Part shown: positions 1 through 64,000 of the stretch, in pieces | Layout: each line of letters opens with the position of its first letter | Position numbering within the stretch: position 1 is the stretch's first letter | Origin: Haloferax marisrubri | Lineage (GTDB): Archaea; Halobacteriota; Halobacteria; Halobacteriales; Haloferacaceae | Direction: 5' to 3' | DNA length: 64,000 bases | NCBI RefSeq assembly: GCF_001469875.2 | Contig: NZ_LOPW02000022.1 | Coordinates: forward strand, 73,829 to 137,828 | The notes under the pieces: model-generated | What the model was told of the DNA's origin: nothing | The model's database searches: none | What the model saw: only the letters and a program-made list of their open reading frames with translations | Program-made: the position numbers and the translations under genes

Positions 1-155
1 GCGAGCGCGAGCGCGTCGGCGGCTTCGGTTCTGACGCTCCCGACGCCGGGCGCGCGGCGGGCGAGCGCGTCGTAGAGCGTCGCCCACCGGGTGTAGAACG
101 ACTGGGCGACCGACGACGGAGAACGAGAGCGAGAGTTGGACTGTTCGGCTGTCAT
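1..155 (-). CDS. SAM-dependent methyltransferase, N-terminal fragment
   Basis: The first 51 codons of a minus-strand gene that runs off the left edge. The ATG is at 153-155. After a Ser/Arg-rich start the residues read FYTRWATLYDALARRAPGV, which resembles the start of class I methyltransferases of the UbiE/Methyltransf_11 type, where such a segment precedes the SAM-binding glycine motif. That motif lies outside the window, so the family call is inference. The gene follows the ThiN-domain regulator on the same strand after 12 bases, so the two may be co-transcribed. Confidence 0.5.
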   Translation of the reverse strand, partial: MTAEQSNSRSRSPSSVAQSFYTRWATLYDALARRAPGVGSVRTEAADALAL

Positions 156-167
156 GGGACGGGAGCC

Positions 168-1067
168 TCAGAGCAGGACGCGGACCACGTCGGCGACGGC
201 GGGCGCGTCGGGGCCGAGGATGTACGTGATGGGTTCGATACCGTAACCGCCGCTCTGGTAGACGACGAACGTCTCCGGCAGGTCGCGGGCGGTGAGGAGT
301 TCGCGGACCGGGTCGGTCGGCGCGTCCGGGTCGAACTCGATGCACTCGTAGCCCGCGGCTTCGAGGTCCTGGATGACGCCCGCGTCGTAGACGATGTTGA
401 GCGCGGCGTTCACGTCGGCACCGGCGGCGCGGGCCGAAAGCAGGACGCCCGCGACGTGGCCGCTGACGCCGAACTCGGGTTCGCCGGGAACGGTCGCCTG
501 GCCCTTCACGTCGAAGATGCGGCCGGGGATTGCGGCGATGTCGTCCACGCTGTCGGCGTCCGGCAGCGACTCCACGAGGTTGGAGCCGACGTTCGGGATG
601 AGCCCCGCGAAGCCGGAGGTGTTCGTGAGCATGCGGAGGCCGCGGCGGACCGACGAGCGGACCTGCTCGACGGTTCGGAGGCGACCCTCGGGGTCGTGGA
701 TGCTCCGGAAGCCGTCGTGGGAGGCGAGTTCGGGCATCTCCTCCTCGTGGAGGTCGGACAGCAAGTCGCCTTCCTCCAGTTGGCGGATGAGGACCTCGGC
801 CTCGACGAGCGCCTGCACGGGGGTCATATCGCCGGTTGCGAGGCCGTCGCCGACGCGGGAGACGAGGTCGACGACGCGGGGGTCGGTGGCGACCCGCTCG
901 TTCGTGCTGACCTCGCCGTGGGCGTACTTCGAGACGGCGCTCTGGCTGATGCCGAGCGCCTCGGCGACCTCCGACTGGGTGAACCCGCGGTCGCGGAGGT
1001 CCTCCGCGAGGAGCGCGCGGAACGTGGGCAGGAACGCGTCCACGACGATTTCTTCGATGAACTTCAT
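168..1067 (-). CDS. HTH regulator with C-terminal ThiN domain (ThiR-like)
   Basis: A 299-residue protein. Residues about 20-55 form an XRE-like helix-turn-helix ([19 protein letters not shown], then [12 protein letters not shown]). Residues about 125-295 match the ThiN fold, seen in archaeal thiamine-phosphate synthase ([17 protein letters not shown]; later [19 protein letters not shown]). HTH-ThiN proteins are known archaeal regulators of thiamine genes in which ThiN senses thiamine phosphates; that role is inferred here. The start overlaps the stop of dcd by ATGA, so the two genes are translationally coupled. No thiamine gene is visible nearby. A catalytic rather than regulatory role is unlikely given the HTH. 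Confidence 0.8.
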
Positions 1068-1651
1068 TCGTCGCCACCGAACTCGGGGTCGGAGCTGAGC
1101 CGCGACGCCTGCGGCCCGCGCTGGCCCTGATACTTCGAGCCGCGTTCGACCCCGTAGGGGCGGTCAGCGGGCGATTTCATCTCCGTGAACACGAGCTGTG
1201 AGATGCGCATGCCGGGGGTGAGCGCGACCGGCGCGGTGCCGAGGTTCGACAGTTCGAGCGTGATTTGCCCCTCGTAGCCGGGGTCGACGATGCCCGCGGT
1301 GGCGTGGATGACGACCGCGAGGCGGCCGAGCGAGGACCGCCCCTCGACGGTCGCCAGCAGGTCGTCCGGAATCGCCACGCGTTCTTTGGTCGTGCCGAGG
1401 ACGAAGTCGCCGGGGTGGAGGATGAAGTCGTCGCCCTCCGGGACGTGCGTCTCGCGGACGTACTCGGAGACTTCGTGCTCTCGGTTCGGGTGGATACAGG
1501 AGATGTTCGTGCGCTGGAACTCCAGGAATTCGGTGCCGAGACGGAGGTCGACGCTCGCGGGCTGGACCTGCATGTCCACGTCGTCTATCGGGTCGACCAC
1601 GAGGTCACCCTCGGCGAGGCGAGCGAGGATGTCCGAGTCGGAGAGTATCAT
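1064..1651 (-). CDS. dcd: dCTP deaminase
   Basis: A 195-residue protein starting [17 protein letters not shown], the usual Dcd N-terminus; an in-frame ATG 12 codons upstream is not needed. The family deaminates dCTP to dUTP, and some archaeal members go on to dUMP. The conserved trimer-core segment [19 protein letters not shown], with the catalytic-region arginine and glutamate, is present, as is the family C-terminal tail with PYG and KYQGQRGP. It feeds the dTTP pathway in the cytoplasm. The stop overlaps the downstream ThiN-domain regulator. Confidence 0.95.
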
Positions 1652-1745
1652 ACTCGAAGGGAGCGCGTCGCGGACAAGTAAATCCACCTTTCGACGGGAG
1701 ACGCCACCCCGTCTCGGCGGAGCGACAGCGCCCCGTGTTGATGGT

Positions 1746-2486
1746 TCAGAGGAGTTCGAACAGGAGACCGACGAGGCTCAGGCCGACGGTGACGACCGCG
1801 GCCGACTCGACGTCGAGGTCGCGGGCGCGGGCCATCCCGTAGGTCCGGACGTACGTCGCCCACGCGACCGTGACGACCACGACGGCCCCGCTGACGAGGC
1901 CGAAGCCGGACAGCGCGGCCTGCATCGCGGCGACCGCGGCGTCGGGGGTCGACGGGAGGTCGATTCGCGGGAGGGCGTAGGCGAGGTAGCCGGCAATCGC
2001 GAGGGCGCGGGCCGCGCTCGGGACCATCCCCCACGCGGCGACCGTCAGGGACTCTGCGAAGCCGCCCTCGCCGCCGACGAGCGACGTGCCGAGGTGGAGC
2101 ATCGCTCCCTCGAAGAGCCAGAACAGCGGCACGCCGACGAGCATCGCCCACGGGACCCACGAGATTTCGTCCCAGACGAGGTCGCCGAGGCGCTCGTCGA
2201 GCTGTTCGGGGACCGATGGGTCACAGCCCGCCGGCGCGTCCATGTCGTCGAACGGGCCGCCCTCTTCGTAGTTTTCGCACATCCAGTCGGGGGCGTGTTC
2301 GGGGTTGTCGACGCTGACCTGCTGGTCGAGCTGTTGGGTGAACGTGACGAGGATGCCGCCGACGGCGGCCGCGACGACGAGCGTCACGAGCGCGACGACG
2401 ACGAGCGCCCGCCCGGTGTCGAGCGGTCGCGGCCGCGACGCGAAGTACTCGCGCGGCTTGAGGAGGGGCGTTCGGGGACCTGCCAT
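1746..2486 (-). CDS. Yip1-family multi-pass membrane protein
   Basis: 246 residues from the ATG at 2484-2486 ([19 protein letters not shown]). One TM helix follows residue 24, an extracytoplasmic acidic stretch contains a Cys pair ([10 protein letters not shown] and GCDPSV), and four to five further TM segments follow. The layout and the N-terminal PREYFASRP are typical of archaeal YIP1-domain proteins, whose function is not known. Its start region faces the pth2 promoter, so the two transcripts diverge. Confidence 0.65.
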
Positions 2487-2581
2487 CGGTCGAACCACGG
2501 AGATGTCGGTGAAATGTCTTCTGCCCGCACGCGACGCCCGCGATGGGAGGACATTTACCGCGTCGGCGGGGAGTAGCGGGC

Positions 2582-2920
2582 ATGAAACAGGCCATCGTCG
2601 CACGCGCCGACCTCGGCATGGGCCGGGGAAAGCTCGCCGCGCAGGTCGCCCACGCCTCGCTGTCCGCCTACGAGGACACCGACTCGCAGACCCGGAAGCG
2701 CTGGAAGGGCGGCGGACAGAAGAAGGTCGTCCTCAAGGCCAACGGCGAGTCGGAACTGTTCAAACTCGCCGACAAGGCCGAGCGGGCGGGCATCCCCCAC
2801 GCCATCATCCGCGACGCGGGACACACGCAACTCGACCCCGGCACGGTGACGGCGCTCGCCGTCGGCCCCGGTGAGGACGACGAAATCGACCGCGTGACCG
2901 GCGACCTCTCGCTGTACTGA
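2582..2920 (+). CDS. pth2: Peptidyl-tRNA hydrolase, Pth2 type
   Basis: 112 residues. It releases tRNA from peptidyl-tRNA dropped from ribosomes. The whole length is the Pth2 domain: [16 protein letters not shown] near the N-terminus carries the conserved Lys and His, and [20 protein letters not shown] forms the C-terminal signature. The start at ATG 2582 lies a short distance after a TTTACCGCG element and gives the family's usual start ([14 protein letters not shown]). The stop overlaps the truD start (TGATG), so the genes are coupled. Confidence 0.95.
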
Positions 2921-4308
2921 TGCGCGAGGCACACCCGCTGGAGCGCGCGGTCGGCATCGACAGCTACGTGAGCGACGCCGACGGCGTCGGCGGCCGCCTT
3001 CGCGTCGCCCCCGAGGACTTCCGCGTGCGCGAACTCGAACTCGACTCGCTGAACGTCCGCCCGCCGGACGCGCCGACCGGCGACTTCCCGAACCTCGTCC
3101 TCCGCGTCACCCTCCGCGGCTGGGACACCAACGACTTCGCGGGCCGGCTCTCGGACGAACTCGACGCGAGCAGAGAGCGCGTCTCGTGGGCCGGCACGAA
3201 GGACAAACACGCCGTGACGACCCAACTGTTCACGGTCAACGGCGGCGACGCCGACGACGTGCCCGAGATACCGAACGCCGACATCGAGGTCGTCGGCCGC
3301 CTCGGCCGCACGCTGAACTTCGGCGACCTCGCGGGCAACGGCTTCCGCATCCGCGTCCGCGACCCCGAGAGCCCCGACAACGCCGCGGCCGTCACCGACG
3401 CGCTCGCCGAGTTCGGCGGCCGCGAGGGCCGCGTCGGCGTCCCGAACTTCTTCGGCCACCAGCGGTTCGGCAGCATCCGCCCCATCACCCACAAAGTCGG
3501 CCTGCACGTCGTCCGCGGCGAGTGGCGCGAGGCCGTGTTGGCGTACTGCGGCGGGCCGACCGAGGACGAACCCGAGGAGACCCAAGAAGGCCGCGCCGTC
3601 GTCGACGAGGAAGCCGCGTCGGCCGACCCCGACTGGCACCGCGCGCTCGACCGGATTCCGGGCTACCTCGGCTACGAGCGCGGCATGCTCCACCGCCTCG
3701 CCGAGGACGGCGCGGAGACCGACGAGGACTGGCGCAACGCGCTCGAATCGGTCCCGTCGAACCTCCAGCGACTGTTCGTCAACGCCGCGCAGTCCTACGC
3801 GTTCAACCGGATGCTCTCGGAGCGCCTCGACCGCGGCCTCCCGTTCGACGAACCCGTCGAGGGCGACGTGGTCTGCTTCGCCGACCGCGACGCGCCCGAG
3901 GGGTTGGAACTCCCCGACGTGAGCCGTCTCCAGACCGCGACGGGTCGCAGAGTGGAGGTCATGGGCCGCCACATCGAACGCGGTCGCGCGTTCGTCACGG
4001 CCCCGCTCGTCGGCACCGACACCGAACTCGCCGAGGGCGAACAGGGCGACATCGAGCGCGCCGTCCTCGACGACCTCGACCTCGAACCGGGCGACTTCGA
4101 CCTCCCCGGCAACTTCCGGTCGACCGGGACGCGCCGGGCGGTTCTCGTCCGCACCGACCTCGACGTGGACCGCGAGAGCGGCGACGCCGACGGCGCTGGC
4201 GGCGCTGGCGACGCTGACGACCTCGTCTTCGACTTCGCGCTCCCCCACGGCTCGTACGCGACGGCCGTGATGCGCGAGTACCTGAAGGCCGGTCCGCTCG
4301 ACCTCTGA
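2920..4308 (+). CDS. truD: tRNA pseudouridine(13) synthase TruD
   Basis: 462 residues. It converts U13 of tRNA to pseudouridine. The catalytic Asp motif [11 protein letters not shown] lies near residue 90, [19 protein letters not shown] follows, and the TRUD insertion domain starts around NFFGHQRFG near residue 170. Residues [17 protein letters not shown] close the protein, as in the family. A short Ala/Gly/Asp repeat ([14 protein letters not shown]) sits close to the C-terminus and looks like a loop expansion. Translationally coupled to pth2. Confidence 0.95.
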
Positions 4309-4329
4309 AAGGCGAACCGAGACGCGAAT

Positions 4330-5142
4330 CTACTGTTTTGCGGCGCTCGCGGCGGGGCTGGCTCCCGCCTGTCGCTTCGCGTCCACGGTGCGCGTGGTCG
4401 CGTAGCCGATAGCCGCGAAGGGAAGCGAAAAGAGCGTCGCGGCGACCGCGAACCCGAGCGCGAGACCGACGGTTCCCAACTGGAAGCCGGCGGCCTCCGC
4501 GGCCGGTGGGAAGTACGCCCACGCGGGGACGGCGAACGCGAGCGCCGAGACCACCGCGCCGAGACGGAACCGACCGCGGGCGCTGGCGACGCCGAGCGCG
4601 TAGCCGACGGCCAGCGGGAGCGCCAGCGTCGCGGTCCGGGCGACCGAGGGACCGGCGACGAGCGACGCGACGACGCCGCCGAGGGCGACCGGTGCCATCG
4701 CGGACAGCGACCCGGTGACGACGCCCTCGGCGTTCGACCGGCCGGCGAAGACGGCTCCGGCGGCGGCGAGGAGCGCGACGCCCACGCCGGCGACGACGAC
4801 GGGCCTGTCGCGGGCGAAGACGACGACGAGCGGGACGGTCGCCGAGGCGACGAGCGCGAACGCGAGTTCGGCGGTCGTCCGCGTGTCCGAGGGGTCGCGG
4901 TGGGAGACGAACGCGCGGAAACTCCCGGCGGCGACCCACGAGAGGGCGGCGAAGAGCGCCGTCGAGAGGGGCGCGGCCCGGCGGAGGTACGAGGCGACGG
5001 CGCGACCCGTGTCGAGCGCCGACTGGCCCAGTTGCGTGGCGAGGCGGACGGTCGTCTCGGGGTCGAGCGCGAGCGCGACCAGTCCGACGAGGCCGGCGAG
5101 CGCGAGCGGCGACAGCGACGCGAGAAGGGCGCGGCGGCGCAT
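4330..5142 (-). CDS. Multi-pass membrane protein, unknown function
   Basis: 270 residues from ATG 5140-5142 (MRRRALLASLSPLALAGLVG). About eight hydrophobic segments alternate with short Arg-containing loops; the C-terminus is Ala-rich (QAGASPAASAAKQ). I recognise no catalytic motif. An upstream in-frame extension exists but runs through the promoter of the divergent DUF2103 gene, so the internal ATG is preferred: it follows an AAACATATTC element by about 28 bases, as expected for a leaderless archaeal mRNA. Confidence 0.6.
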   Translation of the reverse strand: MRRRALLASLSPLALAGLVGLVALALDPETTVRLATQLGQSALDTGRAVASYLRRAAPLSTALFAALSWVAAGSFRAFVSHRDPSDTRTTAELAFALVASATVPLVVVFARDRPVVVAGVGVALLAAAGAVFAGRSNAEGVVTGSLSAMAPVALGGVVASLVAGPSVARTATLALPLAVGYALGVASARGRFRLGAVVSALAFAVPAWAYFPPAAEAAGFQLGTVGLALGFAVAATLFSLPFAAIGYATTRTVDAKRQAGASPAASAAKQ

Positions 5143-5268
5143 ACGGAGTGGAGTCTCGGACACGGGGACGAATATGTTTCGCCGGGCGGGTCGTGCGCCG
5201 GGAGTCGCGGCGCGTCCGCTCCGACCCGCATAAACGGCCTTTTGTACGCGCACGACCGACACGTCGAT
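5143..5268. promoter_or_regulatory. Divergent promoter region (membrane protein / DUF2103 gene)
   Basis: This 126-base gap separates two divergent starts. Towards the minus gene, AAACATATTC (5169-5178 read on the minus strand) sits about 28 bases from the ATG. Towards the plus gene, GCATAAACGG (around 5228-5237) sits 32-41 bases before the ATG at 5269. Both fit archaeal TATA-box spacing. Inferred from spacing only. Confidence 0.45.
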
Positions 5269-5994
5269 ATGCACTGTCGGCGGTGTGGAAATCCGTTAGA
5301 GAAGCCGGGAGACTACTGTCTCACCTGCAACACCGCCAACTGCGACGCCGTCGTGGCCGTCTTCGAGGCCGACCGCGCGACGCTGACGTTCCTCGACGAG
5401 GAGGACGTGCTCGGCGAGACGACGGTCACGACGATTCCCGAGTCGGACGACGAGACGAAGGTCGTCCAACTCCGCAACTTCGCCGGCCTCGTCGCCGACG
5501 AGATTCGGCGCAAGCGACCCGAAACGGTGTACGCCGCGGGCGAGCGCGCCCCGCTCCGCGAGACGCGCGCCCAACTCCACCACGAGTTCTATCGCGTCTC
5601 CGACGACGACCCCGTCCAGCGCGTCCTCGACACCCGCGGCGAGCGGACGCTGGAGGTCGTCGATATTCCGCCCGCGGAGAAGTTGGGCGGGAGCCACAGC
5701 ACGCTCATCGGCGGGCGACGGGGTCGCCGGGCAATCGGCGTCGTCGCCGGCCACCCACACGTCAAGAAAGTCATCCCCGGCCCCATCGACGCCGGCGGCA
5801 CCGGGTCGCGGACGGGCCTCCGAGCGAAGGTCACCCGCGCCGACGACAACGGGAACGTCAGGCTCCTCCTGCGAGACGGGTCGAGCGTCCAAGAGAACCG
5901 CATCGTCACGACGGCGATGAACCGAGAGACGGGCGAGCGCGTCCGCGACGACCTGAACGAGGCGCTGCGAGAAGACGAGTTACAAGACACATAG
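5269..5994 (+). CDS. DUF2103 protein with N-terminal zinc-finger motif
   Basis: 241 residues. It starts MHCRRCGNPLEKPGDYCLTC, giving CxxC and CxxC pairs that should bind zinc, and continues with NCDAVVAVFEADRATLTFLD. The C-terminal half has GGSHSTLIGGRRGRRAIGV and ends VTTAMNRETGERVRDDLN, a pattern of the archaeal DUF2103 family annotated as predicted metal-binding. The molecular role is unknown; an RNA or nucleotide-related job is only a guess from the basic loops. Single gene, convergent with the epimerase. Confidence 0.75.
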   Translation: MHCRRCGNPLEKPGDYCLTCNTANCDAVVAVFEADRATLTFLDEEDVLGETTVTTIPESDDETKVVQLRNFAGLVADEIRRKRPETVYAAGERAPLRETRAQLHHEFYRVSDDDPVQRVLDTRGERTLEVVDIPPAEKLGGSHSTLIGGRRGRRAIGVVAGHPHVKKVIPGPIDAGGTGSRTGLRAKVTRADDNGNVRLLLRDGSSVQENRIVTTAMNRETGERVRDDLNEALREDELQDT

Positions 5995-6033
5995 CGGCCG
6001 AAAAACACGTCGAGTCGGAATCGAGTGGCCGAC

Positions 6034-7050
6034 TCAGGCCGACTCGGTCGCACCCTCCGGGACCGTCTCGATGTGAATCGGCTCCGTCTCGGCCTCGGCC
6101 TCGGCTTCTTCCCGTTGCGTTTCGTACCACGCGACCGTCTCGGCGATAGCGTCTCGCAGAGGAGTCGGTTCGACGGCGTCGCCGAACGTCTCGCGGAACT
6201 TCGCGTCGCGGACGACGTACGGCTCCTCGAAGGCGTAACGCATCTCCGAGAGCTCCTTCAGCGGCGCGCTCAGGTAGCCGCCGAGCGTCAGCGCGAGCCC
6301 CGGCGCGGCGATGATGTGCGGAAAGCCCGGGTCGACCTCGGCGGCCTCGTAGACGAGGTCGACGAAGCGGCGCGTCGAGACCGTCTCGGGGTTCGGGACG
6401 TGCCAGACCTCGCCGAGGGCCTCGTCGCGCTCGCCGAGGAGGACGAGCGCTCGCGCGAAGTCGGGGACGTAGGTGTAGGTGTGGGCGAGTTGCGGGTCGC
6501 CGAACACCTTCGCGCGCTTGCCGGCGACGGCGGCCCCGAACACCTGCTCGCCGACGGCCGACTCGCGGACGCGCGGGCCGAAGAAGTCGCTGGCGCGGCC
6601 GATGGTGGCCTCGATGCGGCCCGTCTCGTGGGCGTCGAGGACGATATCGGCGCACTCGGCTCTGGTCTGGCCTTTCGGGCCGGTGGCGGCATAGGGGAGG
6701 TCCTCGGTGAGGCGGACCTGCACCGGGCCGTACATGTAGAGGTTCTCGGCGACGACGAGGCGCGCGCCGGCGGCTTCGGCTCCCGCGACGATGCCGCGGG
6801 TGAGGTCGGGGAACAGTTCGGGCCAGTCGTCGTACGGCGGTTTGGCGCAGTGATAGACGACGTCGGCGTCCGCGAAGGCGGCGACGGCGCGGTCGGGGTA
6901 GAGCACGTCCGCGAGGCGGCTCTCGACGCCCTCTGGGAGGAAGTCGGGTTCGTGACGCGTCACCGCGGCCACGTCCGCCCCGCGCTCCCGGAGCTGTTCC
7001 ATCACCGCGAGTCCGACGGGACCCGCACCAACCACCACGTGTTGTGTCAT
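6034..7050 (-). CDS. NAD-dependent epimerase/dehydratase family protein
   Basis: 338 residues from ATG 7048-7050 (MTQHVVVGAGPVGLAVMEQL). The glycine-rich GAGPVG loop begins the Rossmann fold of the extended SDR/epimerase family. VVYHCAKPPYDDWPELFPDL follows around residue 70, and the active-site region holds AENLYMYGPV, in which the usual YxxxK tyrosine context is replaced. The C-terminal half binds substrate (HVPNPETVSTRRFVDLVY). The substrate cannot be read from sequence; sugar nucleotide or steroid-like substrates are both known in the family. Confidence 0.8.
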   Translation of the reverse strand: MTQHVVVGAGPVGLAVMEQLRERGADVAAVTRHEPDFLPEGVESRLADVLYPDRAVAAFADADVVYHCAKPPYDDWPELFPDLTRGIVAGAEAAGARLVVAENLYMYGPVQVRLTEDLPYAATGPKGQTRAECADIVLDAHETGRIEATIGRASDFFGPRVRESAVGEQVFGAAVAGKRAKVFGDPQLAHTYTYVPDFARALVLLGERDEALGEVWHVPNPETVSTRRFVDLVYEAAEVDPGFPHIIAAPGLALTLGGYLSAPLKELSEMRYAFEEPYVVRDAKFRETFGDAVEPTPLRDAIAETVAWYETQREEAEAEAETEPIHIETVPEGATESA

Positions 7051-7116
7051 GGACTCCCGTACGCACGCCGGCGACAAAGCGGTGTCTAGGCCCGTCAGGT
7101 CCCGAGACGACTCGTA

Positions 7117-7125
7117 GGGTTTATC
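7117..7125 (+). promoter_or_regulatory. Predicted TATA element of the L37Ae operon
   Basis: GGGTTTATCC around 7117-7126 lies 28-36 bases before the L37Ae ATG at 7153. This is the position expected for a TATA box driving a transcript with almost no leader. It would serve the L37Ae-rpoP-pcc1 genes. Confidence 0.45.
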
Positions 7126-7152
7126 CATACCGGGGAGGTAGTTCGCGGTACT

Positions 7153-7422
7153 ATGGCCGACAAGAAGGCACGATCCGTCGGTAGTTCCGGGCGCTTCGGC
7201 GCTCGGTACGGCCGCGTCGCTCGACGCCGCGTCAAGGAAATCGAAGCAGAGATGCGCAACTCCAAAGTCGACGGCGACGACGTCACTCGCGTCGAAACCG
7301 GCGTCTGGAAGAACGAGGAGACTGGCGAGATTTTCACCGGCGGCACCTACCGCCCGCAGACCCCCGCAGGCAAGCAGGTCCGCCGTTCCATCCGCGCCGC
7401 GCTCACCGGCGAGGACGAATAA
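7153..7422 (+). CDS. rpl37ae: 50S ribosomal protein L37Ae (eL43), zinc-site cysteines missing
   Basis: 89 residues. The N-terminal [20 protein letters not shown] and the C-terminal [20 protein letters not shown] are clear L37Ae blocks. The protein contains no cysteine: the two CxxC pairs that normally flank the central strand are replaced by about [10 protein letters not shown] and [10 protein letters not shown]. The family role is in the large ribosomal subunit. First gene of an informational operon, 33 bases before rpoP. Confidence 0.93.
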
Positions 7423-7455
7423 CGCCCAAGTAGCCTCGACTCTTCACATCTCACA

Positions 7456-7590
7456 ATGAGCTACAAGTGTTCCCGGTGCAAGCGCGATGTCGAACTGGAC
7501 GAGTTCGGTGGCGTCCGCTGTCCGTACTGCGGGCACCGCGTCCTGCTGAAGGAGCGGTCCCCCAACGTCAAAGAAGTCGCCGTCGAGTAG
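7456..7590 (+). CDS. rpoP: DNA-directed RNA polymerase subunit P (Rpb12-like)
   Basis: A 44-residue protein. It carries a zinc ribbon with [13 protein letters not shown] followed by [16 protein letters not shown], the classic Rpb12/RpoP arrangement of two CxxC pairs and a basic tail. It stabilises the RpoD/RpoL platform and the open complex in archaeal RNA polymerase. ATG at 7456; one base separates its stop from the GTG of pcc1. Confidence 0.95.
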
Positions 7591-7591
7591 C

Positions 7592-7861
7592 GTGCGCCCA
7601 GCGCACAGCGCGTCGCTCGAATTCGACTATTCTACCGAGCGACGCGCGCGCGTCGTCGAACGAAGCGTCGCCGTCGAGGAAGGCGAAATAGACGACGCCC
7701 GGTCCGGCGCGCGCGTCGCCCGCGAAGGGCGGACCGTCGTCGTCACCGTCGAGGCCGGCGACCTCGTCGCGCTCCGCGCGGGCGTGAACTCGTGGATACG
7801 CCTCGTAGAGACCGCAGAGCGCGTCGCTGACGCCGGCGCGACGTATTCGGAGTCCGCGTAG
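7592..7861 (+). CDS. pcc1: KEOPS complex subunit Pcc1
   Basis: 89 residues from a GTG start at 7592, one base after rpoP. Pcc1 is the dimeric tRNA-binding subunit of KEOPS, which makes t6A37 in ANN-decoding tRNAs. The fold is visible as an N-terminal strand (SASLEFDY), a central region with VVVTVEAGDLVALRAGVNSW and a final helix (IRLVETAERVADAG). The rpoP-pcc1-pfdB neighbourhood is common in archaea and supports the call. Confidence 0.88.
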   Translation: MRPAHSASLEFDYSTERRARVVERSVAVEEGEIDDARSGARVAREGRTVVVTVEAGDLVALRAGVNSWIRLVETAERVADAGATYSESA

Positions 7862-7904
7862 GAGACCGCGGGTGTTTTAGGGCCGGCGTCCCGTCGGTTC
7901 GGGT

Positions 7905-8288
7905 ATGCAGGGAAGTCTACCGCCGGAAGCCCAAGAGAAGCTCGAAGAACTGCAGAACCTTCAGGAGACCGCCCAGAACGTCTCCGAGCAGAAGCAGTCC
8001 TCCGAGACCGCGCTCAACGAGGCGCAGACCGCGCTCACCACGCTCGAAGAGATCGACGGTGACTCGAAGATGTACCGCGAGGTCGGCGAGCTCCTCATCG
8101 AGACCGACTACGAGTCGGCCAAGGACGACCTCGAAGAGAAGGTCGAGAACCTCGAAGTGCGCGTCGAACAGCTCACGAAGCAGGAGACGCGCGTGCAGGA
8201 GAAGTTCGAGAGCCTGCAGGAAGAACTCCAGCAGATGCTCCAGGGCGGCGCGGGCGGCGCGGGTCCGATGGGCCCCGGCGGCGCGTAA
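7905..8288 (+). CDS. pfdB: Prefoldin beta subunit
   Basis: 127 residues: two long coiled-coil helices ([20 protein letters not shown] and a second after the strand pair) joined by a small beta hairpin around [19 protein letters not shown], as in beta-class prefoldin. A Gly-rich tail ([14 protein letters not shown]) ends the protein. It builds the hexameric chaperone that hands unfolded proteins to the thermosome. A GTTTTAGG element about 30 bases before the ATG suggests an extra internal promoter. DUF3194 begins on the next base. Confidence 0.95.
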
Positions 8289-8543
8289 ATGCCACAGCCG
8301 ACGGACGAAGAAGTGGTCGAAACCGCCGCGGAGGCGGCTGAAGGCCTCATCTTCGCCCGCTTCAAGCAGTCTCGCGTCAAGGACTTCGACGTCACCGTGA
8401 CGTTCGAAGACGGCGTCCTCGACGTCGACGTGTACGTCAACGCGCCCGACGACGCCGACGACGCGGAGGCAGTCGCCGAGGAGGCGGCGCTGACGGCACA
8501 GGAGGCCGTGGACGAACTGTTCGCGGCCGCCGACGAAGAGTAA
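8289..8543 (+). CDS. DUF3194 protein
   Basis: 84 residues starting on the base after the pfdB stop, so surely co-translated. It has an acidic N-terminal helix (TDEEVVETAAEAAEGLIFAR), a beta strand pair (KDFDVTVTFEDGVLDVDVYV) and a C-terminal Ala/Glu-rich helix. The DUF3194 family regularly follows prefoldin beta in archaea; its function is unknown, and a role near the chaperone is only suggested by this linkage. Confidence 0.85.
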   Translation: MPQPTDEEVVETAAEAAEGLIFARFKQSRVKDFDVTVTFEDGVLDVDVYVNAPDDADDAEAVAEEAALTAQEAVDELFAAADEE

Positions 8544-8726
8544 GGGACGTTCTCGCGGGTACCCCCCGCACTCGGTTTCTCCCGGTGAGCGGCGGCGCTG
8601 TGCCGGTCGAGGCGCGGGCCGAACGTGAGAGAGTCGGGCGGTGATTTTTGCATTCCGCAAGTATCACCGAGCGTGGGTGTGACACCATACGACACAATTA
8701 AACACGATAGTGGTGTATGTTACCTC

Positions 8727-8933
8727 ATGTCAATCAGAAGGACGCCGAGAGGAACGACTGCGTTGGACCGGTTGCGAGAGCGATACAGCGAGGCCGACCT
8801 CACCTGTTCGAAGTGCGGTTTCACCGACAGCGACGGCGAGTGGTCCGCCAAGACGACCGGGTCGAGCGTGTTCTACCGGCGGGTCTGTCCGAGTTGCGGT
8901 GCTATCGAGACGCGGACGCTCTCGCTGAAATAG
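8727..8933 (+). CDS. Small zinc-finger protein (haloarchaeal CPxCG type)
   Basis: 68 residues from ATG 8727. One zinc knuckle is CSKCGF and the second is CPSCGA, separated by about 30 residues with SDGEWSAKTTGSSVFYRRV between. Such double-knuckle proteins are abundant and mostly uncharacterised in haloarchaea. An AATTAAAC element at about 8695-8702 lies 25-32 bases before the ATG, so this is probably a single-gene leaderless transcript. An upstream in-frame extension crosses that promoter and was rejected. Confidence 0.75.
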   Translation: MSIRRTPRGTTALDRLRERYSEADLTCSKCGFTDSDGEWSAKTTGSSVFYRRVCPSCGAIETRTLSLK

Positions 8934-9034
8934 TGCGACGGGGGCCGTTCGTCGCTCGAATCGAATCGTGAGTGGCGACGCGACCGGCGGAAAGAGCGGT
9001 GGTGAGGGCGACGGGCGGCGACGAGCCGTCTCGT

Positions 9035-10948
9035 TTACGCGAGGAAGAACACGAGCAGGCTGACGGCCATCGCCGCGAGGATGAGCGCGAGCGCGAGCGC
9101 CCCGCCCATCGAGACGACGACGTTGGCGTGGCTGGCGAGCGTCTCCGTGCGGTCGTTGCCGAAAATCGTCACCTCGGCGCGCTCGGTCGCCATGCCGGCG
9201 ACGACGGGTTCAGTGTCCGCGAGCGCCTCGTCGACGAGTCGGTCGATGGTCTCGCGGAGTTCGTCGGGGTCGATGGCCGCGCCGACCTGATTTTCCGCCT
9301 CGACGGTGTTGACGATGTGCGTGTCGGTCGTCATGACCTCGGCCACGTCGGCTTTCGCGTCCGGCCCGTTCGTGAGCCCCTCGACGATGCGGTCGCGCAG
9401 GCCGGGTTCCATGTTGTTCCCGTCGATGAGGACGTACGCGGTCGTCTGGTCGTCGACGTTCGTCACGGCCACGCGAATGCCCAGCGGGCCGATACCCTCT
9501 CGCGGCGTCCAGTCGGTCGGGTCGAACGCCGTCCCCATGGAGAGCGGAGCGTGCGACGACGCGGAGAGTTCCTCGCCCGCGAGCCCGGCGGCGGTAATCA
9601 TGTCGAACGAGCGCTTGCTCCCCGGCGTGACGTGGCCGAGGTCGGCACCCTGGAGCCCGTTGTTGCAGTTGTGGGCGTCGACGAGGAGCACGTCTCTGAG
9701 GCCCGTCGTCCGGGCTTCGGCGGACGCCGAGAGGCCGACCGCGTACTCCACGTCGTCGGCGAACTGCGGGGCGTACGTCGACACGAGGAGCGCGTCGTCG
9801 CCGAAGCGCTGGCCGAGCATCTTCGCGTCGCCGGACTGCACGCGGACGCTTTCTGTCACGTCCGGGCTGTACTCGATGCGCTCGTAGGCGTCGTCGGCCG
9901 CGTCGAGGACCACGTCGACCTCGCGTTCGGTGACGAGGTTGAAGTCGTGGCCGGCGGTGGCGTGCGGGGGGAACGCGAGGCCCTCGGCCCGGCGGGCGAC
10001 CCGTTCGGGGAAGTTGCCGCCGCCGATTTCGCCCATCGGTCCGGGGTGAATCATCGGCAGGACGAACCGGGCCTTCTCGGTTCCGTCCTCGCGTTCGAAC
10101 GAGAGCACGGTGACGGGGACGATGGCCTCCTGGCCGAGCTGTTCGAAGAAGTCCTCCAGCTCGCGGGTCCCCTCGGCGATGTGGCCGATGAAGCCGCGGA
10201 TGAAGTCGAGGACGGACACGCCGAGGCTCCGCCGCCACGGGCGGTCGACGATGCGGAGGAAGACGTAGACGCCGAGGGCGTACACGACGCAGGTGATAGC
10301 GAGGAGTTGGAAGTGGTTCAGCGCGATGGCCGACAGCTCAGGCGGGGCCCGGTCGGGGCGGGCGAGGTAGGGCATCAGATAGGCGTCGAGGATGGGGCCG
10401 CCGACCTCGAAGAATCTGAGCGTCCCGCTGTAGACGAACAGGAGCGCGGCTGACGTGAGCGTCTGGATGCTCGCCGGGACCGCCGCGATGAGCAGCGACG
10501 ACCGCGAGACGGCCATCACGATGAGCAGGCGGAAGGCGAACACCGACGCGAGGGCGACCACGAGCGCGTCGAAGATGAACGTCTGGCCGAGGCCGGTGAA
10601 GACGGAGATGATGGCGGCCCCGGTGAGGAACGTCACGATAATCACCTCGCCGGCGAGCGCGAGGAGCGACGAGCGGTTGTGCGTCAGTTTCCCGCCGACG
10701 AACCGGTCGACGCCGGTGGTGCCGAACGCCGCGACGACAGTCGGAATCCCGATGAAGAAGATGCCTTCCCAAGCGTCTCTCCCGAGGAAGAAGATGCCCC
10801 GCCACGAGCCGGCGATATCCCCGGAGTCGAACGCGCCGATACCCGCCATCGCGGCGACGAGCAGGGCGAACCCGAGACTCGTGTACCAGCTGGGCGCGCG
10901 GAAGATGAACCGCGAGAGCCCAGCGAGGTCGCTCTGGGTGGAGGTCAT
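9035..10948 (-). CDS. DUF2070 family membrane protein
   Basis: 637 residues. The first 290 or so contain about seven TM segments (start MTSTQSDLAGLSRFIFRAPS). A large soluble domain follows with conserved-looking blocks IHPGPMGEIGGGNFPERVA and LLVDAHNCNNGL, and the protein ends with one more TM helix. The soluble block carries His and Asp clusters (HPGPMG, DAHNC, SHAPLSMG) that look like a metal-dependent active site. DUF2070 is conserved in archaea with no known role. Monocistronic by spacing. Confidence 0.85.
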   Translation of the reverse strand: MTSTQSDLAGLSRFIFRAPSWYTSLGFALLVAAMAGIGAFDSGDIAGSWRGIFFLGRDAWEGIFFIGIPTVVAAFGTTGVDRFVGGKLTHNRSSLLALAGEVIIVTFLTGAAIISVFTGLGQTFIFDALVVALASVFAFRLLIVMAVSRSSLLIAAVPASIQTLTSAALLFVYSGTLRFFEVGGPILDAYLMPYLARPDRAPPELSAIALNHFQLLAITCVVYALGVYVFLRIVDRPWRRSLGVSVLDFIRGFIGHIAEGTRELEDFFEQLGQEAIVPVTVLSFEREDGTEKARFVLPMIHPGPMGEIGGGNFPERVARRAEGLAFPPHATAGHDFNLVTEREVDVVLDAADDAYERIEYSPDVTESVRVQSGDAKMLGQRFGDDALLVSTYAPQFADDVEYAVGLSASAEARTTGLRDVLLVDAHNCNNGLQGADLGHVTPGSKRSFDMITAAGLAGEELSASSHAPLSMGTAFDPTDWTPREGIGPLGIRVAVTNVDDQTTAYVLIDGNNMEPGLRDRIVEGLTNGPDAKADVAEVMTTDTHIVNTVEAENQVGAAIDPDELRETIDRLVDEALADTEPVVAGMATERAEVTIFGNDRTETLASHANVVVSMGGALALALILAAMAVSLLVFFLA

Positions 10949-11128
10949 TTTCCGAACAGACAGAACGGAGGCCGGTAAATGTCTCGGCTTGCTTCCGAGG
11001 AACGACCGTGAGAGACCGCGTCGTGTCGCCGGATTGCGGTTTTTCCCCGCGGCGACGGAGAGAAAGAGGCGCGTCGCCGCGGAGAACGCGGTCGCGGTCG
11101 AAGGCGACCGACCGCTCGCAGTCGTCGA

Positions 11129-11680
11129 TTACTGCTCGCAGATGTCGATGAAGTTCTCGAAGACTTCCTCGCCCTCGTCGGTGTGGGCGACTTCCGGGTG
11201 CCACTGGACGCCGTAGAGGTCGCGGTCGGCGTCGCTCATGGCCTCGATGGTACACACGTCGCTCGTGGCGGTGTGTGTGAAGCCCTCGGGGACTTCCTTG
11301 ACCTCGTCGGCGTGGCTGGCCCAGACGCGGGTCTCGGGGGCGAGCGAGCCGATGAGCGGGTCGTCCTCGTCGAGGATTTCCACGTCCACGTCGGCGTAGC
11401 CGCCGTAGTCGCCGGAGCCGACGCGACCGTCGAGTTCTTCGGCGAGAATCTGCATGCCGAGACAGATGCCGAGGACGGGGACGTCGAGGTCGAGGTAGTC
11501 GGGACAGCGGCCGATGCGGTCCATGTCGGGGCCGCCGGAGAGGACGATGCCGTCCGCGTCGATGTCCGCGGGGTCGGTGTCGTTGTCGACGAGTTCGGTG
11601 TCGACGCCGAGGTCGCGGAGCGCGCGTCGTTCGAGGTGGGTGAACTGCCCGTGGTTGTCGATGACGACGATGCGGGTCAT
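11129..11680 (-). CDS. guaAA: GMP synthase, glutamine amidotransferase subunit
   Basis: 183 residues from ATG 11678-11680 (MTRIVVIDNHGQFTHLERR). The class I glutaminase triad is visible: the nucleophile Cys in VLGICLGMQIL near residue 75, and His and Glu in VQWHPEVAH near residue 163. It supplies ammonia to the separate PP-loop synthetase subunit that converts XMP to GMP; that subunit is not in this window. A longer in-frame start is rejected because family members begin here. Confidence 0.93.
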   Translation of the reverse strand: MTRIVVIDNHGQFTHLERRALRDLGVDTELVDNDTDPADIDADGIVLSGGPDMDRIGRCPDYLDLDVPVLGICLGMQILAEELDGRVGSGDYGGYADVDVEILDEDDPLIGSLAPETRVWASHADEVKEVPEGFTHTATSDVCTIEAMSDADRDLYGVQWHPEVAHTDEGEEVFENFIDICEQ

Positions 11681-11840
11681 GTCCCGGATTGGACCACCGT
11701 GCCTAAAAGTCAATCGAAGAACGCCCGAGATACGCGTATCCGTGCATCGAACTGGCACATCGGGGCGGTTAGGTCGGGGAAGGTCGCTTCGGTGTGTGGA
11801 TGGGTTCGTCGCCGCTTGTCACCTCGTCGGCTTCCGCGAC

Positions 11841-12389
11841 TCACTCGTCGCCGGCGCGGTCCCGCGCCGTCTGAAACCCGAGTTCGTCGAGTTCCTTCGT
11901 CCGGCGGCCCTCCCGCTCGGCGAGTGCCTCGACGTCGGGCGAGGCGTCGTCGTCGATGCGGGCGAACGACTTGTGGACCTTCGTGTGGCACCACCGGCAC
12001 AGCGCGACCGTGATTTCGTGGGAGGGTTCGTCGCCGTCGCCGTCACCGTCACCGTCGCCGCCGCGGCCCCCGTACGAGAGGTGGTGTTCTTCGAGTAACG
12101 GGCGGGCGGTCGAGTCGTGGGCCATGCGGACCTCTTCGAGGCCGCAGCGGATGCACTCGCGCCCGCTCGTCGTCGAGGCGTAGTGCGGGCAGTCGCGGAA
12201 GTCACAGCCCTCCGCGGCCGCGACGCAGTCGTAGTCCGCTCGGGCGCGCTCGCGGGCGAACGCCGGGTCGCGGTCGGCGTACTCGCGGGCGAGGCGACAC
12301 GCGCCGTCGCTCGTGAGGTGGTCGCAGCGGCCGGCGTGGTCGTAGGGGTCGTCGACTCCCACGGGCGTGCCTGTCGGCGTCCGCTCCAT
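11841..12389 (-). CDS. HNH-like zinc-binding protein (haloarchaeal)
   Basis: 182 residues from ATG 12387-12389. The N-terminal half has several Cys/His clusters (HAGRCDHLTSDGACRLA, GCDFRDCPHYA), then an HNH-like core: RECIRCGLEE, EEHHLSYGGRGG and CRWCHTKVHKSFARI, giving two CxxC pairs around HH and ending in WCHTKVH. A Gly/Asp repeat (GDGDGDGDGD) is inserted in the loop between them. HNH nuclease activity is possible, but the count of Cys residues suggests extra structural zinc. No mobile element is seen around it. Confidence 0.65.
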   Translation of the reverse strand: MERTPTGTPVGVDDPYDHAGRCDHLTSDGACRLAREYADRDPAFARERARADYDCVAAAEGCDFRDCPHYASTTSGRECIRCGLEEVRMAHDSTARPLLEEHHLSYGGRGGDGDGDGDGDEPSHEITVALCRWCHTKVHKSFARIDDDASPDVEALAEREGRRTKELDELGFQTARDRAGDE

Positions 12390-12491
12390 GGAGCGCGTTC
12401 GGGGCGGGGCGGGCCTAAACGTTGCTCTCGACGGCGGACGGCCCGCCGTCTCGGCGGTGGATTCATCACGCCCGCCGTCGAAGCCGCCGTC

Positions 12492-12839
12492 GTGAGACTC
12501 GTTCACCGACAGAACGGTTCCCAATCGACGCTCGCGTCGAACGTCGAGACGGCCGACTCGTTTCTCTCGCAGGCGCGCGGGCTGATGTTCCGCGGCTCCG
12601 TCCCGGACGACTACGCCCTCGTGTTCCGGTTCGACGACGCCGACCGCCACAGCCTCCACATGGTGTTCGTCCCGTTCGACATCGACGCGCTCTGGCTCGT
12701 CGGCGACGAGGTGACGAAGAAAAAGCGGCTGTCGGCGTGGACGGGCATCGGCTTCGGCATGGCCGACACCATCATCGAACTCCCCGCGGGCGCGGCAGAC
12801 GACGTGGACCCCGGCGACTTGGTCGAACTCTCGGAGTAG
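12492..12839 (+). CDS. DUF192 protein
   Basis: 115 residues from a GTG at 12492 (VRLVHRQNGSQSTLASNVE). The core is the DUF192 fold: LSQARGLMFRGSVPDDYALV, HSLHMVFVPFDIDALWL and a terminal IIELPAGAADDVDPGDLVEL. DUF192 proteins occur in bacteria and archaea without a settled function. No signal peptide is present, so the protein should be cytoplasmic. The start is chosen because the domain begins right after it; more distal starts lie inside the divergent HNH gene region. Confidence 0.8.
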   Translation: MRLVHRQNGSQSTLASNVETADSFLSQARGLMFRGSVPDDYALVFRFDDADRHSLHMVFVPFDIDALWLVGDEVTKKKRLSAWTGIGFGMADTIIELPAGAADDVDPGDLVELSE

Positions 12840-12954
12840 ACGCCGGCGCAACCGACCGACTGCGACGCCGACACCGCCGCCGACCCCCGCGCCGCCAAGT
12901 GAACGCGCTTCCAACGACGGCCCCGCCGAGACACCAATTTCTGTCGGAACCATC

Positions 12955-12962
12955 TCTTTTAT
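12955..12962 (+). promoter_or_regulatory. Predicted TATA element before leader ORF and leuA-type gene
   Basis: CTTTTATA at 12955-12962 is a clear A/T island in GC-rich DNA. At normal archaeal spacing it would start transcription near 12985-12990, just before the ATG at 12992. Confidence 0.5.
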
Positions 12963-12991
12963 ACACTCGACGACATATGTGTTCAACTACT

Positions 12992-13069
12992 ATGTCGGGA
13001 CCTACCACACCGACGGAGGATAGAGTAAGTCGTCGCGAGACGGCTGGCTGTGAAATTCGACGGTTCTAA
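12992..13069 (+). CDS. Possible 25-residue leader peptide before leuA-type gene
   Basis: ATG at 12992 opens a 25-codon frame (MSGPTTPTEDRVSRRETAGC, then EIRRF) ending TAA at 13067-13069, 22 bases before the GTG of the synthase. The predicted TATA at 12955-12962 would put the transcript start immediately before this ATG, so the short frame would be the first thing translated. It has no run of Leu, Ile or Val codons, so classical attenuation is not indicated. It could also be chance. Confidence 0.3.
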   Translation: MSGPTTPTEDRVSRRETAGCEIRRF

Positions 13070-13091
13070 CCTACAAGGACACGATTCTACC

Positions 13092-14630
<1,539 letters not shown>

Positions 14631-14723
14631 GAAAACGACCCTGTCGCGTCCGCGTTCGCTCCCGCTCCCGCTTCCCTTCTCGCGGACGACCGATTTCGCT
14701 CCGAGACCGCAGTCGACTCCGAC

Positions 14724-14903
14724 CTACTGCGTGTCTTTGGCGACGAGGTAGGTCCAGCCGCCCCGGCGCTCGAACCCGATAGCGGCGTCGCCGAGTTCCG
14801 TCTCCGCGAAGTCGGCGACGCGGCCGGTCCGGACCGTCGTCACGTCGATGCGTCGCGTCCCGTCCCGTTCGCTCGTGTCCGCGCTTGCTACGTTCGCACT
14901 CAT
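14724..14903 (-). CDS. Small conserved-looking protein, unknown
   Basis: 59 residues from ATG 14901-14903 (MSANVASADTSERDGTRRID). The C-terminal part alternates strands (ELGDAAIGFERRGGWTYLVA) in a small acidic protein with one Trp. No known domain recognised. A GATACATAT sequence on the minus strand about 22-32 bases upstream fits a TATA box. Preceded on the same strand by the 53-residue membrane protein. Confidence 0.5.
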   Translation of the reverse strand: MSANVASADTSERDGTRRIDVTTVRTGRVADFAETELGDAAIGFERRGGWTYLVAKDTQ

Positions 14904-15006
14904 ACCTGCGCTGACGCGGGCAGGGGATATGTATCGCATCCTAGTAGAGTGAAAGTGAAATCGAGGGACTGCGCGGGGGAGGCGCTCACGCGGGGGAGAG
15001 CGTGAC

Positions 15007-15168
15007 TCAGGTCGAACTCGGCTTCGAGCCCAGTCCGAAGGTGATGAGAGTGGCCACGATGACGAACACGACGCCGAAGTAGCCGGCAAGTCGGTAGACC
15101 TCGATGGTGAGCAACAGGAACAGGAGGGCGATGATGACTTCGAGTCTGTGTTCGAGTGTGGCGTCCAT
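15007..15168 (-). CDS. Small two-helix membrane protein
   Basis: 53 residues read from ATG 15166-15168: MDATLEHRLEVIIALLFLLL starts the first TM helix, a short turn with YRLAGY follows, then the second helix VVFVIVATLITFGLG and a short SKPSST tail. No homology assigned. The gene is supported by a clean frame with strong third-position GC and the typical two-helix hairpin. Same strand as the 59-residue gene 103 bases downstream. Confidence 0.55.
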   Translation of the reverse strand: MDATLEHRLEVIIALLFLLLTIEVYRLAGYFGVVFVIVATLITFGLGSKPSST

Positions 15169-15272
15169 ACGGTCCACCATTCGTGTCTGATTAGTAACTA
15201 TTTCGGCAGGCGAAGCGTGAGCCGTCGGGCGAATCAGAACCGATTTGCAAGCCAGTCTGGACTATCGAAACG

Positions 15273-15929
15273 ATGGTTGCATTCACGGAACGCGAGCGGG
15301 CGGGCGTGTACAAGTCGATATACGCGCGGCGGGACATCCGGCGGTTCGGCGCCGACCCGGTGTCCGAGGAGACGCTGGCGCGACTGCTCGACGCCGCGCA
15401 TCACGCCCCGAGCGTCGGCTTCTCGCAACCGTGGGACTTCGTGGTCGTCGAGGACGACGAGACGAAGGCGGCCGTCGCGTTCATCGCGGAGCGGGCGATT
15501 GCGGCGGCCCGCGAGGGCTACCGAGAGCCCCGAAAATCGGAGTTCGGTCGGCTGAAGTTGGAGGGCATCACCGACGCGCCGGTGAACATCTGCGTCACGT
15601 GCGACCCGACGCGGGACGCGCCGCACGTCCTTGGGCGCAACACGATGCAGGCGATGGACGCCTACTCGACGTGTCTCGCGGTGCAGAACCTCTGGCTGGC
15701 CGCGCGGGCCGAAGGCGTCGGCGTCGGCTGGGTGTCGTTTCTCTACCCGCACGAGGTCCGCGAGGTGCTCGGGATTCCGCACCACGTCGAGCCGATTGCG
15801 TATCTCTGCGTCGGCTATCCCGAAGACGGATTTCCCGAGGAGCCGGTGCTTCAGCGGGAGGGCTGGCGCGAGCGCATCGAGACGAGCGAACTCGTCCATC
15901 GAGAGCGATGGGAGGCGACATCGGACTGA
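15273..15929 (+). CDS. bluB: 5,6-dimethylbenzimidazole synthase BluB
   Basis: 218 residues of the nitroreductase fold. The start MVAFTERERAGVYKSIYARR leads into RRDIRRFGADPVSEE, and SVGFSQPWDFVVV matches the BluB FMN-binding block; LAARAEGVGVGWVSFLYPHE and VAYLC-like strands complete it. BluB destroys reduced FMN with oxygen to make the lower ligand of vitamin B12. General nitroreductase is the alternative, but the GFSQPW and GWVS blocks favour BluB. No other cobalamin gene is nearby. Confidence 0.85.
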   Translation: MVAFTERERAGVYKSIYARRDIRRFGADPVSEETLARLLDAAHHAPSVGFSQPWDFVVVEDDETKAAVAFIAERAIAAAREGYREPRKSEFGRLKLEGITDAPVNICVTCDPTRDAPHVLGRNTMQAMDAYSTCLAVQNLWLAARAEGVGVGWVSFLYPHEVREVLGIPHHVEPIAYLCVGYPEDGFPEEPVLQREGWRERIETSELVHRERWEATSD

Positions 15930-15937
15930 GAAAACCA

Positions 15938-16053
15938 GAGTCGCGGCGCGATGAGACGAGACGCGCCGCTCAGAATGTTGTGGCCGCGAGAAGCGCCGAG
16001 GGTGAGATTTGAACCTCACTCGCTCACCGTGTTCGCTCGCTGGTTCAAATCTC
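15938..16053 (+). repeat. tRNA-Ser 3' fragment repeat, copy I with hairpin
   Basis: 15938-16014 repeats 16210-16281 almost exactly (GAGTCGCGGCGCG start, CAGAATGTTGTG inside) and ends with the 3' part of the tRNA-Ser gene (GCCGAGGGTGAGATTTGAAC). The T-arm piece GAGATTTGAACC (16004-16015) is then matched by a perfect inverted copy GGTTCAAATCTC (16042-16053), forming a 12-base stem with a 26-base loop. Likely a remnant of duplication or integration at the tRNA gene. Confidence 0.7.
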
Positions 16054-16120
16054 GGGTCGTCGCAGATCCTCGTCACGCGGGGCGAGAGACACGAACGTCT
16101 CTCGCGAGGTGACGTTCGGA

Positions 16121-16186
16121 AGAAGCGCCGAGGGTGAGATTTGAACCGCAGTCGCTCCCATGCGGTCGCTCCTTGATTCAAATCTC
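16121..16186 (+). repeat. tRNA-Ser 3' fragment repeat, copy II with hairpin
   Basis: AGAAGCGCCGAGGGTGAGAT at 16121-16140 followed by TTGAAC again copies the tRNA 3' end plus five bases of its downstream flank. GAGATTTGAA (16136-16145) pairs with TTCAAATCTC (16177-16186). Copy II lacks the longer upstream repeat seen in copy I and at the real tRNA. Confidence 0.7.
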
Positions 16187-16209
16187 AGGACGTTACACAC
16201 GCGGCCACG

Positions 16210-16281
16210 GAGTCGCGGCGCGACGAGACGCGCCGCTCAGAATGTTGTGACCGCGAGAAGCGCCGAGGGTGAGATTTGAAC
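16210..16281 (+). repeat. Upstream repeat unit joined to the intact tRNA-Ser gene
   Basis: This unit matches 15938-16014 with a few changes (CGACGAGACG for CGATGAGACGAGACG; TGACC for TGGCC). It ends inside the genuine tRNA gene, so the repeated block includes both tRNA 3' sequence and its 3' flank. Confidence 0.7.
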
Positions 16282-16345
16282 TCACGTGTCCGAATGGACA
16301 GTAGATTTCGAATCTACCGCCTTGGCCGGGCTAGGCTACCTCGGC
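16261..16345 (-). tRNA. tRNA-Ser(CGA)
   Basis: On the minus strand, GCCGAGGTAGCCTAG opens the gene at 16345, the 7-base acceptor stem pairs with CCTCGGC (16262-16268) and the discriminator is G at 16261. The anticodon arm is GTAGA TTCGAAA TCTAC with anticodon CGA, reading UCG. A long variable arm (TGTCCATTCGGACA) marks a class II tRNA, which fits serine. T-arm GTGAG TTCAAAT CTCAC is canonical. No CCA is encoded and no intron is seen. Confidence 0.93.
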
Positions 16346-16540
16346 TTCCATCGTTGTCTCTCTCGCGGATAGTTTAATCCGTTTCGATTTCCGAGGGCCG
16401 CGGCGAGGTGTCGCACGGACGCAGTCGGCGAGTCTGCACCGAGAGGAACCGAGCGGGCGGACGGGGTCGGAGACGGGCGACCGACCGACCCGAATCCCGC
16501 CGACCAACGGGAATAAGTCGCACGCAGACCCGAGAGGTGT

Positions 16541-17491
16541 ATGGATATCGACACGGCCAGCGAGACGTGCGACGAGGTGCTCGACGCCATCTCGGAGGCC
16601 GTCATCGCCGACCGAGCCTTCCTCGAAACCGTCCTGACGGGCGTCCTCGCCCGCGGCCACGTCCTCCTCGAAGACGTCCCGGGAACCGGAAAGACACTTA
16701 CCGCGCGGAGCGTCGCCACCGCGCTCGGACTGTCGTTTTCCCGCGTGCAGTTCACCCCGGACCTGCTTCCCGCCGACGTGACCGGGACGAACATCTACGA
16801 CGAGCGAGACCGGTCGTTCGAGTTCTCGCCGGGCCCCATCTTCGCGAACGTCGTTCTCGCCGACGAAATCAACCGCGCGCCGCCGAAGACGCAGGCCGCC
16901 CTCCTCGAAGCGATGGAAGAGGGACAGGTGACCGTCGACGGCGAGACCCACCAGCTCCCGAGGCCGTTCTTCGTCATCGCCACCCAGAACCCCGTCGAGC
17001 AGGAGGGGACGTTCACCCTCCCCGAGGCGCAGGTCGACCGGTTCGTCGTGAAGTCGGCCATCGGCTACCCCGACCTCGACGGCGAGGTCGAACTCCTCCA
17101 CCGACGCGCGGGCCGAAGCGAACAGAGCCCGAGCGTCGAGCGCGTCCTCGACCGCGACGCCGTCGCCGCCATCCGCCGCGCCCCCGAGTCGGTCCGCGTC
17201 GAGGACGACCTCCTCGAATACATGGCGAAGCTCGTGCGGGAGACCCGCACCGACCGCCGGGTCCGCATCGGCGTCTCCCCCCGTGGGACCCAACGGCTGT
17301 TCGAGGCGACCCGCGCCCGCGCCGTCATCGAGGGCCGCGAGTTCGTCACGCCCGACGACGTAAAGCGCGTCGCGCAGTCCGTGCTCGCCCACCGCCTCGT
17401 CCTGACGCCGGACGCGCGGGTCGAAGACGTACGGAAATCAGACGTCGTCGACGACGTGCTCGGCCGGGTGACCGTGCCGACGCTGGAATGA
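16541..17491 (+). CDS. MoxR-family AAA+ ATPase
   Basis: 316 residues. Walker A is in EDVPGTGKTLTARSVA near residue 50, Walker B in NVVLADEINRAPPKTQAALL near residue 110, and sensor 1 is ATQNPVEQEGTFTLPEAQVD. A C-terminal lid follows (RIGVSPRGTQRLFEATRARA). MoxR ATPases act as chaperones for VWA/DUF58 membrane proteins. Here the partner cluster (DUF58, DUF4129) lies immediately downstream but in convergent orientation, so it is not one operon with its likely clients. Confidence 0.9.
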   Translation: MDIDTASETCDEVLDAISEAVIADRAFLETVLTGVLARGHVLLEDVPGTGKTLTARSVATALGLSFSRVQFTPDLLPADVTGTNIYDERDRSFEFSPGPIFANVVLADEINRAPPKTQAALLEAMEEGQVTVDGETHQLPRPFFVIATQNPVEQEGTFTLPEAQVDRFVVKSAIGYPDLDGEVELLHRRAGRSEQSPSVERVLDRDAVAAIRRAPESVRVEDDLLEYMAKLVRETRTDRRVRIGVSPRGTQRLFEATRARAVIEGREFVTPDDVKRVAQSVLAHRLVLTPDARVEDVRKSDVVDDVLGRVTVPTLE

Positions 17492-17518
17492 GTAGATGTT
17501 GTGAGGCGGACACGCCGC

Positions 17519-18025
17519 TCAGCGCGTGACGACCGTCACGAGCGCGACGACGCCGACCAACAGTAAGACGACGGCCGTGATGGGCTGGCCGCCGGCGGCC
17601 GCCCGGTCCGCGCCGTAGACGACCGCTGCGCCGACCGCGAGGACGACGAGCGTCGCCGCCGCGTGGACGAGTTCGAGCCGGAGCGTGTCGGTCTCGCGAC
17701 CGAGGTGCTCGCCGACAGAGCGCGCGTTCTCCGCGAGGTCCCACGCGAGTATCGACCCGAGCGTGGCGAGGAGAAGCGCCTCCGTCCCGGCCCCGCTCGC
17801 GCCCGCGAAGAGGAGCGAGAGGAAGAACAGCCCGCCCGCGGCGTCGACGATGCGCCGCGAGCCCCGGAACAGTCCGGCGGCGAGCGCGACCGTCGCGACG
17901 AGACCGCCGACCGCCGCCGTCGACGTGGTAAAACCGAGTGTGAACGTCGTGAGCCCGGCGACCGACAGCGCCATCGCGGTCCCCGTCCGGGTCGGCTTGC
18001 GGGTGATTTCGCTCACCGCGACCAC
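17519..18025 (-). CDS. Membrane protein of the MoxR/DUF58 cluster
   Basis: 168 residues with about five TM segments (VAGLTTFTLGFTTSTAAVGG; LEL then AAATLVVLAVGAAVVYGADR; a final VVLLLVGVVALVTVVTR). The start at 18023-18025 lies inside the end of the DUF58 gene (overlap 13 bases), so the two are co-translated. The family (a haloarchaeal DUF found beside DUF58/DUF4129) has no known function. Confidence 0.7.
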   Translation of the reverse strand: MVAVSEITRKPTRTGTAMALSVAGLTTFTLGFTTSTAAVGGLVATVALAAGLFRGSRRIVDAAGGLFFLSLLFAGASGAGTEALLLATLGSILAWDLAENARSVGEHLGRETDTLRLELVHAAATLVVLAVGAAVVYGADRAAAGGQPITAVVLLLVGVVALVTVVTR

Positions 18026-19281
18026 CCCGCTTCGGCCCGCGCGAGCGCGACGCCGAGGGGTTCGTCACCCCAGTCGATGACGCGGACACCGCTCCGCCGG
18101 AGTTCGCGGAGTCGCAGGTCGCGCTCGATGCGCGCGAGTCGCGCGCCGACGGTCGACGTCGTCGTCGGGTCCGGAGAGACGACCGTCACGGCGTGGCCGT
18201 AGGCCTCCAGCCGACGGGCGACCGAGACGCCGTAGTCGTCCACGAGCGGCGAGCAGAAGATGACCTGCGCGTCGCTGGCGAGCCGACGCCGGAGTCGGCG
18301 GACGGCCACGGAGGGGAAGAAGGCCCCGTCCGGTGGCGTCGGCGCGAACGCCGGGTGGGTCGCGAACAGTCGCCGAGCGCGGGCGCGGTGGTCGGCGCCC
18401 GACGAGGGGGCGAGCCAGCACTCGTCGGGGCCAAAGGCTGCGACGCCGACGCTGTCACCGCTGTCGAGGAGCGCCGAGAAGGCGACGCTCGCGGCGTCGA
18501 CGGAGCGCTCGACCGCGGTCTCCGCCTCGTCGTCGGGGGCGACGTGCGCCTCCGGGCGGGTGTCGACGACGAGGACGACGGACGCCGCGCGCTCTTCTCT
18601 GAACACCACCGTGGCGAGTTCGCCCGTGCGGGCGCGGCGGTTCCAGTCGATGCGCCGAATCGGGTCGCCGTGGCGGTACTCGCGGATGGAGGCGAACTCC
18701 AGTCCCGACCCCGGCACGTCGGTCTCGACGCGCCCGGCGTACTTCGAGGTGAGGCCCCGAAGCGGCAGGTCGGCGGTCGCGGCGAGTTCCGGCTCACAGC
18801 GGAGCGTCGTCTCGGTGCTGACCGTCTCGCGGGATTCGACGGCACCGCTCGGGTCGCGGACGACGACGACCGTCCCCTCCCACGCGTGCTCGCCGCGGAC
18901 GGCGGTGACGGTGTAGGTCGCGGTCGCGGTCGCCCCCGGTCGGAGCGCCGTCCCCAGTCGGGCGGGGCCGTCGGCGACGCCGAGCGCCGGCGGCACGCCG
19001 TCGACGATTCGGAGGTCGAACAGCGTCCGCGACCCCTCGTTGGTGACGCGGAGCGTGACTTCGACCTCGTCGTCGGGGTCGGGCGTCGCGTCCGAGAGAT
19101 CGCGCTCGATTCGCAGCGACACCTCGGGAATCGCCGCGACCCGGACGTAGCCGAGCACGACGACGCCGAGGCCGGCCGCGAGGAGGAGCGACGGCTCGCG
19201 GGTGAACACGCCGACGGCGGCCGCGACGAGGACGAGGCCGTCGAGGCCGGTCCAGCGTTCGGTGTCGAACCCGCGACTCAT
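18013..19281 (-). CDS. DUF58 domain protein
   Basis: 422 residues. Two N-terminal TM helices follow MSRGFDTERWTGLDG, a beta-rich region carries EVEVTLRVTNEGSRTLFDLR, and the DUF58 signature FASIREYRHGDPIRRIDWNR lies near residue 215. A VWA-like domain begins ASVVLVVDTRPEAH, whose DTRPE partly replaces the MIDAS DxSxS motif. MoxR-linked DUF58 proteins are thought to take part in envelope or complex assembly. Overlaps both neighbours by 4-13 bases. Confidence 0.9.
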   Translation of the reverse strand: MSRGFDTERWTGLDGLVLVAAAVGVFTREPSLLLAAGLGVVVLGYVRVAAIPEVSLRIERDLSDATPDPDDEVEVTLRVTNEGSRTLFDLRIVDGVPPALGVADGPARLGTALRPGATATATYTVTAVRGEHAWEGTVVVVRDPSGAVESRETVSTETTLRCEPELAATADLPLRGLTSKYAGRVETDVPGSGLEFASIREYRHGDPIRRIDWNRRARTGELATVVFREERAASVVLVVDTRPEAHVAPDDEAETAVERSVDAASVAFSALLDSGDSVGVAAFGPDECWLAPSSGADHRARARRLFATHPAFAPTPPDGAFFPSVAVRRLRRRLASDAQVIFCSPLVDDYGVSVARRLEAYGHAVTVVSPDPTTTSTVGARLARIERDLRLRELRRSGVRVIDWGDEPLGVALARAEAGWSR

Positions 19282-19850
19282 CGCCGCTCACCCGCGGGGC
19301 CGTCGGCGGTGCCGATGCGCTCTATCGCGGCGATGGTCCGCTCGGCGCGGTCGGTGAGCGACGACTTCCCCGACAGAAACAGGCGGACGCGCTGTCGGAG
19401 CGGAACCGAGACCGATGCGCCGAGAAAGCGCGCGGCGACCGGGTCGTCGGTCCAGCCGCCGGTGTCGAGGAGCGCGGCCGCTTCCTCGGGGGCGCGGCCG
19501 CCGCGGGCGACGAGCGCCGCACGCGCCCGCGCTTCGAGGCGGTCCACGACGCGCTCGCGGGCGGCCCAGCGAGTGCGCCGACCCGCCGCCGACACGAGGT
19601 CGTCGTCGAAGTCGGAGCCGGGTATCGGGACCGCGATTCGCGCTTCTGGGTCGCCGGTGACCGTGGTGTTCATCGAGGTGTCGCGGCGACGCTGGACGTA
19701 CCGAAGCCCCTGAAGCGCCGCCAGCGCCGCCACGAGTCCGAGAAAGATGTCCGTCAGTTCGAGGCCGAGCGAGACGCCGGCGATGACCGCGAAACCCGCG
19801 GTCGTGGCGATGACGCCGACGAGCAGGAAGAGCCGACGCGCCAGCGTCAT
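19278..19850 (-). CDS. Membrane protein of the DUF58/DUF4129 cluster
   Basis: 190 residues. Two N-terminal TM helices (RLFLLVGVIATTAGFAVIAG and a second at LELTDIFLGLVAALAAL), then a soluble Arg/Ala-rich helical part with DPEARIAVPIPGSDFDDDLV. It belongs to a haloarchaeal family always seen between the DUF4129 and DUF58 genes as far as I recall; no function known. Overlaps both neighbours by four bases (ATGA type). Confidence 0.65.
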   Translation of the reverse strand: MTLARRLFLLVGVIATTAGFAVIAGVSLGLELTDIFLGLVAALAALQGLRYVQRRRDTSMNTTVTGDPEARIAVPIPGSDFDDDLVSAAGRRTRWAARERVVDRLEARARAALVARGGRAPEEAAALLDTGGWTDDPVAARFLGASVSVPLRQRVRLFLSGKSSLTDRAERTIAAIERIGTADGPAGERR

Positions 19851-20809
19851 CGGTCGTCCTCCGGTGCATCGGCGTAGGTGTCTTCGATGTTCCTGAGCGC
19901 GGCGACCGCCCGGCGCTCGCGTTCCGGCGTCGCCTCGAAGCCGCCGTAGCGGACTTCCTCGAACAGCGTCGTCAGGTCGCCCACGTCGTCGCGGTCCATG
20001 CCCGCGTCGACGGCCGAGTCGGCGAACTCGGCGGGCGTCGCGGAGCGGCGGTTCGGCACGTCGAGGAGGGCGGTCATCTCACCCCACGCGCGGAACACTT
20101 CGTTTTCCACGTCGGCGTCGCCGTCTTCGATGCGCTGAGCCGCGGCCCCGGCGGCGCGACCCACGGCGGCGACGTTCGGCCCCTCGTCTTCCTCGATGGG
20201 TTCGACGTCGTCGTCGTCGGCCTCGGGCGAGTCGCCGGTCCCGGTGACGAGCATGAAGACCGCGACGACGAGCGCGGCCGCGAGCAGGAGGCCGAACACG
20301 AGCGTCGGCGGCGAGACGGCCTGTGCTGCGCCCCCGTCGCCGAGGCTACCGCCGCCGCCGGCGGGGAGAAACGACACGTTGCGCGCGGCGGCCGCGGCGC
20401 GAGACGAAAACGAGAACTCGCGGCGACACGCCGTGAGGAGGGCGAAAAGCAGGACGACCGGCGGCCCGACCGCCGCGTAGATGGCGAGGGGCGGCAGCAG
20501 GGAACCGGTCTCACGGTAGGCGTACGCACCGAGGAGGACGAAGACGAGAGCGACCCCGGCGAGGATTTCGGGCGAGAGCAACCACGGGAGACACGGCGTC
20601 GGGATGCTGAGGTCGCCGGACGAACCGCCGGTCGGTTGGATACCGGTCTCGTCTGTGTCACCAGCGACTGCGCCACCAGTCTCGCCGCCACCGAATCCGA
20701 CCGGGCCGCCGTTACTGACGACGGTCGAGTCGATGGTGGCGGCGACGACCGAGAGGGCGACGACCGCGAGGAGGGCGAGTGCGAGTGCGCGGAGGGCGGA
20801 ACGGTCCAC
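19847..20809 (-). CDS. DUF4129 domain membrane protein
   Basis: 320 residues from the GTG at 20807-20809 (VDRSALRALALALLAVVALS); an ATG 11 codons upstream is the alternative. There are TM helices at the start, near residues 85-105, 110-130 and 190-210, with Gly/Ser-rich loops. The C-terminal DUF4129 domain carries VFRAWGEMTALLDVPNRRSA, TPAEFADSAVDAGMDRD and LFEEVRYGGFEATPERERRA. First gene of the four-gene cluster. Confidence 0.82.
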   Translation of the reverse strand: MDRSALRALALALLAVVALSVVAATIDSTVVSNGGPVGFGGGETGGAVAGDTDETGIQPTGGSSGDLSIPTPCLPWLLSPEILAGVALVFVLLGAYAYRETGSLLPPLAIYAAVGPPVVLLFALLTACRREFSFSSRAAAAARNVSFLPAGGGGSLGDGGAAQAVSPPTLVFGLLLAAALVVAVFMLVTGTGDSPEADDDDVEPIEEDEGPNVAAVGRAAGAAAQRIEDGDADVENEVFRAWGEMTALLDVPNRRSATPAEFADSAVDAGMDRDDVGDLTTLFEEVRYGGFEATPERERRAVAALRNIEDTYADAPEDDR

Positions 20810-20938
20810 GATGGTAGGTAACAGTATGCGGGGTAAAGACATTTCGAGGGACGGAGCGGTCGTCGGGCGCGTGGGCGACAGTCAACCGACCGACCCAATC
20901 AAGCGGGAGTCCTGCCGTTCGGCCCGCAGATGACGCGG

Positions 20939-21517
20939 GCGGACAGACCACCGCTACAAGTGAACTGCTCGTCGGTACGGCGGACGAAAGTCGAGGCTCG
21001 ACACCCACACACCGCGCTTGCAAGTGAATTGGCGTCGAAACAGCGGGGTGGGGTACACCCACAGACACCACCGTTGCACGTGAAGCGCGCTGACGCCGCG
21101 GAGGGGGTGGCACCGGCGACCGTGCGGGGAGAGCACCGATACAAGTGAACCGCGAACGGGACTCGTCCCTCGTCACCCACCACCGTTGCAGGTGATTCGT
21201 GGCGTTTCAGGGCGGTTACGACTCGTTCACAGCAGACCGGTCCCACCGAGATTCGCATCGTGACCACCGAAACATGTCAACGCTTTAGTTGAACGCGTGC
21301 TCTGTTGTTCTACTAGTCACTCTCGCGTACTTACGTTCACTTGCAAAAGTGGTGTGTGTCTGTTCAAACGAGTTCACACGGACCACAATATACGGTAGCA
21401 TGGAACAGTATACAATCGCAAGCGCCAGTCGAGAGCCGACGGTACCAGACGAGAACACGCGGTCCGACCCCGACGACACCGCCGCCGCAATTCACATGAA
21501 TCAGATGAAATCGGGGT
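20939..21517. other. Candidate replication origin (ORB-like repeats and A/T-rich segment)
   Basis: The 743 bases between the DUF4129 start and orc1/cdc6 hold no convincing gene. Six elements share CACCGNTNCAAGTGAAC: direct copies at 20949-20965, 21013-21029, 21069-21085, 21134-21150 and 21181-21197, and one inverted copy at 21335-21352 (GTTCACTTGCAAAAGTGG). The segment 21270-21420 between and after the last copies is visibly A/T-richer and could be the unwinding element. Haloarchaeal origins typically lie next to an orc1/cdc6 gene with origin recognition boxes; initiation here is inference. Confidence 0.75.
20949..21352. repeat. Six-copy origin recognition box-like repeat array
   Basis: Spacing between the first five copies is 64, 56, 65 and 47 bases (start to start); the sixth is inverted, 154 bases on. 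The GTGAA core is kept in five of the six (copy 5 has GTGAT). All five direct copies face the orc1/cdc6 gene. Opposed copies around an A/T-rich block are the classical archaeal origin design. Confidence 0.75.
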
Positions 21518-21525
21518 TTTAAATA
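21518..21525 (+). promoter_or_regulatory. TATA box of the orc1/cdc6 gene
   Basis: TTTAAATA at 21518-21525 is a near-ideal archaeal TATA box, centred about 31 bases before the ATG at 21553, so the mRNA is probably almost leaderless. No repeat copy overlaps it, so autoregulation by the upstream boxes would act at a distance. Confidence 0.7.
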
Positions 21526-21552
21526 AGGGGACGCTACAACGGACCGACGCTA

Positions 21553-22779
21553 ATGCGCCGGTTCGAGCGAAAACAAAACGTCTTCACCAACAAGGACGCC
21601 CTCGGGGAGTCCTACAAGCCCGAGCGCATCGAGGAGCGCGACGACGAGATTTCGGAGTACATGGACGCGCTCCAACCGGTCGTCGACGGCTGGGAGCCGA
21701 ACAACGTCTTCCTGTACGGAAACACCGGCGTGGGGAAGACCGCGGTCACCGAGTTCCTCCTCGAGATGCTCCTCGAAGACGTCTCGCAGTACGACGACGT
21801 GGACCTCAGCGTCATCTCCATCAACTGCAAGACGCTCAACTCCTCGTACCAGGTTGCGGTCGAACTCGTCAACGAGCTTCGGCCGCCGGGCGCGGAGATT
21901 AGCTCGACCGGCTACCCCCAACAGACCGTCTTCAAGAAACTGTTTCAGGAGTTGGACGACGTGGGTGGGACGGTGCTCATCGTCCTCGACGAGGTGGACT
22001 CCATCGGCGACCGCGACGAACTCCTCTACGAACTCCCGCGGGCGCGGTCGAACGGGAAGCTCGAAGACGCCAAGGTCGGCCTCATCGGCATCTCGAACGA
22101 CTTCAAGTTCCACGACCAGCTCGACCCGCGCGTGCAGGACACCCTCTGCGAGCGCGAACTCCACTTCCCGCCGTACCAAGCGCCCGAACTGCAGAACATC
22201 CTCGAATCGCGCGCGGAGGTCGCCATCGCCGAGGACGCCTGCGAGGAGGGCGTGCTCAACCTCTGTGCGGCGCTCGCCGCCCGCGACAGCGGGAGCGCGA
22301 GACAGGCGCTCGACCTCCTCCGACTGGCGGGCGAACACGCCGAGAACAAAGACGACGAGCGAATCACGCTCGACCACGTCGATATCGCCCGGCAGAAACT
22401 CGAACAGGAGCGCGTCGTCGAGGGGATGCGCGAACTCACCGAGAACGGCCACTTCGCGCTCCTCGCGGTCGTCTCGAAGGCCGCTCACGACGAGACGCCG
22501 TGTCGGATGCGCGACCTCTATCAGGAGTACCTCCGGCTGTGCAACTCCGCCGGCATCGACCCGCTCGCCCAGCGGTCGGTCCACAACCACCTCTCTGACC
22601 TCCGGATGCTCGGCATCCTCTCGGCGGAGGAGAACCGAACCGGCTCGCGCGGGAACTACTACAGCTACGCGCTCGACGTCCCCTTCGCCAGCGCGATGGA
22701 GGCGCTGTCCGACGTGCTCTCGCTCGACTCCGTCCTCGACGAGATTCGGAAGACCGCGACGCAGGCCGAGGCGGCCTGA
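21553..22779 (+). CDS. cdc6: Orc1/Cdc6-type replication initiator
   Basis: 408 residues. AAA+ domain: Walker A GNTGVGKTAVTEF near residue 56, Walker B GTVLIVLDEVDSIGDRD near residue 140, sensor 1 VGLIGISNDFKF, and the sensor 2 region with DSGSARQALDLLRLAGEHA. The C-terminal winged helix starts about residue 300 (FALLAVVSKAAHDETPCRMR) and would bind the origin boxes. It binds the origin and loads MCM. The upstream repeats are the likely target. Haloarchaea carry many paralogues; which one this is cannot be told from here. Confidence 0.93.
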   Translation: MRRFERKQNVFTNKDALGESYKPERIEERDDEISEYMDALQPVVDGWEPNNVFLYGNTGVGKTAVTEFLLEMLLEDVSQYDDVDLSVISINCKTLNSSYQVAVELVNELRPPGAEISSTGYPQQTVFKKLFQELDDVGGTVLIVLDEVDSIGDRDELLYELPRARSNGKLEDAKVGLIGISNDFKFHDQLDPRVQDTLCERELHFPPYQAPELQNILESRAEVAIAEDACEEGVLNLCAALAARDSGSARQALDLLRLAGEHAENKDDERITLDHVDIARQKLEQERVVEGMRELTENGHFALLAVVSKAAHDETPCRMRDLYQEYLRLCNSAGIDPLAQRSVHNHLSDLRMLGILSAEENRTGSRGNYYSYALDVPFASAMEALSDVLSLDSVLDEIRKTATQAEAA

Positions 22780-22978
22780 ACCCACCCGGCAGACGCGACT
22801 CTCCCACCGGTCGACAGTTCTCCACCGAGAGTCGCGATTGTCGTCTCACAGAACGAACGCGGACACGTCGAGCAACTGCATCGGCACTCCCCCCGAGACG
22901 GCCTGAGCCGTGCTGTTCTGCGGCGTGGCACGTCGAGCCTGAGGTGGTTTCTTAGTGTGGCAGGGAGACGTGGACACC

Positions 22979-24436
22979 ATGACGAATTTCTCCCAACGAC
23001 TCTCCACGGGAATCTCCGGGCTCGACACGGTGCTAGACGGCGGGGTAATCCCGAACCGGACCTACATGGTCCGTGGGGTGTCGGGGGCGGGAAAGACCAT
23101 CGTCGGCTACCACTTCCTGTCGGCGGGGATGGAACACGGCGAGGACGTGCTGTTCGTCTCGTTCGAGGAATCGGCCACCGAGCTCCGCGCGAACGCCGAG
23201 ACGCTCGGGTTCGACCTCTCCGAGGTCCCGATTCTCGACTTGAGCCCGTCGCCCGATGCGTTCCTCGACGACGAAGCCTACACCATGCTGTCGCCGAGCG
23301 AGGTGGAAGGGAAGTCGACGGCGACCGAACTGCGAGACGCAATCGATGAACACGACCCCGACAGAGTCGTCATCGACCCGCTGAGTCAGCTCGGTCGGCT
23401 CTCGTCGGACAGATACCAGTTTCGACAGCTCGTCTCGTCGCTACTGAGCTACCTCAAACGGTCGGGGGCGACGACGCTGTTTACCAGCCAACCGACGAGC
23501 GACGAGACGGACGAGACGCTCGCGTACCTCTGCGACGGGTCCGTGTCGCTGTCTCGGTCCGACCAGGGGCGGTCGGCCCGCGTCGAGAAGTTCCGGGGGT
23601 CGGACTCCCAGACGGGGCCGCACGCCATGCGAATCGACGGCGGCCAAGGGATACGCATCTTCCCGCGGCTCGTCCCCGAGTCGCACCACCGCGAGTTCAC
23701 CATCGAACCGCTGTCGTCCGGTATCGACGACCTCGACGCCCTGCTCGGCGGCGGCGGCATCGAACGCGGGAGCATCACGCTCATCAGCGGGCCCAGCGGC
23801 GTCGGGAAGTCGACGACCGGAGCCGCGTTCGCGCGAGCGACCGCCGACCGAGGCGAACGCGCCGCCGTCTACCTGTTCGAGGAAAGCAAGCGGAGCTTCC
23901 GCCACCGCTCCGAGTCCGTCGGCATCCCGATAGACGACCTCGTCGAGTCGGGGAACCTCCGAATCGACGCCGTCGAACCGCTCTCGCTTTCGACCGACGA
24001 GTTCGCCCAGCGCGTCCGCGCTGAAGTCGAGGCCAACGACACCAAATTCGTGCTGATAGACGGCACGGCGGGCTACCAACTCAGCCTCACCGACGAGCGA
24101 AGCGACATCCGCCGCGAACTCCACGCGCTGGCGCGGTACCTCAAGAACATGGGCGTCACCGTCGTGCTGACCGAGGAGGTCCAGCAGGTCACCGGCGCGT
24201 TCCACGCCTCCGACAACCACGTGAGCTACCTCGCGGACAACATCCTGTTCATCCGCTACATCGAGGTGCGCGGCGAGATTCGCAAAGCCGTCGGCGTCCT
24301 GAAAAAGCGGTTCGGTTCCTTCGAGCCGACGCTCCGGGCGTTCGAAATCGGGGCCGACGGCATCACGGTCGGCGAACCGCTGGACGAACTCCGAGGCATC
24401 CTGACGGGGACGCCGACGTGGAACGAGGCTGAGTGA
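22979..24436 (+). CDS. KaiC-like double RecA-domain ATPase
   Basis: 485 residues from ATG 22979 (MTNFSQRLSTGISGLDTVLD). Two KaiC domains: Walker A GVSGAGKTIVGYHFL near residue 34 with VSFEESATEL, and Walker A GPSGVGKSTTGAAFA near residue 273 with YLFEESKRSF. The CII C-terminal segment aligns with KaiC phosphosites: SDNHVSYLADNI keeps Ser at the S431 position and has Tyr at T432; RYIEVRGEIRKAVGVLKKR follows as in KaiC. The gene ends in a GTGA overlap with a LOV/PAS histidine kinase, suggesting a signalling pair. No KaiA or KaiB is nearby. Cytoplasmic. Confidence 0.88.
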   Translation: MTNFSQRLSTGISGLDTVLDGGVIPNRTYMVRGVSGAGKTIVGYHFLSAGMEHGEDVLFVSFEESATELRANAETLGFDLSEVPILDLSPSPDAFLDDEAYTMLSPSEVEGKSTATELRDAIDEHDPDRVVIDPLSQLGRLSSDRYQFRQLVSSLLSYLKRSGATTLFTSQPTSDETDETLAYLCDGSVSLSRSDQGRSARVEKFRGSDSQTGPHAMRIDGGQGIRIFPRLVPESHHREFTIEPLSSGIDDLDALLGGGGIERGSITLISGPSGVGKSTTGAAFARATADRGERAAVYLFEESKRSFRHRSESVGIPIDDLVESGNLRIDAVEPLSLSTDEFAQRVRAEVEANDTKFVLIDGTAGYQLSLTDERSDIRRELHALARYLKNMGVTVVLTEEVQQVTGAFHASDNHVSYLADNILFIRYIEVRGEIRKAVGVLKKRFGSFEPTLRAFEIGADGITVGEPLDELRGILTGTPTWNEAE

Positions 24437-27003
24437 CAGTGAGCGAAGACGCGTCCCGGAACACACGTTCCGCGCGCGACGCGTCCGGCGAGGAGCGGAT
24501 ACTCCTCGCGATTCATGGCGCTCGCGACCGCGAGCTACTGGCGGACCTCCTCGACGCGTTCGACGTCGTCATCTGGGAACCCGACCGTGCGGACGACGCC
24601 GGCCTCCCGGAGTTCGACCTCTGTATCGTCGATATGGCGACGTACTCGGCGGTCGCCGACGCGCTCGCGGAGCGAAAAGTTGACGCCGGCGACCGCTTCG
24701 TCCCGGTGTTGTTGACGGTCACGCAAGACGAACAGCGCGTCGCCGCACAACGCCTCAACGACGTTCCGGACGACGTGCTCTCGGTGCCCGCGCCGAGTGC
24801 GGTCATCCGGTCGCGGGTCGAATCGCTCCTCCAGACTCGACGGCAGTCGCTCCAACTCGCGCTGTACCGTCGCGCGATGGACAGCGCGACCGTCGGCATC
24901 ACCATCACCGAGGCCGACGGCGACCAACCGCTCACCTACGTCAACGACGCCTTCGAGGAGATGACCGGCTACGACCGCTCGGAGGCACTCGGTCAGAACT
25001 GCAGGTTCCTGCAGGGGGCCGAAACCGACTCCGAGCCGGTCGAGACGCTTCGCGAGGCGATCAAAAACGGTGAGAGCGCCGCGGTCAGCCTCACCAACTA
25101 CCGGAAGGACGGGACGCCGTTCTGGAACGAACTGGAGATATCGCCGGTGTACGACGACGGCGAACTCACCCACTTCGTCGGGTTCCAGACCGACGCGACC
25201 GTCCGCCACGCGCTCAAGAACCAACTCGTCCACGAGACGCAGACGCTCAAACAGCTCTTCGAGACGAGCCCGGTCGGCATCGTGGTCCTCAACGAAGACG
25301 AAACCATCATGCGCGCCAACGAGGCGGCCCAAGAGATTCTCGGTCTGGGGCGGTCGGTCGTGCTCGGGCAGCCGTACGACGCGCCCGAGTGGGACCTCGT
25401 CGACGAGCACGGAGAGCCGCTCGGCCGCGACGACCTCCCCTTCGACCGAGTGAGAGAGACCGGCGAGATAGTCAGCGGCTACCTGCACGGCATCGGATTC
25501 GGCGACGACCGCCGGTGGCTCGTCGCCAACGCCGCGCCCCTGACTGGAAGCGACGGGGAGCACGTCGGCGTGATTGCCGCCATCGAGGACGTGACAGCAC
25601 AGAAGCGACAGCAGCGCGAACGCGAGCGATTGCTCGACCTGTTCGACCAGAGTCAGAAAATCGCCTCGGTCGGCGCGTGGGAGGTCGACACCCAGACCGA
25701 TTCGGTGCTGTTCACGAGCGGGCTCGCGGAGCTTCTCGGCGTCGACTCGGAGGCGACGTTCGAACTCGCGGAGGCGTTTTCGTTCTACCACCCGGACGAC
25801 GAGCCCATGGTCCGCGCGGCGTTCGAGCGCCTCGTCGCGACCGGCGAAGAACAGTCCGTCGAGTGCCGCCTGGAGACGATGGACGGCGAGACGCGTTGGG
25901 TGAACGTCCGCGGCGTCGCGACGCAGGAAGGCGACCCCGTCTACCGAGGGACCGTCCAAGACATCACCGAGCGGAAGGCCCGCTCCCGGGAGTTAGAGCG
26001 CTACGAGCGCATCGTCGAGACGACCGCCGACCCGATTTACACGCTGGACGACAACCTCCGGTTCGTCCTCGCGAACAGCGCGACCGCCCACCTCGTGGGC
26101 CGTGCACCAGACGAACTCGTCGGAGAACACGTCTCGACGGTGTTCGGAGAGCGACACTCGCAAGCGCTCTTGGAGGCCATCGCGTCGCTTCTCGCGGGCG
26201 ATAGCGTCGAGGAGACCACCGAGACGGTCGTCACCGACCAAACCGGTGCCGAGCGGCAGTTTCAGACGACCATCGCGGCGAAGTCTTCCGAAGACGAGTT
26301 CGACGGTATCGTCTGTGTCGGCCGCGACGTGACCGACCTCCACGAACACGAGCGTCGCCTGTCCGTCCTCGACCGCGTCATCAGACACAACCTCCGGAAC
26401 AAGATGAACATCGCGCAGGCGCACGCGGAAATGGTTCTTGAGGGGACCGACGACGGCGACATGCGCGAGTCGGCGGCGGCCATCGAACGGGCGACGACCG
26501 AACTCCTCTCGCTCGCCGAGACGGCCCGGAAGTTCAGTTCCGCGCTCGACCCCGACGTGACGAAGCGGGTGCAACCCCAGAACGTCGCCGACTGCGTCCG
26601 CAACGTGGTCGAGGGGGCACAGCTCAGCTACCCCACAGCGACGATTTCCGTCGACACGCCGGAGACCGCGACCGCGTGGGCGCACTCGACGTTCGAACTC
26701 GCGGTGAACGAACTCATCGACAACGCCGTCGTCTACGGCGGCGACGAGGTCGAAATCGATCTCACGGTCACCGACGACGACGGGCCGGAGCAGGTGGTTA
26801 TCCGTGTCGCCGACAACGGGCCGGGAATCCCACCGCTCGACCGCGAAGCGCTCAACTCCGGGCGGGAGTCACCGCTCCAGCACACGAACGGGCTCGGACT
26901 CTGGTTCGTCCGCTGGACGGTGACGAACAGCAACGGCTCGATGGATATCGTGGACAACGAACCCAACGGAACCGTCATCGAGATTCGACTGCCGAAAGCG
27001 TGA
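24433..27003 (+). CDS. LOV/PAS multi-sensor histidine kinase
   Basis: 856 residues from GTG 24433, overlapping the kaiC-like stop. Residues 20-130 resemble a receiver fold. A PAS domain at 145-255 contains GQNCRFLQG (187-195), the flavin-binding LOV motif with the adduct Cys at 190. Further PAS domains lie at about 260-370, 375-505 and 510-640. The dimerisation helix has the phospho-His motif VIRHNLRNKMNIAQ near 648, and the catalytic domain has ELIDNAVVYGG, VADNGPGIPP and TNGLGLWFVRW. No TM helix, so soluble. Likely a blue-light or redox sensor coupled to the KaiC-like protein. Confidence 0.88.
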   Translation: MTVSEDASRNTRSARDASGEERILLAIHGARDRELLADLLDAFDVVIWEPDRADDAGLPEFDLCIVDMATYSAVADALAERKVDAGDRFVPVLLTVTQDEQRVAAQRLNDVPDDVLSVPAPSAVIRSRVESLLQTRRQSLQLALYRRAMDSATVGITITEADGDQPLTYVNDAFEEMTGYDRSEALGQNCRFLQGAETDSEPVETLREAIKNGESAAVSLTNYRKDGTPFWNELEISPVYDDGELTHFVGFQTDATVRHALKNQLVHETQTLKQLFETSPVGIVVLNEDETIMRANEAAQEILGLGRSVVLGQPYDAPEWDLVDEHGEPLGRDDLPFDRVRETGEIVSGYLHGIGFGDDRRWLVANAAPLTGSDGEHVGVIAAIEDVTAQKRQQRERERLLDLFDQSQKIASVGAWEVDTQTDSVLFTSGLAELLGVDSEATFELAEAFSFYHPDDEPMVRAAFERLVATGEEQSVECRLETMDGETRWVNVRGVATQEGDPVYRGTVQDITERKARSRELERYERIVETTADPIYTLDDNLRFVLANSATAHLVGRAPDELVGEHVSTVFGERHSQALLEAIASLLAGDSVEETTETVVTDQTGAERQFQTTIAAKSSEDEFDGIVCVGRDVTDLHEHERRLSVLDRVIRHNLRNKMNIAQAHAEMVLEGTDDGDMRESAAAIERATTELLSLAETARKFSSALDPDVTKRVQPQNVADCVRNVVEGAQLSYPTATISVDTPETATAWAHSTFELAVNELIDNAVVYGGDEVEIDLTVTDDDGPEQVVIRVADNGPGIPPLDREALNSGRESPLQHTNGLGLWFVRWTVTNSNGSMDIVDNEPNGTVIEIRLPKA

Positions 27004-27026
27004 GTCCGGGGCTTCGCGCGGCCGAC

Positions 27027-27434
27027 TCAGGCGATGGTGGCGACGACCGAACCGACCACGGTCGCCCCGAGCATCACGCCGAGGCCGAACCCGAGAATCC
27101 GGGCCATCGCCCGCCGAGCGTCTCGTTCTGTCCACCCCGTATCGGTGTCGAGGTGCGTCTGCATCGACTCGATACCGCGGCCGAGCGCGACCGCCCCGGA
27201 CCAGCCGAGGAGGCCGAACCCGAACGCGAGCGACCCGAGCGCGAACGTCGTCTCGACGCTCCCGGCGAAGTCACCGACGACCAGCATGGCGGCCAGCCAG
27301 ACGGCGGCGATGAGCGCGCCCGCGAGCGCCGCGGTGCCGACGAGGCGGAGGCGAATCGCCGCCCGCTCGCGTGCGGGGGGCGCATCCACGTCCGCGTCCG
27401 CGTCCGCGGCCGGCGGCTCCGGTGGCGCTGACAC
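27027..27434 (-). CDS. Small membrane protein, unknown
   Basis: 135 residues. An acidic Pro/Ala/Asp N-terminus (PPAADADADVDAPP) is followed by four TM segments (LVGTAALAGALIAAVWLAAM; LGSLAFGFGLLGWSGAVALG; and a last ILGFGLGVMLGATVVGSVVA). RGIESMQTHLDTDTGWTERD forms a soluble loop. No domain recognised. It begins six bases after the dppC-like stop on the same strand, so it may ride on the ABC operon. Confidence 0.6.
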   Translation of the reverse strand: MSAPPEPPAADADADVDAPPARERAAIRLRLVGTAALAGALIAAVWLAAMLVVGDFAGSVETTFALGSLAFGFGLLGWSGAVALGRGIESMQTHLDTDTGWTERDARRAMARILGFGLGVMLGATVVGSVVATIA

Positions 27435-27440
27435 GGTCGA

Positions 27441-28376
27441 TCAGTCGACCGCTTCGCGCATCCGCGGGTCGAGCGCGTCGCGCATGCCGTCGCCGAGGAG
27501 GTTGAACCCCAGCACGGTGAGCGCGAGGAAGAACCCGGGGAAGAACGACCACCACCAGACGCCCGTGAGCAGGCCCTGGCTCACGCCGTTCGAGAGCATG
27601 AGGCCCCACGAGGGCGTGCCGGCCTCGGCACCGAAGCCGAGGAACGACAGCGCCGCGAGGTCGATGATGGCAAGCCCGAAGTTGAGCGTGCTCTGGACCG
27701 TGATGGGCGCGAGGCAGTTCGGCAGGACGTGCCGAACCAACACGCGCGGGTCGGCCGCGCCGAGTGCGACCGTCGCGTCGATGTACTCGTTTTCGAGCAC
27801 GGTCAGCGCGGCCCCGCGGACGACGCGGGCGAACCGCGGCGTGTAGACGAGCGTCAGCGCGGCGACCGCCCGCCACAGCCCGAGGTCGTCGGGGAAGATG
27901 GCGACGAGCGCCAGCGCCAACAGCAGCGACGGGAACGCGAGCAGCACGTCCATCGTCCGCATGATGACGTTGTCGGTCACGTCGCTGTAGTAGGCGGCGA
28001 CGATGCCGAGGCCGACGCCGAGGACGGTCGAGGCGGCGACCGTCACGGTGCCGAACAGCATCGCGTACCACGCGCCGTAGGCAACCCGCGGCAGGAGACT
28101 CCGGGCCTGCCCGTCGGTGCCGAAGGGGAAGTCGAGGCTCGGCGCGGCGCGGTTCGGGTTCGTCCCGAGTTGCGACTGCGTGATGACCTCGAGGTCCAAG
28201 AACAGCCGCGCGTACAGCGCGATGACCACCATCGCGACGATGATGGCGATACCGGCGAGCGCGAGGCGGTTCGACAGCAGTCGGGAGACGAACGGCGACG
28301 CGGTCAGGCGGTCGATGAGCCCGCGCTGGTCGACGTCGGTCGCCGTCTCGTTCGTGGTCGTGGTTTCCGTGCTCAT
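27441..28376 (-). CDS. Dipeptide/oligopeptide ABC permease, DppC-like
   Basis: 311 residues with six TM helices. The N-terminal hydrophilic part has a DppC-type first helix (RLALAGIAIIVAMVVIALYA) and a periplasm-facing loop with NRAAPSLDFPFGTDGQARSL, a family hallmark. The EAA loop appears as EYIDATVALGAADPRVLVRH, where the ATPase docks. It begins inside the end of the DppB-like gene (4-base overlap). Substrate is likely peptides, though haloarchaeal members may also move other solutes. Confidence 0.9.
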   Translation of the reverse strand: MSTETTTTNETATDVDQRGLIDRLTASPFVSRLLSNRLALAGIAIIVAMVVIALYARLFLDLEVITQSQLGTNPNRAAPSLDFPFGTDGQARSLLPRVAYGAWYAMLFGTVTVAASTVLGVGLGIVAAYYSDVTDNVIMRTMDVLLAFPSLLLALALVAIFPDDLGLWRAVAALTLVYTPRFARVVRGAALTVLENEYIDATVALGAADPRVLVRHVLPNCLAPITVQSTLNFGLAIIDLAALSFLGFGAEAGTPSWGLMLSNGVSQGLLTGVWWWSFFPGFFLALTVLGFNLLGDGMRDALDPRMREAVD

Positions 28377-29392
28377 TGTTCGATCCGCGGGTCAAGGATG
28401 GAGTAGGTGATGTCGACGCCGAGGTTGACCAGCGTGAACAGGAACGCGAAGGTCAGGACCGTCCCCTGGACGATGGGGTAGTCGCCGACCTTGATGGCCT
28501 CGACCAAGAGCGTCCCGATGCCGCCGATAGCGAACACCGTCTCCGTGAGTACTGCGCCGCCGAGCAGGCCACCGAACTGGATGCCGATGACCGTGATGAC
28601 GGGAATCATCGCGTTGCGGAAGCCGTGTTTCAGGACCGTAATCTTCGAGCCTTGGCCCTTCGCGCGGGCGGTTCGCATGTAGTCCTGCCGGATGACCTCC
28701 AGCATCGACGAGCGCATCATCCGAGAGATGAGCGCCATCGAGTAGACGCCGATGACCGACGCCGGGAGAATCATGTGGCGAACCGCGGAGACGAACATCT
28801 CCCAGTTGCCCGCGATGAGGGTGTCGACCGTGACGAGCCCCGTCACCCGGATGGCCTCGACGTTGTAGAGGACCGAGATGCGGCCGCTCGTCGGGAGCCA
28901 CCCGAGCACCTGCGCGAACAGCAGGATGAGAAGCGGGCCGCTCCAGAAGATGGGCACGCTGATGCCGGCGAGCGCGCCGATGCGGGTCAGGTGGTCCGTG
29001 ATGCTGTCCTGCTTGACGGCGCTCAGGATGCCGAGCGGGATGCCCAGCGAGATGCCGATGAGCTGGCCGTAGATGGCGAGTTCGAGCGTGACCGGCAGCT
29101 TGTTGGCGAGCACCTCGCGGACCGCGGTGTTCCGCTGGATGATGAAGGACTCGCCGAACTGGAACTGCGCGGCGTCGAGGAGGAACCGCCCGTACTGCAC
29201 CCAGATGGGGTCGTTCAGGCCGAGGCTCTCTTCGACCTGCCGGACGAACTCCTCGCTGGCGCGCTCGCCCGCGATGGTGAGCGCCGGGTCGCCCGGCGAG
29301 AGGTGCAGGATGGAGAAGACGAGCGACGCCACTCCCACCAGCACGGGGACGAGCAACAGCAGCCGCTTGAGTACGAATCGTGTGGAAATCAT
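28373..29392 (-). CDS. Dipeptide/oligopeptide ABC permease, DppB-like
   Basis: 339 residues. MISTRFVLKRLLLLVPVLVG begins the first TM helix, the segment ILHLSPGDPALTIAGERASE matches DppB, and the EAA loop is RQDYMRTARAKGQGSKITVL. Five more TM helices follow. It pairs with the DppC-like permease downstream (ATGA overlap) and follows the binding protein by 25 bases. Confidence 0.92.
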   Translation of the reverse strand: MISTRFVLKRLLLLVPVLVGVASLVFSILHLSPGDPALTIAGERASEEFVRQVEESLGLNDPIWVQYGRFLLDAAQFQFGESFIIQRNTAVREVLANKLPVTLELAIYGQLIGISLGIPLGILSAVKQDSITDHLTRIGALAGISVPIFWSGPLLILLFAQVLGWLPTSGRISVLYNVEAIRVTGLVTVDTLIAGNWEMFVSAVRHMILPASVIGVYSMALISRMMRSSMLEVIRQDYMRTARAKGQGSKITVLKHGFRNAMIPVITVIGIQFGGLLGGAVLTETVFAIGGIGTLLVEAIKVGDYPIVQGTVLTFAFLFTLVNLGVDITYSILDPRIEQ

Positions 29393-29417
29393 GAAAGTCG
29401 AAAACGCGGTCAGTCCC

Positions 29418-31142
29418 TCAGTTCAGGCTGACCAGGTTGAGGTACGGACCGCTGATGGCGGCGATCTGGAACCCGCTGACGCGGTTGGAGACGCCGCGAA
29501 GCTCGTCCGCGTAGTCGAGGTAGACCCACGGGGCCTCGTCGTGTGCAATCTGGTTCGCCTCGTTGTACAGCGACTCGCGCTCGGCCTCGTCGTAGGTGCT
29601 CTGGCCCTGCTCGACGAGGTCCATGTACTCGCGGTTCGCCCACGCCGAGCGGTTACTGGTGTTGTAGCCTTCGGCGTCGAAGCTAACCCAGTCCTGTCCC
29701 TCCGTGAGTTCGCTCTCTTCTACCTGCGGGTGCAGGAGGACGTACATGAAGTTGTCCGGGTCGGCGTTGTCGGTGTACCAGCCGAGGAAACACGCGTCGT
29801 GGCGGCCCTGGGCGGTGTACTCGAGGAACGGTCCGAACGACTGCTGGTTGATGTCGACTTCGATGCCGACGTCGCCGAGGTTGGACGCGACGGTCTCGGC
29901 GGTCTGAATCGGCGACGGGTTGTAGCCGCGGGGGTTCTGGAACGTCGCCAGTTCGAACGAGAAGCCGTCACCGTAGCCGGCCTCTTCGAGGAGGCGCTGG
30001 GCCTCCTCGGGGTCGTACGGGTACGGGTCGATGTCGTCGTTGTGACCGAGGACGTTCGGCGGGAGCGGCTGGCTCGCCTGCGTCGCGAAGCCCGAGTAAA
30101 TCTCGTTGACGATGGCTTCGGTGTTGATGGCGTGGCTGACGGCCTGCCGGACGCGGCGGTCGCGGAACTCCTCGCGGCTCGCCATGTTGAACGCCATGTA
30201 GCCGATGTTGATACCCTCGGTGCGGACGAGGTTCGCGTTGCTGGCGTTTTCGACCTGGACGGACGACTGCGCGCCGAGCCCGTCGATGATGTCGAGTTCG
30301 CCCGATGCGAGCGACTGGGCGCGCGTCGAGTTCTGCCCGATAGTGACGAAGACGACCTCGTCCACGTTCGGCCCGTCGCCCCAGTACTCGGAGTTGGCTT
30401 CGAGGCGGATGAGCTCGTTTGCGTCGTCGAGGTTGCTCAACTGGAACGGACCCGTGCCGACGGGGTTCGAACTGAGTTCCGTGCCGTACTCCTCGATTGC
30501 GGCGAGGGAGTGCACCGACGCCGCGAACATCGCCAGGTTACGCAGGAACGGCGCGTACGACTGGGTCAGCTGAATCGTCATCGAGTAGTCGCCGTCGACC
30601 TGAATCTCGTCGATCCACGAGCCGAGGGTGAACGGCCCGTACGCCGAGACGTAGTCGTCGCCGGCGTAGTACTCGTAGTCGCTGTCGACGAAGCGGCGAT
30701 AGGTCGCCACGAAGTCCTCCGCCGTGAACTCCTCGCCGTTGTGGAACATCACGCCCTCGCGGAGCGTGATGGAGGCCGACTGGCCCTCGAGGGAGTACTC
30801 GGTGGCGAGTCCCTGCGTCAGCGTGGACTGGCCCGGCTCGAAGTTGATGAGCGTGTCGTAGATCTGTTCGGTCACCTTCGCGACCTCGCCGCTCGTGCTG
30901 TTCTGGAAGTCGAGCGTCGGCGAGTGACTGCCGCGACCGTAGCGGAGGACCGACGTGGACCCGTCGTCCTCGGTCTCCGTCTGGGTCTGGTCCGTCTCGC
31001 CCTCGCCGGTCGTCTCGCCGGAGTCGGTCGTGGTGTCCTCACCGCCGCCGCCGGAACAACCCGCGAGTCCGGCCGTCGCCGCAGCGGTCCCTGCAGCCGT
31101 CAGGAACCGACGACGCGAAAGTTCATTGCCATCTTGTGACAT
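29418..31142 (-). CDS. Peptide ABC transporter substrate-binding lipoprotein (SBP family 5)
   Basis: 574 residues from ATG 31140-31142. The Tat signal SRRRFLTAAGTAAATAGL is followed by the lipobox GLAGC, so the mature protein is a membrane-anchored lipoprotein. A Thr/Glu/Asp linker precedes the family 5 domain, which has YSLEGQSASITLREGVMFHN near residue 105 and VRQAVSHAINTEAIVNEIYS near residue 300. It delivers peptides or related solutes to the DppBC-like permeases encoded next. Confidence 0.93.
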   Translation of the reverse strand: MSQDGNELSRRRFLTAAGTAAATAGLAGCSGGGGEDTTTDSGETTGEGETDQTQTETEDDGSTSVLRYGRGSHSPTLDFQNSTSGEVAKVTEQIYDTLINFEPGQSTLTQGLATEYSLEGQSASITLREGVMFHNGEEFTAEDFVATYRRFVDSDYEYYAGDDYVSAYGPFTLGSWIDEIQVDGDYSMTIQLTQSYAPFLRNLAMFAASVHSLAAIEEYGTELSSNPVGTGPFQLSNLDDANELIRLEANSEYWGDGPNVDEVVFVTIGQNSTRAQSLASGELDIIDGLGAQSSVQVENASNANLVRTEGINIGYMAFNMASREEFRDRRVRQAVSHAINTEAIVNEIYSGFATQASQPLPPNVLGHNDDIDPYPYDPEEAQRLLEEAGYGDGFSFELATFQNPRGYNPSPIQTAETVASNLGDVGIEVDINQQSFGPFLEYTAQGRHDACFLGWYTDNADPDNFMYVLLHPQVEESELTEGQDWVSFDAEGYNTSNRSAWANREYMDLVEQGQSTYDEAERESLYNEANQIAHDEAPWVYLDYADELRGVSNRVSGFQIAAISGPYLNLVSLN

Positions 31143-31164
31143 ACGTGTACCTATCAATGGCACC

Positions 31165-31176
31165 CTATAAAAATAA
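31165..31176 (-). promoter_or_regulatory. TATA element of the peptide ABC operon
   Basis: Read on the minus strand, TTATTTTTATAG at 31165-31176 is centred about 28 bases before the binding-protein ATG at 31142. It is the only long A/T run in that intergenic stretch and would give a near-leaderless mRNA covering the binding protein and the two permeases. Confidence 0.6.
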
Positions 31177-31290
31177 CGAAGCGATGAGAGCAGGAACGAG
31201 AGACACCGGCGACCTGTTCCGGTAAAAATACGGGACAATCAAAAAACGTCGGATAGGTGACGAGAGGCCGTATAGCCCCCGACGCGCCGT

Positions 31291-33993
<2,703 letters not shown>

Positions 33994-34160
33994 TGAATGG
34001 GAATGACCTGCATGGAGTGAAATACCTTTTCAATTTTTGCCAATTGATAGATAGCGGTCATAATGGTCATTGGCCTGCGGTCGCCCGCGTGACGCGCGAA
34101 AGCGGGCGACGGCGGCGGGAGAAGCCAAAGTTTAGGTAGCGGACTCCGACACCATGCCGC

Positions 34161-34670
34161 ATGGAAGAACATCCGCTCTCGGACGAGTCGGGCACGTGGG
34201 AGACCGTGGTCGAAGAGTGCGAGGCGCTCGCTGACGACTATCGGGAGCGAGACTGGACCGTCGTCGTCGCCCTGCCGGGTGACGTGGTTCCCGTCCCCGG
34301 GACGGGCGACGAAGTGGTCGAGCACGTCGGCCTCGACGTGGTCGTCGGCGACGACGTGTACCCCGACCTCGAAGCCGCCGTCGAGGGCGCGACGTTCGAC
34401 GAGTACGAGGCGTTCCGCGCGGTCACCGGCGGCCTCGTCTACCTCGCGCTCGTCGTCCGCGCCACCGACGACGAAGTCGCCGTCTGCCTCCCCTTGTACT
34501 ACCGCCTCGCGGAGTCCGAACGCATGTTCTCGCTGCTCGACGCCGGCGAGACGATGCGCACGAAGGTCCACCCGCTCGACCCCGACAAGGGCGTCGAGTT
34601 CGTCCACGAGGACCCCGACCCGCTGCTCCCGCCGGACTGGGACGCCGACCTCTCTGACGAGTTCGCGTAA
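34161..34670 (+). CDS. Uncharacterised haloarchaeal soluble protein
   Basis: 169 residues, acidic, with no TM helix. Blocks include WETVVEECEALADDYRERDW, then VVVALPGDVVPVP, and the hydrophobic run VTGGLVYLALVVRATDDEVA, ending in an acidic PDPLLPPDWDADLSDEFA. It has the look of a conserved haloarchaeal DUF, but I do not recognise it with certainty. Single gene, divergent from the ATPase gene (168-base gap). Confidence 0.6.
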   Translation: MEEHPLSDESGTWETVVEECEALADDYRERDWTVVVALPGDVVPVPGTGDEVVEHVGLDVVVGDDVYPDLEAAVEGATFDEYEAFRAVTGGLVYLALVVRATDDEVAVCLPLYYRLAESERMFSLLDAGETMRTKVHPLDPDKGVEFVHEDPDPLLPPDWDADLSDEFA

Positions 34671-34765
34671 TCGTCGCGTCGCCGACTACCGAACACCGCT
34701 GGATGCAGACTGAACTGAACTGAACTGTACCGAGTCTCGAACAGGACCCGACGCCGCCCCCACCG

Positions 34766-36463
34766 TCAGTCGTGTCCCGATGCGATGACGAACTCGAACC
34801 GCGCGCCACCCGCGTCGCTCTCGGTGACGAGCGTCTCCCAGCCGTGTGCACTCGCAACCTCAGCGACGATTGCCAGTCCTAACCCCGTTCCCTCTCGGTT
34901 TGTCGAGTACCCGCTCTCGAAGACGTGTTCTCGCTGTTCGACGGGAATCCCGCGGCCAGTATCGGCGACGTAAAAACCACGGTGGTCCGGGAGGTCGCCG
35001 ACGGTGATCTGGACGCCCGTTCCCCCGTGTTCGACAGCATTGCGAAACACATTCTCGAGGAGTTCCAGGAACCGGCTTCGGTCGACGTCGAGTCGTTGGT
35101 CGGTGTTCACGACGAGCGTCGAGTGCGCCGCATCGATACTGCTCCACGCGTCGAACGCGAGCGTCGCTAACTCGAACGGCTCGGTCTCGTTAATCTCTCT
35201 GCCGGCCCGAGCGAGCAACAACAGTTCCTCGATAAGCGACTCCATCCGGTCGTGGGCGCGGGCCACAGTCGCGAGCGGGTCAGTATCCCGGGCGTCTCGC
35301 TCGACGGCGAGCCATCCCTGTGCGACGTTGAGCGGGTTTCGGAGGTCGTGGCTGACGACCGACGCAAACTGCTCTAACCGCTGATTCTGTGCCTCGATGT
35401 CGTGTTCCCGTCGTTTCCGGTCGGTGACGTCACGGAAGACGAAGAGGTGTCCAATCTGCTGTTCGGCGGCGTTCTCTCCGCTGGTCGGCCGCACCCCGCG
35501 CGGGAGGATTTGAGACACGTCGAGTTCGTAGTAGCGCAGTTGACCGTCGATGTCCGCGGCAATCTCGATCGGGGCCCTCGTCTCGTAGAGATCTGGCAGC
35601 GACAGGGCGGGATACGACGAAAAAACCGTCTCGACCGTCGACCCGATGGCATCGCAGGGGATGTCGAAGAGGAGCTTTGCTTGCCGATTGAAATCGACGA
35701 CGCGAGCGTCCATATCGATTGCGAGCACCGCGTCGTTCATGTTCTCGAGCAGCGTCTCGCGGGCGATCGGAACGAAGTCGAGGAAGTCGGCCTCGAAGAG
35801 CGCCCAGACGCTGATTCCCGCGCCGATAGCGATACCGACGACGCCGAAATCGAATCCGGGAACCGTGACGATGTCGAGTACCTCCAACAGCGCCGTTCCG
35901 ACCGGCAGGACTCCGGCGATAACGAGGACGAGCGACTGGATTTCGACGACCCGCCGTCGCGTCGCGGCCTGTCGGTACGCGAAGTGCAGGCCGACGACGA
36001 CCAGGCCGAGTTTCCAGGCCGCATGAACGTACAGCAGGAAGCCCGGTGTCGGGTCGAGTAAGCCGAGCGCAGAGACGCTCGACTCGGCGCTGATGTACCA
36101 CTGGTGGAGCGGATTCGTCACGATACTCACCCACTCGAACAACACCAGTCCGAAGACGACCGCTCGAACGCGGGTCGTCTCCCACCACGTGTGGCCCGTG
36201 TACTCGACGACGGCGTAGAACCACGCGACCGTTGCCAGCGGGGCGACGCCGTAGACGACGAACTGCGCGGCCCACGTGATGTTCGGGGCCGCGACAAACG
36301 ACGCCGTCGCGGTTGCGAACGCCCAGATAGCCGCAGTCACGCCCATCATGAAAAGCGGCGTGCCGGCGGGACGGTCCCGGTACTGCCACGAAAGCCCGGC
36401 GACGACGAGACACAGACAGCCGATACATGCCTCTAGCAGAGAGGCGGTACTCGGCGAAATCAT
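34766..36463 (-). CDS. 7TM-PAS sensor histidine kinase
   Basis: 565 residues. Seven TM helices in the first 225 residues match the archaeal histidine kinase 7TM sensor module (SFVAAPNITWAAQFVVYGVA; ATVAWFYAVVEYTGHTWW; TNPLHQWYIS). A PAS domain follows (LENMNDAVLAIDMDARVVDF), then the H-box FASVVSHDLRNPLNVAQGW near 370, and the catalytic domain with LLENVFRNAVEHGG, VADTGRGIPVEQ and REGTGLGLAIVAEVASAHG. No response regulator adjacent, so an orphan kinase. Confidence 0.9.
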   Translation of the reverse strand: MISPSTASLLEACIGCLCLVVAGLSWQYRDRPAGTPLFMMGVTAAIWAFATATASFVAAPNITWAAQFVVYGVAPLATVAWFYAVVEYTGHTWWETTRVRAVVFGLVLFEWVSIVTNPLHQWYISAESSVSALGLLDPTPGFLLYVHAAWKLGLVVVGLHFAYRQAATRRRVVEIQSLVLVIAGVLPVGTALLEVLDIVTVPGFDFGVVGIAIGAGISVWALFEADFLDFVPIARETLLENMNDAVLAIDMDARVVDFNRQAKLLFDIPCDAIGSTVETVFSSYPALSLPDLYETRAPIEIAADIDGQLRYYELDVSQILPRGVRPTSGENAAEQQIGHLFVFRDVTDRKRREHDIEAQNQRLEQFASVVSHDLRNPLNVAQGWLAVERDARDTDPLATVARAHDRMESLIEELLLLARAGREINETEPFELATLAFDAWSSIDAAHSTLVVNTDQRLDVDRSRFLELLENVFRNAVEHGGTGVQITVGDLPDHRGFYVADTGRGIPVEQREHVFESGYSTNREGTGLGLAIVAEVASAHGWETLVTESDAGGARFEFVIASGHD

Positions 36464-36646
36464 CGTGAGAGACCCATTGCGGCGAACGTATCTGCGGCTT
36501 CGATTCGATTATGACGGCTTCCGTGCGACGCCCCCACGGGGAGCGTCTCCGTCGTATCGTCAGCAAAGTGTACGTTCCCAATCGTCTTGAATTATCCGTT
36601 GCGTGATATCTGTCTCTCGCGCCGTTGGAATCGGTCGCCGTCAGGG

Positions 36647-38047
36647 CTATGGCGCGATATTCTGATTCACACGGAACAGGTTCTCCGGGTCGTACCGGCG
36701 TTTCAGTTCGACCAGCCGGTCGTAGTTGTCTCCGAAGGCGGCGCGAACGCGCTCGTTCCCCTCGCGACTGAGGAAGTTCACGTAGACGCCGTCGGAGAGG
36801 TTGGGCGCGATCGCCGCGAAGAACGCCCGCGTCCACGCGATGTGTTCGTCGTCCTCGTCGGCGTCCGCCCACCGCGTGAAGATGTTGAACGAGTAGCCCG
36901 CGTCGCGGTGGGGGTACGCGGACGCCCCCGAGTCGGGGCGCGAAATCGCGCCTCCCAGATGCTCGATGACGATGGACGTGTACGGCGACGTCACCGCGTT
37001 CGCGTACTCGACGAGCGTCTCGATGGCCTCGTCGGAGAGTCCGGCTTCGCCGACGAACTGAGACTTCCAGTAGTTCCGGTAGCCCGGCGGGTACACGTCG
37101 TCGAAGAGTCCCTGAAACGCCGTGTATCGGCGCGGCTCGACGAGGTCGACAAGCGGCTCTCGAAACTCCCGGAGCGGCCGAATCGCCCGTTCGCCGTCCT
37201 CGATGGGACCCGCATAGCACAGGTAGGCGGTGACGATTCGCTCGCCACGGATGTCCGCCGGGACGAACGACGCGGACGGCGCGGTCCTGACGGAGGCGTA
37301 ACAGCAGAGTTCCTCGGGGGCCGATGCCGTGAACTCCCGGTGGAATCGCAAGAGGTCGCCGGCGGCCTCGAACGGGTAGGCCAGCACCCCCGCGAGGACC
37401 GTCGGCCCGACCTCGTGAAGGGCGAACTCGAAGGCGGTCACGACCCCGAAGTTGCCGCCGCCACCACGGAGTCCCCAGAAGAGGTCCGCGTGCTCGTCGT
37501 CGCTCGCGTGACGGACCGCGCCGTCGGCCGTGACGATTTCGACCGCCCGGAGGTTATCGATGGCGAGTCCGTGCGAACGGCTGAGCCATCCCCACCCGCC
37601 ACCGAGGGTCAACCCGGCGACCCCTGTCGTCGAGACGATGCCACTCGGCGTGGCGAGGCCGTGGGCCTGCGTCGCGCGGTCGAACTCCCCGACGGTGACG
37701 CCCGGTTCGACTCGGGCAGTCCTGGTCTCCACATCCACCTCGACCGCCGTCAGCAACGAGCAGTCGAGCAGCAGTCCGCCGTCACAGACGCCGTTCCCGG
37801 CGACGTTGTGGCCGCCGCCCTGCACCGCGAGTGACAGTCCGTGCCGACGGGCGAACTCGACGGCGACGACGACGTCGTTCGTGTCCGCCGGCCGGACGAC
37901 GACTGCGGGGTAGCGGTCGACCATCGCGTTCCAGACCGTGCGCGCCGCTCGGTAGTCGCCATCTGCTGGACCGAGTGCATCGCCGTGGAGACGAGCGTCG
38001 AGGTCGCGGATGGCGGTGTCGTCCACCGCTGGGTTATCTCGGTCCAT
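36647..38047 (-). CDS. FAD-linked oxidoreductase (berberine-bridge type)
   Basis: 466 residues. The PCMH FAD domain has VAVEFARRHGLSLAVQGGGH near residue 65, where the GGGHN histidine is a covalent FAD attachment candidate. GVAGLTLGGGWGWLSRSHGL follows near 150 and RGGGGNFGVVTAFEFALHEV near 200. The C-terminal berberine-like element reads YDRLVELKRRYDPENLFRVN. Such enzymes oxidise sugars, alkaloids or alcohols with oxygen; the substrate here is unknown. No signal peptide. Confidence 0.88.
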   Translation of the reverse strand: MDRDNPAVDDTAIRDLDARLHGDALGPADGDYRAARTVWNAMVDRYPAVVVRPADTNDVVVAVEFARRHGLSLAVQGGGHNVAGNGVCDGGLLLDCSLLTAVEVDVETRTARVEPGVTVGEFDRATQAHGLATPSGIVSTTGVAGLTLGGGWGWLSRSHGLAIDNLRAVEIVTADGAVRHASDDEHADLFWGLRGGGGNFGVVTAFEFALHEVGPTVLAGVLAYPFEAAGDLLRFHREFTASAPEELCCYASVRTAPSASFVPADIRGERIVTAYLCYAGPIEDGERAIRPLREFREPLVDLVEPRRYTAFQGLFDDVYPPGYRNYWKSQFVGEAGLSDEAIETLVEYANAVTSPYTSIVIEHLGGAISRPDSGASAYPHRDAGYSFNIFTRWADADEDDEHIAWTRAFFAAIAPNLSDGVYVNFLSREGNERVRAAFGDNYDRLVELKRRYDPENLFRVNQNIAP

Positions 38048-38106
38048 ACCGTGTCTACAGACGTTGTCCGTCGGAATATGCGTTCCTCAGGGAAACGAGA
38101 GGTGGT

Positions 38107-38319
38107 TCAAGACGTGCTGACGAGTGGTGACGCCCGCTCGCCGTCAGTCTCGGTCAGTTCGGGTTCAGTACCGCTGTTCTCTCGGAGAAACGCGTTCAAT
38201 TCAGACGGGCTGAACGTGAGCGCCTCGCAGACGATACACGCCTCGGGGGCCGTCGGCGACGCGGTCGCGTGGACGACGCCGCAGTGCTGGCACACGTGCA
38301 GGTGGTTTCTGTCTCCCAT
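38107..38319 (-). CDS. Small rubredoxin-like zinc-binding protein
   Basis: 70 residues from ATG 38317-38319. HVCQHCGVVHATASP and EACIVCEALTF give two CxxC pairs 17 residues apart, a rubredoxin/zinc-ribbon arrangement, followed by an acidic low-complexity tail. Function unknown; electron transfer or structural zinc are the options. It lies 59 bases downstream of the FAD oxidoreductase start region on the same strand but is transcribed before it, so the two may share an mRNA. Confidence 0.6.
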   Translation of the reverse strand: MGDRNHLHVCQHCGVVHATASPTAPEACIVCEALTFSPSELNAFLRENSGTEPELTETDGERASPLVSTS

Positions 38320-38470
38320 ATGCACGTTCACAGAGGCGCTCGGACCACGTCATGATGCTTCCTGCAGAATCCACAGGGGGTGTGTGGCTTTCACCTCGTG
38401 AGCACGGCGCATCTGCCTGCGCTCCCGTCACAACGCGAACAGCTATGGATACGGCGTGCTACTATGTACC

Positions 38471-39295
38471 ATGGATGGGGCGCTCGACGATATCAGGTAC
38501 CTCGCGGACTCGCAGCACCGTCCGGTGGTGATTCGGATGCTCGCCGATGGTCGGTGCTCCAGAGCGGCGCTTCGGGAGGCGACCGGTGCCTCGTCGGCTA
38601 CTGTCGGCCGAATCGTACGGGCGTTCGAGGAGCGTGGCTGGCTCGTACGAGACGGGTCCCACTACTCGCTGACGGCGCTCGGGAGGTTCGTCGCAGCGTC
38701 GTTCTCACGCTTCCACGACGACATGGCGGTCGCACACGAACTGAACGAACTCCTCCCGTACGTGCCGCTCGACGAGATCGGTATCGGTGTCGAGCAACTG
38801 GCCGACGCGACCGTCACCCGCGCAACACAGTACAATCCGTTCGCCGTGGTCTCTCGCGTCCGCGAACTCGAACGAGTTTCCGAGGACGCGCGCAGTCTCA
38901 CCGACTTCTTTCCCGACCCGTGCATCGAGGGGCGATACAAATCCATCGTCCACGGCACGCAGACGTTCGAAGCGGTGTTCGCCCCGGTCGTCTTCGAGTC
39001 CGCGCTGGCCTCGGACTTCTCGGCGGAGTTCGAAGCCATCCTCGCCTCGGACCGCACAGACGTCTACGTGTACGAGGGAGCGATTTCACATCCCGTGATG
39101 GTCCACGACGGGGTCGGGTGTCTCGTCGTGCGGAACGACGTCGACGTCTCGATTGGCATGATCGAATCGGACGACGACGTGTTCCTCGAGTGGGTGACCG
39201 ACGTGTTCGAGAGCTATCGGGCCGACGCGACCCTGTTGACCGCTGAATACCTCACGGCACCGCTAGAAGACGTGCTCGCCCAGGTCTGCGGCTGA
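38471..39295 (+). CDS. HTH regulator with FilR1-type domain
   Basis: 274 residues from ATG 38471. An N-terminal winged helix (ATGASSATVGRIVRAFEERG; WLVRDGSHYSLTALGRFVA) binds DNA. The rest matches the FilR1/DUF1724 middle domain common in haloarchaeal regulators: RVRELERVSEDARSLTDFFP, then FEAVFAPVVFESALASDFS and VYEGAISHPVMVHDGVGCLV. Ligand unknown. Divergent from the zinc-ribbon/FAD oxidoreductase pair, which makes those genes plausible targets. Confidence 0.82.
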   Translation: MDGALDDIRYLADSQHRPVVIRMLADGRCSRAALREATGASSATVGRIVRAFEERGWLVRDGSHYSLTALGRFVAASFSRFHDDMAVAHELNELLPYVPLDEIGIGVEQLADATVTRATQYNPFAVVSRVRELERVSEDARSLTDFFPDPCIEGRYKSIVHGTQTFEAVFAPVVFESALASDFSAEFEAILASDRTDVYVYEGAISHPVMVHDGVGCLVVRNDVDVSIGMIESDDDVFLEWVTDVFESYRADATLLTAEYLTAPLEDVLAQVCG

Positions 39296-39433
39296 GCGCA
39301 CCGACCGCTCGCGACCAGCGGTCTCGATTGTCCCGCAGCGAAACGCGAGTCGCAGTCGAGGATTTCACCTAGTGAGCACCGCTCAGCAGGAATCATGACA
39401 ACTGTTCGCATCGAATAGACCGGTCGAAGCACC

Positions 39434-39745
39434 ATGGAAATCGTCTTCGCCACGTTCGAATCCGAACTCGACCACGACGCAATCGAGGAGACCATGCGCC
39501 AGCGGGCACAAAAGTTCCGGGAGGTGCCCGGACTCGTACAGAAGTACTTCGTGCACGACCGAGAGAACGACCGGTACGGCGCGTGTTTCATCTTCGATTC
39601 GGCGCAGTCCCGCGACGCGTACTTCGAATCGGACCTCAGCGCCGGCGTCGGAGCGGCCTACGCGGTGACGGGCGAGCCAGCGGTCACGAAAGCTCACCTC
39701 CTGTTCCCACTCCGCGAGGCCGACGGACTGCCAGACCCCGCGTGA
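39434..39745 (+). CDS. YdhR/antibiotic-monooxygenase-like small protein
   Basis: 103 residues. The ferredoxin-like alpha+beta barrel pattern is visible: strand MEIVFATFES, helix IEETMRQRAQKFREVPGLVQ, strand YGACFIFDSAQSRDAYFES, ending in a short loop. The family (YdhR-type monooxygenase-like) acts as a dimer on aromatic substrates in known cases. It follows the FilR1-type regulator by 138 bases on the same strand. Confidence 0.65.
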   Translation: MEIVFATFESELDHDAIEETMRQRAQKFREVPGLVQKYFVHDRENDRYGACFIFDSAQSRDAYFESDLSAGVGAAYAVTGEPAVTKAHLLFPLREADGLPDPA

Positions 39746-39906
39746 CTCGACTACGAGAGGCGGCTCAACACAGAACGTGGCGTTGTGAGCCCACCCGCCC
39801 GCCGAACTCGAATCCACCGTGGCCGCCGTCGGTTCCAAGGGCTCTCGTGTACTCGCGAATCGGAGTTCTCGGTGCGCGTTGTCGCGTCGAAGCCGTCCGA
39901 ATCGGC

Positions 39907-41127
39907 CTACGGCTTCCACGTCGCTCGTGAACCCGGCGCGTCAGCGGTGTCAAGACAGCGGAGTGTCCGAGCCTGACCGTCGCCGCGCTGTGTTAGTGAA
40001 ACCGAGGAGACGCCCAACAAGCGTTCGACCAGTCGGGACCGTTCCGTCACATCCGTGATCAGTCTGCGTTCGACACACCACTGCGGCCTGTCTAAGAGGC
40101 AGTCGTAACAGACGACGTGATTCTCGGACACCCGATACTCCAGGTGCCCCCAGCGAAGGTCCCGCTCCACGAGTGTGTGTGCGACGATGCCCATCACGAC
40201 CGCGCTCGCACCGACGACTGCCCACGTCGCCCCGGCGACGACGTACCCGAGGAAGGCCGCGATGGCTGCCGCAGCGAAGCGTCGAGGGTTCAGCATTCCA
40301 AGGACCCCATCGAGAACCGCGCTGGCCCACACCGCACCGCGGTTCGTGTGGAACACATCGCTCGGGTCGCTCGCTGGGATGGTGAGTGGGTCCTGAACAT
40401 CGTCGTCCGCGGTCTCGAACGCAGCCTCACTCGGGTCACGCGGGTCGAATCGGTCGCGGGGCCCGACCACGCTGTACACGTCGAACCCGACGCGAGCGAG
40501 GTAGACGAACACGAAGAGCACCCCCGTGTGCTCGGTCGCTGACGGGACGAGTGCAACACCCCAGACGACGAGTCCCGCGAGGACGACGACACCGAGAGTG
40601 GTTCGCGGGGTGAGGAGCGACTGGGGGACGAGTTCGCGGTAGTCGCGCGAGCGGAGATGGTCCGCGAGTGTCGTTCCCTCACGGACAAGCGTCGTCGCGC
40701 CCGCCACGAGGAGGCTCTCGACGAATATGCCACTCCCGAGGGTCGCGAACCAGAGTCCACCACCGCTGACGAGCGAGAGGCCGACGACCACCCGCCCGAG
40801 TCCGAACACACGCGGAAACGACCGTGGATAGAGCGGTGGGAGTGACGCGTGGAGTTGGACACTTCCACGCTTTTCTCGGAGCGAGCGGAACGGCGACCGC
40901 CACCCCCACCGCGAATCGACTGCTGCCCAGTCCGCTGCGGCACCGCGCTGGCCCGCGAAGGTTGCCTCCAGCAGCTGCCGGAGGGCTCCACCGGTCATCT
41001 CCGCCCAGTAGACGACGAGCAGGGTGACGAGACGCCAGTCGAACAGGAGGATTCCGACGAGCGGAAGCGCGTTGGCCACCACCAGTCCGACCACCGTGCG
41101 TCGCCCCGTCCGGCGTCTATGCTCCAT
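39907..41127 (-). CDS. DUF6498-type multi-pass membrane protein
   Basis: 406 residues. The first helices carry LVVANALPLVGILLFDWRLV followed by VYWAEMTGGALRQLLEATFA, the DUF6498 signature with its conserved W-E pair. About eight TM helices follow in pairs, and a C-terminal soluble part begins SENHVVCYDCLLDRPQWCVE, a Cys-rich stretch after the last helix. No function known. It ends convergently with the YdhR-like gene. Confidence 0.75.
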   Translation of the reverse strand: MEHRRRTGRRTVVGLVVANALPLVGILLFDWRLVTLLVVYWAEMTGGALRQLLEATFAGQRGAAADWAAVDSRWGWRSPFRSLREKRGSVQLHASLPPLYPRSFPRVFGLGRVVVGLSLVSGGGLWFATLGSGIFVESLLVAGATTLVREGTTLADHLRSRDYRELVPQSLLTPRTTLGVVVLAGLVVWGVALVPSATEHTGVLFVFVYLARVGFDVYSVVGPRDRFDPRDPSEAAFETADDDVQDPLTIPASDPSDVFHTNRGAVWASAVLDGVLGMLNPRRFAAAAIAAFLGYVVAGATWAVVGASAVVMGIVAHTLVERDLRWGHLEYRVSENHVVCYDCLLDRPQWCVERRLITDVTERSRLVERLLGVSSVSLTQRGDGQARTLRCLDTADAPGSRATWKP

Positions 41128-41458
41128 CGTTCCCGAAAAATTGTCAGCGGTTGATTAATTCATTATGGGATATGTCTCGGGTCGTCGAACGGGCCACCCG
41201 TTCCGAGACGGGTTGTTCAACCCGTTCGCAACGCACCGAAGTGAGTGCAGTTGAACGGTGTTCTGGACAACTGCAACCGCAGCGAAATACACGTGGTCGA
41301 CTCAGTTGAAATGTACATATGTAAATTGACAGAAGACGCGTGACATATACAGAGGATGAGTTCAGCAAGATTTCTCCGAGTAGTTGTGCTGACCGGTCAG
41401 CGTTCGATGCAAGACCGTCCGAACGCTTATTTGTAGACGCAACTCAGTTCCGATAGAA
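41128..41458. promoter_or_regulatory. Intergenic region with hicBA promoter
   Basis: No gene is convincing in these 331 bases, which are A/T-richer than the neighbours. CTTATTT at about 41425-41431 lies near 30 bases before the hicB ATG, at TATA spacing. HicB proteins normally repress their own promoter, so an operator is expected close to it, but no clear palindrome was found. Confidence 0.4.
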
Positions 41459-41719
41459 ATGGCCAGCACGACTCGTGACAACCGTAACGGCGGCGTCGAG
41501 TTCATCCGCGAGGATGATGGCCGAGTCACCGCAAAGGACATCGAGACGGGTGTCGCTTCCTTCGGTGACGACCGCGCGGAAGCACTACGGATGCTCGCTG
41601 ACGCTCTCGATGCCTATCACGGGAAGGGCGAGCCTGTCGACGATGACGAGCTGGCCGCCGAACTCGGTCTCGACGAAGACGAAATCGGAAGCGAAGGCCG
41701 CCCGCCGTGGGACAGGTAA
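41459..41719 (+). CDS. hicB: HicB-type antitoxin
   Basis: 86 residues. The partial RNase H-like HicB fold is seen as FIREDDGRVTAKDIETGVAS followed by FGDDRAEALRMLADALDAYH. The C-terminus is acidic (DDDELAAELGLDEDEIGSEG). It neutralises HicA and, in the family, represses the operon. The toxin frame opens two bases after its stop, giving tight coupling in the antitoxin-first order. Confidence 0.85.
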   Translation: MASTTRDNRNGGVEFIREDDGRVTAKDIETGVASFGDDRAEALRMLADALDAYHGKGEPVDDDELAAELGLDEDEIGSEGRPPWDR

Positions 41720-41720
41720 C

Positions 41721-41966
41721 GTGGGCCGGACGACGTTTACAGGCCGAGACGTCGCGAAGGTGCTGATGAAATTCGGCTACGAGCCGAAGTCACGGACGGG
41801 GAGTCACCTCACGCTGGAGTACGTCAACCCCGACACGGGCGAGGTTCGACGACCGACTGTTCCACTTCACGGTGAGATTCCTCGTGGAACACTCGGGAGT
41901 ATCGCGGAGCAGTGCGGTGCAGAAGACTTCCACTCGTTCTGTGAGTGGATTGACGGCAACTGTTAG
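41721..41966 (+). CDS. hicA: HicA-type mRNA interferase toxin
   Basis: 81 residues from GTG 41721, two bases after hicB. The double-stranded RNA-binding-like fold has FTGRDVAKVLMKFGYEPKSR, and then RTGSHLTLEY with the conserved catalytic-type His. PTVPLHGEIPRGTLGSIAEQ follows and a helix ends the protein. HicA cleaves mRNA and tmRNA in bacteria. All key residues look intact, so an active toxin is expected. Confidence 0.85.
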   Translation: MGRTTFTGRDVAKVLMKFGYEPKSRTGSHLTLEYVNPDTGEVRRPTVPLHGEIPRGTLGSIAEQCGAEDFHSFCEWIDGNC

Positions 41967-42068
41967 GGTTCGCTACGTAGACTGGGACGTTGCTGGCGTA
42001 ATTCGGGGCCTGAATGGGCTTTCATGTCAAATATCTATATCTGGGCAGACTGAGAAGTATGTTCATTA

Positions 42069-42917
42069 GTGAAACTCAACGAAACCGAACTCCGCACACG
42101 GTTGAAGAGACGCTCATCGGCCAGACAGTCTGGATTTAGGGCGATACGGCGAATGACTGATGAAGGTCGCGTCCCGGTGTCTGCGTTCGACTGGCTGTCT
42201 CTCCAAGGGGGAGGACTCGGGACGACTGAACTGCTGCTTGGAGAGGTTCAAACTGCGCGTTCGTGGTTCGCTGAGGGGGCGTTAGCCGAAACGATGGTAA
42301 GTGAACTCGTATGGCAGCACCGCGAGGTAGTTGGGGAAGATGAGTGGTCGAATCTTCCCATTACCGCCGAACACGCACTTCGCGACGCGCTACTCTCGGC
42401 TGACCCACGAGTTGTCGGTGCCGCCGTTGACGAGATACTTGCACTCGACGAGTCGTACCTTGACGACTATCCCGACATGACGACCCGGTATTACCACCTC
42501 ACTAGCCTTGCTCACTTGTTGCGCGAGGACACAGCCCAAGCTCGCACCGCGCTCGCAAGCCTCCGTGACTCGGTGGAGAAAGACAACCAGTACCTTGGAA
42601 CCTACTTCGCCCAAGCGTTCGCCGATGCCCTCGAAGGGTTCCTCGACCACGACGAACAACTCGTTCAGCAGGCACTCGATTCGCTCACAGCCTATCACGA
42701 GGATGTTCGAGGCGGCGGCGACGGAACGGCAGAACTCCTCGACCACTACACGTGTGCATATCTCATACTCGCCCACCATCGGGGGATGAACGTTCACGTC
42801 GACAACGAGTACGTGCCAGCGGAACTCTACGATCTCGAATGGGGGTCAGTCGAACTCCCCGAGGATACACCTGATGCCTTGCGAGACCTGTACGAGAATG
42901 CCGCACCAATAGCGTAG
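42069..42917 (+). CDS. Imm49-like immunity protein
   Basis: 282 residues from GTG 42069, with TATATCT about 31-37 bases upstream. All-helical protein. Blocks resembling Imm49: YYHLTSLAHLLREDTAQART in the middle, and near the C-terminus LDHYTCAYLILAHHRGMNVH followed by VDNEYVPAELYDLEW. Imm49 proteins neutralise polymorphic toxins in bacteria. No cognate toxin is visible in this window, so it is an orphan. The assignment rests on the C-terminal pattern and is moderate. Confidence 0.55.
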   Translation: MKLNETELRTRLKRRSSARQSGFRAIRRMTDEGRVPVSAFDWLSLQGGGLGTTELLLGEVQTARSWFAEGALAETMVSELVWQHREVVGEDEWSNLPITAEHALRDALLSADPRVVGAAVDEILALDESYLDDYPDMTTRYYHLTSLAHLLREDTAQARTALASLRDSVEKDNQYLGTYFAQAFADALEGFLDHDEQLVQQALDSLTAYHEDVRGGGDGTAELLDHYTCAYLILAHHRGMNVHVDNEYVPAELYDLEWGSVELPEDTPDALRDLYENAAPIA

Positions 42918-42980
42918 TAACGGCCGAGAGTCGCCAGGTTTGTAATTGTGCTATGTAGGGGCGTGGTCCCTCCAAGTCGC

Positions 42981-43060
42981 TGTGACCGACTTGCGCGCTC
43001 TATTCAGCACGGTCTCAACGAACTACCCAGAGGCTGTCAGAACCGGTGTGCTGAATAGAG
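42981..43060. repeat. Dispersed hairpin repeat, copy A
   Basis: GTGACCGACTTGCGCG leads into CTCTATTCAGCAC (42998-43010), which is matched by a perfect inverted copy GTGCTGAATAGAG at 43048-43060. The 37-base loop contains AGGCTGTCAGAACC. Five related copies lie in 43-50.7 kb. This one looks the most complete and folds into a 13-base stem. Confidence 0.75.
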
Positions 43061-43160
43061 AGGATGGATTGGGCAAGCCGTCGCTCTTTTTCGCACTGAA
43101 TGAGAGTTAAACTGACCGACAACGCATGGTAACTCACGAGGTCGAACTTCGGGTGTGGGT

Positions 43161-43169
43161 TTATTTTTG
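43161..43169 (+). promoter_or_regulatory. TATA element of the lipoprotein gene
   Basis: TTTATTTTT at about 43161-43169 is centred about 25 bases before the ATG at 43190, standard archaeal spacing with almost no leader. Confidence 0.55.
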
Positions 43170-43189
43170 CGCTCTAACGTAAACACAGT

Positions 43190-43708
43190 ATGAAGCGACG
43201 TGACTACCTTGCGACCATCGGCCTTGGTGTGGCAGGCCTTTTGGCCGGTTGCATAGGTAGCCAAGAGAACTCTCCCACGACGACGACGACCGCAGGCGAG
43301 TACTACGGCCCGACGTCGGAGAACTCGACGAACGTTGACCTCCGCCTCCGAGATTTCACCGACGACGGAATCGCTGACGTCCGGAACAACGCTTCATCGC
43401 CCGCCTACAATCACCTCCTCGAGAACATCGATTCATACACTAGAGAAGCAGTCCACTACATGGGGACAGTCGGACAGGTGACGAAGTTGGACCGAGAAGA
43501 TAACTACTACTTCTTGGTCGCTACCGGCGACTCGTGGCACAACCTTCTCTACGCATCTTGGGTCGGCGACACCGTTCATCGAGGGGACGAGATAACCCTC
43601 TGGGGACGCGTCCTCGGTACAGAGACCTATCAACCCGTACAGGGAAGCCAGCGAACGGTCCCCGCACTCGCAGTCGCCGACATCGACGTCGAGAGGTCCA
43701 ACTCGTAG
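43190..43708 (+). CDS. Tat-type lipoprotein, OB-fold-like
   Basis: 172 residues. MKRRDYLATIGLGVAGLLAG followed by C is a twin-arginine (here KRR) signal with lipobox. After a Thr-rich linker the mature domain has strands HYMGTVGQVTKLDREDNYYF and TVHRGDEITLWGRVLGTET, which look like a small OB fold of the tRNA_anti-like type seen in lipoproteins. Role unknown. It lies between two copies of the dispersed repeat. Confidence 0.7.
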   Translation: MKRRDYLATIGLGVAGLLAGCIGSQENSPTTTTTAGEYYGPTSENSTNVDLRLRDFTDDGIADVRNNASSPAYNHLLENIDSYTREAVHYMGTVGQVTKLDREDNYYFLVATGDSWHNLLYASWVGDTVHRGDEITLWGRVLGTETYQPVQGSQRTVPALAVADIDVERSNS

Positions 43709-43819
43709 CTTTCCACACACATCGTATCGACTTGTCTTCACGCCCGACGCGGTTGAAGTGGCAGGTTGGTAGGTAGACGTGTCAATCACCGCGTTCCACC
43801 GACAGACGACGACTGACGG

Positions 43820-43848
43820 GTGACCGACTTGCGCGCTGTGATCGGCAC
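43820..43848. repeat. Dispersed repeat, partial copy B
   Basis: GTGACCGACTTGCGCGCTGT continues GATCGGCAC, matching the left end of copy A for its first 18 bases and then decaying. No right half is found, so this is a truncated copy. Confidence 0.5.
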
Positions 43849-43957
43849 GAATAGCAACTGGCACCAATCGATACTCCTTCCTATCCAGAGGCATGGGACA
43901 CCGTTCTCGGGCCCCCCCCGTCGTTTAGTCCGCCACGAGTGCCTACAGCGGGGGGGT

Positions 43958-44974
43958 TTACTCCACCGTGACGAGTACGCTCCCCACCTTGTGCCCGGTA
44001 TCGACGTAGCGGTGCGCGTCGGCGATGTCGTCCAGTGCGTACGCTCGGTCGATCACCGGGCGGAACGCTCCTGATTCGACGAGTTCACGGAGTGTATGGA
44101 GGTGTTCGCGCTTCGTCTCCGCAGCCCCCAGCCCGGTGGCTGCGAAGCTCGCTCGCTTGTCACCGATCAGCCGAGTCGACAGCATCTGCAGCAGGATTCG
44201 CGTCGAGAGGACGGTCGTGAGGTAGCGCCCACCGGGGGCGAGCGACTCCTTGCACGTCGAGTACGGTCGCTTGCCGACGGCGTCGAAGATGACGTCGTAC
44301 GTCGTGTCGGTCGCCGCGAAGTCGGTGGTTTTGTAGTCGACCACCGTCTCGGCGCCGAGCGATCGCACCAGCTCGACGTTCGCGGTACTGCAGACGCCGG
44401 TGACCGTCGCGCCGAGCGCGCTCGCGATCTGCACGGCAGCCGTCCCGACGGAGCCGGACGCCCCGTTGACCAGGATGGACTCGCCCGCCTGCAGGTGCGC
44501 GTGGTCTTCGAGGAACGCCATCGCCGTCAGCCCACCGTCACAGACGGCCGCGGCCTCGCTGTAGGTGAGTTCCGACGGCATGACGGCTACGGCCCCGTCT
44601 GCAGGGAGACACAGATACTCGGCGTGTGCGCCGCTCCCAGGAGCGGCGGTTCCGAACACGTCGTCGCCGGGAGCGAACTGCATGACGTCCCGACCAACCG
44701 CCACGATCTGGCCAGCGAACACGTTACCCGGTACCGCTGTGGGCCGTCTGAGACCATTGAAGAACCGAATGAGGAACGGACGCCCTTCCCGAGCGGCCGA
44801 GTCCGGCGGGCCGACGACTGTGGCATGAATCCGAACGAGCACCTCGTCGTCCTCGGGTATCGGCGTTGGAACCTCCTCGACGCGGAGGATATCCGCCGAC
44901 CCGTACGTCTTGGCCACGACGGCCCGCATCTGCGTGCGACTCTTGACTGACTGTTCCTCGACACTCGGTGTCAT
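43958..44974 (-). CDS. Quinone oxidoreductase-like MDR dehydrogenase
   Basis: 338 residues. GroES-like N-terminal domain with ILRVEEVPTPIPEDDEVLVR, and a Rossmann domain with ILVNGASGSVGTAAVQIASA near residue 170. The zinc-site Cys and His residues of classical alcohol dehydrogenases are absent, so it groups with the zinc-free quinone oxidoreductase branch; AVPGNVFAGQIVAVGRDV is typical. An inner ATG 15 codons on (MRAVVAKTYGS) may be the true start. Convergent neighbours are unrelated. Confidence 0.87.
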   Translation of the reverse strand: MTPSVEEQSVKSRTQMRAVVAKTYGSADILRVEEVPTPIPEDDEVLVRIHATVVGPPDSAAREGRPFLIRFFNGLRRPTAVPGNVFAGQIVAVGRDVMQFAPGDDVFGTAAPGSGAHAEYLCLPADGAVAVMPSELTYSEAAAVCDGGLTAMAFLEDHAHLQAGESILVNGASGSVGTAAVQIASALGATVTGVCSTANVELVRSLGAETVVDYKTTDFAATDTTYDVIFDAVGKRPYSTCKESLAPGGRYLTTVLSTRILLQMLSTRLIGDKRASFAATGLGAAETKREHLHTLRELVESGAFRPVIDRAYALDDIADAHRYVDTGHKVGSVLVTVE

Positions 44975-45117
44975 CGCGAGGGAGCATACGACGTCAGAGA
45001 GCGTAAAGTGAGAGTACGCTTGCCGAACAGTCGGATTCGTTCGGGAGGTGCCTGCTGGACACGGAGGGGGTATTCAGCCATCCGTCCGTGGCCGTCTCGC
45101 ACACGCCGTCGGTCGAG

Positions 45118-45852
45118 TTACTCCTCACGAAGATACGCGGACGCCTCGCGGCGACCTGCGCGTAACAGGAGGACGCCGAGCGCAACGAACCAGACGATCT
45201 GGGTCAGGCCGAAGACGCCACCGCCGATCTCGCCCAGCACTGGAATCGCCGAGAGGATGCCTGCACTCCCAACCACGAGCCCGAAGTAATTCACCAGCCT
45301 ATGGAGTGCTCGCGTTCGAAGCGCGACTACGCTCACGAGAAGTGTCCAGAGGCCGCCGACGATCTCGTTGCCGCCGCCCAGCCCATCGATAACCGGGCTG
45401 AGTGCCAGCCAGACCGTCGTCGCCTGCGTCGGGTCGGCACTGTAGAGGTCGACGACGACGCCCGTCGCGAGGGTGGCGACCATCCCGCTGGCGATGACGA
45501 GACCCGCCCAGATGAGCCCAAAGGCCGTCGTCGCTCGCATCAGCATCGGTGCATCGGCCGCGAGTCGCTCGTGGAGCGCCAGAACGAGTGCCACCAGCAC
45601 GATGCCGAAGACCACGTAGATGAGCAGGTACATCGCGGACAGACTCGTCTCGTTCGCGGCGAACAACTCGACCTGCTGGAGCGCCCCGCTAACGCTCGCG
45701 AAGTCGAGGACGACGAGGAAGTACGCGATTCCGGCCACGTAGATGGCCGCCTCAATCAGCGCGGCGAGGCCGCCGACTGTCAGATAGTTCCAGCGGCCCG
45801 CCGTGGGCGACTGCTCGATTTCCTCTACTGCTTGACCGGTCGTTGCTGCCAT
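45118..45852 (-). CDS. DUF4386-like membrane protein
   Basis: 244 residues with seven TM helices. The order of helices and the loop SALRT-type region match DUF4386: the first helix is in VGGLAALIEAAIYVAGIAYF, the second loop carries SLSAMYLLIYVVFGIVLVAL, and the end is VWFVALGVLLLRAGRREASA. A second DUF4386-type gene lies at 46.8-47.6 kb on the other strand. Function unknown. Confidence 0.6.
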   Translation of the reverse strand: MAATTGQAVEEIEQSPTAGRWNYLTVGGLAALIEAAIYVAGIAYFLVVLDFASVSGALQQVELFAANETSLSAMYLLIYVVFGIVLVALVLALHERLAADAPMLMRATTAFGLIWAGLVIASGMVATLATGVVVDLYSADPTQATTVWLALSPVIDGLGGGNEIVGGLWTLLVSVVALRTRALHRLVNYFGLVVGSAGILSAIPVLGEIGGGVFGLTQIVWFVALGVLLLRAGRREASAYLREE

Positions 45853-46013
45853 ACGTTATCTGCCGTAGTGATATTACCGCCAGCGGAGATAGCCGTGTCG
45901 AGTACGACCCTCCCCACCAGCCAGACGCCCTCGAGGTAGTGCGGAGCCACCCGTCGTAGTCGACCGTGGGTGAGCGCACGCGCCACCGTCGGTGGCCCGT
46001 GATCGGGCGGGGG

Positions 46014-46592
46014 CTACGAGAGTGGACTCCGACCGAGCATCGTCGCGAGGCCAGCGAACACACGCAGGAGCGGTCGCTGAATCACCCACGGGAGTCCTGC
46101 GAGACGCACGTCCGCTCGGTAGTGAGAGAGAACTGCCGCCACCGCGAACAGATCTGGTTGCCTCCCTGCGCCGGCCTCGTAGAGTGCCCGAATGGCGGCT
46201 TCGAACTCCCCGGGCGGACGGAGCGTCGTCCGGACGACAAGGCTATCAGCACCGTCGTTTCGGATGCTGTGGGGCGCTCCGGGGGCGATGGTCAGCGCTT
46301 CACCGGCGAGCAGGGTGTGTGGTTCACCGCGAACGATCACCTCGGCTCGACCCGACAGCACCTCCGAGTGTGCCTCCGCCCGTGGGTGGAGCCGTGCGGG
46401 CCCGCTGTCGGTTCCCGGCGGAAGAACGCCGTCCATCAGCAAATACGCGCCCTGTTCGTCGGCACCGTGTTCGAGGAACGTGATGGACGCCCCTGTCGAC
46501 GGGTCTTCGATCGTATTCGGGTAGCCAGCCGGGCCGGTTCTCGTGGAGCGCCCCGATCCCGTCAGCAGGTGCTCGTCCGACCGTGAGTCCAT
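46014..46592 (-). CDS. Cupin-domain protein
   Basis: 192 residues from ATG 46590-46592. The cupin barrel has ARLHPRAEAHSEVLSGRAEV, a near motif 1 (HxxxxH with E), and AGEALTIAPGAPHSIRNDGA as motif 2 with its His. A C-terminal helical extension (FAVAAVLSHYRADVRLAGLP) follows, as seen in cupins beside DUF4386 proteins. Metal-dependent activity possible; substrate unknown. Confidence 0.75.
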   Translation of the reverse strand: MDSRSDEHLLTGSGRSTRTGPAGYPNTIEDPSTGASITFLEHGADEQGAYLLMDGVLPPGTDSGPARLHPRAEAHSEVLSGRAEVIVRGEPHTLLAGEALTIAPGAPHSIRNDGADSLVVRTTLRPPGEFEAAIRALYEAGAGRQPDLFAVAAVLSHYRADVRLAGLPWVIQRPLLRVFAGLATMLGRSPLS

Positions 46593-46808
46593 TCCGTTCG
46601 GTACGACGTAGATGATGCTAAGCGTTCCGCCGGCTCCGGCCGACACCGGAACCCGGGGGCTGTCCCCCGCTCTCATCTGTTCGGTACGGCAACGGCCGGC
46701 CGGGCTGTATCGCACCACCGTCTTCGGTCCGAGGGGAGCCGTTCACACCGCTCGTGACGTGGGTTCGTTTCGGGTAGCGGACGTCTTCGGACGCTCTAGG
46801 GCACCGTT

Positions 46809-47633
46809 ATGCTGGTGCGAGACCTCCAGAGACGAATGGCTGGAGCAGCTGTTACCCCAGATCAGGAGCGGAGCGTCGAGTATCATCGACCGTCCACAAC
46901 CGAGACGTCCGTCGGGCGAGCGAGCGTGATCGCTGGACTCGCTCTCTTGCTGATGACTCCCCTCGCTGTGTTCGCTAATTTCGTGGTGTTGGACGGGCTC
47001 GTCACGCCGGGGGACGCGACTCGAACGGCGACCGCTATCTTGGGTGCCGAGGGCACGTTCCGACTCGGCATCGCGAGCCTCTTCGCAGTCGCCATACTCG
47101 ATTTGACCGTCGCATGGGCGTTGTACACAGTATTCAAGCCGGTACACGCTGGCATCGCACTCCTCTCTGGGTGGCTCAGAGCCGTCTTCGCTGGCATCTT
47201 CGTCGTCGCGATCAGTCAGCTCATGAGTGTCCCGCAGATTCTGGGTGCGACCGGGACTGGGTTCACCACGGAGCAACAGTCCACGCAAGCACTACTGAGC
47301 ATCGAGGCGTTCTACAACATCTGGGACGGCGCACTGATTCTGGTCGGTCTCCATCTGGTGTTGGTCGGGTATCTGCTGTACAAGTCTGCGGCTGTCCAGT
47401 CGTACCCCTCGGGCTACGTGCCGAAGGTGTTAGGGATGCTCCTCGCTCTCGCTGGCATCGGCTACGTGGTGGATAGTTTCGGACGGGTGCTGTTCGCTGG
47501 CTACACCTTCGAACTCGCTGTGTTCACGTTCGTGGGCGAGGTGTTGCTGATCCTCTGGCTGCTCGTCTACGGCCGTCGAATCAGTTCGGCCGAAGACGGC
47601 GTGGACGAGGAGTCGGCGTCCGTGATGAGCTGA
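46809..47633 (+). CDS. DUF4386 membrane protein
   Basis: 274 residues; a second in-frame ATG at 46836 is an alternative start. Six TM helices: VIAGLALLLMTPLAVFANFV first, then a loop with VLDGLVTPGDATRTATAILG, FRLGIASLFAVAILDLTVAW, and the conserved block IWDGALILVGLHLVLVGYLL. This is a typical DUF4386 protein, family function unknown. It is convergent with nothing and lies alone between repeat copies. Confidence 0.8.
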   Translation: MLVRDLQRRMAGAAVTPDQERSVEYHRPSTTETSVGRASVIAGLALLLMTPLAVFANFVVLDGLVTPGDATRTATAILGAEGTFRLGIASLFAVAILDLTVAWALYTVFKPVHAGIALLSGWLRAVFAGIFVVAISQLMSVPQILGATGTGFTTEQQSTQALLSIEAFYNIWDGALILVGLHLVLVGYLLYKSAAVQSYPSGYVPKVLGMLLALAGIGYVVDSFGRVLFAGYTFELAVFTFVGEVLLILWLLVYGRRISSAEDGVDEESASVMS

Positions 47634-47794
47634 GACCGGAGCTGACCGCAGAAAGAGAGATACCAGGCCGTAACGCAGGAGTCTCGTTCACCGGGTTCGA
47701 TCTGTTGAGGCGTACAGTACGAGAGAGGTCATTCGTCACAATCGACCGATGAATGCATCCATCACTATACGCTACTGATTCTGTCACCTCGACT

Positions 47795-47875
47795 GACTGA
47801 CTCGCGCCCTCTGTTCAGCACCATCGTTATGAGTTACTAATCAACTGTCAGTACCGGCGTGACCGATACAGAGGG
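47795..47875. repeat. Dispersed hairpin repeat, copy C
   Basis: TGACTGACTCGCGCCCTCTG then TTCAGCACC matches the left end of the family. CCCTCTGT (47807-47814) pairs with ACAGAGGG (47868-47875), and TCAACTGTCAGTACC lies in the loop. It occupies the middle of the 373-base gap between the DUF4386 gene and the next gene; the rest of that gap shows nothing else. Confidence 0.65.
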
Positions 47876-48006
47876 TGTATGCAGCAACCCTCTCGATTGG
47901 ATTCTGGTAATTGGGTGGCAAACCACGAGTGCAATAGGTCGGCGTCCTCACTAGCGGGGTCAACCGAACCCCGTCTCGCTTTCTACGATGAGCCCGACCA
48001 CGGCGT

Positions 48007-48642
48007 ATGAACATTGCAGTCTTCGGAGCAACGGGCCGAACCGGGCGGCGAGTCGTCCGCCGATCACTCGACGATGGCCACCACGTGACGGCGGTCGTGC
48101 GGACGCCTTCGAAACTCGACGTGAACCACGACCGACTCACCGTGGAGCAGGGCGACGTCACGAACTACGATTCCTTCGCCGACACACTACAGGGCTCGGA
48201 CGCGGTCGTCTCCACGATCGGCAAGGAGTCTGTTCTCGGCCGTGTCTCGTTGTACTCTGATGGCATCACGAACATCATTCAGGCGATGACCGAACACGAC
48301 GTTTCACGGCTCATCGCCATCTCGTCTGGGGGCACGTATCCGGGCTGGGATTCGAACAACGCCGTCTTCTACGAGTTACTCATCAAACGCGTCCTGTTGC
48401 GACGGGTGTACGCGGATATGAAGCGTATGGAGGACATCGTCGTGGAGACCGACCTCGACTGGACGATTGTTCGACCGTCCGGGTTGAGCGACGACACGGG
48501 CTCCGGAAACTATCGGGCGACGGTCGGGTACAGTGACCCGGAGAGTAGTACGACGACGAGGGACGACTTGGCCGAATTCATCGTCGAGGAACTCGACTCC
48601 GGACAGTTCCTCCAGCAAGGAGTGGCAGTCGTGACCGTGTAA
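48007..48642 (+). CDS. NAD(P)-binding atypical SDR protein
   Basis: 211 residues. The start MNIAVFGATGRTGRRVVRRS holds the GATGRTG nucleotide loop of NAD(P)H-binding (NmrA/BVR-B-like) proteins. LQGSDAVVSTIGKESVLGRV follows, and DLDWTIVRPSGLSDDTGSGN is the family's C-terminal block. These proteins act as oxidoreductases or redox sensors. Substrate unknown. Single gene between repeat copies C and D. Confidence 0.87.
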   Translation: MNIAVFGATGRTGRRVVRRSLDDGHHVTAVVRTPSKLDVNHDRLTVEQGDVTNYDSFADTLQGSDAVVSTIGKESVLGRVSLYSDGITNIIQAMTEHDVSRLIAISSGGTYPGWDSNNAVFYELLIKRVLLRRVYADMKRMEDIVVETDLDWTIVRPSGLSDDTGSGNYRATVGYSDPESSTTTRDDLAEFIVEELDSGQFLQQGVAVVTV

Positions 48643-48711
48643 TCGAGGGGGAAGTATCTCCTGTCCCGAAACTGGCCACTCCGTGCGTTCCATCGAAAAC
48701 GAGCACGCCGT

Positions 48712-48787
48712 GTGACCGATTCGCGCCCTGTATTCAGCACACCTTCAGAAAACTATCAGCAACTGAGGATTTCAACGGAGCCAAGTA
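48712..48787. repeat. Dispersed repeat, copy D
   Basis: GTGACCGATTCGCGCCCTGT starts the copy. Bases 48723-48761 are identical to 50643-50681 over 39 positions, including CTGTATTCAGCACACC and AAAACTATCAGCA, and similarity continues to ACGGAGCCA. The right inverted arm seen in copy A is missing. Confidence 0.7.
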
Positions 48788-48854
48788 TGACAAGAATTGC
48801 GCTTGGAGTGAGATCTGAGCCAGTTCCGCTGACCGAATCGCACCGATTCACGCA

Positions 48855-50270
48855 TTACAACCCCGCTGAACCCAGTGTAGTCTCAACTTCCACACTCGGA
48901 AAGCGTACCGTTACACGATTGCCGTTGTCCTGGCGTTCGAGAGAGACCGTACCATCGGCAAACGAGAGACACCAGTAGACGAGCCATAATCCAGAGCCAG
49001 TACTGTGTCGGAGAGGGTCGGACTCGATATCATGAAGGCCCTCAAGAATAGCCTTCTCGTTTGTCGGGAACGGCGGAGCTTCGTCCACGATCTGGAATTC
49101 GATGGTGTCGCCGAACTCTGAGACCGAAAGTGAAATCGACGGAGCCTCTGACTTGGAGTGCTTGAGTCCGTTCTCCAATAGTTCCTTGACGACCGGAAAC
49201 GCAACCGACGAGAGCTTCGTAGTTGATTCGCCTGTCTGAGTCAGCGAGATCTCGCCGTTCGGGTACTGGTCGTGGGCGTATTCGATTGCTTGTTCGACAA
49301 TTGTGTCGACCCGTGTTGGAGTCTCTGCTGGTGGGTCGATGAGAAGTTTGATTACTTGGCGATGTTTGTCCGCTGCTTCGAGGAGCTCGTTACTCACCGA
49401 TTTGATAACCGCAGGGGAATTATTGTCAGAGTGTTCTCCTTTGAGTGTCTCAGCGAGTCCGAGCACGACGTTGAGTTTGTTGCGCAAGGTGTGACGGAGG
49501 AGATTGTCCATCACGACAAGATGCATTTCTCGCTCTTTACGCTCGGTGATATTCCGGACGAACCCCGCGTTCATCACGACTTCGCCGTTGTCCATAACTG
49601 GAATTGTTTTCGACTCAATCCATGTCTGGTACCCGTTCTGCGGATTTACCCGGACCTCGGTCGTAGTCGTTTCCCCCTTGCTGTTCCGCTCCATGTTATC
49701 GGTGACAGCAACGACGTCTTCCGGGCGGACTGCAGCAATCACTTCTAAGGGGTGCTCATATATTGCGTCCTGTGTCACCCCGAATATCTCTTCAACCGAG
49801 TCGTTGACGAAGTACGTCTCTTCCCAGTCCCCACTTACCAAGTAGAGTACTTCTTCCGTTACCGAGGCGAGCGTACGAAGATCTTCCAGTATCTCGGTCT
49901 CACAACTGATTGACGTCGAGTCGTCCATCCGGCGCGAGACGAGGACGAACTCATCACCAGCCGTGGGGGCACCGGCGACTCGCGTCTCGACCCATTCCCA
50001 AGTGCCGTCTGGGCGGCGGTGTCTGTACTCGATTAGTGTGGCATCTGCATGGTTCCGTCTCGGGCCGTCGCAAAGCATTTTTTCAACATGCCGAGTGTCT
50101 TCGGGATGGACGTATGCCAGCAGGTCTTGGCCAACTAGCTCTTCGGGGTCAAATCCGATGACACGAGTCGTCGCCTCGTTCGCGTACGTGTAGTTTCCCG
50201 CAGCGTCAACGAACGTGACTTGATCCTCAAAATCATCAAAAAAGCTAACCACAGCTTCCCCCGAGTCCAT
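48855..50270 (-). CDS. PAS-domain histidine kinase
   Basis: 471 residues without TM helices. PAS 1 starts VSFFDDFEDQVTFVDAAGNY (residues 8-115), PAS 2 includes LYLVSGDWEETYFVNDSVEE (about 135-255), then the H-box MDNLLRHTLRNKLNVVLGLA near 258 and the catalytic domain with VKELLENGLKHSKSEAPS. The G1 box is VDEAPPFPTNEKA, lacking the usual DNGxG, while STGSGLWLVYWCL is kept. ATP binding may therefore be weakened. Orphan kinase. Confidence 0.85.
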   Translation of the reverse strand: MDSGEAVVSFFDDFEDQVTFVDAAGNYTYANEATTRVIGFDPEELVGQDLLAYVHPEDTRHVEKMLCDGPRRNHADATLIEYRHRRPDGTWEWVETRVAGAPTAGDEFVLVSRRMDDSTSISCETEILEDLRTLASVTEEVLYLVSGDWEETYFVNDSVEEIFGVTQDAIYEHPLEVIAAVRPEDVVAVTDNMERNSKGETTTTEVRVNPQNGYQTWIESKTIPVMDNGEVVMNAGFVRNITERKEREMHLVVMDNLLRHTLRNKLNVVLGLAETLKGEHSDNNSPAVIKSVSNELLEAADKHRQVIKLLIDPPAETPTRVDTIVEQAIEYAHDQYPNGEISLTQTGESTTKLSSVAFPVVKELLENGLKHSKSEAPSISLSVSEFGDTIEFQIVDEAPPFPTNEKAILEGLHDIESDPLRHSTGSGLWLVYWCLSFADGTVSLERQDNGNRVTVRFPSVEVETTLGSAGL

Positions 50271-50567
50271 TAGTGATTAATACCGGTCTCTTGACAAAGT
50301 TCTAACGCCCCTACGAGAACTGTTGAGAACGGCGGTCGAGATGTTGGAGTAGAGTATAAGAAGACGACTACGTCTACTTCATATGAGGTGGACCGGTGAA
50401 CGTATCGTCCAGCACGGAACACTCCAATCGACATGAGCAGTTTTTGGGGACTCAAAGACGCCATTGAATCTTGGATAGGACGATACTTGCCCCTCTAATA
50501 GGAGGGCGGCTACAGCGAAGGTACCAACATAGAGGAGGAAGAGCGGTGATGTTGGTACGGCTGCCAT
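50271..50567 (-). pseudogene. Possible decayed 7TM sensor module upstream of the PAS kinase
   Basis: On the minus strand an ATG at 50565-50567 opens MAAVPTSPLFLLYVGTFAVA, which reads like the first TM helix of haloarchaeal 7TM histidine kinases, then drifts off. In another frame, a few bases on, IQDSMASLSPQKLLMSIGVF looks like the following loop and second helix. The next gene downstream on the same strand is the PAS kinase. This suggests a frameshifted and deleted sensor part. The similarity is from memory of the family and weak. Confidence 0.3.
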
Positions 50568-50640
50568 AGTGGACGTGTCTGAAGAACGAGTAATAGTCTA
50601 CCGATATAGACGGTGACGTAGTGTGGATCGCCTGCGAGAC

Positions 50641-50705
50641 GTGCGCCCTGTATTCAGCACACCTTCAGAAAACTATCAGCACCAGATGAATTCAACAGAG
50701 CCACG
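50641..50705. repeat. Dispersed repeat, copy E
   Basis: GCGCCCTGTATTCAGCACAC at 50643-50662 continues identical to copy D through 50681, then AATTCAACAGAGCCA matches with changes. Copies D and E are the closest pair. Between them lie the PAS kinase and the decayed segment, so D and E could mark the ends of one inserted or recombined block. Confidence 0.7.
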
Positions 50706-50797
50706 TTGTCTGGTTAGTCTCGGTTACCGAGGACTCCAGAGCGGCCACCCGTGAAACGACAAAACCCATCGAACTCGGTTTTCCAGAACCTTCGCGT

Positions 50798-51274
50798 CTA
50801 TTCCTCGCGTTCCTCGTGCTCGTCGTCCTGCTCCTCGCTGACCGAAATCTCCGTCTCGCGTTCCCGGTCGGCCTCCCGCCGTAGCTCCTCGGCCCGGAGT
50901 TCGGCCCGCGTGTAGGCGTCGTACACCGCGTAGAGCCACACGGCGGGCGCGAGGAGGAAGCCGATGAAGACCATCACCGAGACGGAGGCGACGATGAAGC
51001 CGACCGCGAAGACGAGGCCGCGTTCGAGCTCGCGGTTGTACAGTTGTCCGAGGCCGGGGAAAATCGCCGACAGCACCGCCGCGACGAAGGGGTTGCCGCC
51101 TTCGAACAGGTCGTCGAGCGCCGAATCGACCGACGACTTCGGCGGGTCGCGCTGGCGGACCCCGCATTCGGGGCAGATTTCGGCGCGCGCGTCGATGACC
51201 GCGCCGCAGTCGCGGCAGAACGCCTCGTCCGGGCCGCGTTCGCGAATCGAGTCGTCCGTGGAGGGCGATGACAT
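50798..51274 (-). CDS. Zinc-ribbon plus two-TM membrane protein
   Basis: 158 residues from ATG 51272-51274. The N-terminus carries FCRDCGAVIDARAEICPECG, a zinc ribbon with two CxxC pairs. The middle has VAAVLSAIFPGLGQLYNREL, the TM2/GLGQxYN hallmark, and a second hydrophobic block VSVMVFIGFLLAPAVWLYAV. The C-terminal helix is highly charged (READRERETEISVSEEQDDE). Role unknown. Confidence 0.75.
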   Translation of the reverse strand: MSSPSTDDSIRERGPDEAFCRDCGAVIDARAEICPECGVRQRDPPKSSVDSALDDLFEGGNPFVAAVLSAIFPGLGQLYNRELERGLVFAVGFIVASVSVMVFIGFLLAPAVWLYAVYDAYTRAELRAEELRREADRERETEISVSEEQDDEHEEREE

Positions 51275-51404
51275 AGCGGCTATCTGTCGGCCGGGGACGT
51301 TAGTCCTGCGGCGGTCGGACAGCGGGGCGGGACGACTCGGTCGAACACCGAGGACCCAGCGCCGCATCACCCGACTGACTGGGACACCGACCTGTCGAGT
51401 GACG

Positions 51405-53126
51405 TTACAATCGATAGAGAATTGCTTCGTACGGCCGGAACTCCCGTCCGTGTGGGTTCTCCGGTGATTGTTCGTAGTTAGAGAGCAGTATCTCAGCACT
51501 ACTGGAATCGATGTCCGCAGCGTCGAACGTCGTCGGTTCGTCCGACCAGTTGAGAACGACCAGTACCTCCTCGTCACCGAGCGTTCGCGTGTAGGCGAAG
51601 AGTTGCTCGTGGTCGGGCAGTAAGAGCTCGTACGCCCCGTAAACGAGCGTGTCCAGTTCGTGCCTGAGTGAAATGAGTGACTGATAGTGGCGCCAGATGG
51701 AGTTCTCCTCGGTGAGTGCCGCATCGACGTTGATGTCGCGGTAGTTGTCGTTGACGCCGAACCACGGCTCACCGTCGGTGAACCCTGCGTGAGGGTCGTC
51801 GGACCACTGCATCGGTGTCCGTGCGTGGTCGCGACTCAGGTAGTTGACCAGGCCACGGACCTCCTCGAACGAGTCGATAGCACCCGCTTCGATGAGTTCT
51901 TCGACCTTCCCGATGGTCATCACGTCGTCGAGTTCGTCGAGGGTATCGAATTCGGCGTTTGTCATCCCGATCTCCTCGCCTTGGTAGATGTATGGCGTTC
52001 CACGCAGCGTCAGCAGGAAGGTGGCGATGAGTGCTGCGCTCTCCTCGTGATACTCCTCGTCATCGCCAAACCGAGAGACGATTCGGGGCACGTCGTGGTT
52101 CCCAAGGAACAGCGCCTCCCAGAATTCTGCGGCGAGTTCGTCTTGTGCGCGGGTGACGATTTCTTTGAAATCCGTGAGTTCCCACGCTCCCCAGCCATCG
52201 AGACTCCACGGACCGTTCGGTCCATCGTCGACGGCCAGGTGGTTGAACTGGAACATCATGTCCAACCCGCTGTTTCTCTCACCGAGGTACTCCGCGGTTT
52301 TGTCGATACTCGTCCCGCCCATCTCGCCGACGGTCATCGTGTCGTAGTTCGCGAGGGTATCGTCGTACACCGCTTGAAGGTATTCGTGGATGTGTGGGCC
52401 GTGAGCGTAGTGTTCGTGACCGACGAGTCGCGCGTCAGGATCACCGTCCGGGAGACCCTCGGGTTTCGAGATGAAGTTGATCGCGTCCATGCGGAAGCCG
52501 TCGATTCCCTTCTCCAGCCACCACGTGATCATCTCTTTGACGTCTTCGCGGACATCGGGGTTGCGCCAGTTCAGGTCGGGTTGATTCTCGTCGAACAGGT
52601 GGAGATACCACTGCTCGCGGTTGTCATCGTAGGACCATGCTGGCCCGCCGAAGATTGACTGCCAGTTGTTCGGTGGTTCGTCCGGTGAGCCGTCGCGCCA
52701 GTAGTAGTACTCCTCGTACTTCCCCTCGCGGCGTCGGGAGCGCTGGAACCACTCGTGTTCGCTGGAGGTGTGGTTGACCACGAGGTCCATGATGAGTCGC
52801 ATGTCTCGTGCGTGGAGTTCGTCCAGCAGTTCCTCCCAGTCGGCCATCGTCCCGAACTCGTCCATGATGGCGCGGTAGTCGCGGATGTCGTACCCGTTGT
52901 CGTGGTTCGGCGAGTCGTACACCGGACAGAGCCAGACGACGTCCACACCGAGGTCGTCGAGGTACCCGACCTTCTCTGTGATGCCGGGGATATCGCCGAT
53001 TCCATCGCCGTTTGAGTCGTTGAAACTGCGCGGGTATATCTGATAGACGACCGCTTCCTTCCACCACTGTCTGTCGATGTCTGTGCGCCGTCTCTGTGTC
53101 GTCATCTCGGAGTTGTCGTGAATCAT
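51405..53126 (-). CDS. GH13 alpha-glucosidase
   Basis: 573 residues; a second start seven codons on is possible. The (beta/alpha)8 barrel starts QWWKEAVVYQIYPRSFNDSN. Region I is DLVVNHTSSEH, region II GIDGFRMDAINFIS with the nucleophile Asp, region III TVGEMGG with acid/base Glu, region IV LGNHDVPRIVSRFG with the third Asp. The residue after the nucleophile is Ala, which in the oligo-1,6-glucosidase subfamily goes with alpha-1,4 preference. No signal peptide, so it cleaves imported oligosaccharides. Confidence 0.93.
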   Translation of the reverse strand: MIHDNSEMTTQRRRTDIDRQWWKEAVVYQIYPRSFNDSNGDGIGDIPGITEKVGYLDDLGVDVVWLCPVYDSPNHDNGYDIRDYRAIMDEFGTMADWEELLDELHARDMRLIMDLVVNHTSSEHEWFQRSRRREGKYEEYYYWRDGSPDEPPNNWQSIFGGPAWSYDDNREQWYLHLFDENQPDLNWRNPDVREDVKEMITWWLEKGIDGFRMDAINFISKPEGLPDGDPDARLVGHEHYAHGPHIHEYLQAVYDDTLANYDTMTVGEMGGTSIDKTAEYLGERNSGLDMMFQFNHLAVDDGPNGPWSLDGWGAWELTDFKEIVTRAQDELAAEFWEALFLGNHDVPRIVSRFGDDEEYHEESAALIATFLLTLRGTPYIYQGEEIGMTNAEFDTLDELDDVMTIGKVEELIEAGAIDSFEEVRGLVNYLSRDHARTPMQWSDDPHAGFTDGEPWFGVNDNYRDINVDAALTEENSIWRHYQSLISLRHELDTLVYGAYELLLPDHEQLFAYTRTLGDEEVLVVLNWSDEPTTFDAADIDSSSAEILLSNYEQSPENPHGREFRPYEAILYRL

Positions 53127-53162
53127 GGTCGTGCGTCGAGTGCTGGTGTCTGTCGTGACGTC

Positions 53163-54899
53163 TTAGGGGGTCAGGTAGACGCGGGCTTCGTACGGACCGA
53201 GTTCGAACGTCTGCTGTGGAGCCGTCGGCACGTCGGTGTTCGCGATGGCGAGTTCGAGGCCGTCGAGCGCAACGCCATCGGGGACCGTGAACTCGACCGG
53301 GTCAGCGCCGACGTTGAGAACGATGAGTCCGCGTTCGTCACCGAGCGTGCGCGTGTAGACGAAGAGAGACGGGTCGTTCGGAAGGAGGAGGTCGAACGAA
53401 CCATACACGAGGACGTCGCGTTCGTGCCGGAGTTCGATGAGGTCGCGGTAGTAGTGCCAGACCGAGCCCTCGTTCGCGCGGGCGTGTTCGACGTTGACCG
53501 TCTCGTAGTTCGCGTTGCATGCGATCCACGGTTCGCCGTCGGTGAATCCGGCGTGCTCCTCGCTCGACCACTGCATCGGCGTGCGGGCGTTGTCCCGACT
53601 GACGTATTCGATTGCATCTCGGAGGTCCTCGTAGGACTCGGCCGTTCCCTCTTCGAGCGCCTCCGCGACGAAATTCAGCGCCTCGATGTCCCGGAGTTCG
53701 TCCGTGGAGGCGAACGACGCGTTCGTCATCCCGAGTTCCTCACCCTGGTAGATGAAGGGAGTCCCCTGGAGCGTGTGGGTGAGCGTTCCGAGGAGTTTCG
53801 CGCTCGCTTCTCTCCACGCCTCGTCGTCGCCGAAGCGCGAGACCATCCGCGGCTGGTCGTGGTTGTTGAGGTAGAGACTGTTCCAGCCCGCTTCTGCGAG
53901 TCCGTTCTGCCACTTCGATAGGACCGCTTTAAAGTCGACGAGCGACCAGTCGCCAGCGTCCCATTTGTCCCCGTCGTGGTCGAAGGTGACGTGCTCGAAC
54001 TGGAACACCATCGAGAGGCCATCACCGTCGTCGCCGACGTACTCCCTGGCGTCCGCAACACCGACACCGGGCGTCTCGCCGACAGTCAGGAGTGACTCGT
54101 CCGTGAGCACCTCGTCGCGCATCTCGCGAAGGTAGTCGTGGACGCTCGGACCGTTGAAGAAGTGCTCCGCGCCGGTCTGTTCGCTATCCTCGTCACCGTC
54201 TGGCAGCCCTTCCCGTTTCGAAATGAGATTGATGACGTCCATCCGGAACCCGTCGATTCCCTGGTCGAGCCACCAGTTCATCATCTCGTAGACGGACTCG
54301 CGGACGTCCGGATTACGCCAGTTGAGGTCCGGCTGTTTCTCGTCGAAGAGGTGGAGGTACCACTGTTTTCGCTCATCGTCGTACGTCCAGGCGGGCCCGC
54401 CGAAGGCCGACTCCCAGTTGTTGGGTGCAACCTCGTCGGTCGGCCCGTCAGCGGTGTCGTAGTCGGCATCGGCGGCCGGTCGTCCATCGCGCCAGTAGTA
54501 GTAGTCCTCGTAGTCGCCCTCCCGACGACGGGACCGCTCGAACCACTCGTGCTCGTCAGAGGTGTGGTTGACGACGAGGTCCATGATGAGGCGGATGTCC
54601 CGGTCGTGGAGTTCGGCGAGGAGCCGTCGCCAGTCGTCCATGTCGCCGTAGGCGTCGTGTATCGAGCGATAGTCACTGATGTCGTAGCCGTTGTCCGCCT
54701 GTGGCGATTCGTAGACCGGACAGAGCCAGACTGCGTCCACACCGAGGTCGTCCAGATAGTCTGCTCTGCGTTCGATACCACGTAAATCACCGATGCCGTC
54801 ACCGTCTGCGTCGTCGAAGCTGCGCGGGTAGATCTGATAGACGACCGCTTCTTTCCACCACGACTCAGTCCCGCGTTCGACGACCGCCGTCCGTCTCAT
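53163..54899 (-). CDS. GH13 oligo-1,6-glucosidase-like enzyme
   Basis: 578 residues, paralogue of the downstream gene. ESWWKEAVVYQIYPRSFDDA opens the barrel. Region II is GIDGFRMDVINLIS, region III TVGETPG, region IV LNNHDQPRMVSRFG: all catalytic residues are present. Val follows the nucleophile, the residue associated with alpha-1,6 (isomaltose-type) specificity in this subfamily. An extra loop ADADYDTADGPTDEVAP is inserted before NNWESAFGG. It is the first gene of the pair (36-base gap) and diverges from the sugar importer. Confidence 0.92.
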   Translation of the reverse strand: MRRTAVVERGTESWWKEAVVYQIYPRSFDDADGDGIGDLRGIERRADYLDDLGVDAVWLCPVYESPQADNGYDISDYRSIHDAYGDMDDWRRLLAELHDRDIRLIMDLVVNHTSDEHEWFERSRRREGDYEDYYYWRDGRPAADADYDTADGPTDEVAPNNWESAFGGPAWTYDDERKQWYLHLFDEKQPDLNWRNPDVRESVYEMMNWWLDQGIDGFRMDVINLISKREGLPDGDEDSEQTGAEHFFNGPSVHDYLREMRDEVLTDESLLTVGETPGVGVADAREYVGDDGDGLSMVFQFEHVTFDHDGDKWDAGDWSLVDFKAVLSKWQNGLAEAGWNSLYLNNHDQPRMVSRFGDDEAWREASAKLLGTLTHTLQGTPFIYQGEELGMTNASFASTDELRDIEALNFVAEALEEGTAESYEDLRDAIEYVSRDNARTPMQWSSEEHAGFTDGEPWIACNANYETVNVEHARANEGSVWHYYRDLIELRHERDVLVYGSFDLLLPNDPSLFVYTRTLGDERGLIVLNVGADPVEFTVPDGVALDGLELAIANTDVPTAPQQTFELGPYEARVYLTP

Positions 54900-55092
54900 T
54901 GTCCCTCACCGGCATCAAACGACAGCTCGGCTGCAGAGCCATCGGGCTGGTCTGTTCGCGGCGAGTTCCATGTGGACTTCGTCGGCGATGCTGTCTGCGG
55001 CTGTCGGCGTCGGGAGTGTCGTCTCATGATCGGGAATCGGTCTGGAGCGACGTTGCTCTTGTTCGTCAAAGCCGAAGGGAGGCGGCCACTTA

Positions 55093-55138
55093 ATTCTAGC
55101 TAGAATCTTAATCAACTGCTTGATTCAGAATCTTTATT
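55093..55138. promoter_or_regulatory. Control region of the alpha-glucoside locus: two palindromes and TATA
   Basis: ATTCTAGCTAGAAT at 55093-55106 is a perfect 14-base palindrome. GATTCAGAATC at 55122-55132 is a second one with a single-base centre. CTTTATT at 55132-55138 follows immediately and lies about 30 bases before the binding-protein ATG, so the second palindrome overlaps the TATA region. A TrmB-family regulator is encoded at the end of the importer operon, which makes these candidate operators. Confidence 0.55.
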
Positions 55139-55167
55139 GTGCCATCTATCACAATCGTAGATGCACC

Positions 55168-56646
55168 ATGGGAACCAATAGCAACGAGAACACAGCGCAG
55201 TCACCGGTTACGCGCCGCCGATTCGTCAAAGCGGTCGGCGCGGCGAGCGGCGTGACGGGCCTTGCGGGGTGTCTCGGCGGAGGAAGTGGAGACAAGCCTG
55301 AGAAGGCGGACTCGGACCAGACAGTCGTTCGCCAGTACGCTGGCGTGGGGTCCAACGAATCGCCAGCGGTCAAGGACCAACTTCGCGAGGCGCTGTGGAG
55401 CGCAGGGCTCTCGGAGGACATCTACGTTGAAATCGTGGACGGCCCGTCGACAACAGACCAGTTGCTCAGTCAGTACCGCACGTGGCTCTCCGCAGGCCGA
55501 GAAGAACCGGATATCTTCACAATGGACTCCGGATGGACGATTCCGTTCATACAGCGGGGGCAAGTACAGAGTCTGGAAGAACTGTTGGACAGCAGTACGG
55601 TCAGCACCGTCAAGAACGACTTTTTCGAGGCGAGCGTCGCTTCCGCAAGTGCTCCTGACGGGACCTTGTACGGGGTGCCGGAATTCCCGGATTTCCCGAC
55701 GATACAGTACCGGAAGGACCTCGTCGAGGACGCCGGGTACGACACCGACGGCTGGCAAACCGAACCGATGAGTTGGCAGCGGTTTGCCGAGATTACTGCT
55801 GACGTCAAAGCGCAGAACGACATCAAGTACGGCTACACGTTCCAAGCGGACAGCTACGGAGGGCTGGCCTGTTGTGACTTCAACGAATGGATGACGACGT
55901 GGGGTGGTGCCTACTTCGGTGGGTCCGAGAACCTGTTCGGACCGGTAAACGAACGCCCGGTCACGGTCAACAAAAAGGGAGCCGTGGACGCGATCAGGAT
56001 GGTTCGGTCGTTCATCCACGGCGAAGACGACAAACACGGGATGGACATCCCCGGGAACATCGCTCCAGCCGCGACACTCGGGTGGACCGAGGAAACGTCC
56101 CGGAAACCGTTCACCAACGGCAACGCGGTCATGCACCGGAACTGGCCGTACTCGATTGCGATAAGCGGGGCAGAAGATGCGCTCGGTGACAAACTGGGCG
56201 TGATGCCGCTGCCGTACGGTGTCAAAGAAAGCGACGCCAAGTACAACGGGACTGGCGGAACCGCATCCGCGCTCGGCGGGTGGACCTCCGTCGTGAACCC
56301 GAACTCACAGAAGAAAGACGCGGTGGTGGAAGTGCTGAAAGCGAAGATGACCAAAGAGTTCTCGCTGTGGCAGTTCGAGACGCTCGGACTCTTACCGCCG
56401 AAGCCGGAGGTGTTCAACTCCGACGAAGCACGGAACGTCGACGTCATGGGACGCTACATGGATGCCTTGCAAACGGCGGGCAGCAACGCGGTCCCACGGC
56501 CGGTGACCACCGCCTGGCCAGACCAGTCTGGTGCGATTGCCAGCGCCGTCAACAAGGCCCTACAGAAGGGCAGCGGCGAGTCGCCACAACAAGCGATGGA
56601 CAAGCTCGCGGGCAAGCTGACAGAAATCGAGGAACAGTCGGTCTGA
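55168..56646 (+). CDS. Sugar ABC transporter substrate-binding lipoprotein (SBP family 1)
   Basis: 492 residues from ATG 55168. Tat signal RRRFVKAVGAASGVTGLAG followed by Cys forms signal plus lipobox. Family 1 features: DIFTMDSGWTIPFIQRGQVQ near residue 115, LYGVPEFPDFPTIQYRKDLV near 168, and a C-terminal lobe with GGTASALGGWTSVVNPNSQK. It should capture maltose, isomaltose, trehalose or similar glucosides outside the cell and deliver them to the permeases encoded next. Confidence 0.93.
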   Translation: MGTNSNENTAQSPVTRRRFVKAVGAASGVTGLAGCLGGGSGDKPEKADSDQTVVRQYAGVGSNESPAVKDQLREALWSAGLSEDIYVEIVDGPSTTDQLLSQYRTWLSAGREEPDIFTMDSGWTIPFIQRGQVQSLEELLDSSTVSTVKNDFFEASVASASAPDGTLYGVPEFPDFPTIQYRKDLVEDAGYDTDGWQTEPMSWQRFAEITADVKAQNDIKYGYTFQADSYGGLACCDFNEWMTTWGGAYFGGSENLFGPVNERPVTVNKKGAVDAIRMVRSFIHGEDDKHGMDIPGNIAPAATLGWTEETSRKPFTNGNAVMHRNWPYSIAISGAEDALGDKLGVMPLPYGVKESDAKYNGTGGTASALGGWTSVVNPNSQKKDAVVEVLKAKMTKEFSLWQFETLGLLPPKPEVFNSDEARNVDVMGRYMDALQTAGSNAVPRPVTTAWPDQSGAIASAVNKALQKGSGESPQQAMDKLAGKLTEIEEQSV

Positions 56647-56652
56647 TCGCCT

Positions 56653-57615
56653 ATGGCAACTGAACACAAGCAGTCGAGCGGCTTTCCACGCCCGGATTAC
56701 ATCATCGCCAACAAACTCGAGGGCCTCCCCGAAGAGCTGTACGCCTACCTCTTGCTGGTGCCGGCGTTCTTCATGGTGGGAGCGGTTGCACTCTGGCCGC
56801 TGGTGGACACGTTCACCATGTCACTTCACGCAGACGCCCTCACCGGCGTTTCTGTCGGTGATTTCATCGGAATCCAGAACTACGTGGACGTGCTGACCGG
56901 CCAACGCAACGCGGTGCTACCGGGGTCCTTCTGGTACGCCGTGGGCCTCACGGTCGTCTTCACAGTCGGGAGCGTCACGCTCGAGACAGTCGTTGGACTC
57001 GCACAAGCGTTAGTCCTCGATCAAGAGTTTCGTGGCCGTGCGTGGGTCCGGATGGCCATCATCCTTCCGTGGGCCGTCCCCGTCGTCGTTCAGGGGATGA
57101 TGTTCTACCTCCTGTTCGAACCGAGCATCGGGTTTCTGGTCGCTCCGTTGCAGGAACTCGGCCTCTTCTCGTCGACACCGCTGTCGAACACACAAGATTC
57201 GCTCATCTTAATCACGCTCACGGACGCGTGGAAGACCTCCGCGTTCATGGCGCTCATCATCCTCGCCGGGATGCAGAGCATCGACCGGAGTCTCTACGAC
57301 GTCAGCAAAGTCGCCGGGGCAACCGCCTGGCAACGGTTCAAGCTGATCACGTTCCCGTTGGTGCTTCCGGCTGTGCTGGTCGGGATGCTCTTCCGCACGC
57401 TGGGTGCGCTGAAAGTGTACGGCGTCATCGAGGTGCTGTCGGGGTGCCGCACAGTCCCGTCGATGACGTGTCTCGTCATCTCGGCGTTCCGGTCGAACCG
57501 CTACGGGACGTCAGCAACGCTCGCCTTCCTTACTGCACTGATAATCAGCGCGTTCATTCTCGTGTACCTGGTAAAGTTCGTGGACAGTCTCAGAGGAATC
57601 GGAGGGAGTGCATAG
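56653..57615 (+). CDS. Sugar ABC permease, MalF-like
   Basis: 320 residues with six TM helices. LPEELYAYLLLVPAFFMVGA starts helix 1, LYDVSKVAGATAWQRFKLIT is the EAA loop near residue 215, and FLTALIISAFILVYLVKFVD is the last helix. It begins six bases after the binding-protein stop. Forms the channel with the MalG-like partner, whose start follows its stop directly. Confidence 0.93.
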   Translation: MATEHKQSSGFPRPDYIIANKLEGLPEELYAYLLLVPAFFMVGAVALWPLVDTFTMSLHADALTGVSVGDFIGIQNYVDVLTGQRNAVLPGSFWYAVGLTVVFTVGSVTLETVVGLAQALVLDQEFRGRAWVRMAIILPWAVPVVVQGMMFYLLFEPSIGFLVAPLQELGLFSSTPLSNTQDSLILITLTDAWKTSAFMALIILAGMQSIDRSLYDVSKVAGATAWQRFKLITFPLVLPAVLVGMLFRTLGALKVYGVIEVLSGCRTVPSMTCLVISAFRSNRYGTSATLAFLTALIISAFILVYLVKFVDSLRGIGGSA

Positions 57616-58545
57616 ATGACGACCGCACAGAACACCGACGCCGAAGACGGTGGGGGGCCCTTCACCAACTGGGTCAAAAGCGCGATCGAGAACCCCGGGA
57701 AGGTGCACAGAGCGATGTTCTACGTCGCGCTCATCTTCTTCATGTTCACGACGCTCTTCCCGATCTACTGGCTCGTGGTGTTGTCACTCACGCCGAATGA
57801 CCTCATCGTGAACATGGGTCCGATTCCACGCGGATTCAACATCTCCGTCTTCGTCGATATGTGGCAGACGGTTCCCCTCCACCAGTATATGTTCAACAGC
57901 TTCGTGATTGCCATCACGACGACGGCCTACGTCCTGCTCGTCTCGAGTCTGGCGGGATACGCGTTCGGACGGCTCGAATTCCGCGGGAAGGGTGGGCTCC
58001 TGCTGTTGCTGTTGATAATCTCGTTCTTCCCACCAGCGGCGTTCATCCTCCCGTTGTTCAAGCTCTTCACCGGGAATGTGGTGCTCTTCGGGCTTCACAG
58101 TCCGGACCTGTTCAACACGGTTGGTGCCATCATCGTTCCGTTCAGCGGACTGTTCCTTCCGTTGTCAGTTTTCATCCTGACGACATTCTACAGCCAGATT
58201 CCGGACGGACTCGAGGACGCAGCACGCGTGGAAGGGACGACGCGTATCGGCGCACTATTCAGAGTCATCATGCCGCTCTCGGCACCCGGGTTGTCGACCG
58301 CCGGGATTCTGACGTTCATCGCCGTCTACAACGAGTTCTTCTTCTCGTTCCTGATGACGACGGGACAGCCCGAGAACGGAGCCCCACTCGTGTGGGGCAT
58401 TCTGGCCTTCCAGAGCCAGTACACCAGTCTGTACAACTACATGGCGGCCGCGAGCCTCATCGGGATTCTCCCGGTCGCGCTCATCGTGGTCGTCGCACAA
58501 GAGAAAATTGTCAGCGGTCTCACCGCCGGCGCAGTCAAGGAGTGA
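57616..58545 (+). CDS. Sugar ABC permease, MalG-like
   Basis: 309 residues starting on the base after the MalF-like stop. Six TM helices; TLFPIYWLVVLSLTPNDLIV is the MalG-type first helix, and the EAA loop is LEDAARVEGTTRIGALFRVI near residue 200. The C-terminal helix reads LIGILPVALIVVVAQEKIVS. The tail LTAGAVKE is typical for MalG partners. Co-translated with its partner. Confidence 0.93.
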   Translation: MTTAQNTDAEDGGGPFTNWVKSAIENPGKVHRAMFYVALIFFMFTTLFPIYWLVVLSLTPNDLIVNMGPIPRGFNISVFVDMWQTVPLHQYMFNSFVIAITTTAYVLLVSSLAGYAFGRLEFRGKGGLLLLLLIISFFPPAAFILPLFKLFTGNVVLFGLHSPDLFNTVGAIIVPFSGLFLPLSVFILTTFYSQIPDGLEDAARVEGTTRIGALFRVIMPLSAPGLSTAGILTFIAVYNEFFFSFLMTTGQPENGAPLVWGILAFQSQYTSLYNYMAAASLIGILPVALIVVVAQEKIVSGLTAGAVKE

Positions 58546-58551
58546 TCCACT

Positions 58552-59733
58552 ATGGGAAATGTTACACTTGAACACGTGACGAAGCAGTACGACGACGTAA
58601 CGGCAGTCAACGACATGAATTTGGACATCCAAGACGGCGAGTTCGTCTGTCTCGTCGGGCCATCGGGCTGTGGGAAGTCGACGACGATGGAGACGATTGC
58701 TGGTCTCACGCTCCCGACGGCGGGCGAGATTACGATCGCTGGAAAGGACGTCACGAAGCTCCCACCGAAAGACCGGGGTATCGCGATGGTCTTCCAGAAC
58801 ATCGCGCTGTTCCCGCACATGGACGTCTACGACAACGTGAGCTTTGGGTTGCGACTCCGTGACTTCGAGACGGAGGAAATCGACCGCCGGGTCGAACGAG
58901 CGGCGGACATCCTCCAGATCGGTGACCTGTTGGACCGGCAACCCTCAGAACTGTCCGGTGGGCAGCGCCAACGCGTCGCCATCGGACGCGCGATCGTCCG
59001 AGAGCCAGAGGCGTTCCTCATGGACGAACCGCTCGCGAACCTCGACGCGAAGCTTCGCGTTCACATGCGAACCGAACTCCAGCGCCTGCACAAGGAACTG
59101 GACACGACGATCATCTACGTGACACACGATCAGGCGGAGGCGATGACGATGTCCGATCGTATCGCGGTCCTCAACAACGGTCAACTGCAGCAAATCGCAC
59201 CACCGCTAACCTGTTACAACGAACCAGCGAACCGCTTTGTCGCCGGGTTCATCGGGTCGCCATCGATGAATTTCATCGAGGGTGAAGTCGGCCACGACGG
59301 CTTCGAGTCGGAGTTCATCTCCGTCGAGTTCGACCCGACTGCGTTCGACGTCTCCGTCGGTGACGCGGTAACACTCGGAGTTCGACCAGAAGACGTCCAT
59401 CTCACCGGCGAAGCCGGTAGCATTGCGCACCCGACAGACCCAGTCGACACGGTCACTGACGTCATCGAGCCGATGGGGAACGAAATCTTCGTCTACCTCA
59501 CGCACGGGTCTCGCGAGCGAACGACCATGGACGAGGAGCAACGAAAGGGAGACCAGTTGCTGATGAGCGTCGACCCCGACGTCGAACTCTCAGAGGAAGA
59601 AGCCGTCACGGTTCGCTTCGACCGTGCGAATCTCCATCTGTTCGACCAGCAGTCGGGCGACGCGCGCTGTCACGGTCTCGTGAGTTCTCACAGCACAGCG
59701 ACGAGCGAACAGCGCACCACCGCCGAGGACTGA
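58552..59733 (+). CDS. Sugar ABC ATPase, MalK/UgpC-like
   Basis: 393 residues. Walker A GPSGCGKSTTMETIAG near residue 38, Q-loop MVFQNIALFPHM, signature [20 protein letters not shown] near 133, Walker B AFLMDEPLANLDAK, and H-loop VTHDQAEAMTMSD. After residue 235 comes the MalK-type TOBE regulatory domain (GVRPEDVHLTGEAGSI). A short C-terminal extension after LHLFDQ is rich in Ser and Thr. It powers the sugar permeases. Confidence 0.94.
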   Translation: MGNVTLEHVTKQYDDVTAVNDMNLDIQDGEFVCLVGPSGCGKSTTMETIAGLTLPTAGEITIAGKDVTKLPPKDRGIAMVFQNIALFPHMDVYDNVSFGLRLRDFETEEIDRRVERAADILQIGDLLDRQPSELSGGQRQRVAIGRAIVREPEAFLMDEPLANLDAKLRVHMRTELQRLHKELDTTIIYVTHDQAEAMTMSDRIAVLNNGQLQQIAPPLTCYNEPANRFVAGFIGSPSMNFIEGEVGHDGFESEFISVEFDPTAFDVSVGDAVTLGVRPEDVHLTGEAGSIAHPTDPVDTVTDVIEPMGNEIFVYLTHGSRERTTMDEEQRKGDQLLMSVDPDVELSEEEAVTVRFDRANLHLFDQQSGDARCHGLVSSHSTATSEQRTTAED

Positions 59734-59735
59734 CG

Positions 59736-59936
59736 ATGCTCGAGACACTCACTATCGTGTACGTCAGCGCGGTTACGGTGCTGTTTTTCTTCTGGATCTA
59801 CGGCATCTACGCGTTCTTCCGCGACTGTCGACGGACGTACGTTCCGAAGGGTCGCCAGACCCTTCGTGGGTGGCGTTCGATGTGGACCGAAGGAGACGAA
59901 CAGGAACTCGACGAACACGAGAAACAGCTCCTCTAA
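59736..59936 (+). CDS. Small single-TM protein of the sugar operon
   Basis: 66 residues beginning two bases after the MalK-like stop. MLETLTIVYVSAVTVLFFFW makes one TM helix, followed by a basic region (FRDCRRTYVPKGRQTLRGWR) and an acidic tail (EGDEQELDEHEKQLL). Nothing known matches it with certainty. The position inside the operon and the positive-inside charge suggest a small accessory membrane component. Confidence 0.6.
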   Translation: MLETLTIVYVSAVTVLFFFWIYGIYAFFRDCRRTYVPKGRQTLRGWRSMWTEGDEQELDEHEKQLL

Positions 59937-60024
59937 ATCGACGAGACAGATATCCACCAACAGTCTCTCCGAACGTTGACAGATGAACAACCAAATAACT
60001 CGATGACCCCTACCTACCACTATC

Positions 60025-61104
60025 ATGTCTCAGCGCGGTGAGGAAAGCGACGCGATGCTCAGAGAGGAACTGGGCGACTTCGGATTCTCGGACAAAGAGA
60101 TCGATGTCTACCTCGCATTGTTGTCCTTAGGCGAAGCGGCGACGAGTGCGATTTCGGAAGCGGCGGACGTCTCTCAACAGGCGGTCTACACCATTACTGA
60201 CCGACTCGAAGACCGAGGCCTGGTCCGTGTCAACGACCACGCTTCGCCGAAGACGATTCGTGCAGTTCCCCCAAAAGAGTCGATGGCTGCGTTATCGAGT
60301 CGGATCGATTCGATTACACCGGTTCTGGATAGTCGGTTCAACGACACGAAGCCACAGACGCCTGAGCTCAAGATGGTGAAATCCCACGAGACAGCTCTCA
60401 AACGGCTTCAGGAGGCGATTTCCCAGGCTCAACGCGAGGTCATCGTTGCGATTCCAGAGCGCGTCTATCCGGATATCGAACACGAGTTACAGGCTGCGAG
60501 AGAGCGGGACGTGCTGGTATTCCTGTTAGTACAGGACGTCGACGACCCCTCGACGGCACGGGAGCGTTTCAGCGGTGCCGCGGATATCGTTCGCTGTTGG
60601 ACCGAGAACATCTTGTTCCTGTTCGCGACGGATACGCAGTCGGCGAACCCGTCGGTCCACCAGTCGGCCTTAGTTGGCGACGCGCTCTTGCTGTCCGGCA
60701 CACACGAAACAGGTGACGGTGTGGCGGTCTCTGAGAAACATCTTGCAGGTTCGATTCACGGGATGTTCTTCAGTGCCTACTGGCCGGCCGGAACTGAGGT
60801 GTTCATCACCGACCCCGACCCACTCCCGAAGACGTACGACTGGTTCCGACAAGCGGTCTTCCACGCGATGCTCCACAAGAAGCGTGGGACGGATATCTGG
60901 GCGGACATCGAGACGGACGACGGAGAGACGATTTCCGGACGAGTCAGCAACATTAGCCAAGCACTCATTGCACCCACGACGAACGAATACACGTTACAGA
61001 CGAGTCTGACCCTCGAGACCGACGAGGGTGAGATGAGCGTCGGCGGACGGAACGCGATTCTCGAAAACTACGAAGCGAAATCTGTCACGCTTCGCGTGGA
61101 ATAA
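60025..61104 (+). CDS. TrmB-family sugar-sensing regulator
   Basis: 359 residues. An N-terminal winged helix (LGDFGFSDKEIDVYLALLSL, with SEAADVSQQAVYTITDRLED) binds DNA. A coiled linker leads to the TrmB sugar-binding region (AISQAQREVIVAIPERVYPD) and a C-terminal beta domain (DDGETISGRVSNISQALIAP). TrmB regulators control maltose/trehalose uptake and gluconeogenesis genes in archaea by sugar-released DNA binding. CAAATAACT near 59993-60001 may be its own TATA. Likely regulates this locus. Confidence 0.9.
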   Translation: MSQRGEESDAMLREELGDFGFSDKEIDVYLALLSLGEAATSAISEAADVSQQAVYTITDRLEDRGLVRVNDHASPKTIRAVPPKESMAALSSRIDSITPVLDSRFNDTKPQTPELKMVKSHETALKRLQEAISQAQREVIVAIPERVYPDIEHELQAARERDVLVFLLVQDVDDPSTARERFSGAADIVRCWTENILFLFATDTQSANPSVHQSALVGDALLLSGTHETGDGVAVSEKHLAGSIHGMFFSAYWPAGTEVFITDPDPLPKTYDWFRQAVFHAMLHKKRGTDIWADIETDDGETISGRVSNISQALIAPTTNEYTLQTSLTLETDEGEMSVGGRNAILENYEAKSVTLRVE

Positions 61105-61110
61105 GTGGGT

Positions 61111-61152
61111 CCGAAGTTCGGCGGAGGCGTACGCGTCGTACGCCGAAGCTCC
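61111..61152. terminator. Candidate bidirectional terminator hairpin
   Basis: Between convergent stops at 61104 and 61170, GGCGTACG (61126-61133) pairs with CGTACGCC (61137-61144) around a 3-base loop. TTCGGCG and CGCCGAA offer an alternative stem. No T run follows, so the function as terminator is uncertain. Confidence 0.3.
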
Positions 61153-61169
61153 TCACTCGCAAGCCCCAC

Positions 61170-61637
61170 TCACACGCAGTACAGAAACGGCTTCATGAGC
61201 GCGACGCGGTCGCCGTCTTCGAGTCGCGTGTCGAAGCCGTCGAGGTTCTCGTTGAACACGCCGTTGACGAGGACGCGGGCGTAGGGCCGCGTCTGCTCTC
61301 CTTCCGGGTTCTTCCGCCACGTGCCCGGGGGTTGTTCCACCCGCGCCCACCCGCGCGTCGTCGCGTCCGCCTCGCGCTCCGCGATGACGAGGTCGCGCAC
61401 GTCGTACGCCGCGAAGAACGCGTCGAGGAACGCCCGGAGCGTCTCGCCCGCGAAGGTGAACTCCACCCGGTGGGTGCCCGCGGCCGACCTGACGTGGCCG
61501 GTCAGGTTGACCTCGACCGTCGTTTGTGTCGTCTCTGTGGAGTCCGTTGTCTCCGACGCCGCTTCTGTCGCTTCCTCTGCCGCTCCCGCCGCTCCCGTCT
61601 CTCTCCGCTCCGCCCGCTCGGTGATCCCTGTCTCCAT
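61170..61637 (-). CDS. MoaD/ThiS-like ubiquitin-fold protein without C-terminal GG
   Basis: 155 residues from ATG 61635-61637. A low-complexity Ala/Glu/Thr N-terminus (about 45 residues) precedes a beta-grasp domain (VEVNLTGHVRSAAGTHRVEF; TLRAFLDAFFAAYDVRDLVI). The end is NEN LDGFDTRLEDGDRVALMK followed by PFLYCV, matching MoaD up to the D-x-V strand but without the terminal Gly-Gly. The family role in sulfur transfer or protein tagging therefore does not follow directly. Confidence 0.6.
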   Translation of the reverse strand: METGITERAERRETGAAGAAEEATEAASETTDSTETTQTTVEVNLTGHVRSAAGTHRVEFTFAGETLRAFLDAFFAAYDVRDLVIAEREADATTRGWARVEQPPGTWRKNPEGEQTRPYARVLVNGVFNENLDGFDTRLEDGDRVALMKPFLYCV

Positions 61638-61769
61638 AGGTCCCGCTACGCGCCGAAGCCGAATGAGCGAGGTCCCGAACACGTTCGATCGCGAGCGAAA
61701 ACGGGATTCCCGGGAAAAACTGTTGTCTGGTTAACAACTAATTCGCTCGCGCCACGACACGAAGGTGCC

Positions 61770-62663
61770 ATGCGAATCGTTCCAACTCGCCTGTACGGTG
61801 CAGTCGTCCACAGTTCGGTGTTCCTCGGCGCGTCGACAATCGCCGAAGTGTTCGTCGCGTCCGCGCTCGCCGGAATCACGCCGAACGCCGCCCTCGTCGT
61901 CGGTTTCCTCATCACCATCGGTATCTACAACTTCGACAAGCTCGCGGACCTCGACGCCGACGCGGAGAACTACGCGGAACGGACCGCCTTCGTGGCGTCT
62001 CACCCGCGGCTGTACGCCGCCTTCTCGGTGGTCGTCGTCGCCGTCGCGCTCTGGCTCGCCGTCCGCCACGGCGGCGTCTACGGTCTCGGGCTGACGCTGT
62101 TCCCGGGCGTCATCGCGGTGTTCTACACCGTCCCGCTCGTTCCCCTCCCCTCCGTCGACCGGCTCAAAGACGTGTTCATCGTCAACACCGCGACGGTGTC
62201 GCTCGCGTGGGCGGTCCCCGTGGCGTTCATCCCGCTCGCGGTCGCCGCGACCGCACCCGACTACGCCGCCGGCGCGGCCGTCGCGGCGGGCTGGTTCTTC
62301 CTCCGGTCGGCCATCTCGGTCGAAGTCCACAACGTCCGCGACGTCACCGGCGACGCGCGAAACGGCGTCGAGACCCTGCCGACGGTCGTCGGCGTCCGCC
62401 GCACGCAACTGAGCCTCTACGGGTTAGAACTCGTCTCGCTCGGCCTCGTCTCGGGTGCAGCGTGGCTCGGCGTCGTCCCCGCGTGGGCCCCGGTCGCGCT
62501 CCTGCCCGCCGTCGCCTACTCCACGTGGATTACCGCCGCGCTCACCGAGTCGAACCGCTCGGTCGAGCGGCTCTGTACGCTCCGCGACGGCGAGGGCGTG
62601 CTGATGGCCGTCGGCGTCGCGGTCGCCGCCGCGGCTGTCGGAACCGGCGGCGCGCTCGCGTGA
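61770..62663 (+). CDS. UbiA-family prenyltransferase
   Basis: 297 residues from ATG 61770, with about eight TM helices. The first Asp-rich motif is NFDKLADLDADAENYAE near residue 52, in the loop that binds prenyl diphosphate. The second is near residue 192 (VEVHNVRDVTGDARNG). Haloarchaeal members make menaquinone, heme O, archaeal lipids or bacterioruberin; the exact product is not told by sequence. It diverges from the MoaD-like gene; a TGGTTAAC element at 61727-61734 is a possible TATA. Confidence 0.85.
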   Translation: MRIVPTRLYGAVVHSSVFLGASTIAEVFVASALAGITPNAALVVGFLITIGIYNFDKLADLDADAENYAERTAFVASHPRLYAAFSVVVVAVALWLAVRHGGVYGLGLTLFPGVIAVFYTVPLVPLPSVDRLKDVFIVNTATVSLAWAVPVAFIPLAVAATAPDYAAGAAVAAGWFFLRSAISVEVHNVRDVTGDARNGVETLPTVVGVRRTQLSLYGLELVSLGLVSGAAWLGVVPAWAPVALLPAVAYSTWITAALTESNRSVERLCTLRDGEGVLMAVGVAVAAAAVGTGGALA

Positions 62664-62779
62664 CGTGTCAACAGCGGATACAACGCCGCTGAGACGGGGT
62701 TGGAGGCGTCGTCGTCTCGCGACAGTCGGCTCGAAATCTCGAATACGTTTTTGTCATGTGGTGAATAACTATTCAGTTA

Positions 62780-64000
62780 GTGTTCCCGAGCATCGAGTGG
62801 GTCCCCTTCGAACAGTTGGTGTTCGGAAGCGACGTCAGCGCACGCCTGCTGATACAGCCGGTCTCACTCATCGTCGTCGTCGTCGGCCTGATGGTCATCA
62901 CCGGCGTCGTAAGCGGCTACGTCGCCCTGTTCGCGTGGCGACGGCGCTCGACGCCCGGCGCAACCGGGCTCATCGTGTTCGGCCTCGCCAGCGGCTGGTG
63001 GTCGGCGGGCTACCTGTTGGAACTCCTCGTCGCGGACCTGACGCTCAAACTCGTCCTTGCGAACCTCCAGTGGGCCGGCGTCCTCGTGGCCCCCATCGCC
63101 TGGTTCCTCTTCGCGTTTTCCTACGCCGGCCGGGACCGGTTCACCGCGCCGGCGGTGCTGCTCGTCCTCTCGGTGCCCTCTCTGGTCGGCCTCGTCGCCG
63201 TCTGGACCAACCCCGCACACCACCTGATGTGGAGTTCGGTCAGCGTCGTTCCAGCTATCGGCCAGACGATTACCGTCCTCCAGACCGAGTGGGGACCGCT
63301 GTACTGGCTCGTGTTGGGATACAGCTACCTGCTGTGGGTCGCCGGCACGGTCGTCATCTTCCGGACGGCGCTCGACATGCCGACGATCTACCGACTCCAG
63401 GCCGCCACTCTCATCGTCGGGGCACTCATGCCCGTGCTCGGAAACGCCGCCACGACGCTTCTCGAACTCTACGGCCCGGCCATCGATATGACGCCCGCGG
63501 CGTTCGCGTTCGCCGGGCTCGCGTGTACCGTCGCGGTCAGCCGGTTCGAACTCCTCGAATCCCGGCCGGTCCCCCGGTGGGTCGCCCGCGAACGCGTGGT
63601 CGAGACGATGACCGACGCGGTCCTCGTCACCGACACGAAGTGGCGTATCACCGACGCGAACCAGGCGGCCAAGCGAATCCTCGGCGACCCCGCCGCAGAA
63701 CTCAAAGGCAACCCCGTCAGCGACGTTATCGAGGAGTTCTCGCCCGACGAGCGGGACACGGACCACCTCACCGTCAGGCTCGGGTCGGGACACCGGTACT
63801 TCGAACTCCGGACGAGCGCCTTTACCGACCACCACGGCCGCGATATCGGCCACGCGCTCGTCTTCCGCGACGTGACCGACCGCCGGCTGAACCTCCAGCA
63901 ACTCGAGGTGATGAACCGCGTCCTCCGACACAACCTCCGGACCGAGGCGAACCTCCTCGAAGGCTACGCGAACCTCGTCTTGGACGACATCGACGCCGGC
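62780..64000 (+). CDS. 7TM-PAS histidine kinase, N-terminal 407 codons
   Basis: The frame is open from GTG 62780 to the right edge, 407 codons, with a stop just upstream at 62762-62764. The 7TM sensor has VSLIVVVVGLMVITGVVSGY, FSYAGRDRFTAPAVLLVLSV, TNPAHHLMWSSVSVVPAIG and LVLGYSYLLWVAGTVVIFRT. The PAS domain starts ETMTDAVLVTDTKWRITDAN near residue 275, and the H-box MNRVLRHNLRTEANLLEGYA sits near 378. The catalytic domain lies beyond the window. No partner visible. Confidence 0.88.
   Translation, partial: MFPSIEWVPFEQLVFGSDVSARLLIQPVSLIVVVVGLMVITGVVSGYVALFAWRRRSTPGATGLIVFGLASGWWSAGYLLELLVADLTLKLVLANLQWAGVLVAPIAWFLFAFSYAGRDRFTAPAVLLVLSVPSLVGLVAVWTNPAHHLMWSSVSVVPAIGQTITVLQTEWGPLYWLVLGYSYLLWVAGTVVIFRTALDMPTIYRLQAATLIVGALMPVLGNAATTLLELYGPAIDMTPAAFAFAGLACTVAVSRFELLESRPVPRWVARERVVETMTDAVLVTDTKWRITDANQAAKRILGDPAAELKGNPVSDVIEEFSPDERDTDHLTVRLGSGHRYFELRTSAFTDHHGRDIGHALVFRDVTDRRLNLQQLEVMNRVLRHNLRTEANLLEGYANLVLDDIDAG

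Follow-up and report, generated by a model that had tools for sequence, protein, structure and literature searches.

Integron arrays consist of units stacked at a fixed point, and the attC site of such a unit is an imperfect palindrome with a folded core box, an unpaired spacer and a variable tip, according to the available part of PMC2727003, in which an attC site with a GAA tip is also mentioned. Archaeal elements with a tyrosine integrase are inserted inside the 3' ends of tRNA genes, the old end being left as a partial copy (as described in the accessible sections of PMC8371274 and PMC7921747); in elements of this kind the 3' end of the gene is directly repeated around the insert and the gene end is restored. 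PATEs, the IS605-related elements of Haloquadratum, are short, non-coding and haloarchaeal, with palindromes near both ends (PMC3119063, in the part available). The units described here are like each of these systems in the features named and differ from each in others. Integron cassettes carry genes and an integrase gene stands beside the array, whereas the haloarchaeal units carry no gene and no intI-type integrase gene adjoins the present array. The tRNA-targeting elements encode their own integrase, whereas the haloarchaeal units (about 85-180 nt) have none, possess an inverted arm and stack. PATEs are described as free of target duplication (again in the available part of PMC3119063), whereas the haloarchaeal units repeat the gene end and have arms that match the local target. 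Unlike integron cassettes, the units would be inserted at the 3' end of a tRNA gene or of aspS (aspartyl-tRNA synthetase) and would supply that gene with a new end, and a genome has many such loci, with a separate matching core at each; the predicted folding of the units is in line with a putative palindromic site that, like that of integrons, would have two boxes and an unpaired spacer. In the open-access literature, tRNA remnants beside full tRNA genes have been described, and hairpin units of this kind were not found.

The window, by which the whole stretch of DNA analysed is meant (64 kb; G000:C22:73829-137828, where G000 is the genome of Haloferax marisrubri), was scanned for an inverted and then a direct copy of a sequence with a further direct copy upstream, and the tRNA-Ser(CGA) array (Table 1) was the sole match. 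As the first-pass annotation had reported, the 3' end of this gene occurs twice more downstream. The copies span its last 22 bases, from the T-loop to the acceptor end, and the flank is repeated together with the gene end (a gap-free 68-nt repeat, family D1, with 94% identity). Read in the sense of the tRNA, three elements stand before each copy: a flank hairpin, then an inverted T-arm, then a small imperfect palindrome. Over the 275 nt 3' of the gene, folding is stronger than in shuffled sequences, both as RNA (z = -3.47) and as DNA (z = -3.07). No Rfam family besides tRNA was detected over the array, no phage record matched it, and the sole match among plasmid records was the tRNA itself. 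The nearest genes on its two sides are a nitroreductase-family gene and a MoxR-type ATPase gene. Judged from the sequence, the locus may be a two-unit array of small gene-less cassettes that were inserted serially, in the manner of integrons, at the 3' end of tRNA-Ser(CGA), and a probability of about 0.45 is given to this reading.

Table 1. Features of the tRNA-Ser(CGA) array, in window positions, listed from the gene outwards in the sense of the tRNA.
Feature	Position	Strand	Basis
tRNA-Ser(CGA) gene, target gene	16260..16345	-	ARAGORN; Rfam RF00005, 58.6 bits
Core copy 0, functional T-loop to acceptor end of tRNA-Ser(CGA)	16260..16281	-	Sequence; reference for the copies
Proximal unit, flank hairpin H1 type A, trailer TTCT and nested stems	16188..16259	-	Sequence, folding; module common to congeners
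Proximal unit, inverted T-arm	16175..16187	-	Sequence
Proximal unit, small imperfect palindrome, loop type iv	16147..16174	-	Sequence, folding
Displaced core copy I	16125..16146	-	21 nt identity, T-loop to acceptor
Distal unit, flank hairpin H1 type B	16055..16124	-	Sequence, folding; module common to congeners
Distal unit, inverted T-arm	16042..16054	-	Sequence
Distal unit, small imperfect palindrome, loop type i, alternating 2 bp and 2x2 mismatches	16015..16041	-	Sequence, folding
Displaced core copy II	15993..16014	-	21 nt identity
Flank H1 type A, now after the last copy	15940..15992	-	Sequence repeat, congener comparison

When the congeners are set beside integron arrays, unit number is seen to vary, with states that have and states that lack units, and the order of flank modules differs. 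Behind tRNA-Ser(CGA) there are no units in G004, G007 and G011 and up to two elsewhere; in G004 and G007 flank H1 type A stands directly 3' of the tRNA. The flank order at this gene is A-B in G000 and G010 and B-A in G009, while loops ii and iii keep the same order in G009 and G010 though the flanks are swapped, so that modules recombine within units. At tRNA-Gly(CCC) the order is A-B-C in G000, C-B in G004 and A in G001, module C thus standing third in one genome and first in another. Permutation of whole units as a general rule was rejected because flanks and loops move apart at tRNA-Ser(CGA); it holds at best for tRNA-Gly(CCC).

The pattern is not confined to one gene. The own 3' end together with an inverted copy was found downstream of 23 of the 48 distinct tRNA genes of the H. 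marisrubri genome, as against 156 of 2244 pairings (7%) when the ends of other tRNA genes were swapped in as a control; at the strictest setting the figures were 16/48 and 6/2244, respectively. Two of the 23 positives are the upstream members of tandem Asp and Val pairs, which pick up the unit of their neighbour. The stems match the local tRNA, and the flank and loop modules are common to several loci. In a genome of a distant family (G024, with 42 tRNA genes), a unit was present at 12 of the 27 tRNA genes examined, with a swap rate of 13% and with one tRNA call without a T-loop dropped from the count. The hairpin pattern was detected in 228 of 292 sampled Halobacteria genomes, no match to the reversed pattern standing among the matches listed in the class-wide search, and in a sample of the phylum it was present in 44 of 53 Halobacteria versus 2 of 241 genomes outside the class. 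A tRNA gene lay at most about 300 nt from the hairpin in 27 of the 30 loci fetched by the class search. The units, of which the 22 tRNA units of the H. marisrubri genome measure 84-178 nt, are too short for genes or an integrase, and GAA or TTC hairpin tips are common among them. The 3' end of the target gene is directly repeated around the units, as tRNA copies or, for aspS, as copies beside an intact live end.

A loop module common to these loci, AGCGAGCAA...TTGCGAGTGAG, was searched for without any gene sequence. It was found at 30 sites in 30 fetched loci of the genus, 28 of them behind a tRNA gene, and at 60 sites in the genome collection, 7 in unrelated bacteria and 53 in haloarchaea. 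Among the haloarchaeal sites, 48 lie 35-462 nt behind a tRNA gene on the same strand, three lie behind aspS and two are truncated where the fetched stretch ends. At the 44 distinct sites compared, the T part of the copy (positions 53-65) showed about 4% mismatch to its tRNA, and the acceptor part (positions 66-73) was worse kept, with about 22% mismatch. The first-pass annotation had held that the same cassette behind many unrelated genes would speak against serial integration. The genes concerned are indeed many, but those seen are aspS and tRNA genes, and the ends match the particular gene in each case, which extends the idea of serial integration and does not refute it.

A second unit type, with hairpin arms that contain no gene sequence (e.g. 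GAGTCCC...GGGACTC) and with the hairpin directly before a copy that starts at the T-stem and not at the T-loop, occurs in the H. marisrubri genome behind Arg, Ala and Asp tRNA genes (L021, L024, L025 and L037). An orphan unit-like hairpin with repeated TCCGGCCCCA ends was also observed in this genome (L004, G000:C17:239667), with no tRNA within 1.5 kb.

For aspS, 33 loci were collected (30 from 60 family genomes, of which 59 matched, and 3 from the loop-module search), and the gene end was readable by the search expression in 23 of them, the other 10 being left out. At least one downstream copy of the gene end was present in 17 of the 23 readable loci and none in 6; without the three starting loci, which had been selected for holding a copy, the count is 14 of 20. 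The first copy encodes all 8 residues (DRQRLSP-stop) in 14 of the 17 loci. The peptide is kept in 22 copies; 15 of these have 4-9 bases changed relative to the live end and the other 7 have 1-2, the changes including TCG versus AGC for serine and TAG versus TAA as the stop; for copies with 6-9 changes, all-synonymous outcomes were obtained in 0-1 of 20,000 random-substitution trials. Detection by nucleotides only (14 of 24 identical) was rejected as too loose, with 51% of codon-shuffled controls matching and with 43 matches that held 282 base differences, 118 of them within changed codons; the peptide-keeping copies were therefore relied upon. Since copies sought by peptide favour synonymous ones, the stronger evidence is the number of synonymous changes, the contrast between tail and body of the gene, and the presence of differing units at one point.

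The tail-body contrast was estimated from third positions in five Haloferax aspS genes, in which divergence is 60% in the last 24 nt, 29% in the bin of 33-60 nt, which lies upstream of the core that is copied, and 7-21% in bins more than 60 nt away from the stop (about 12% at 60-120 nt). The contrast is weaker over all 23 genes, with 24.9% of all bases differing in the tail versus 9-18% beyond 60 nt. Between the aspS genes of L332 and L264, the body differs by 1.1% and the tail by 8 of 24 bases. The live end and flank of L332 (G092) align with the displaced copy 1 of L330, L248 and L264, with identities of 111/137, 114/141 and 114/140, respectively. Compared by eye, the live end of L332 differs by 2 of 33 bases each from copy 1 of L330 (H. 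marisrubri) and of L248 (H. larsenii); copy 1 of L264 (H. profundi) is homologous to it and more different. In front of copy 1, at the same base, L330, L248 and L264 have different units, and L332 has no first unit. L332 may represent the state before insertion or that after loss of a unit; whichever it is, different units appear to have arrived at one point. The H. marisrubri locus itself (G000:C22:66593-67475) lies outside the window, about 6.4 kb away; two further copies of the aspS 3' end follow the gene there, and copy 1 departs from the live end at 8 of 24 bases, all synonymously.

Because of the synonymous changes, the tail-body contrast and the differing units at one point, we read the displaced aspS copies as former functional ends that were probably pushed downstream by serial insertion. 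In one aspS locus (L340) a two-unit block is repeated nearly identically, and so is one unit of the H. massiliensis Tyr array (L253); both cases point to simple duplication besides insertion. Plain tandem duplication as the whole explanation for aspS was discarded, given that most copies differ by several synonymous bases. No known RNA family was found by Rfam at gathering scores in three aspS loci. Other protein genes were searched in 1.2 Mb of haloarchaeal loci, with 108 matches and none convincing besides aspS (40 were the aspS tail; the rest were tRNA copies read as ORFs, reverse-strand or tandem repeats, and chance), and in 400 kb of G024, with 11 matches to 2614 ORF ends and none convincing, aspS not being sought there.

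A unit runs from a copy of the 3' end of the target gene (the core) through a flank hairpin and an inverted copy of the core start to a small imperfect palindrome. In the 18 aspS units compared, the inverted arm fits the preceding copy in 8 and the following copy in 0, although 6 of these 8 decisive comparisons turn on one base; the remainder comprise 3 ties, 4 units with identical copies and 3 unjudgeable ones whose preceding copy is without that part, the arm fitting the following copy at 9/10 in one of these three. Despite the better fit to the preceding copy, the arm can now pair with the copy after it. The inverted T-arms which the annotation had noticed are present behind tRNA-Ser(CGA), but where it saw them as gained by the copies, the aspS arm matches the unit's own copy and so looks more like part of the unit. 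All six aspS units tried were predicted to fold as dumbbells, alone and as circles, one arm formed by the core start with the inverted arm and the other by a small hairpin with mismatches near the junction. Dumbbells were also predicted for 22 of 22 tRNA units of the H. marisrubri genome with both parameter sets, versus 115 of 440 shuffled sequences, a weak result because these units had been chosen for holding an inverted copy.

All the evidence for the cassette reading is comparative. That small cassettes were inserted serially, each bringing a new gene end, we consider well supported for aspS, as far as sequence comparison reaches, and likely for the tRNA genes, whose copies are too alike to tell the direction. 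The proposal of the annotation, serial integration at the tRNA 3' end, is accordingly upheld in its core, most clearly by the synonymous copies and differing units of the aspS arrays; what it took for the scars of one tRNA gene is a genome-wide and class-wide family of ORF-less units, which is also found behind a protein gene. From the unit anatomy and the match between the arm and its own core, we propose a tyrosine recombinase that acts on a folded single strand, as in integrons. The unit, as a single-stranded circle or its equivalent, would fold into a dumbbell, with one arm made by pairing of the inverted arm and the start of the unit's own core and the other supplied by the small palindrome, and would thereby present a complete recombination site across the point G/TTC. 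The recombinase would join the unit to the matching point of the gene, the core of the unit would become the new functional gene end, the old end would be displaced downstream, and the newest unit would stand next to the gene. We infer here a circular or single-stranded form, the recombinase, current activity and an origin of the tRNA arrays like that of the aspS arrays. The module swaps at tRNA-Ser(CGA), the raised divergence at 33-60 nt and the duplicated blocks count against the cassette reading, which also leaves the second unit type unexplained.

A candidate tyrosine recombinase, with the coordinates G000:C3:18539-19582 in H. marisrubri, has a single match in every one of 13 Halobacteria genomes, and the search gave none in 77 other genomes of the phylum (E<=1e-30). 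By the NCBI family models it is XerA/XerC-like, below their cut-offs (107.6 bits against the archaeal XerA model, with a cut-off of 220), and its Pfam phage-integrase domain scores above the cut-off; it may have another job, e.g. as a chromosome-dimer resolvase. A class-wide, gene-less, integron-like system, in which this type of conserved chromosomal recombinase would insert and swap single-stranded dumbbell cassettes of about 100 nt where tRNA genes and aspS end, with the gene ends repeatedly renewed, is conceivable, though we would sooner doubt it than assert it.

Integrases were searched in 13 genomes of the genus, from which 30 integrase loci were fetched, 5 of them with a tRNA gene within reach. 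No integrase-bearing element that ends in this hairpin was found in these genomes. There was no unit directly behind the tRNA nearest the integrase in L184, L191, L200 and L213; in L209 (G009:C17) the integrase gene is upstream of a tRNA and a hairpin unit is downstream of the same tRNA. Integrase genes stand close behind tRNA-Met, tRNA-Leu(TAG) and tRNA-Thr in the genus. Beside tRNA-Met and tRNA-Asn of H. marisrubri (G000:C22:260559-264859; L184, L197), three consecutive integrase-domain matches follow tRNA-Met with no unit between. A tRNA-Thr(CGT)-type unit adjoins an integrase gene in L237 (G007:C1, about 584935), where no tRNA was found nearby; an element may have been inserted between the tRNA and the unit. 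Near another integrase (L203, G008:C11), the ends of short ORFs recur identically at 66-75 nt, which is probably a simple tandem repeat. A viral origin was considered with 67 hairpin stretches of viral contigs and rejected, none looking haloarchaeal by GC content, tRNA content and sequence. Seven loci on high-GC viral contigs (L135, L143, L149, L163, L166, L178 and L182) have palindromic GGATTTGAACC repeats with CCTCTGG or a close form, which resemble a tRNA-type attachment site in inverted duplicate and are perhaps the ends of actinobacterial prophages.

The arrays could also have arisen with no dedicated recombinase, the gene ends being duplicated by replication slippage and palindrome correction and the arrays being swapped across strains and species as the repeated ends recombine homologously. 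Mating lets Haloferax species exchange long DNA tracts. The separate recombination of flank and loop modules at tRNA-Ser(CGA), which lowered our confidence in the cassette reading and raised that in homologous exchange, agrees with this explanation, as do the block and unit duplications in L340 and the Tyr array and the 7 of 22 peptide-keeping copies with just 1-2 changes; a crossover joining two arrays could move a functional copy downstream, and the state of L332 could result if a unit were lost. Slippage, however, makes copies that start identical, whereas 15 of the 22 differ by 4-9 synonymous bases, some with a change of serine box, and the replaced aspS tract looks short for homologous exchange, to judge from the steep fall of third-position divergence between the last 24 nt and the 60-120 nt bin. 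It also counts against this explanation that the same loop module stands behind different tRNA genes and aspS and, the two cut sites aside, nowhere else among the 53 haloarchaeal sites. Part of the pattern comes from homologous exchange between arrays, and its share may be larger than is allowed for here, but as the full account we hold this explanation to be rather unlikely.

Somewhat less probable still is that full-size integrase elements brought the replacement ends and were later deleted to a hairpin remnant, leaving the units as scars of ordinary integration. The integrase genes close behind three tRNA types and the one adjoining the tRNA-less Thr(CGT) unit of G007 are in keeping with such an origin, and for another Haloferax the accessible sections of PMC7921747 report integrative elements whose tRNA ends are duplicated, together with 11 partial tRNAs, several of them beside a full copy. 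Remnants of random deletion should not, on the other hand, have a common architecture, length range and loop sequences across loci and the whole class; the four element sides read directly behind tRNAs have no such hairpin, and neither a haloarchaeal-looking viral stretch nor a phage record matching the window array was obtained. It is improbable, at roughly the lowest level among these explanations, that the hairpins are transcribed elements behind tRNA genes and aspS which serve termination, the processing of 3' ends or regulation. For H. volcanii, the available part of PMC7237163 describes hairpins that lie upstream of termination sites, and the stable RNA fold and the better-kept T part of the copies fit such a role, but it would leave both the synonymous copies of gene ends and the absence of units at the same tRNA in relatives unexplained, and no Rfam family besides tRNA was matched. 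A regulatory mimicry of the T-arm, the other suggestion of the first-pass annotation, is unsupported because aspS has units and no T-arm.

Even if the mechanism proposed here is wrong, a class-wide repeat family that stands behind nearly half of the tRNA genes of a genome needs explaining, and so do, whatever the mechanism, the fossil copies of a gene's former ends. If serial insertion of gene-less cassettes is true, folded-site cassette recombination would exist in archaea, tied to tRNA genes and not to an integrase gene, and the 3' ends of genes could be exchanged repeatedly in nature. It would shed light on how site-specific recombination came to make use of tRNA genes and palindromic sites, and, Haloferax being a tractable laboratory archaeon, a genetic test would be ready at hand.

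Follow-up and report, generated by a model that had tools for sequence, protein, structure and literature searches.

The closest described system is the cirC locus of Haloferax volcanii, in which the gene order is orc2, cirC, "fixL" and "fixL" adjoins cirC (PMC3941300). Expression of cirC in that species is light/dark-regulated by a photoreceptor that was not named; the cir genes cycle in light/dark, and deletion of cirC renders the other cir genes arrhythmic (PMC3941300). When light or darkness was kept up for 12 h, the published expression did not change, and thus shows no free-running rhythm (PMC3941300). Two archaeal KaiC homologs autophosphorylate (PMC5520375), and archaeal KaiC-like ATPases have been proposed to be signaling hubs tied to many sensors (Makarova 2017, as cited in PMC5847659). 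ALovD-1 from Halonotius is the one biochemically characterized archaeal LOV protein (PMC12202551), reported in a paper whose main text makes no mention of KaiC. The cyanobacterial CikA pseudo-receiver binds KaiB; as for archaeal pseudo-receivers, a 2025 review states that its authors knew of no published study of their function (PMC12632262).

The KaiC gene and its surroundings

We analyzed a 64,000-nucleotide stretch of Haloferax marisrubri DNA (the window; contig NZ_LOPW02000022.1, positions 73,829 to 137,828); all features described below lie on its + strand. A KaiC-family ATPase of 485 aa with two RecA-like domains is encoded at 22979..24436 (start ATG at 22979, stop TGA at 24436). Pfam places two KaiC ATPase domains in the protein (PF06745, E 3e-74), in agreement with the two-domain KaiC homolog recognized in an earlier, sequence-only reading of this DNA, and residues 6-481 match solved KaiC at E 3e-62 (phmmer). 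Upstream lies the gene for a Cdc6/Orc1 replication initiator (21553..22779; Pfam Cdc6_lid and Cdc6_C), called "orc2" in H. volcanii, and the published cirC primers match the KaiC gene here. On this gene order and primer match, the KaiC gene is the ortholog of H. volcanii cirC, and what we describe here is the cirC-"fixL" locus already published for Haloferax (PMC3941300). Alignment of seven Haloferax upstream regions shows a conserved GGTGGTTTCTTAGTGT-type block (22944..22959), a possible BRE/TATA element, that precedes the KaiC ATG by about 25-35 bases.

The KaiC stop overlaps the start of the kinase gene, as the sequence-only reading had stated, by the four bases GTGA (24433..24436); the same overlap occurs in five of the six named Haloferax orthologs. 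The neighbors of the pair are Cdc6, DUF7268, and an opp transporter, with no response regulator gene among them.

Both ATPase domains of KaiC contain a Walker A motif and a catalytic Glu pair: GVSGAGKT (residues 33-40; 23075..23098) and Glu63-Glu64 (23165-23170) in the first, and GPSGVGKS (residues 271-278; 23789..23812) and Glu301-Glu302 (23879-23884) in the second. The Gly and Lys positions of the first Walker A are kept in 165-166 of 167 relatives, and Lys277 and the Gly positions of the second are invariant (167 of 167). Alignment to solved KaiC places Ser416-Tyr417 (24224..24229) opposite S431-T432 of Synechococcus elongatus KaiC, so that the serine is kept and the threonine is Tyr, just as had been proposed. 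We rejected this pair as a special trait of the locus because it is family-wide among haloarchaeal KaiC homologs (of 167, 165 have the Ser and 146 the Tyr); Tyr at the Thr phosphosite is also found in some cyanobacterial KaiC3 proteins (PMC5520375).

The sequence-only reading spoke of a KaiC-type timer, and a KaiC-based circadian timer with light input would fit the retained ATP-use residues and Ser phosphosite, the autophosphorylation of other archaeal KaiC homologs (PMC5520375), and the cycling of cir genes in light/dark (PMC3941300). However, no KaiB scored over the cutoff in 15 Haloferax genomes; the KaiC protein lacks a KaiA-type tail, ending near the expected start of the KaiA-regulated tail of cyanobacterial KaiC; the Ser-Tyr pair is no peculiarity of this protein; and expression was constant in constant light or dark. 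The NCBIfam circ_KaiC equivalog scored 173.5 bits, against a cutoff of 546. We regard a timer as very improbable, and we rejected it as the main reading on the missing KaiB and tail.

The LOV histidine kinase

The second gene (24433..27003; start GTG at 24433, stop TGA at 27003), "fixL" in H. volcanii (PMC3941300), encodes an 856-aa histidine kinase in which Pfam identifies several PAS domains and HATPase_c; its order of domains is pseudo-receiver, LOV, PAS, PAS, PAS, and kinase core. The LOV domain (residues 145-256; 24865..25200) carries the motif GQNCRFLQG with the flavin-adduct Cys190 (25000-25002). The positions that contact flavin are generally known from LOV structures, and all of the pocket residues are present (N189, R191, Q194, R207, N222, N232, and Q252). 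The best PDB sequence matches of this first PAS domain are LOV domains; its model (pLDDT ∼90) lies within an rmsd of 0.7-0.8 Å of Chloroflexus LOV over 104 residues, and a Foldseek search with the model returned LOV photoreceptors throughout the best 50 matches listed. The sequence-only reading had proposed a LOV sensor here and named a model lacking the pocket residues as evidence against it; we found the pocket present in a modeled LOV fold. Judged by its residues and model, this PAS domain is a genuine LOV domain.

Three further PAS domains (about residues 272-637; 25246..26343; Pfam PAS_8, PAS_3, and PAS_4) precede the kinase core (26383..27000), which was placed by its H-box position, its HATPase_c domain (residues 755-855; PF02518, E 1e-15), and the core tree described below. 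The translation contains the H-box RHNLRN (His652), the N-box ELIDNA, and, for the G-box ATP lid, DNGPGIP, and by these motifs the core looks active.

The H. volcanii annotation, by which this kinase would sense oxygen in the manner of FixL, is scarcely credible: besides the gene name (PMC3941300), it has in its favor a partial NCBIfam match over residues 411-574, whose 74 bits compare with a cutoff of 850, and on this score we rejected it. The first sensor PAS at the cirC-"fixL" locus is, moreover, a LOV domain, which makes "fixL" a misnomer. A LOV domain could also use its flavin to sense redox state and not light. In a subclade of KaiC-linked kinases, Pro replaces the LOV Cys and most other pocket residues are retained, as such a sensor might predict; these homologs show adduct chemistry to be dispensable in part of the lineage. 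For the kinase studied here we find redox sensing improbable, because it still has the Cys and the pocket, as do its Haloferax orthologs, and because a related haloarchaeal LOV domain photocycles (PMC12202551).

An N-terminal pseudo-receiver linked to KaiC

The most informative part of the locus, missed by the sequence-only reading, is an unannotated, KaiC-partner-specific domain at the kinase N terminus (residues 20-143; 24490..24861), defined by its profile, an AlphaFold2 model, and its distribution across genomes. The profile matches the PleD receiver at E 1.5e-10. When residues 1-274 of the kinase were modeled from a shallow N-terminal alignment, pLDDT at the N terminus was <50; with an alignment of 101 domain sequences it rose to 93.6, and this model has a receiver fold (Z 15.1 against PleD, rmsd 2.1 over 117 residues). 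As for catalytic receiver residues, the Asp is kept in 160 of 184 sequences, and the acidic pair and conserved Lys are absent; hence we term the domain a pseudo-receiver. Pfam assigned the 101 members no family beyond single chance-level matches, and NCBIfam gave weak receiver-type matches only. The pseudo-receivers of CikA and KaiA are not among the structural matches listed, which does not rule out likeness to them.

The pseudo-receiver occurs once in this genome, in 105 of 105 KaiC-bearing genomes, and not in most KaiC-less ones; 135 of the 150 matches listed in the family lie ≤2 kb from this KaiC. These counts come from an un-iterated profile that was built from KaiC neighbors and is thus biased to that subtype, the iterated one having drifted to true receivers (such as neighbors at loci L173 and L182). 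At 163 of the 167 loci, KaiC has a neighbor with a receiver-like N-terminal domain, kinase or not; partners without a kinase carry Bat-type DNA-binding domains in its place. Co-variation with KaiC is stronger for the pseudo-receiver (r = 0.71; partial, 0.61) than for the kinase core (0.51; partial, 0.27), although it may arise partly from gene adjacency. From linkage and co-variation, we infer that the pseudo-receiver docks on KaiC.

These observations also bear on a plainer arrangement, an ordinary two-component system in which the LOV kinase would pass the light signal to a response regulator encoded elsewhere, KaiC being co-transcribed without contact. The active-looking core motifs agree with it, as does the lack of a response regulator gene beside the pair, which is common for orphan kinases. 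We nevertheless think it unlikely, given the near-constant adjacency of receiver-like partners to KaiC with or without a kinase, the co-variation of KaiC with the pseudo-receiver, and the absence of the latter from most KaiC-less genomes.

Conservation and lineage

The KaiC-LOV kinase pair is present in 8 of 15 Haloferax genomes (85-91% identity) and absent from the other 7. With related pairs in other genera, the side-by-side conservation that the sequence-only reading had suggested checking is real, and a LOV-type histidine kinase with a KaiC homolog is a conserved, co-encoded signaling unit. Its recurrence in Haloferax and other genera exceeds chance, and the Haloferax pair belongs to an older KaiC/LOV-kinase lineage of about ten genera. 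The expectation that such a unit would be notable in a halophile holds in part: the unit is real, but KaiC-kinase pairing in general is widespread across Halobacteria, and LOV kinases have already been described from archaea (PMC12202551).

In the kinase-core tree, the window core falls in a 26-row clade (support 96) made up of KaiC-linked kinases only, to the exclusion of 29 further kinases from this genome. LOV motifs are concentrated near KaiC, with 26 of the 146 listed ≤3.5 kb away, and the KaiC tree carries at least 10 label changes. In one genome (G000), three additional LOV motifs lie apart from KaiC, and thus other photoreceptors may exist.

Proposed mechanism

We assign a probability of about 0.6 to the reading that the two genes form a blue-light signaling module composed of a docking pseudo-receiver, LOV, relay PAS domains, kinase, and KaiC. 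The gene overlap suggests that co-translation would deliver KaiC and kinase together, with the pseudo-receiver docking on the KaiC ring. The LOV domain, as sequence and model strongly support, would bind flavin and form the Cys190 adduct in blue light, and the three PAS domains would relay this state to the kinase core. The complex may then combine the light state with the nucleotide or phosphorylation state of KaiC, by analogy to the SasA and CikA kinases, which read or set the Kai complex; output would presumably exit by kinase phosphotransfer. In other haloarchaea, the same putative docking domain occurs with different sensors or with DNA binding of the Bat type as output. We hold it at even odds that the pseudo-receiver, a domain without an earlier name, is dedicated to KaiC docking and lets haloarchaea plug interchangeable sensors (LOV, PAS, and GAF) and outputs (kinase or Bat-type DNA binder) onto KaiC rings; blue light would be one input to a KaiC-centered platform distinct from the KaiABC clock.

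Light/dark control of the cir genes was published in 2014 without a named photoreceptor, in organisms mostly without rhodopsins: we found none in 14 of 15 Haloferax genomes, nor in the H. volcanii control. The cirC locus of this genetically tractable genus encodes a LOV kinase labeled fixL, and the KaiC-LOV kinase unit is our leading candidate for that photoreceptor, offering a testable account of how Haloferax cells link light to KaiC proteins. Little is known about how the KaiC hubs proposed for archaea are wired, and the pseudo-receiver would supply them with a concrete protein interface.

Comparison with known systems

The H. volcanii cirC-"fixL" locus (Maniscalco et al. 2014, PMC3941300) shares its gene order, two-domain KaiC size, and primers with the locus described here; that study called the kinase the oxygen sensor FixL and made no mention of LOV, of the putative docking domain, or of the wider lineage. 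Like the window LOV, ALovD-1 (PMC12202551) belongs to a multi-PAS haloarchaeal kinase. Of its 13 published residue positions, 12 are matched by a KaiC-linked LOV kinase of one genus (g24), which also has the same protein length of 726 aa. ALovD-1 represents a different sub-lineage from the window LOV, with GRNCRYLQ and a Tyr triad.

Cyanobacterial KaiC with SasA or CikA combines, as our pair does, a KaiC of two domains with a kinase that bears a noncatalytic docking-type domain; that of SasA is thioredoxin-like. Here, by contrast, there is no KaiB, the pseudo-receiver is N-terminal, and a true LOV sensor resides in the same kinase. The hub proposal of Makarova 2017, as far as it is conveyed by PMC5847659, shares with the window pair the general idea of KaiC connected to sensors. 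Bat-type regulators (REC-PAS-GAF-BAT-HTH_10; PMC5847659) also have a diverged N-terminal receiver, and they include some KaiC partners; their output is DNA binding, whereas that of the window protein is a kinase.

Identity of the KaiC-kinase locus

The KaiC homolog (485 aa; 22979-24436, plus strand) is directly followed by a histidine kinase gene (856 aa; 24433-27003, plus strand), and the stop/start overlap claimed from sequence alone is present, as GTGA. A Cdc6/Orc1 gene lies upstream of the KaiC gene; DUF7268 and oligopeptide transporter genes lie downstream of the kinase gene on the opposite strand. Gene order matches that of orc2, cirC, and "fixL" in H. volcanii (PMC3941300), and both published cirC primers (PMC3941300) match the window (at 23052-23069 and 23576-23593), each having two mismatches; at the orthologous site in six further Haloferax genomes, the forward primer has one mismatch. 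Because gene order and primer matches agree, the KaiC homolog is CirC, and the kinase the product of the gene named fixL. The kinase is very unlikely to be a FixL, however: its NCBIfam FixL match scores 74 bits versus a cutoff of 850. The window is from Haloferax, and its closest named relatives are H. denitrificans, H. sulfurifontis, H. massiliensis, and H. gibbonsii. Upstream of KaiC, the block GCCGTGCTGTTCTGCGGCGTGGCAC (22909-22935) is largely kept in seven Haloferax sequences and is a possible regulatory site. Between 38000 and 62000, GC content drops from about 0.67 to values of 0.56 to 0.66, possibly marking an integrated or foreign segment.

A probable KaiC-type switch rather than a clock

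Walker A, Walker B, and the catalytic Glu pairs are kept in both KaiC domains, and solved KaiC structures can be aligned to residues 6-481. Ser416-Tyr417 stands in place of S431-T432, as the sequence-only reading had it, but this state is not distinctive: Ser-Tyr is, by alignment, the common state of haloarchaeal KaiC relatives (Tyr in 146 of 167, Ser in 165 of 167). Against the proposed KaiC-type timer, KaiB was absent from the 15 Haloferax genomes searched and published H. volcanii expression was constant through 12 h of constant light or dark (PMC3941300); a clock is therefore unsupported, and a KaiC-type ATPase switch is supported.

The LOV domain and its lineage

Kinase residues 145-256 (motif GQNCRFLQ) contain all polar flavin contacts that we checked, the top PDB sequence matches of the sensor domain are LOV domains, and an AlphaFold2 model (pLDDT near 90 over the domain) superposes on solved LOV domains at 0.7 to 0.8 Å. 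Pocket residues are present in both model and alignment, and the LOV sensor first read from the motif is a real LOV domain, with predicted light chemistry.

The pair also stands side by side in relatives, with orthologs in 8 of 15 Haloferax genomes. Across Halobacteria, a kinase adjoins most KaiC genes of this type, often with overlap; thus, a kinase beside KaiC is unremarkable in itself. Kinases with a LOV domain, found at 41 of the 138 KaiC loci having a kinase neighbor, are a recurrent subset; the window's genome, for comparison, has 4 LOV motifs among 40 HATPase genes. The count of kinase-less KaiC loci is an upper bound, because some loci covered only 1 kb upstream of KaiC. In the family Haloferacaceae, 26 of 146 listed LOV-Cys motifs lie ≤3.5 kb from this KaiC, where we estimate that random placement would put about 0.3.

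Trees were built with FastTree for KaiC and kinase cores. The LOV label changes at least 10 times on the KaiC tree, and the window kinase core falls in a 26-member clade (support, 96) of KaiC-linked kinases only, which includes none of 29 other kinases from the window's genome. LOV-derived domains are also present in the clade members first scored as LOV-less; one of these keeps the Cys, and Pro replaces it in the other four. These kinases thus form an old KaiC/LOV-kinase unit of about ten genera, with Cys lost in part.

KaiC-linked LOV kinases at loci L071, L072, L074, L077, L114, and L116, and also at L083, L099, L115, and L121, have Pro for the adduct Cys (GRNPR), with most other flavin-pocket residues kept. 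Such natural Cys-less LOV domains are candidates for redox or radical signaling. At L214 and L230, LOV-like domains near KaiC carry Ser or Ala where the Cys would be. At L084, L102, L108, and L126 (genomes G073, G111, G024, and G106), the LOV motif is in a gene divergent from KaiC, not downstream. An acidobacterial two-domain KaiC (L069, 8001-9437; 37% identity) is directly followed by a histidine kinase.

An N-terminal pseudo-receiver

Kinase residues 20-143 match no Pfam family. Their fold is that of a receiver (predicted model pLDDT, 93.6; Z of 15.1 to PleD) lacking the acidic pair and Lys of receivers, which makes the domain a pseudo-receiver. A profile trained on 23 KaiC neighbors matched only this kinase in the window's whole genome; across the 148 genomes of Haloferacaceae, KaiC lies ≤2 kb away from 135 of the 150 matches listed, with a median distance of 129 bp. 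The domain occurs in every one of the 105 KaiC-bearing genomes, and 37 of 43 KaiC-less genomes have none (Fisher P = 6e-29, which overstates independence because the genomes are related). The kinase-less KaiC neighbors examined are mostly pseudo-receiver-GAF-BAT-HTH_10 proteins. Bat-like regulators, pseudo-receiver proteins ending in BAT-HTH_10, adjoin KaiC instead of a kinase at L078, L081, L087, L177, and L178. Correlation with KaiC distances is 0.71 for pseudo-receiver distances versus 0.51 for kinase-core distances (partial, 0.61 versus 0.27). Among KaiC partners, then, the pseudo-receiver is constant while sensors and outputs vary, suggesting that this domain may be the contact site for KaiC.

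Relation to known systems

ALovD-1, the only characterized canonical archaeal LOV domain, has 13 described positions (D28, Y30, Y36, K38, R44, C46, Y48, E61, K64, E69, E70, W87, and R96) and a full-length relative of 726 aa; KaiC is absent from that paper's main text (PMC12202551). A KaiC-linked LOV kinase from the genus with handle g24, which may be Halonotius, has the ALovD-1 residues at 12 of the 13 positions and is exactly 726 aa from a Met start. KaiC-linked LOV kinases at L145, L235, and L236 agree at 10 to 12 of the 13.

In H. volcanii, cirC is under light/dark regulation, and light-driven rhythmic expression of the other cir genes requires cirC (PMC3941300). Beyond the gene architecture, predicted LOV fold and pocket, conserved linkage, and pseudo-receiver specificity established here, the kinase may dock on KaiC, integrate light state with KaiC state, and signal through phosphotransfer. 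Because each partner brings an output of its own, either a kinase or DNA binding, we lean toward KaiC modulating its partner, in the way that KaiC acts on SasA, with light as a second input, over the reverse direction.
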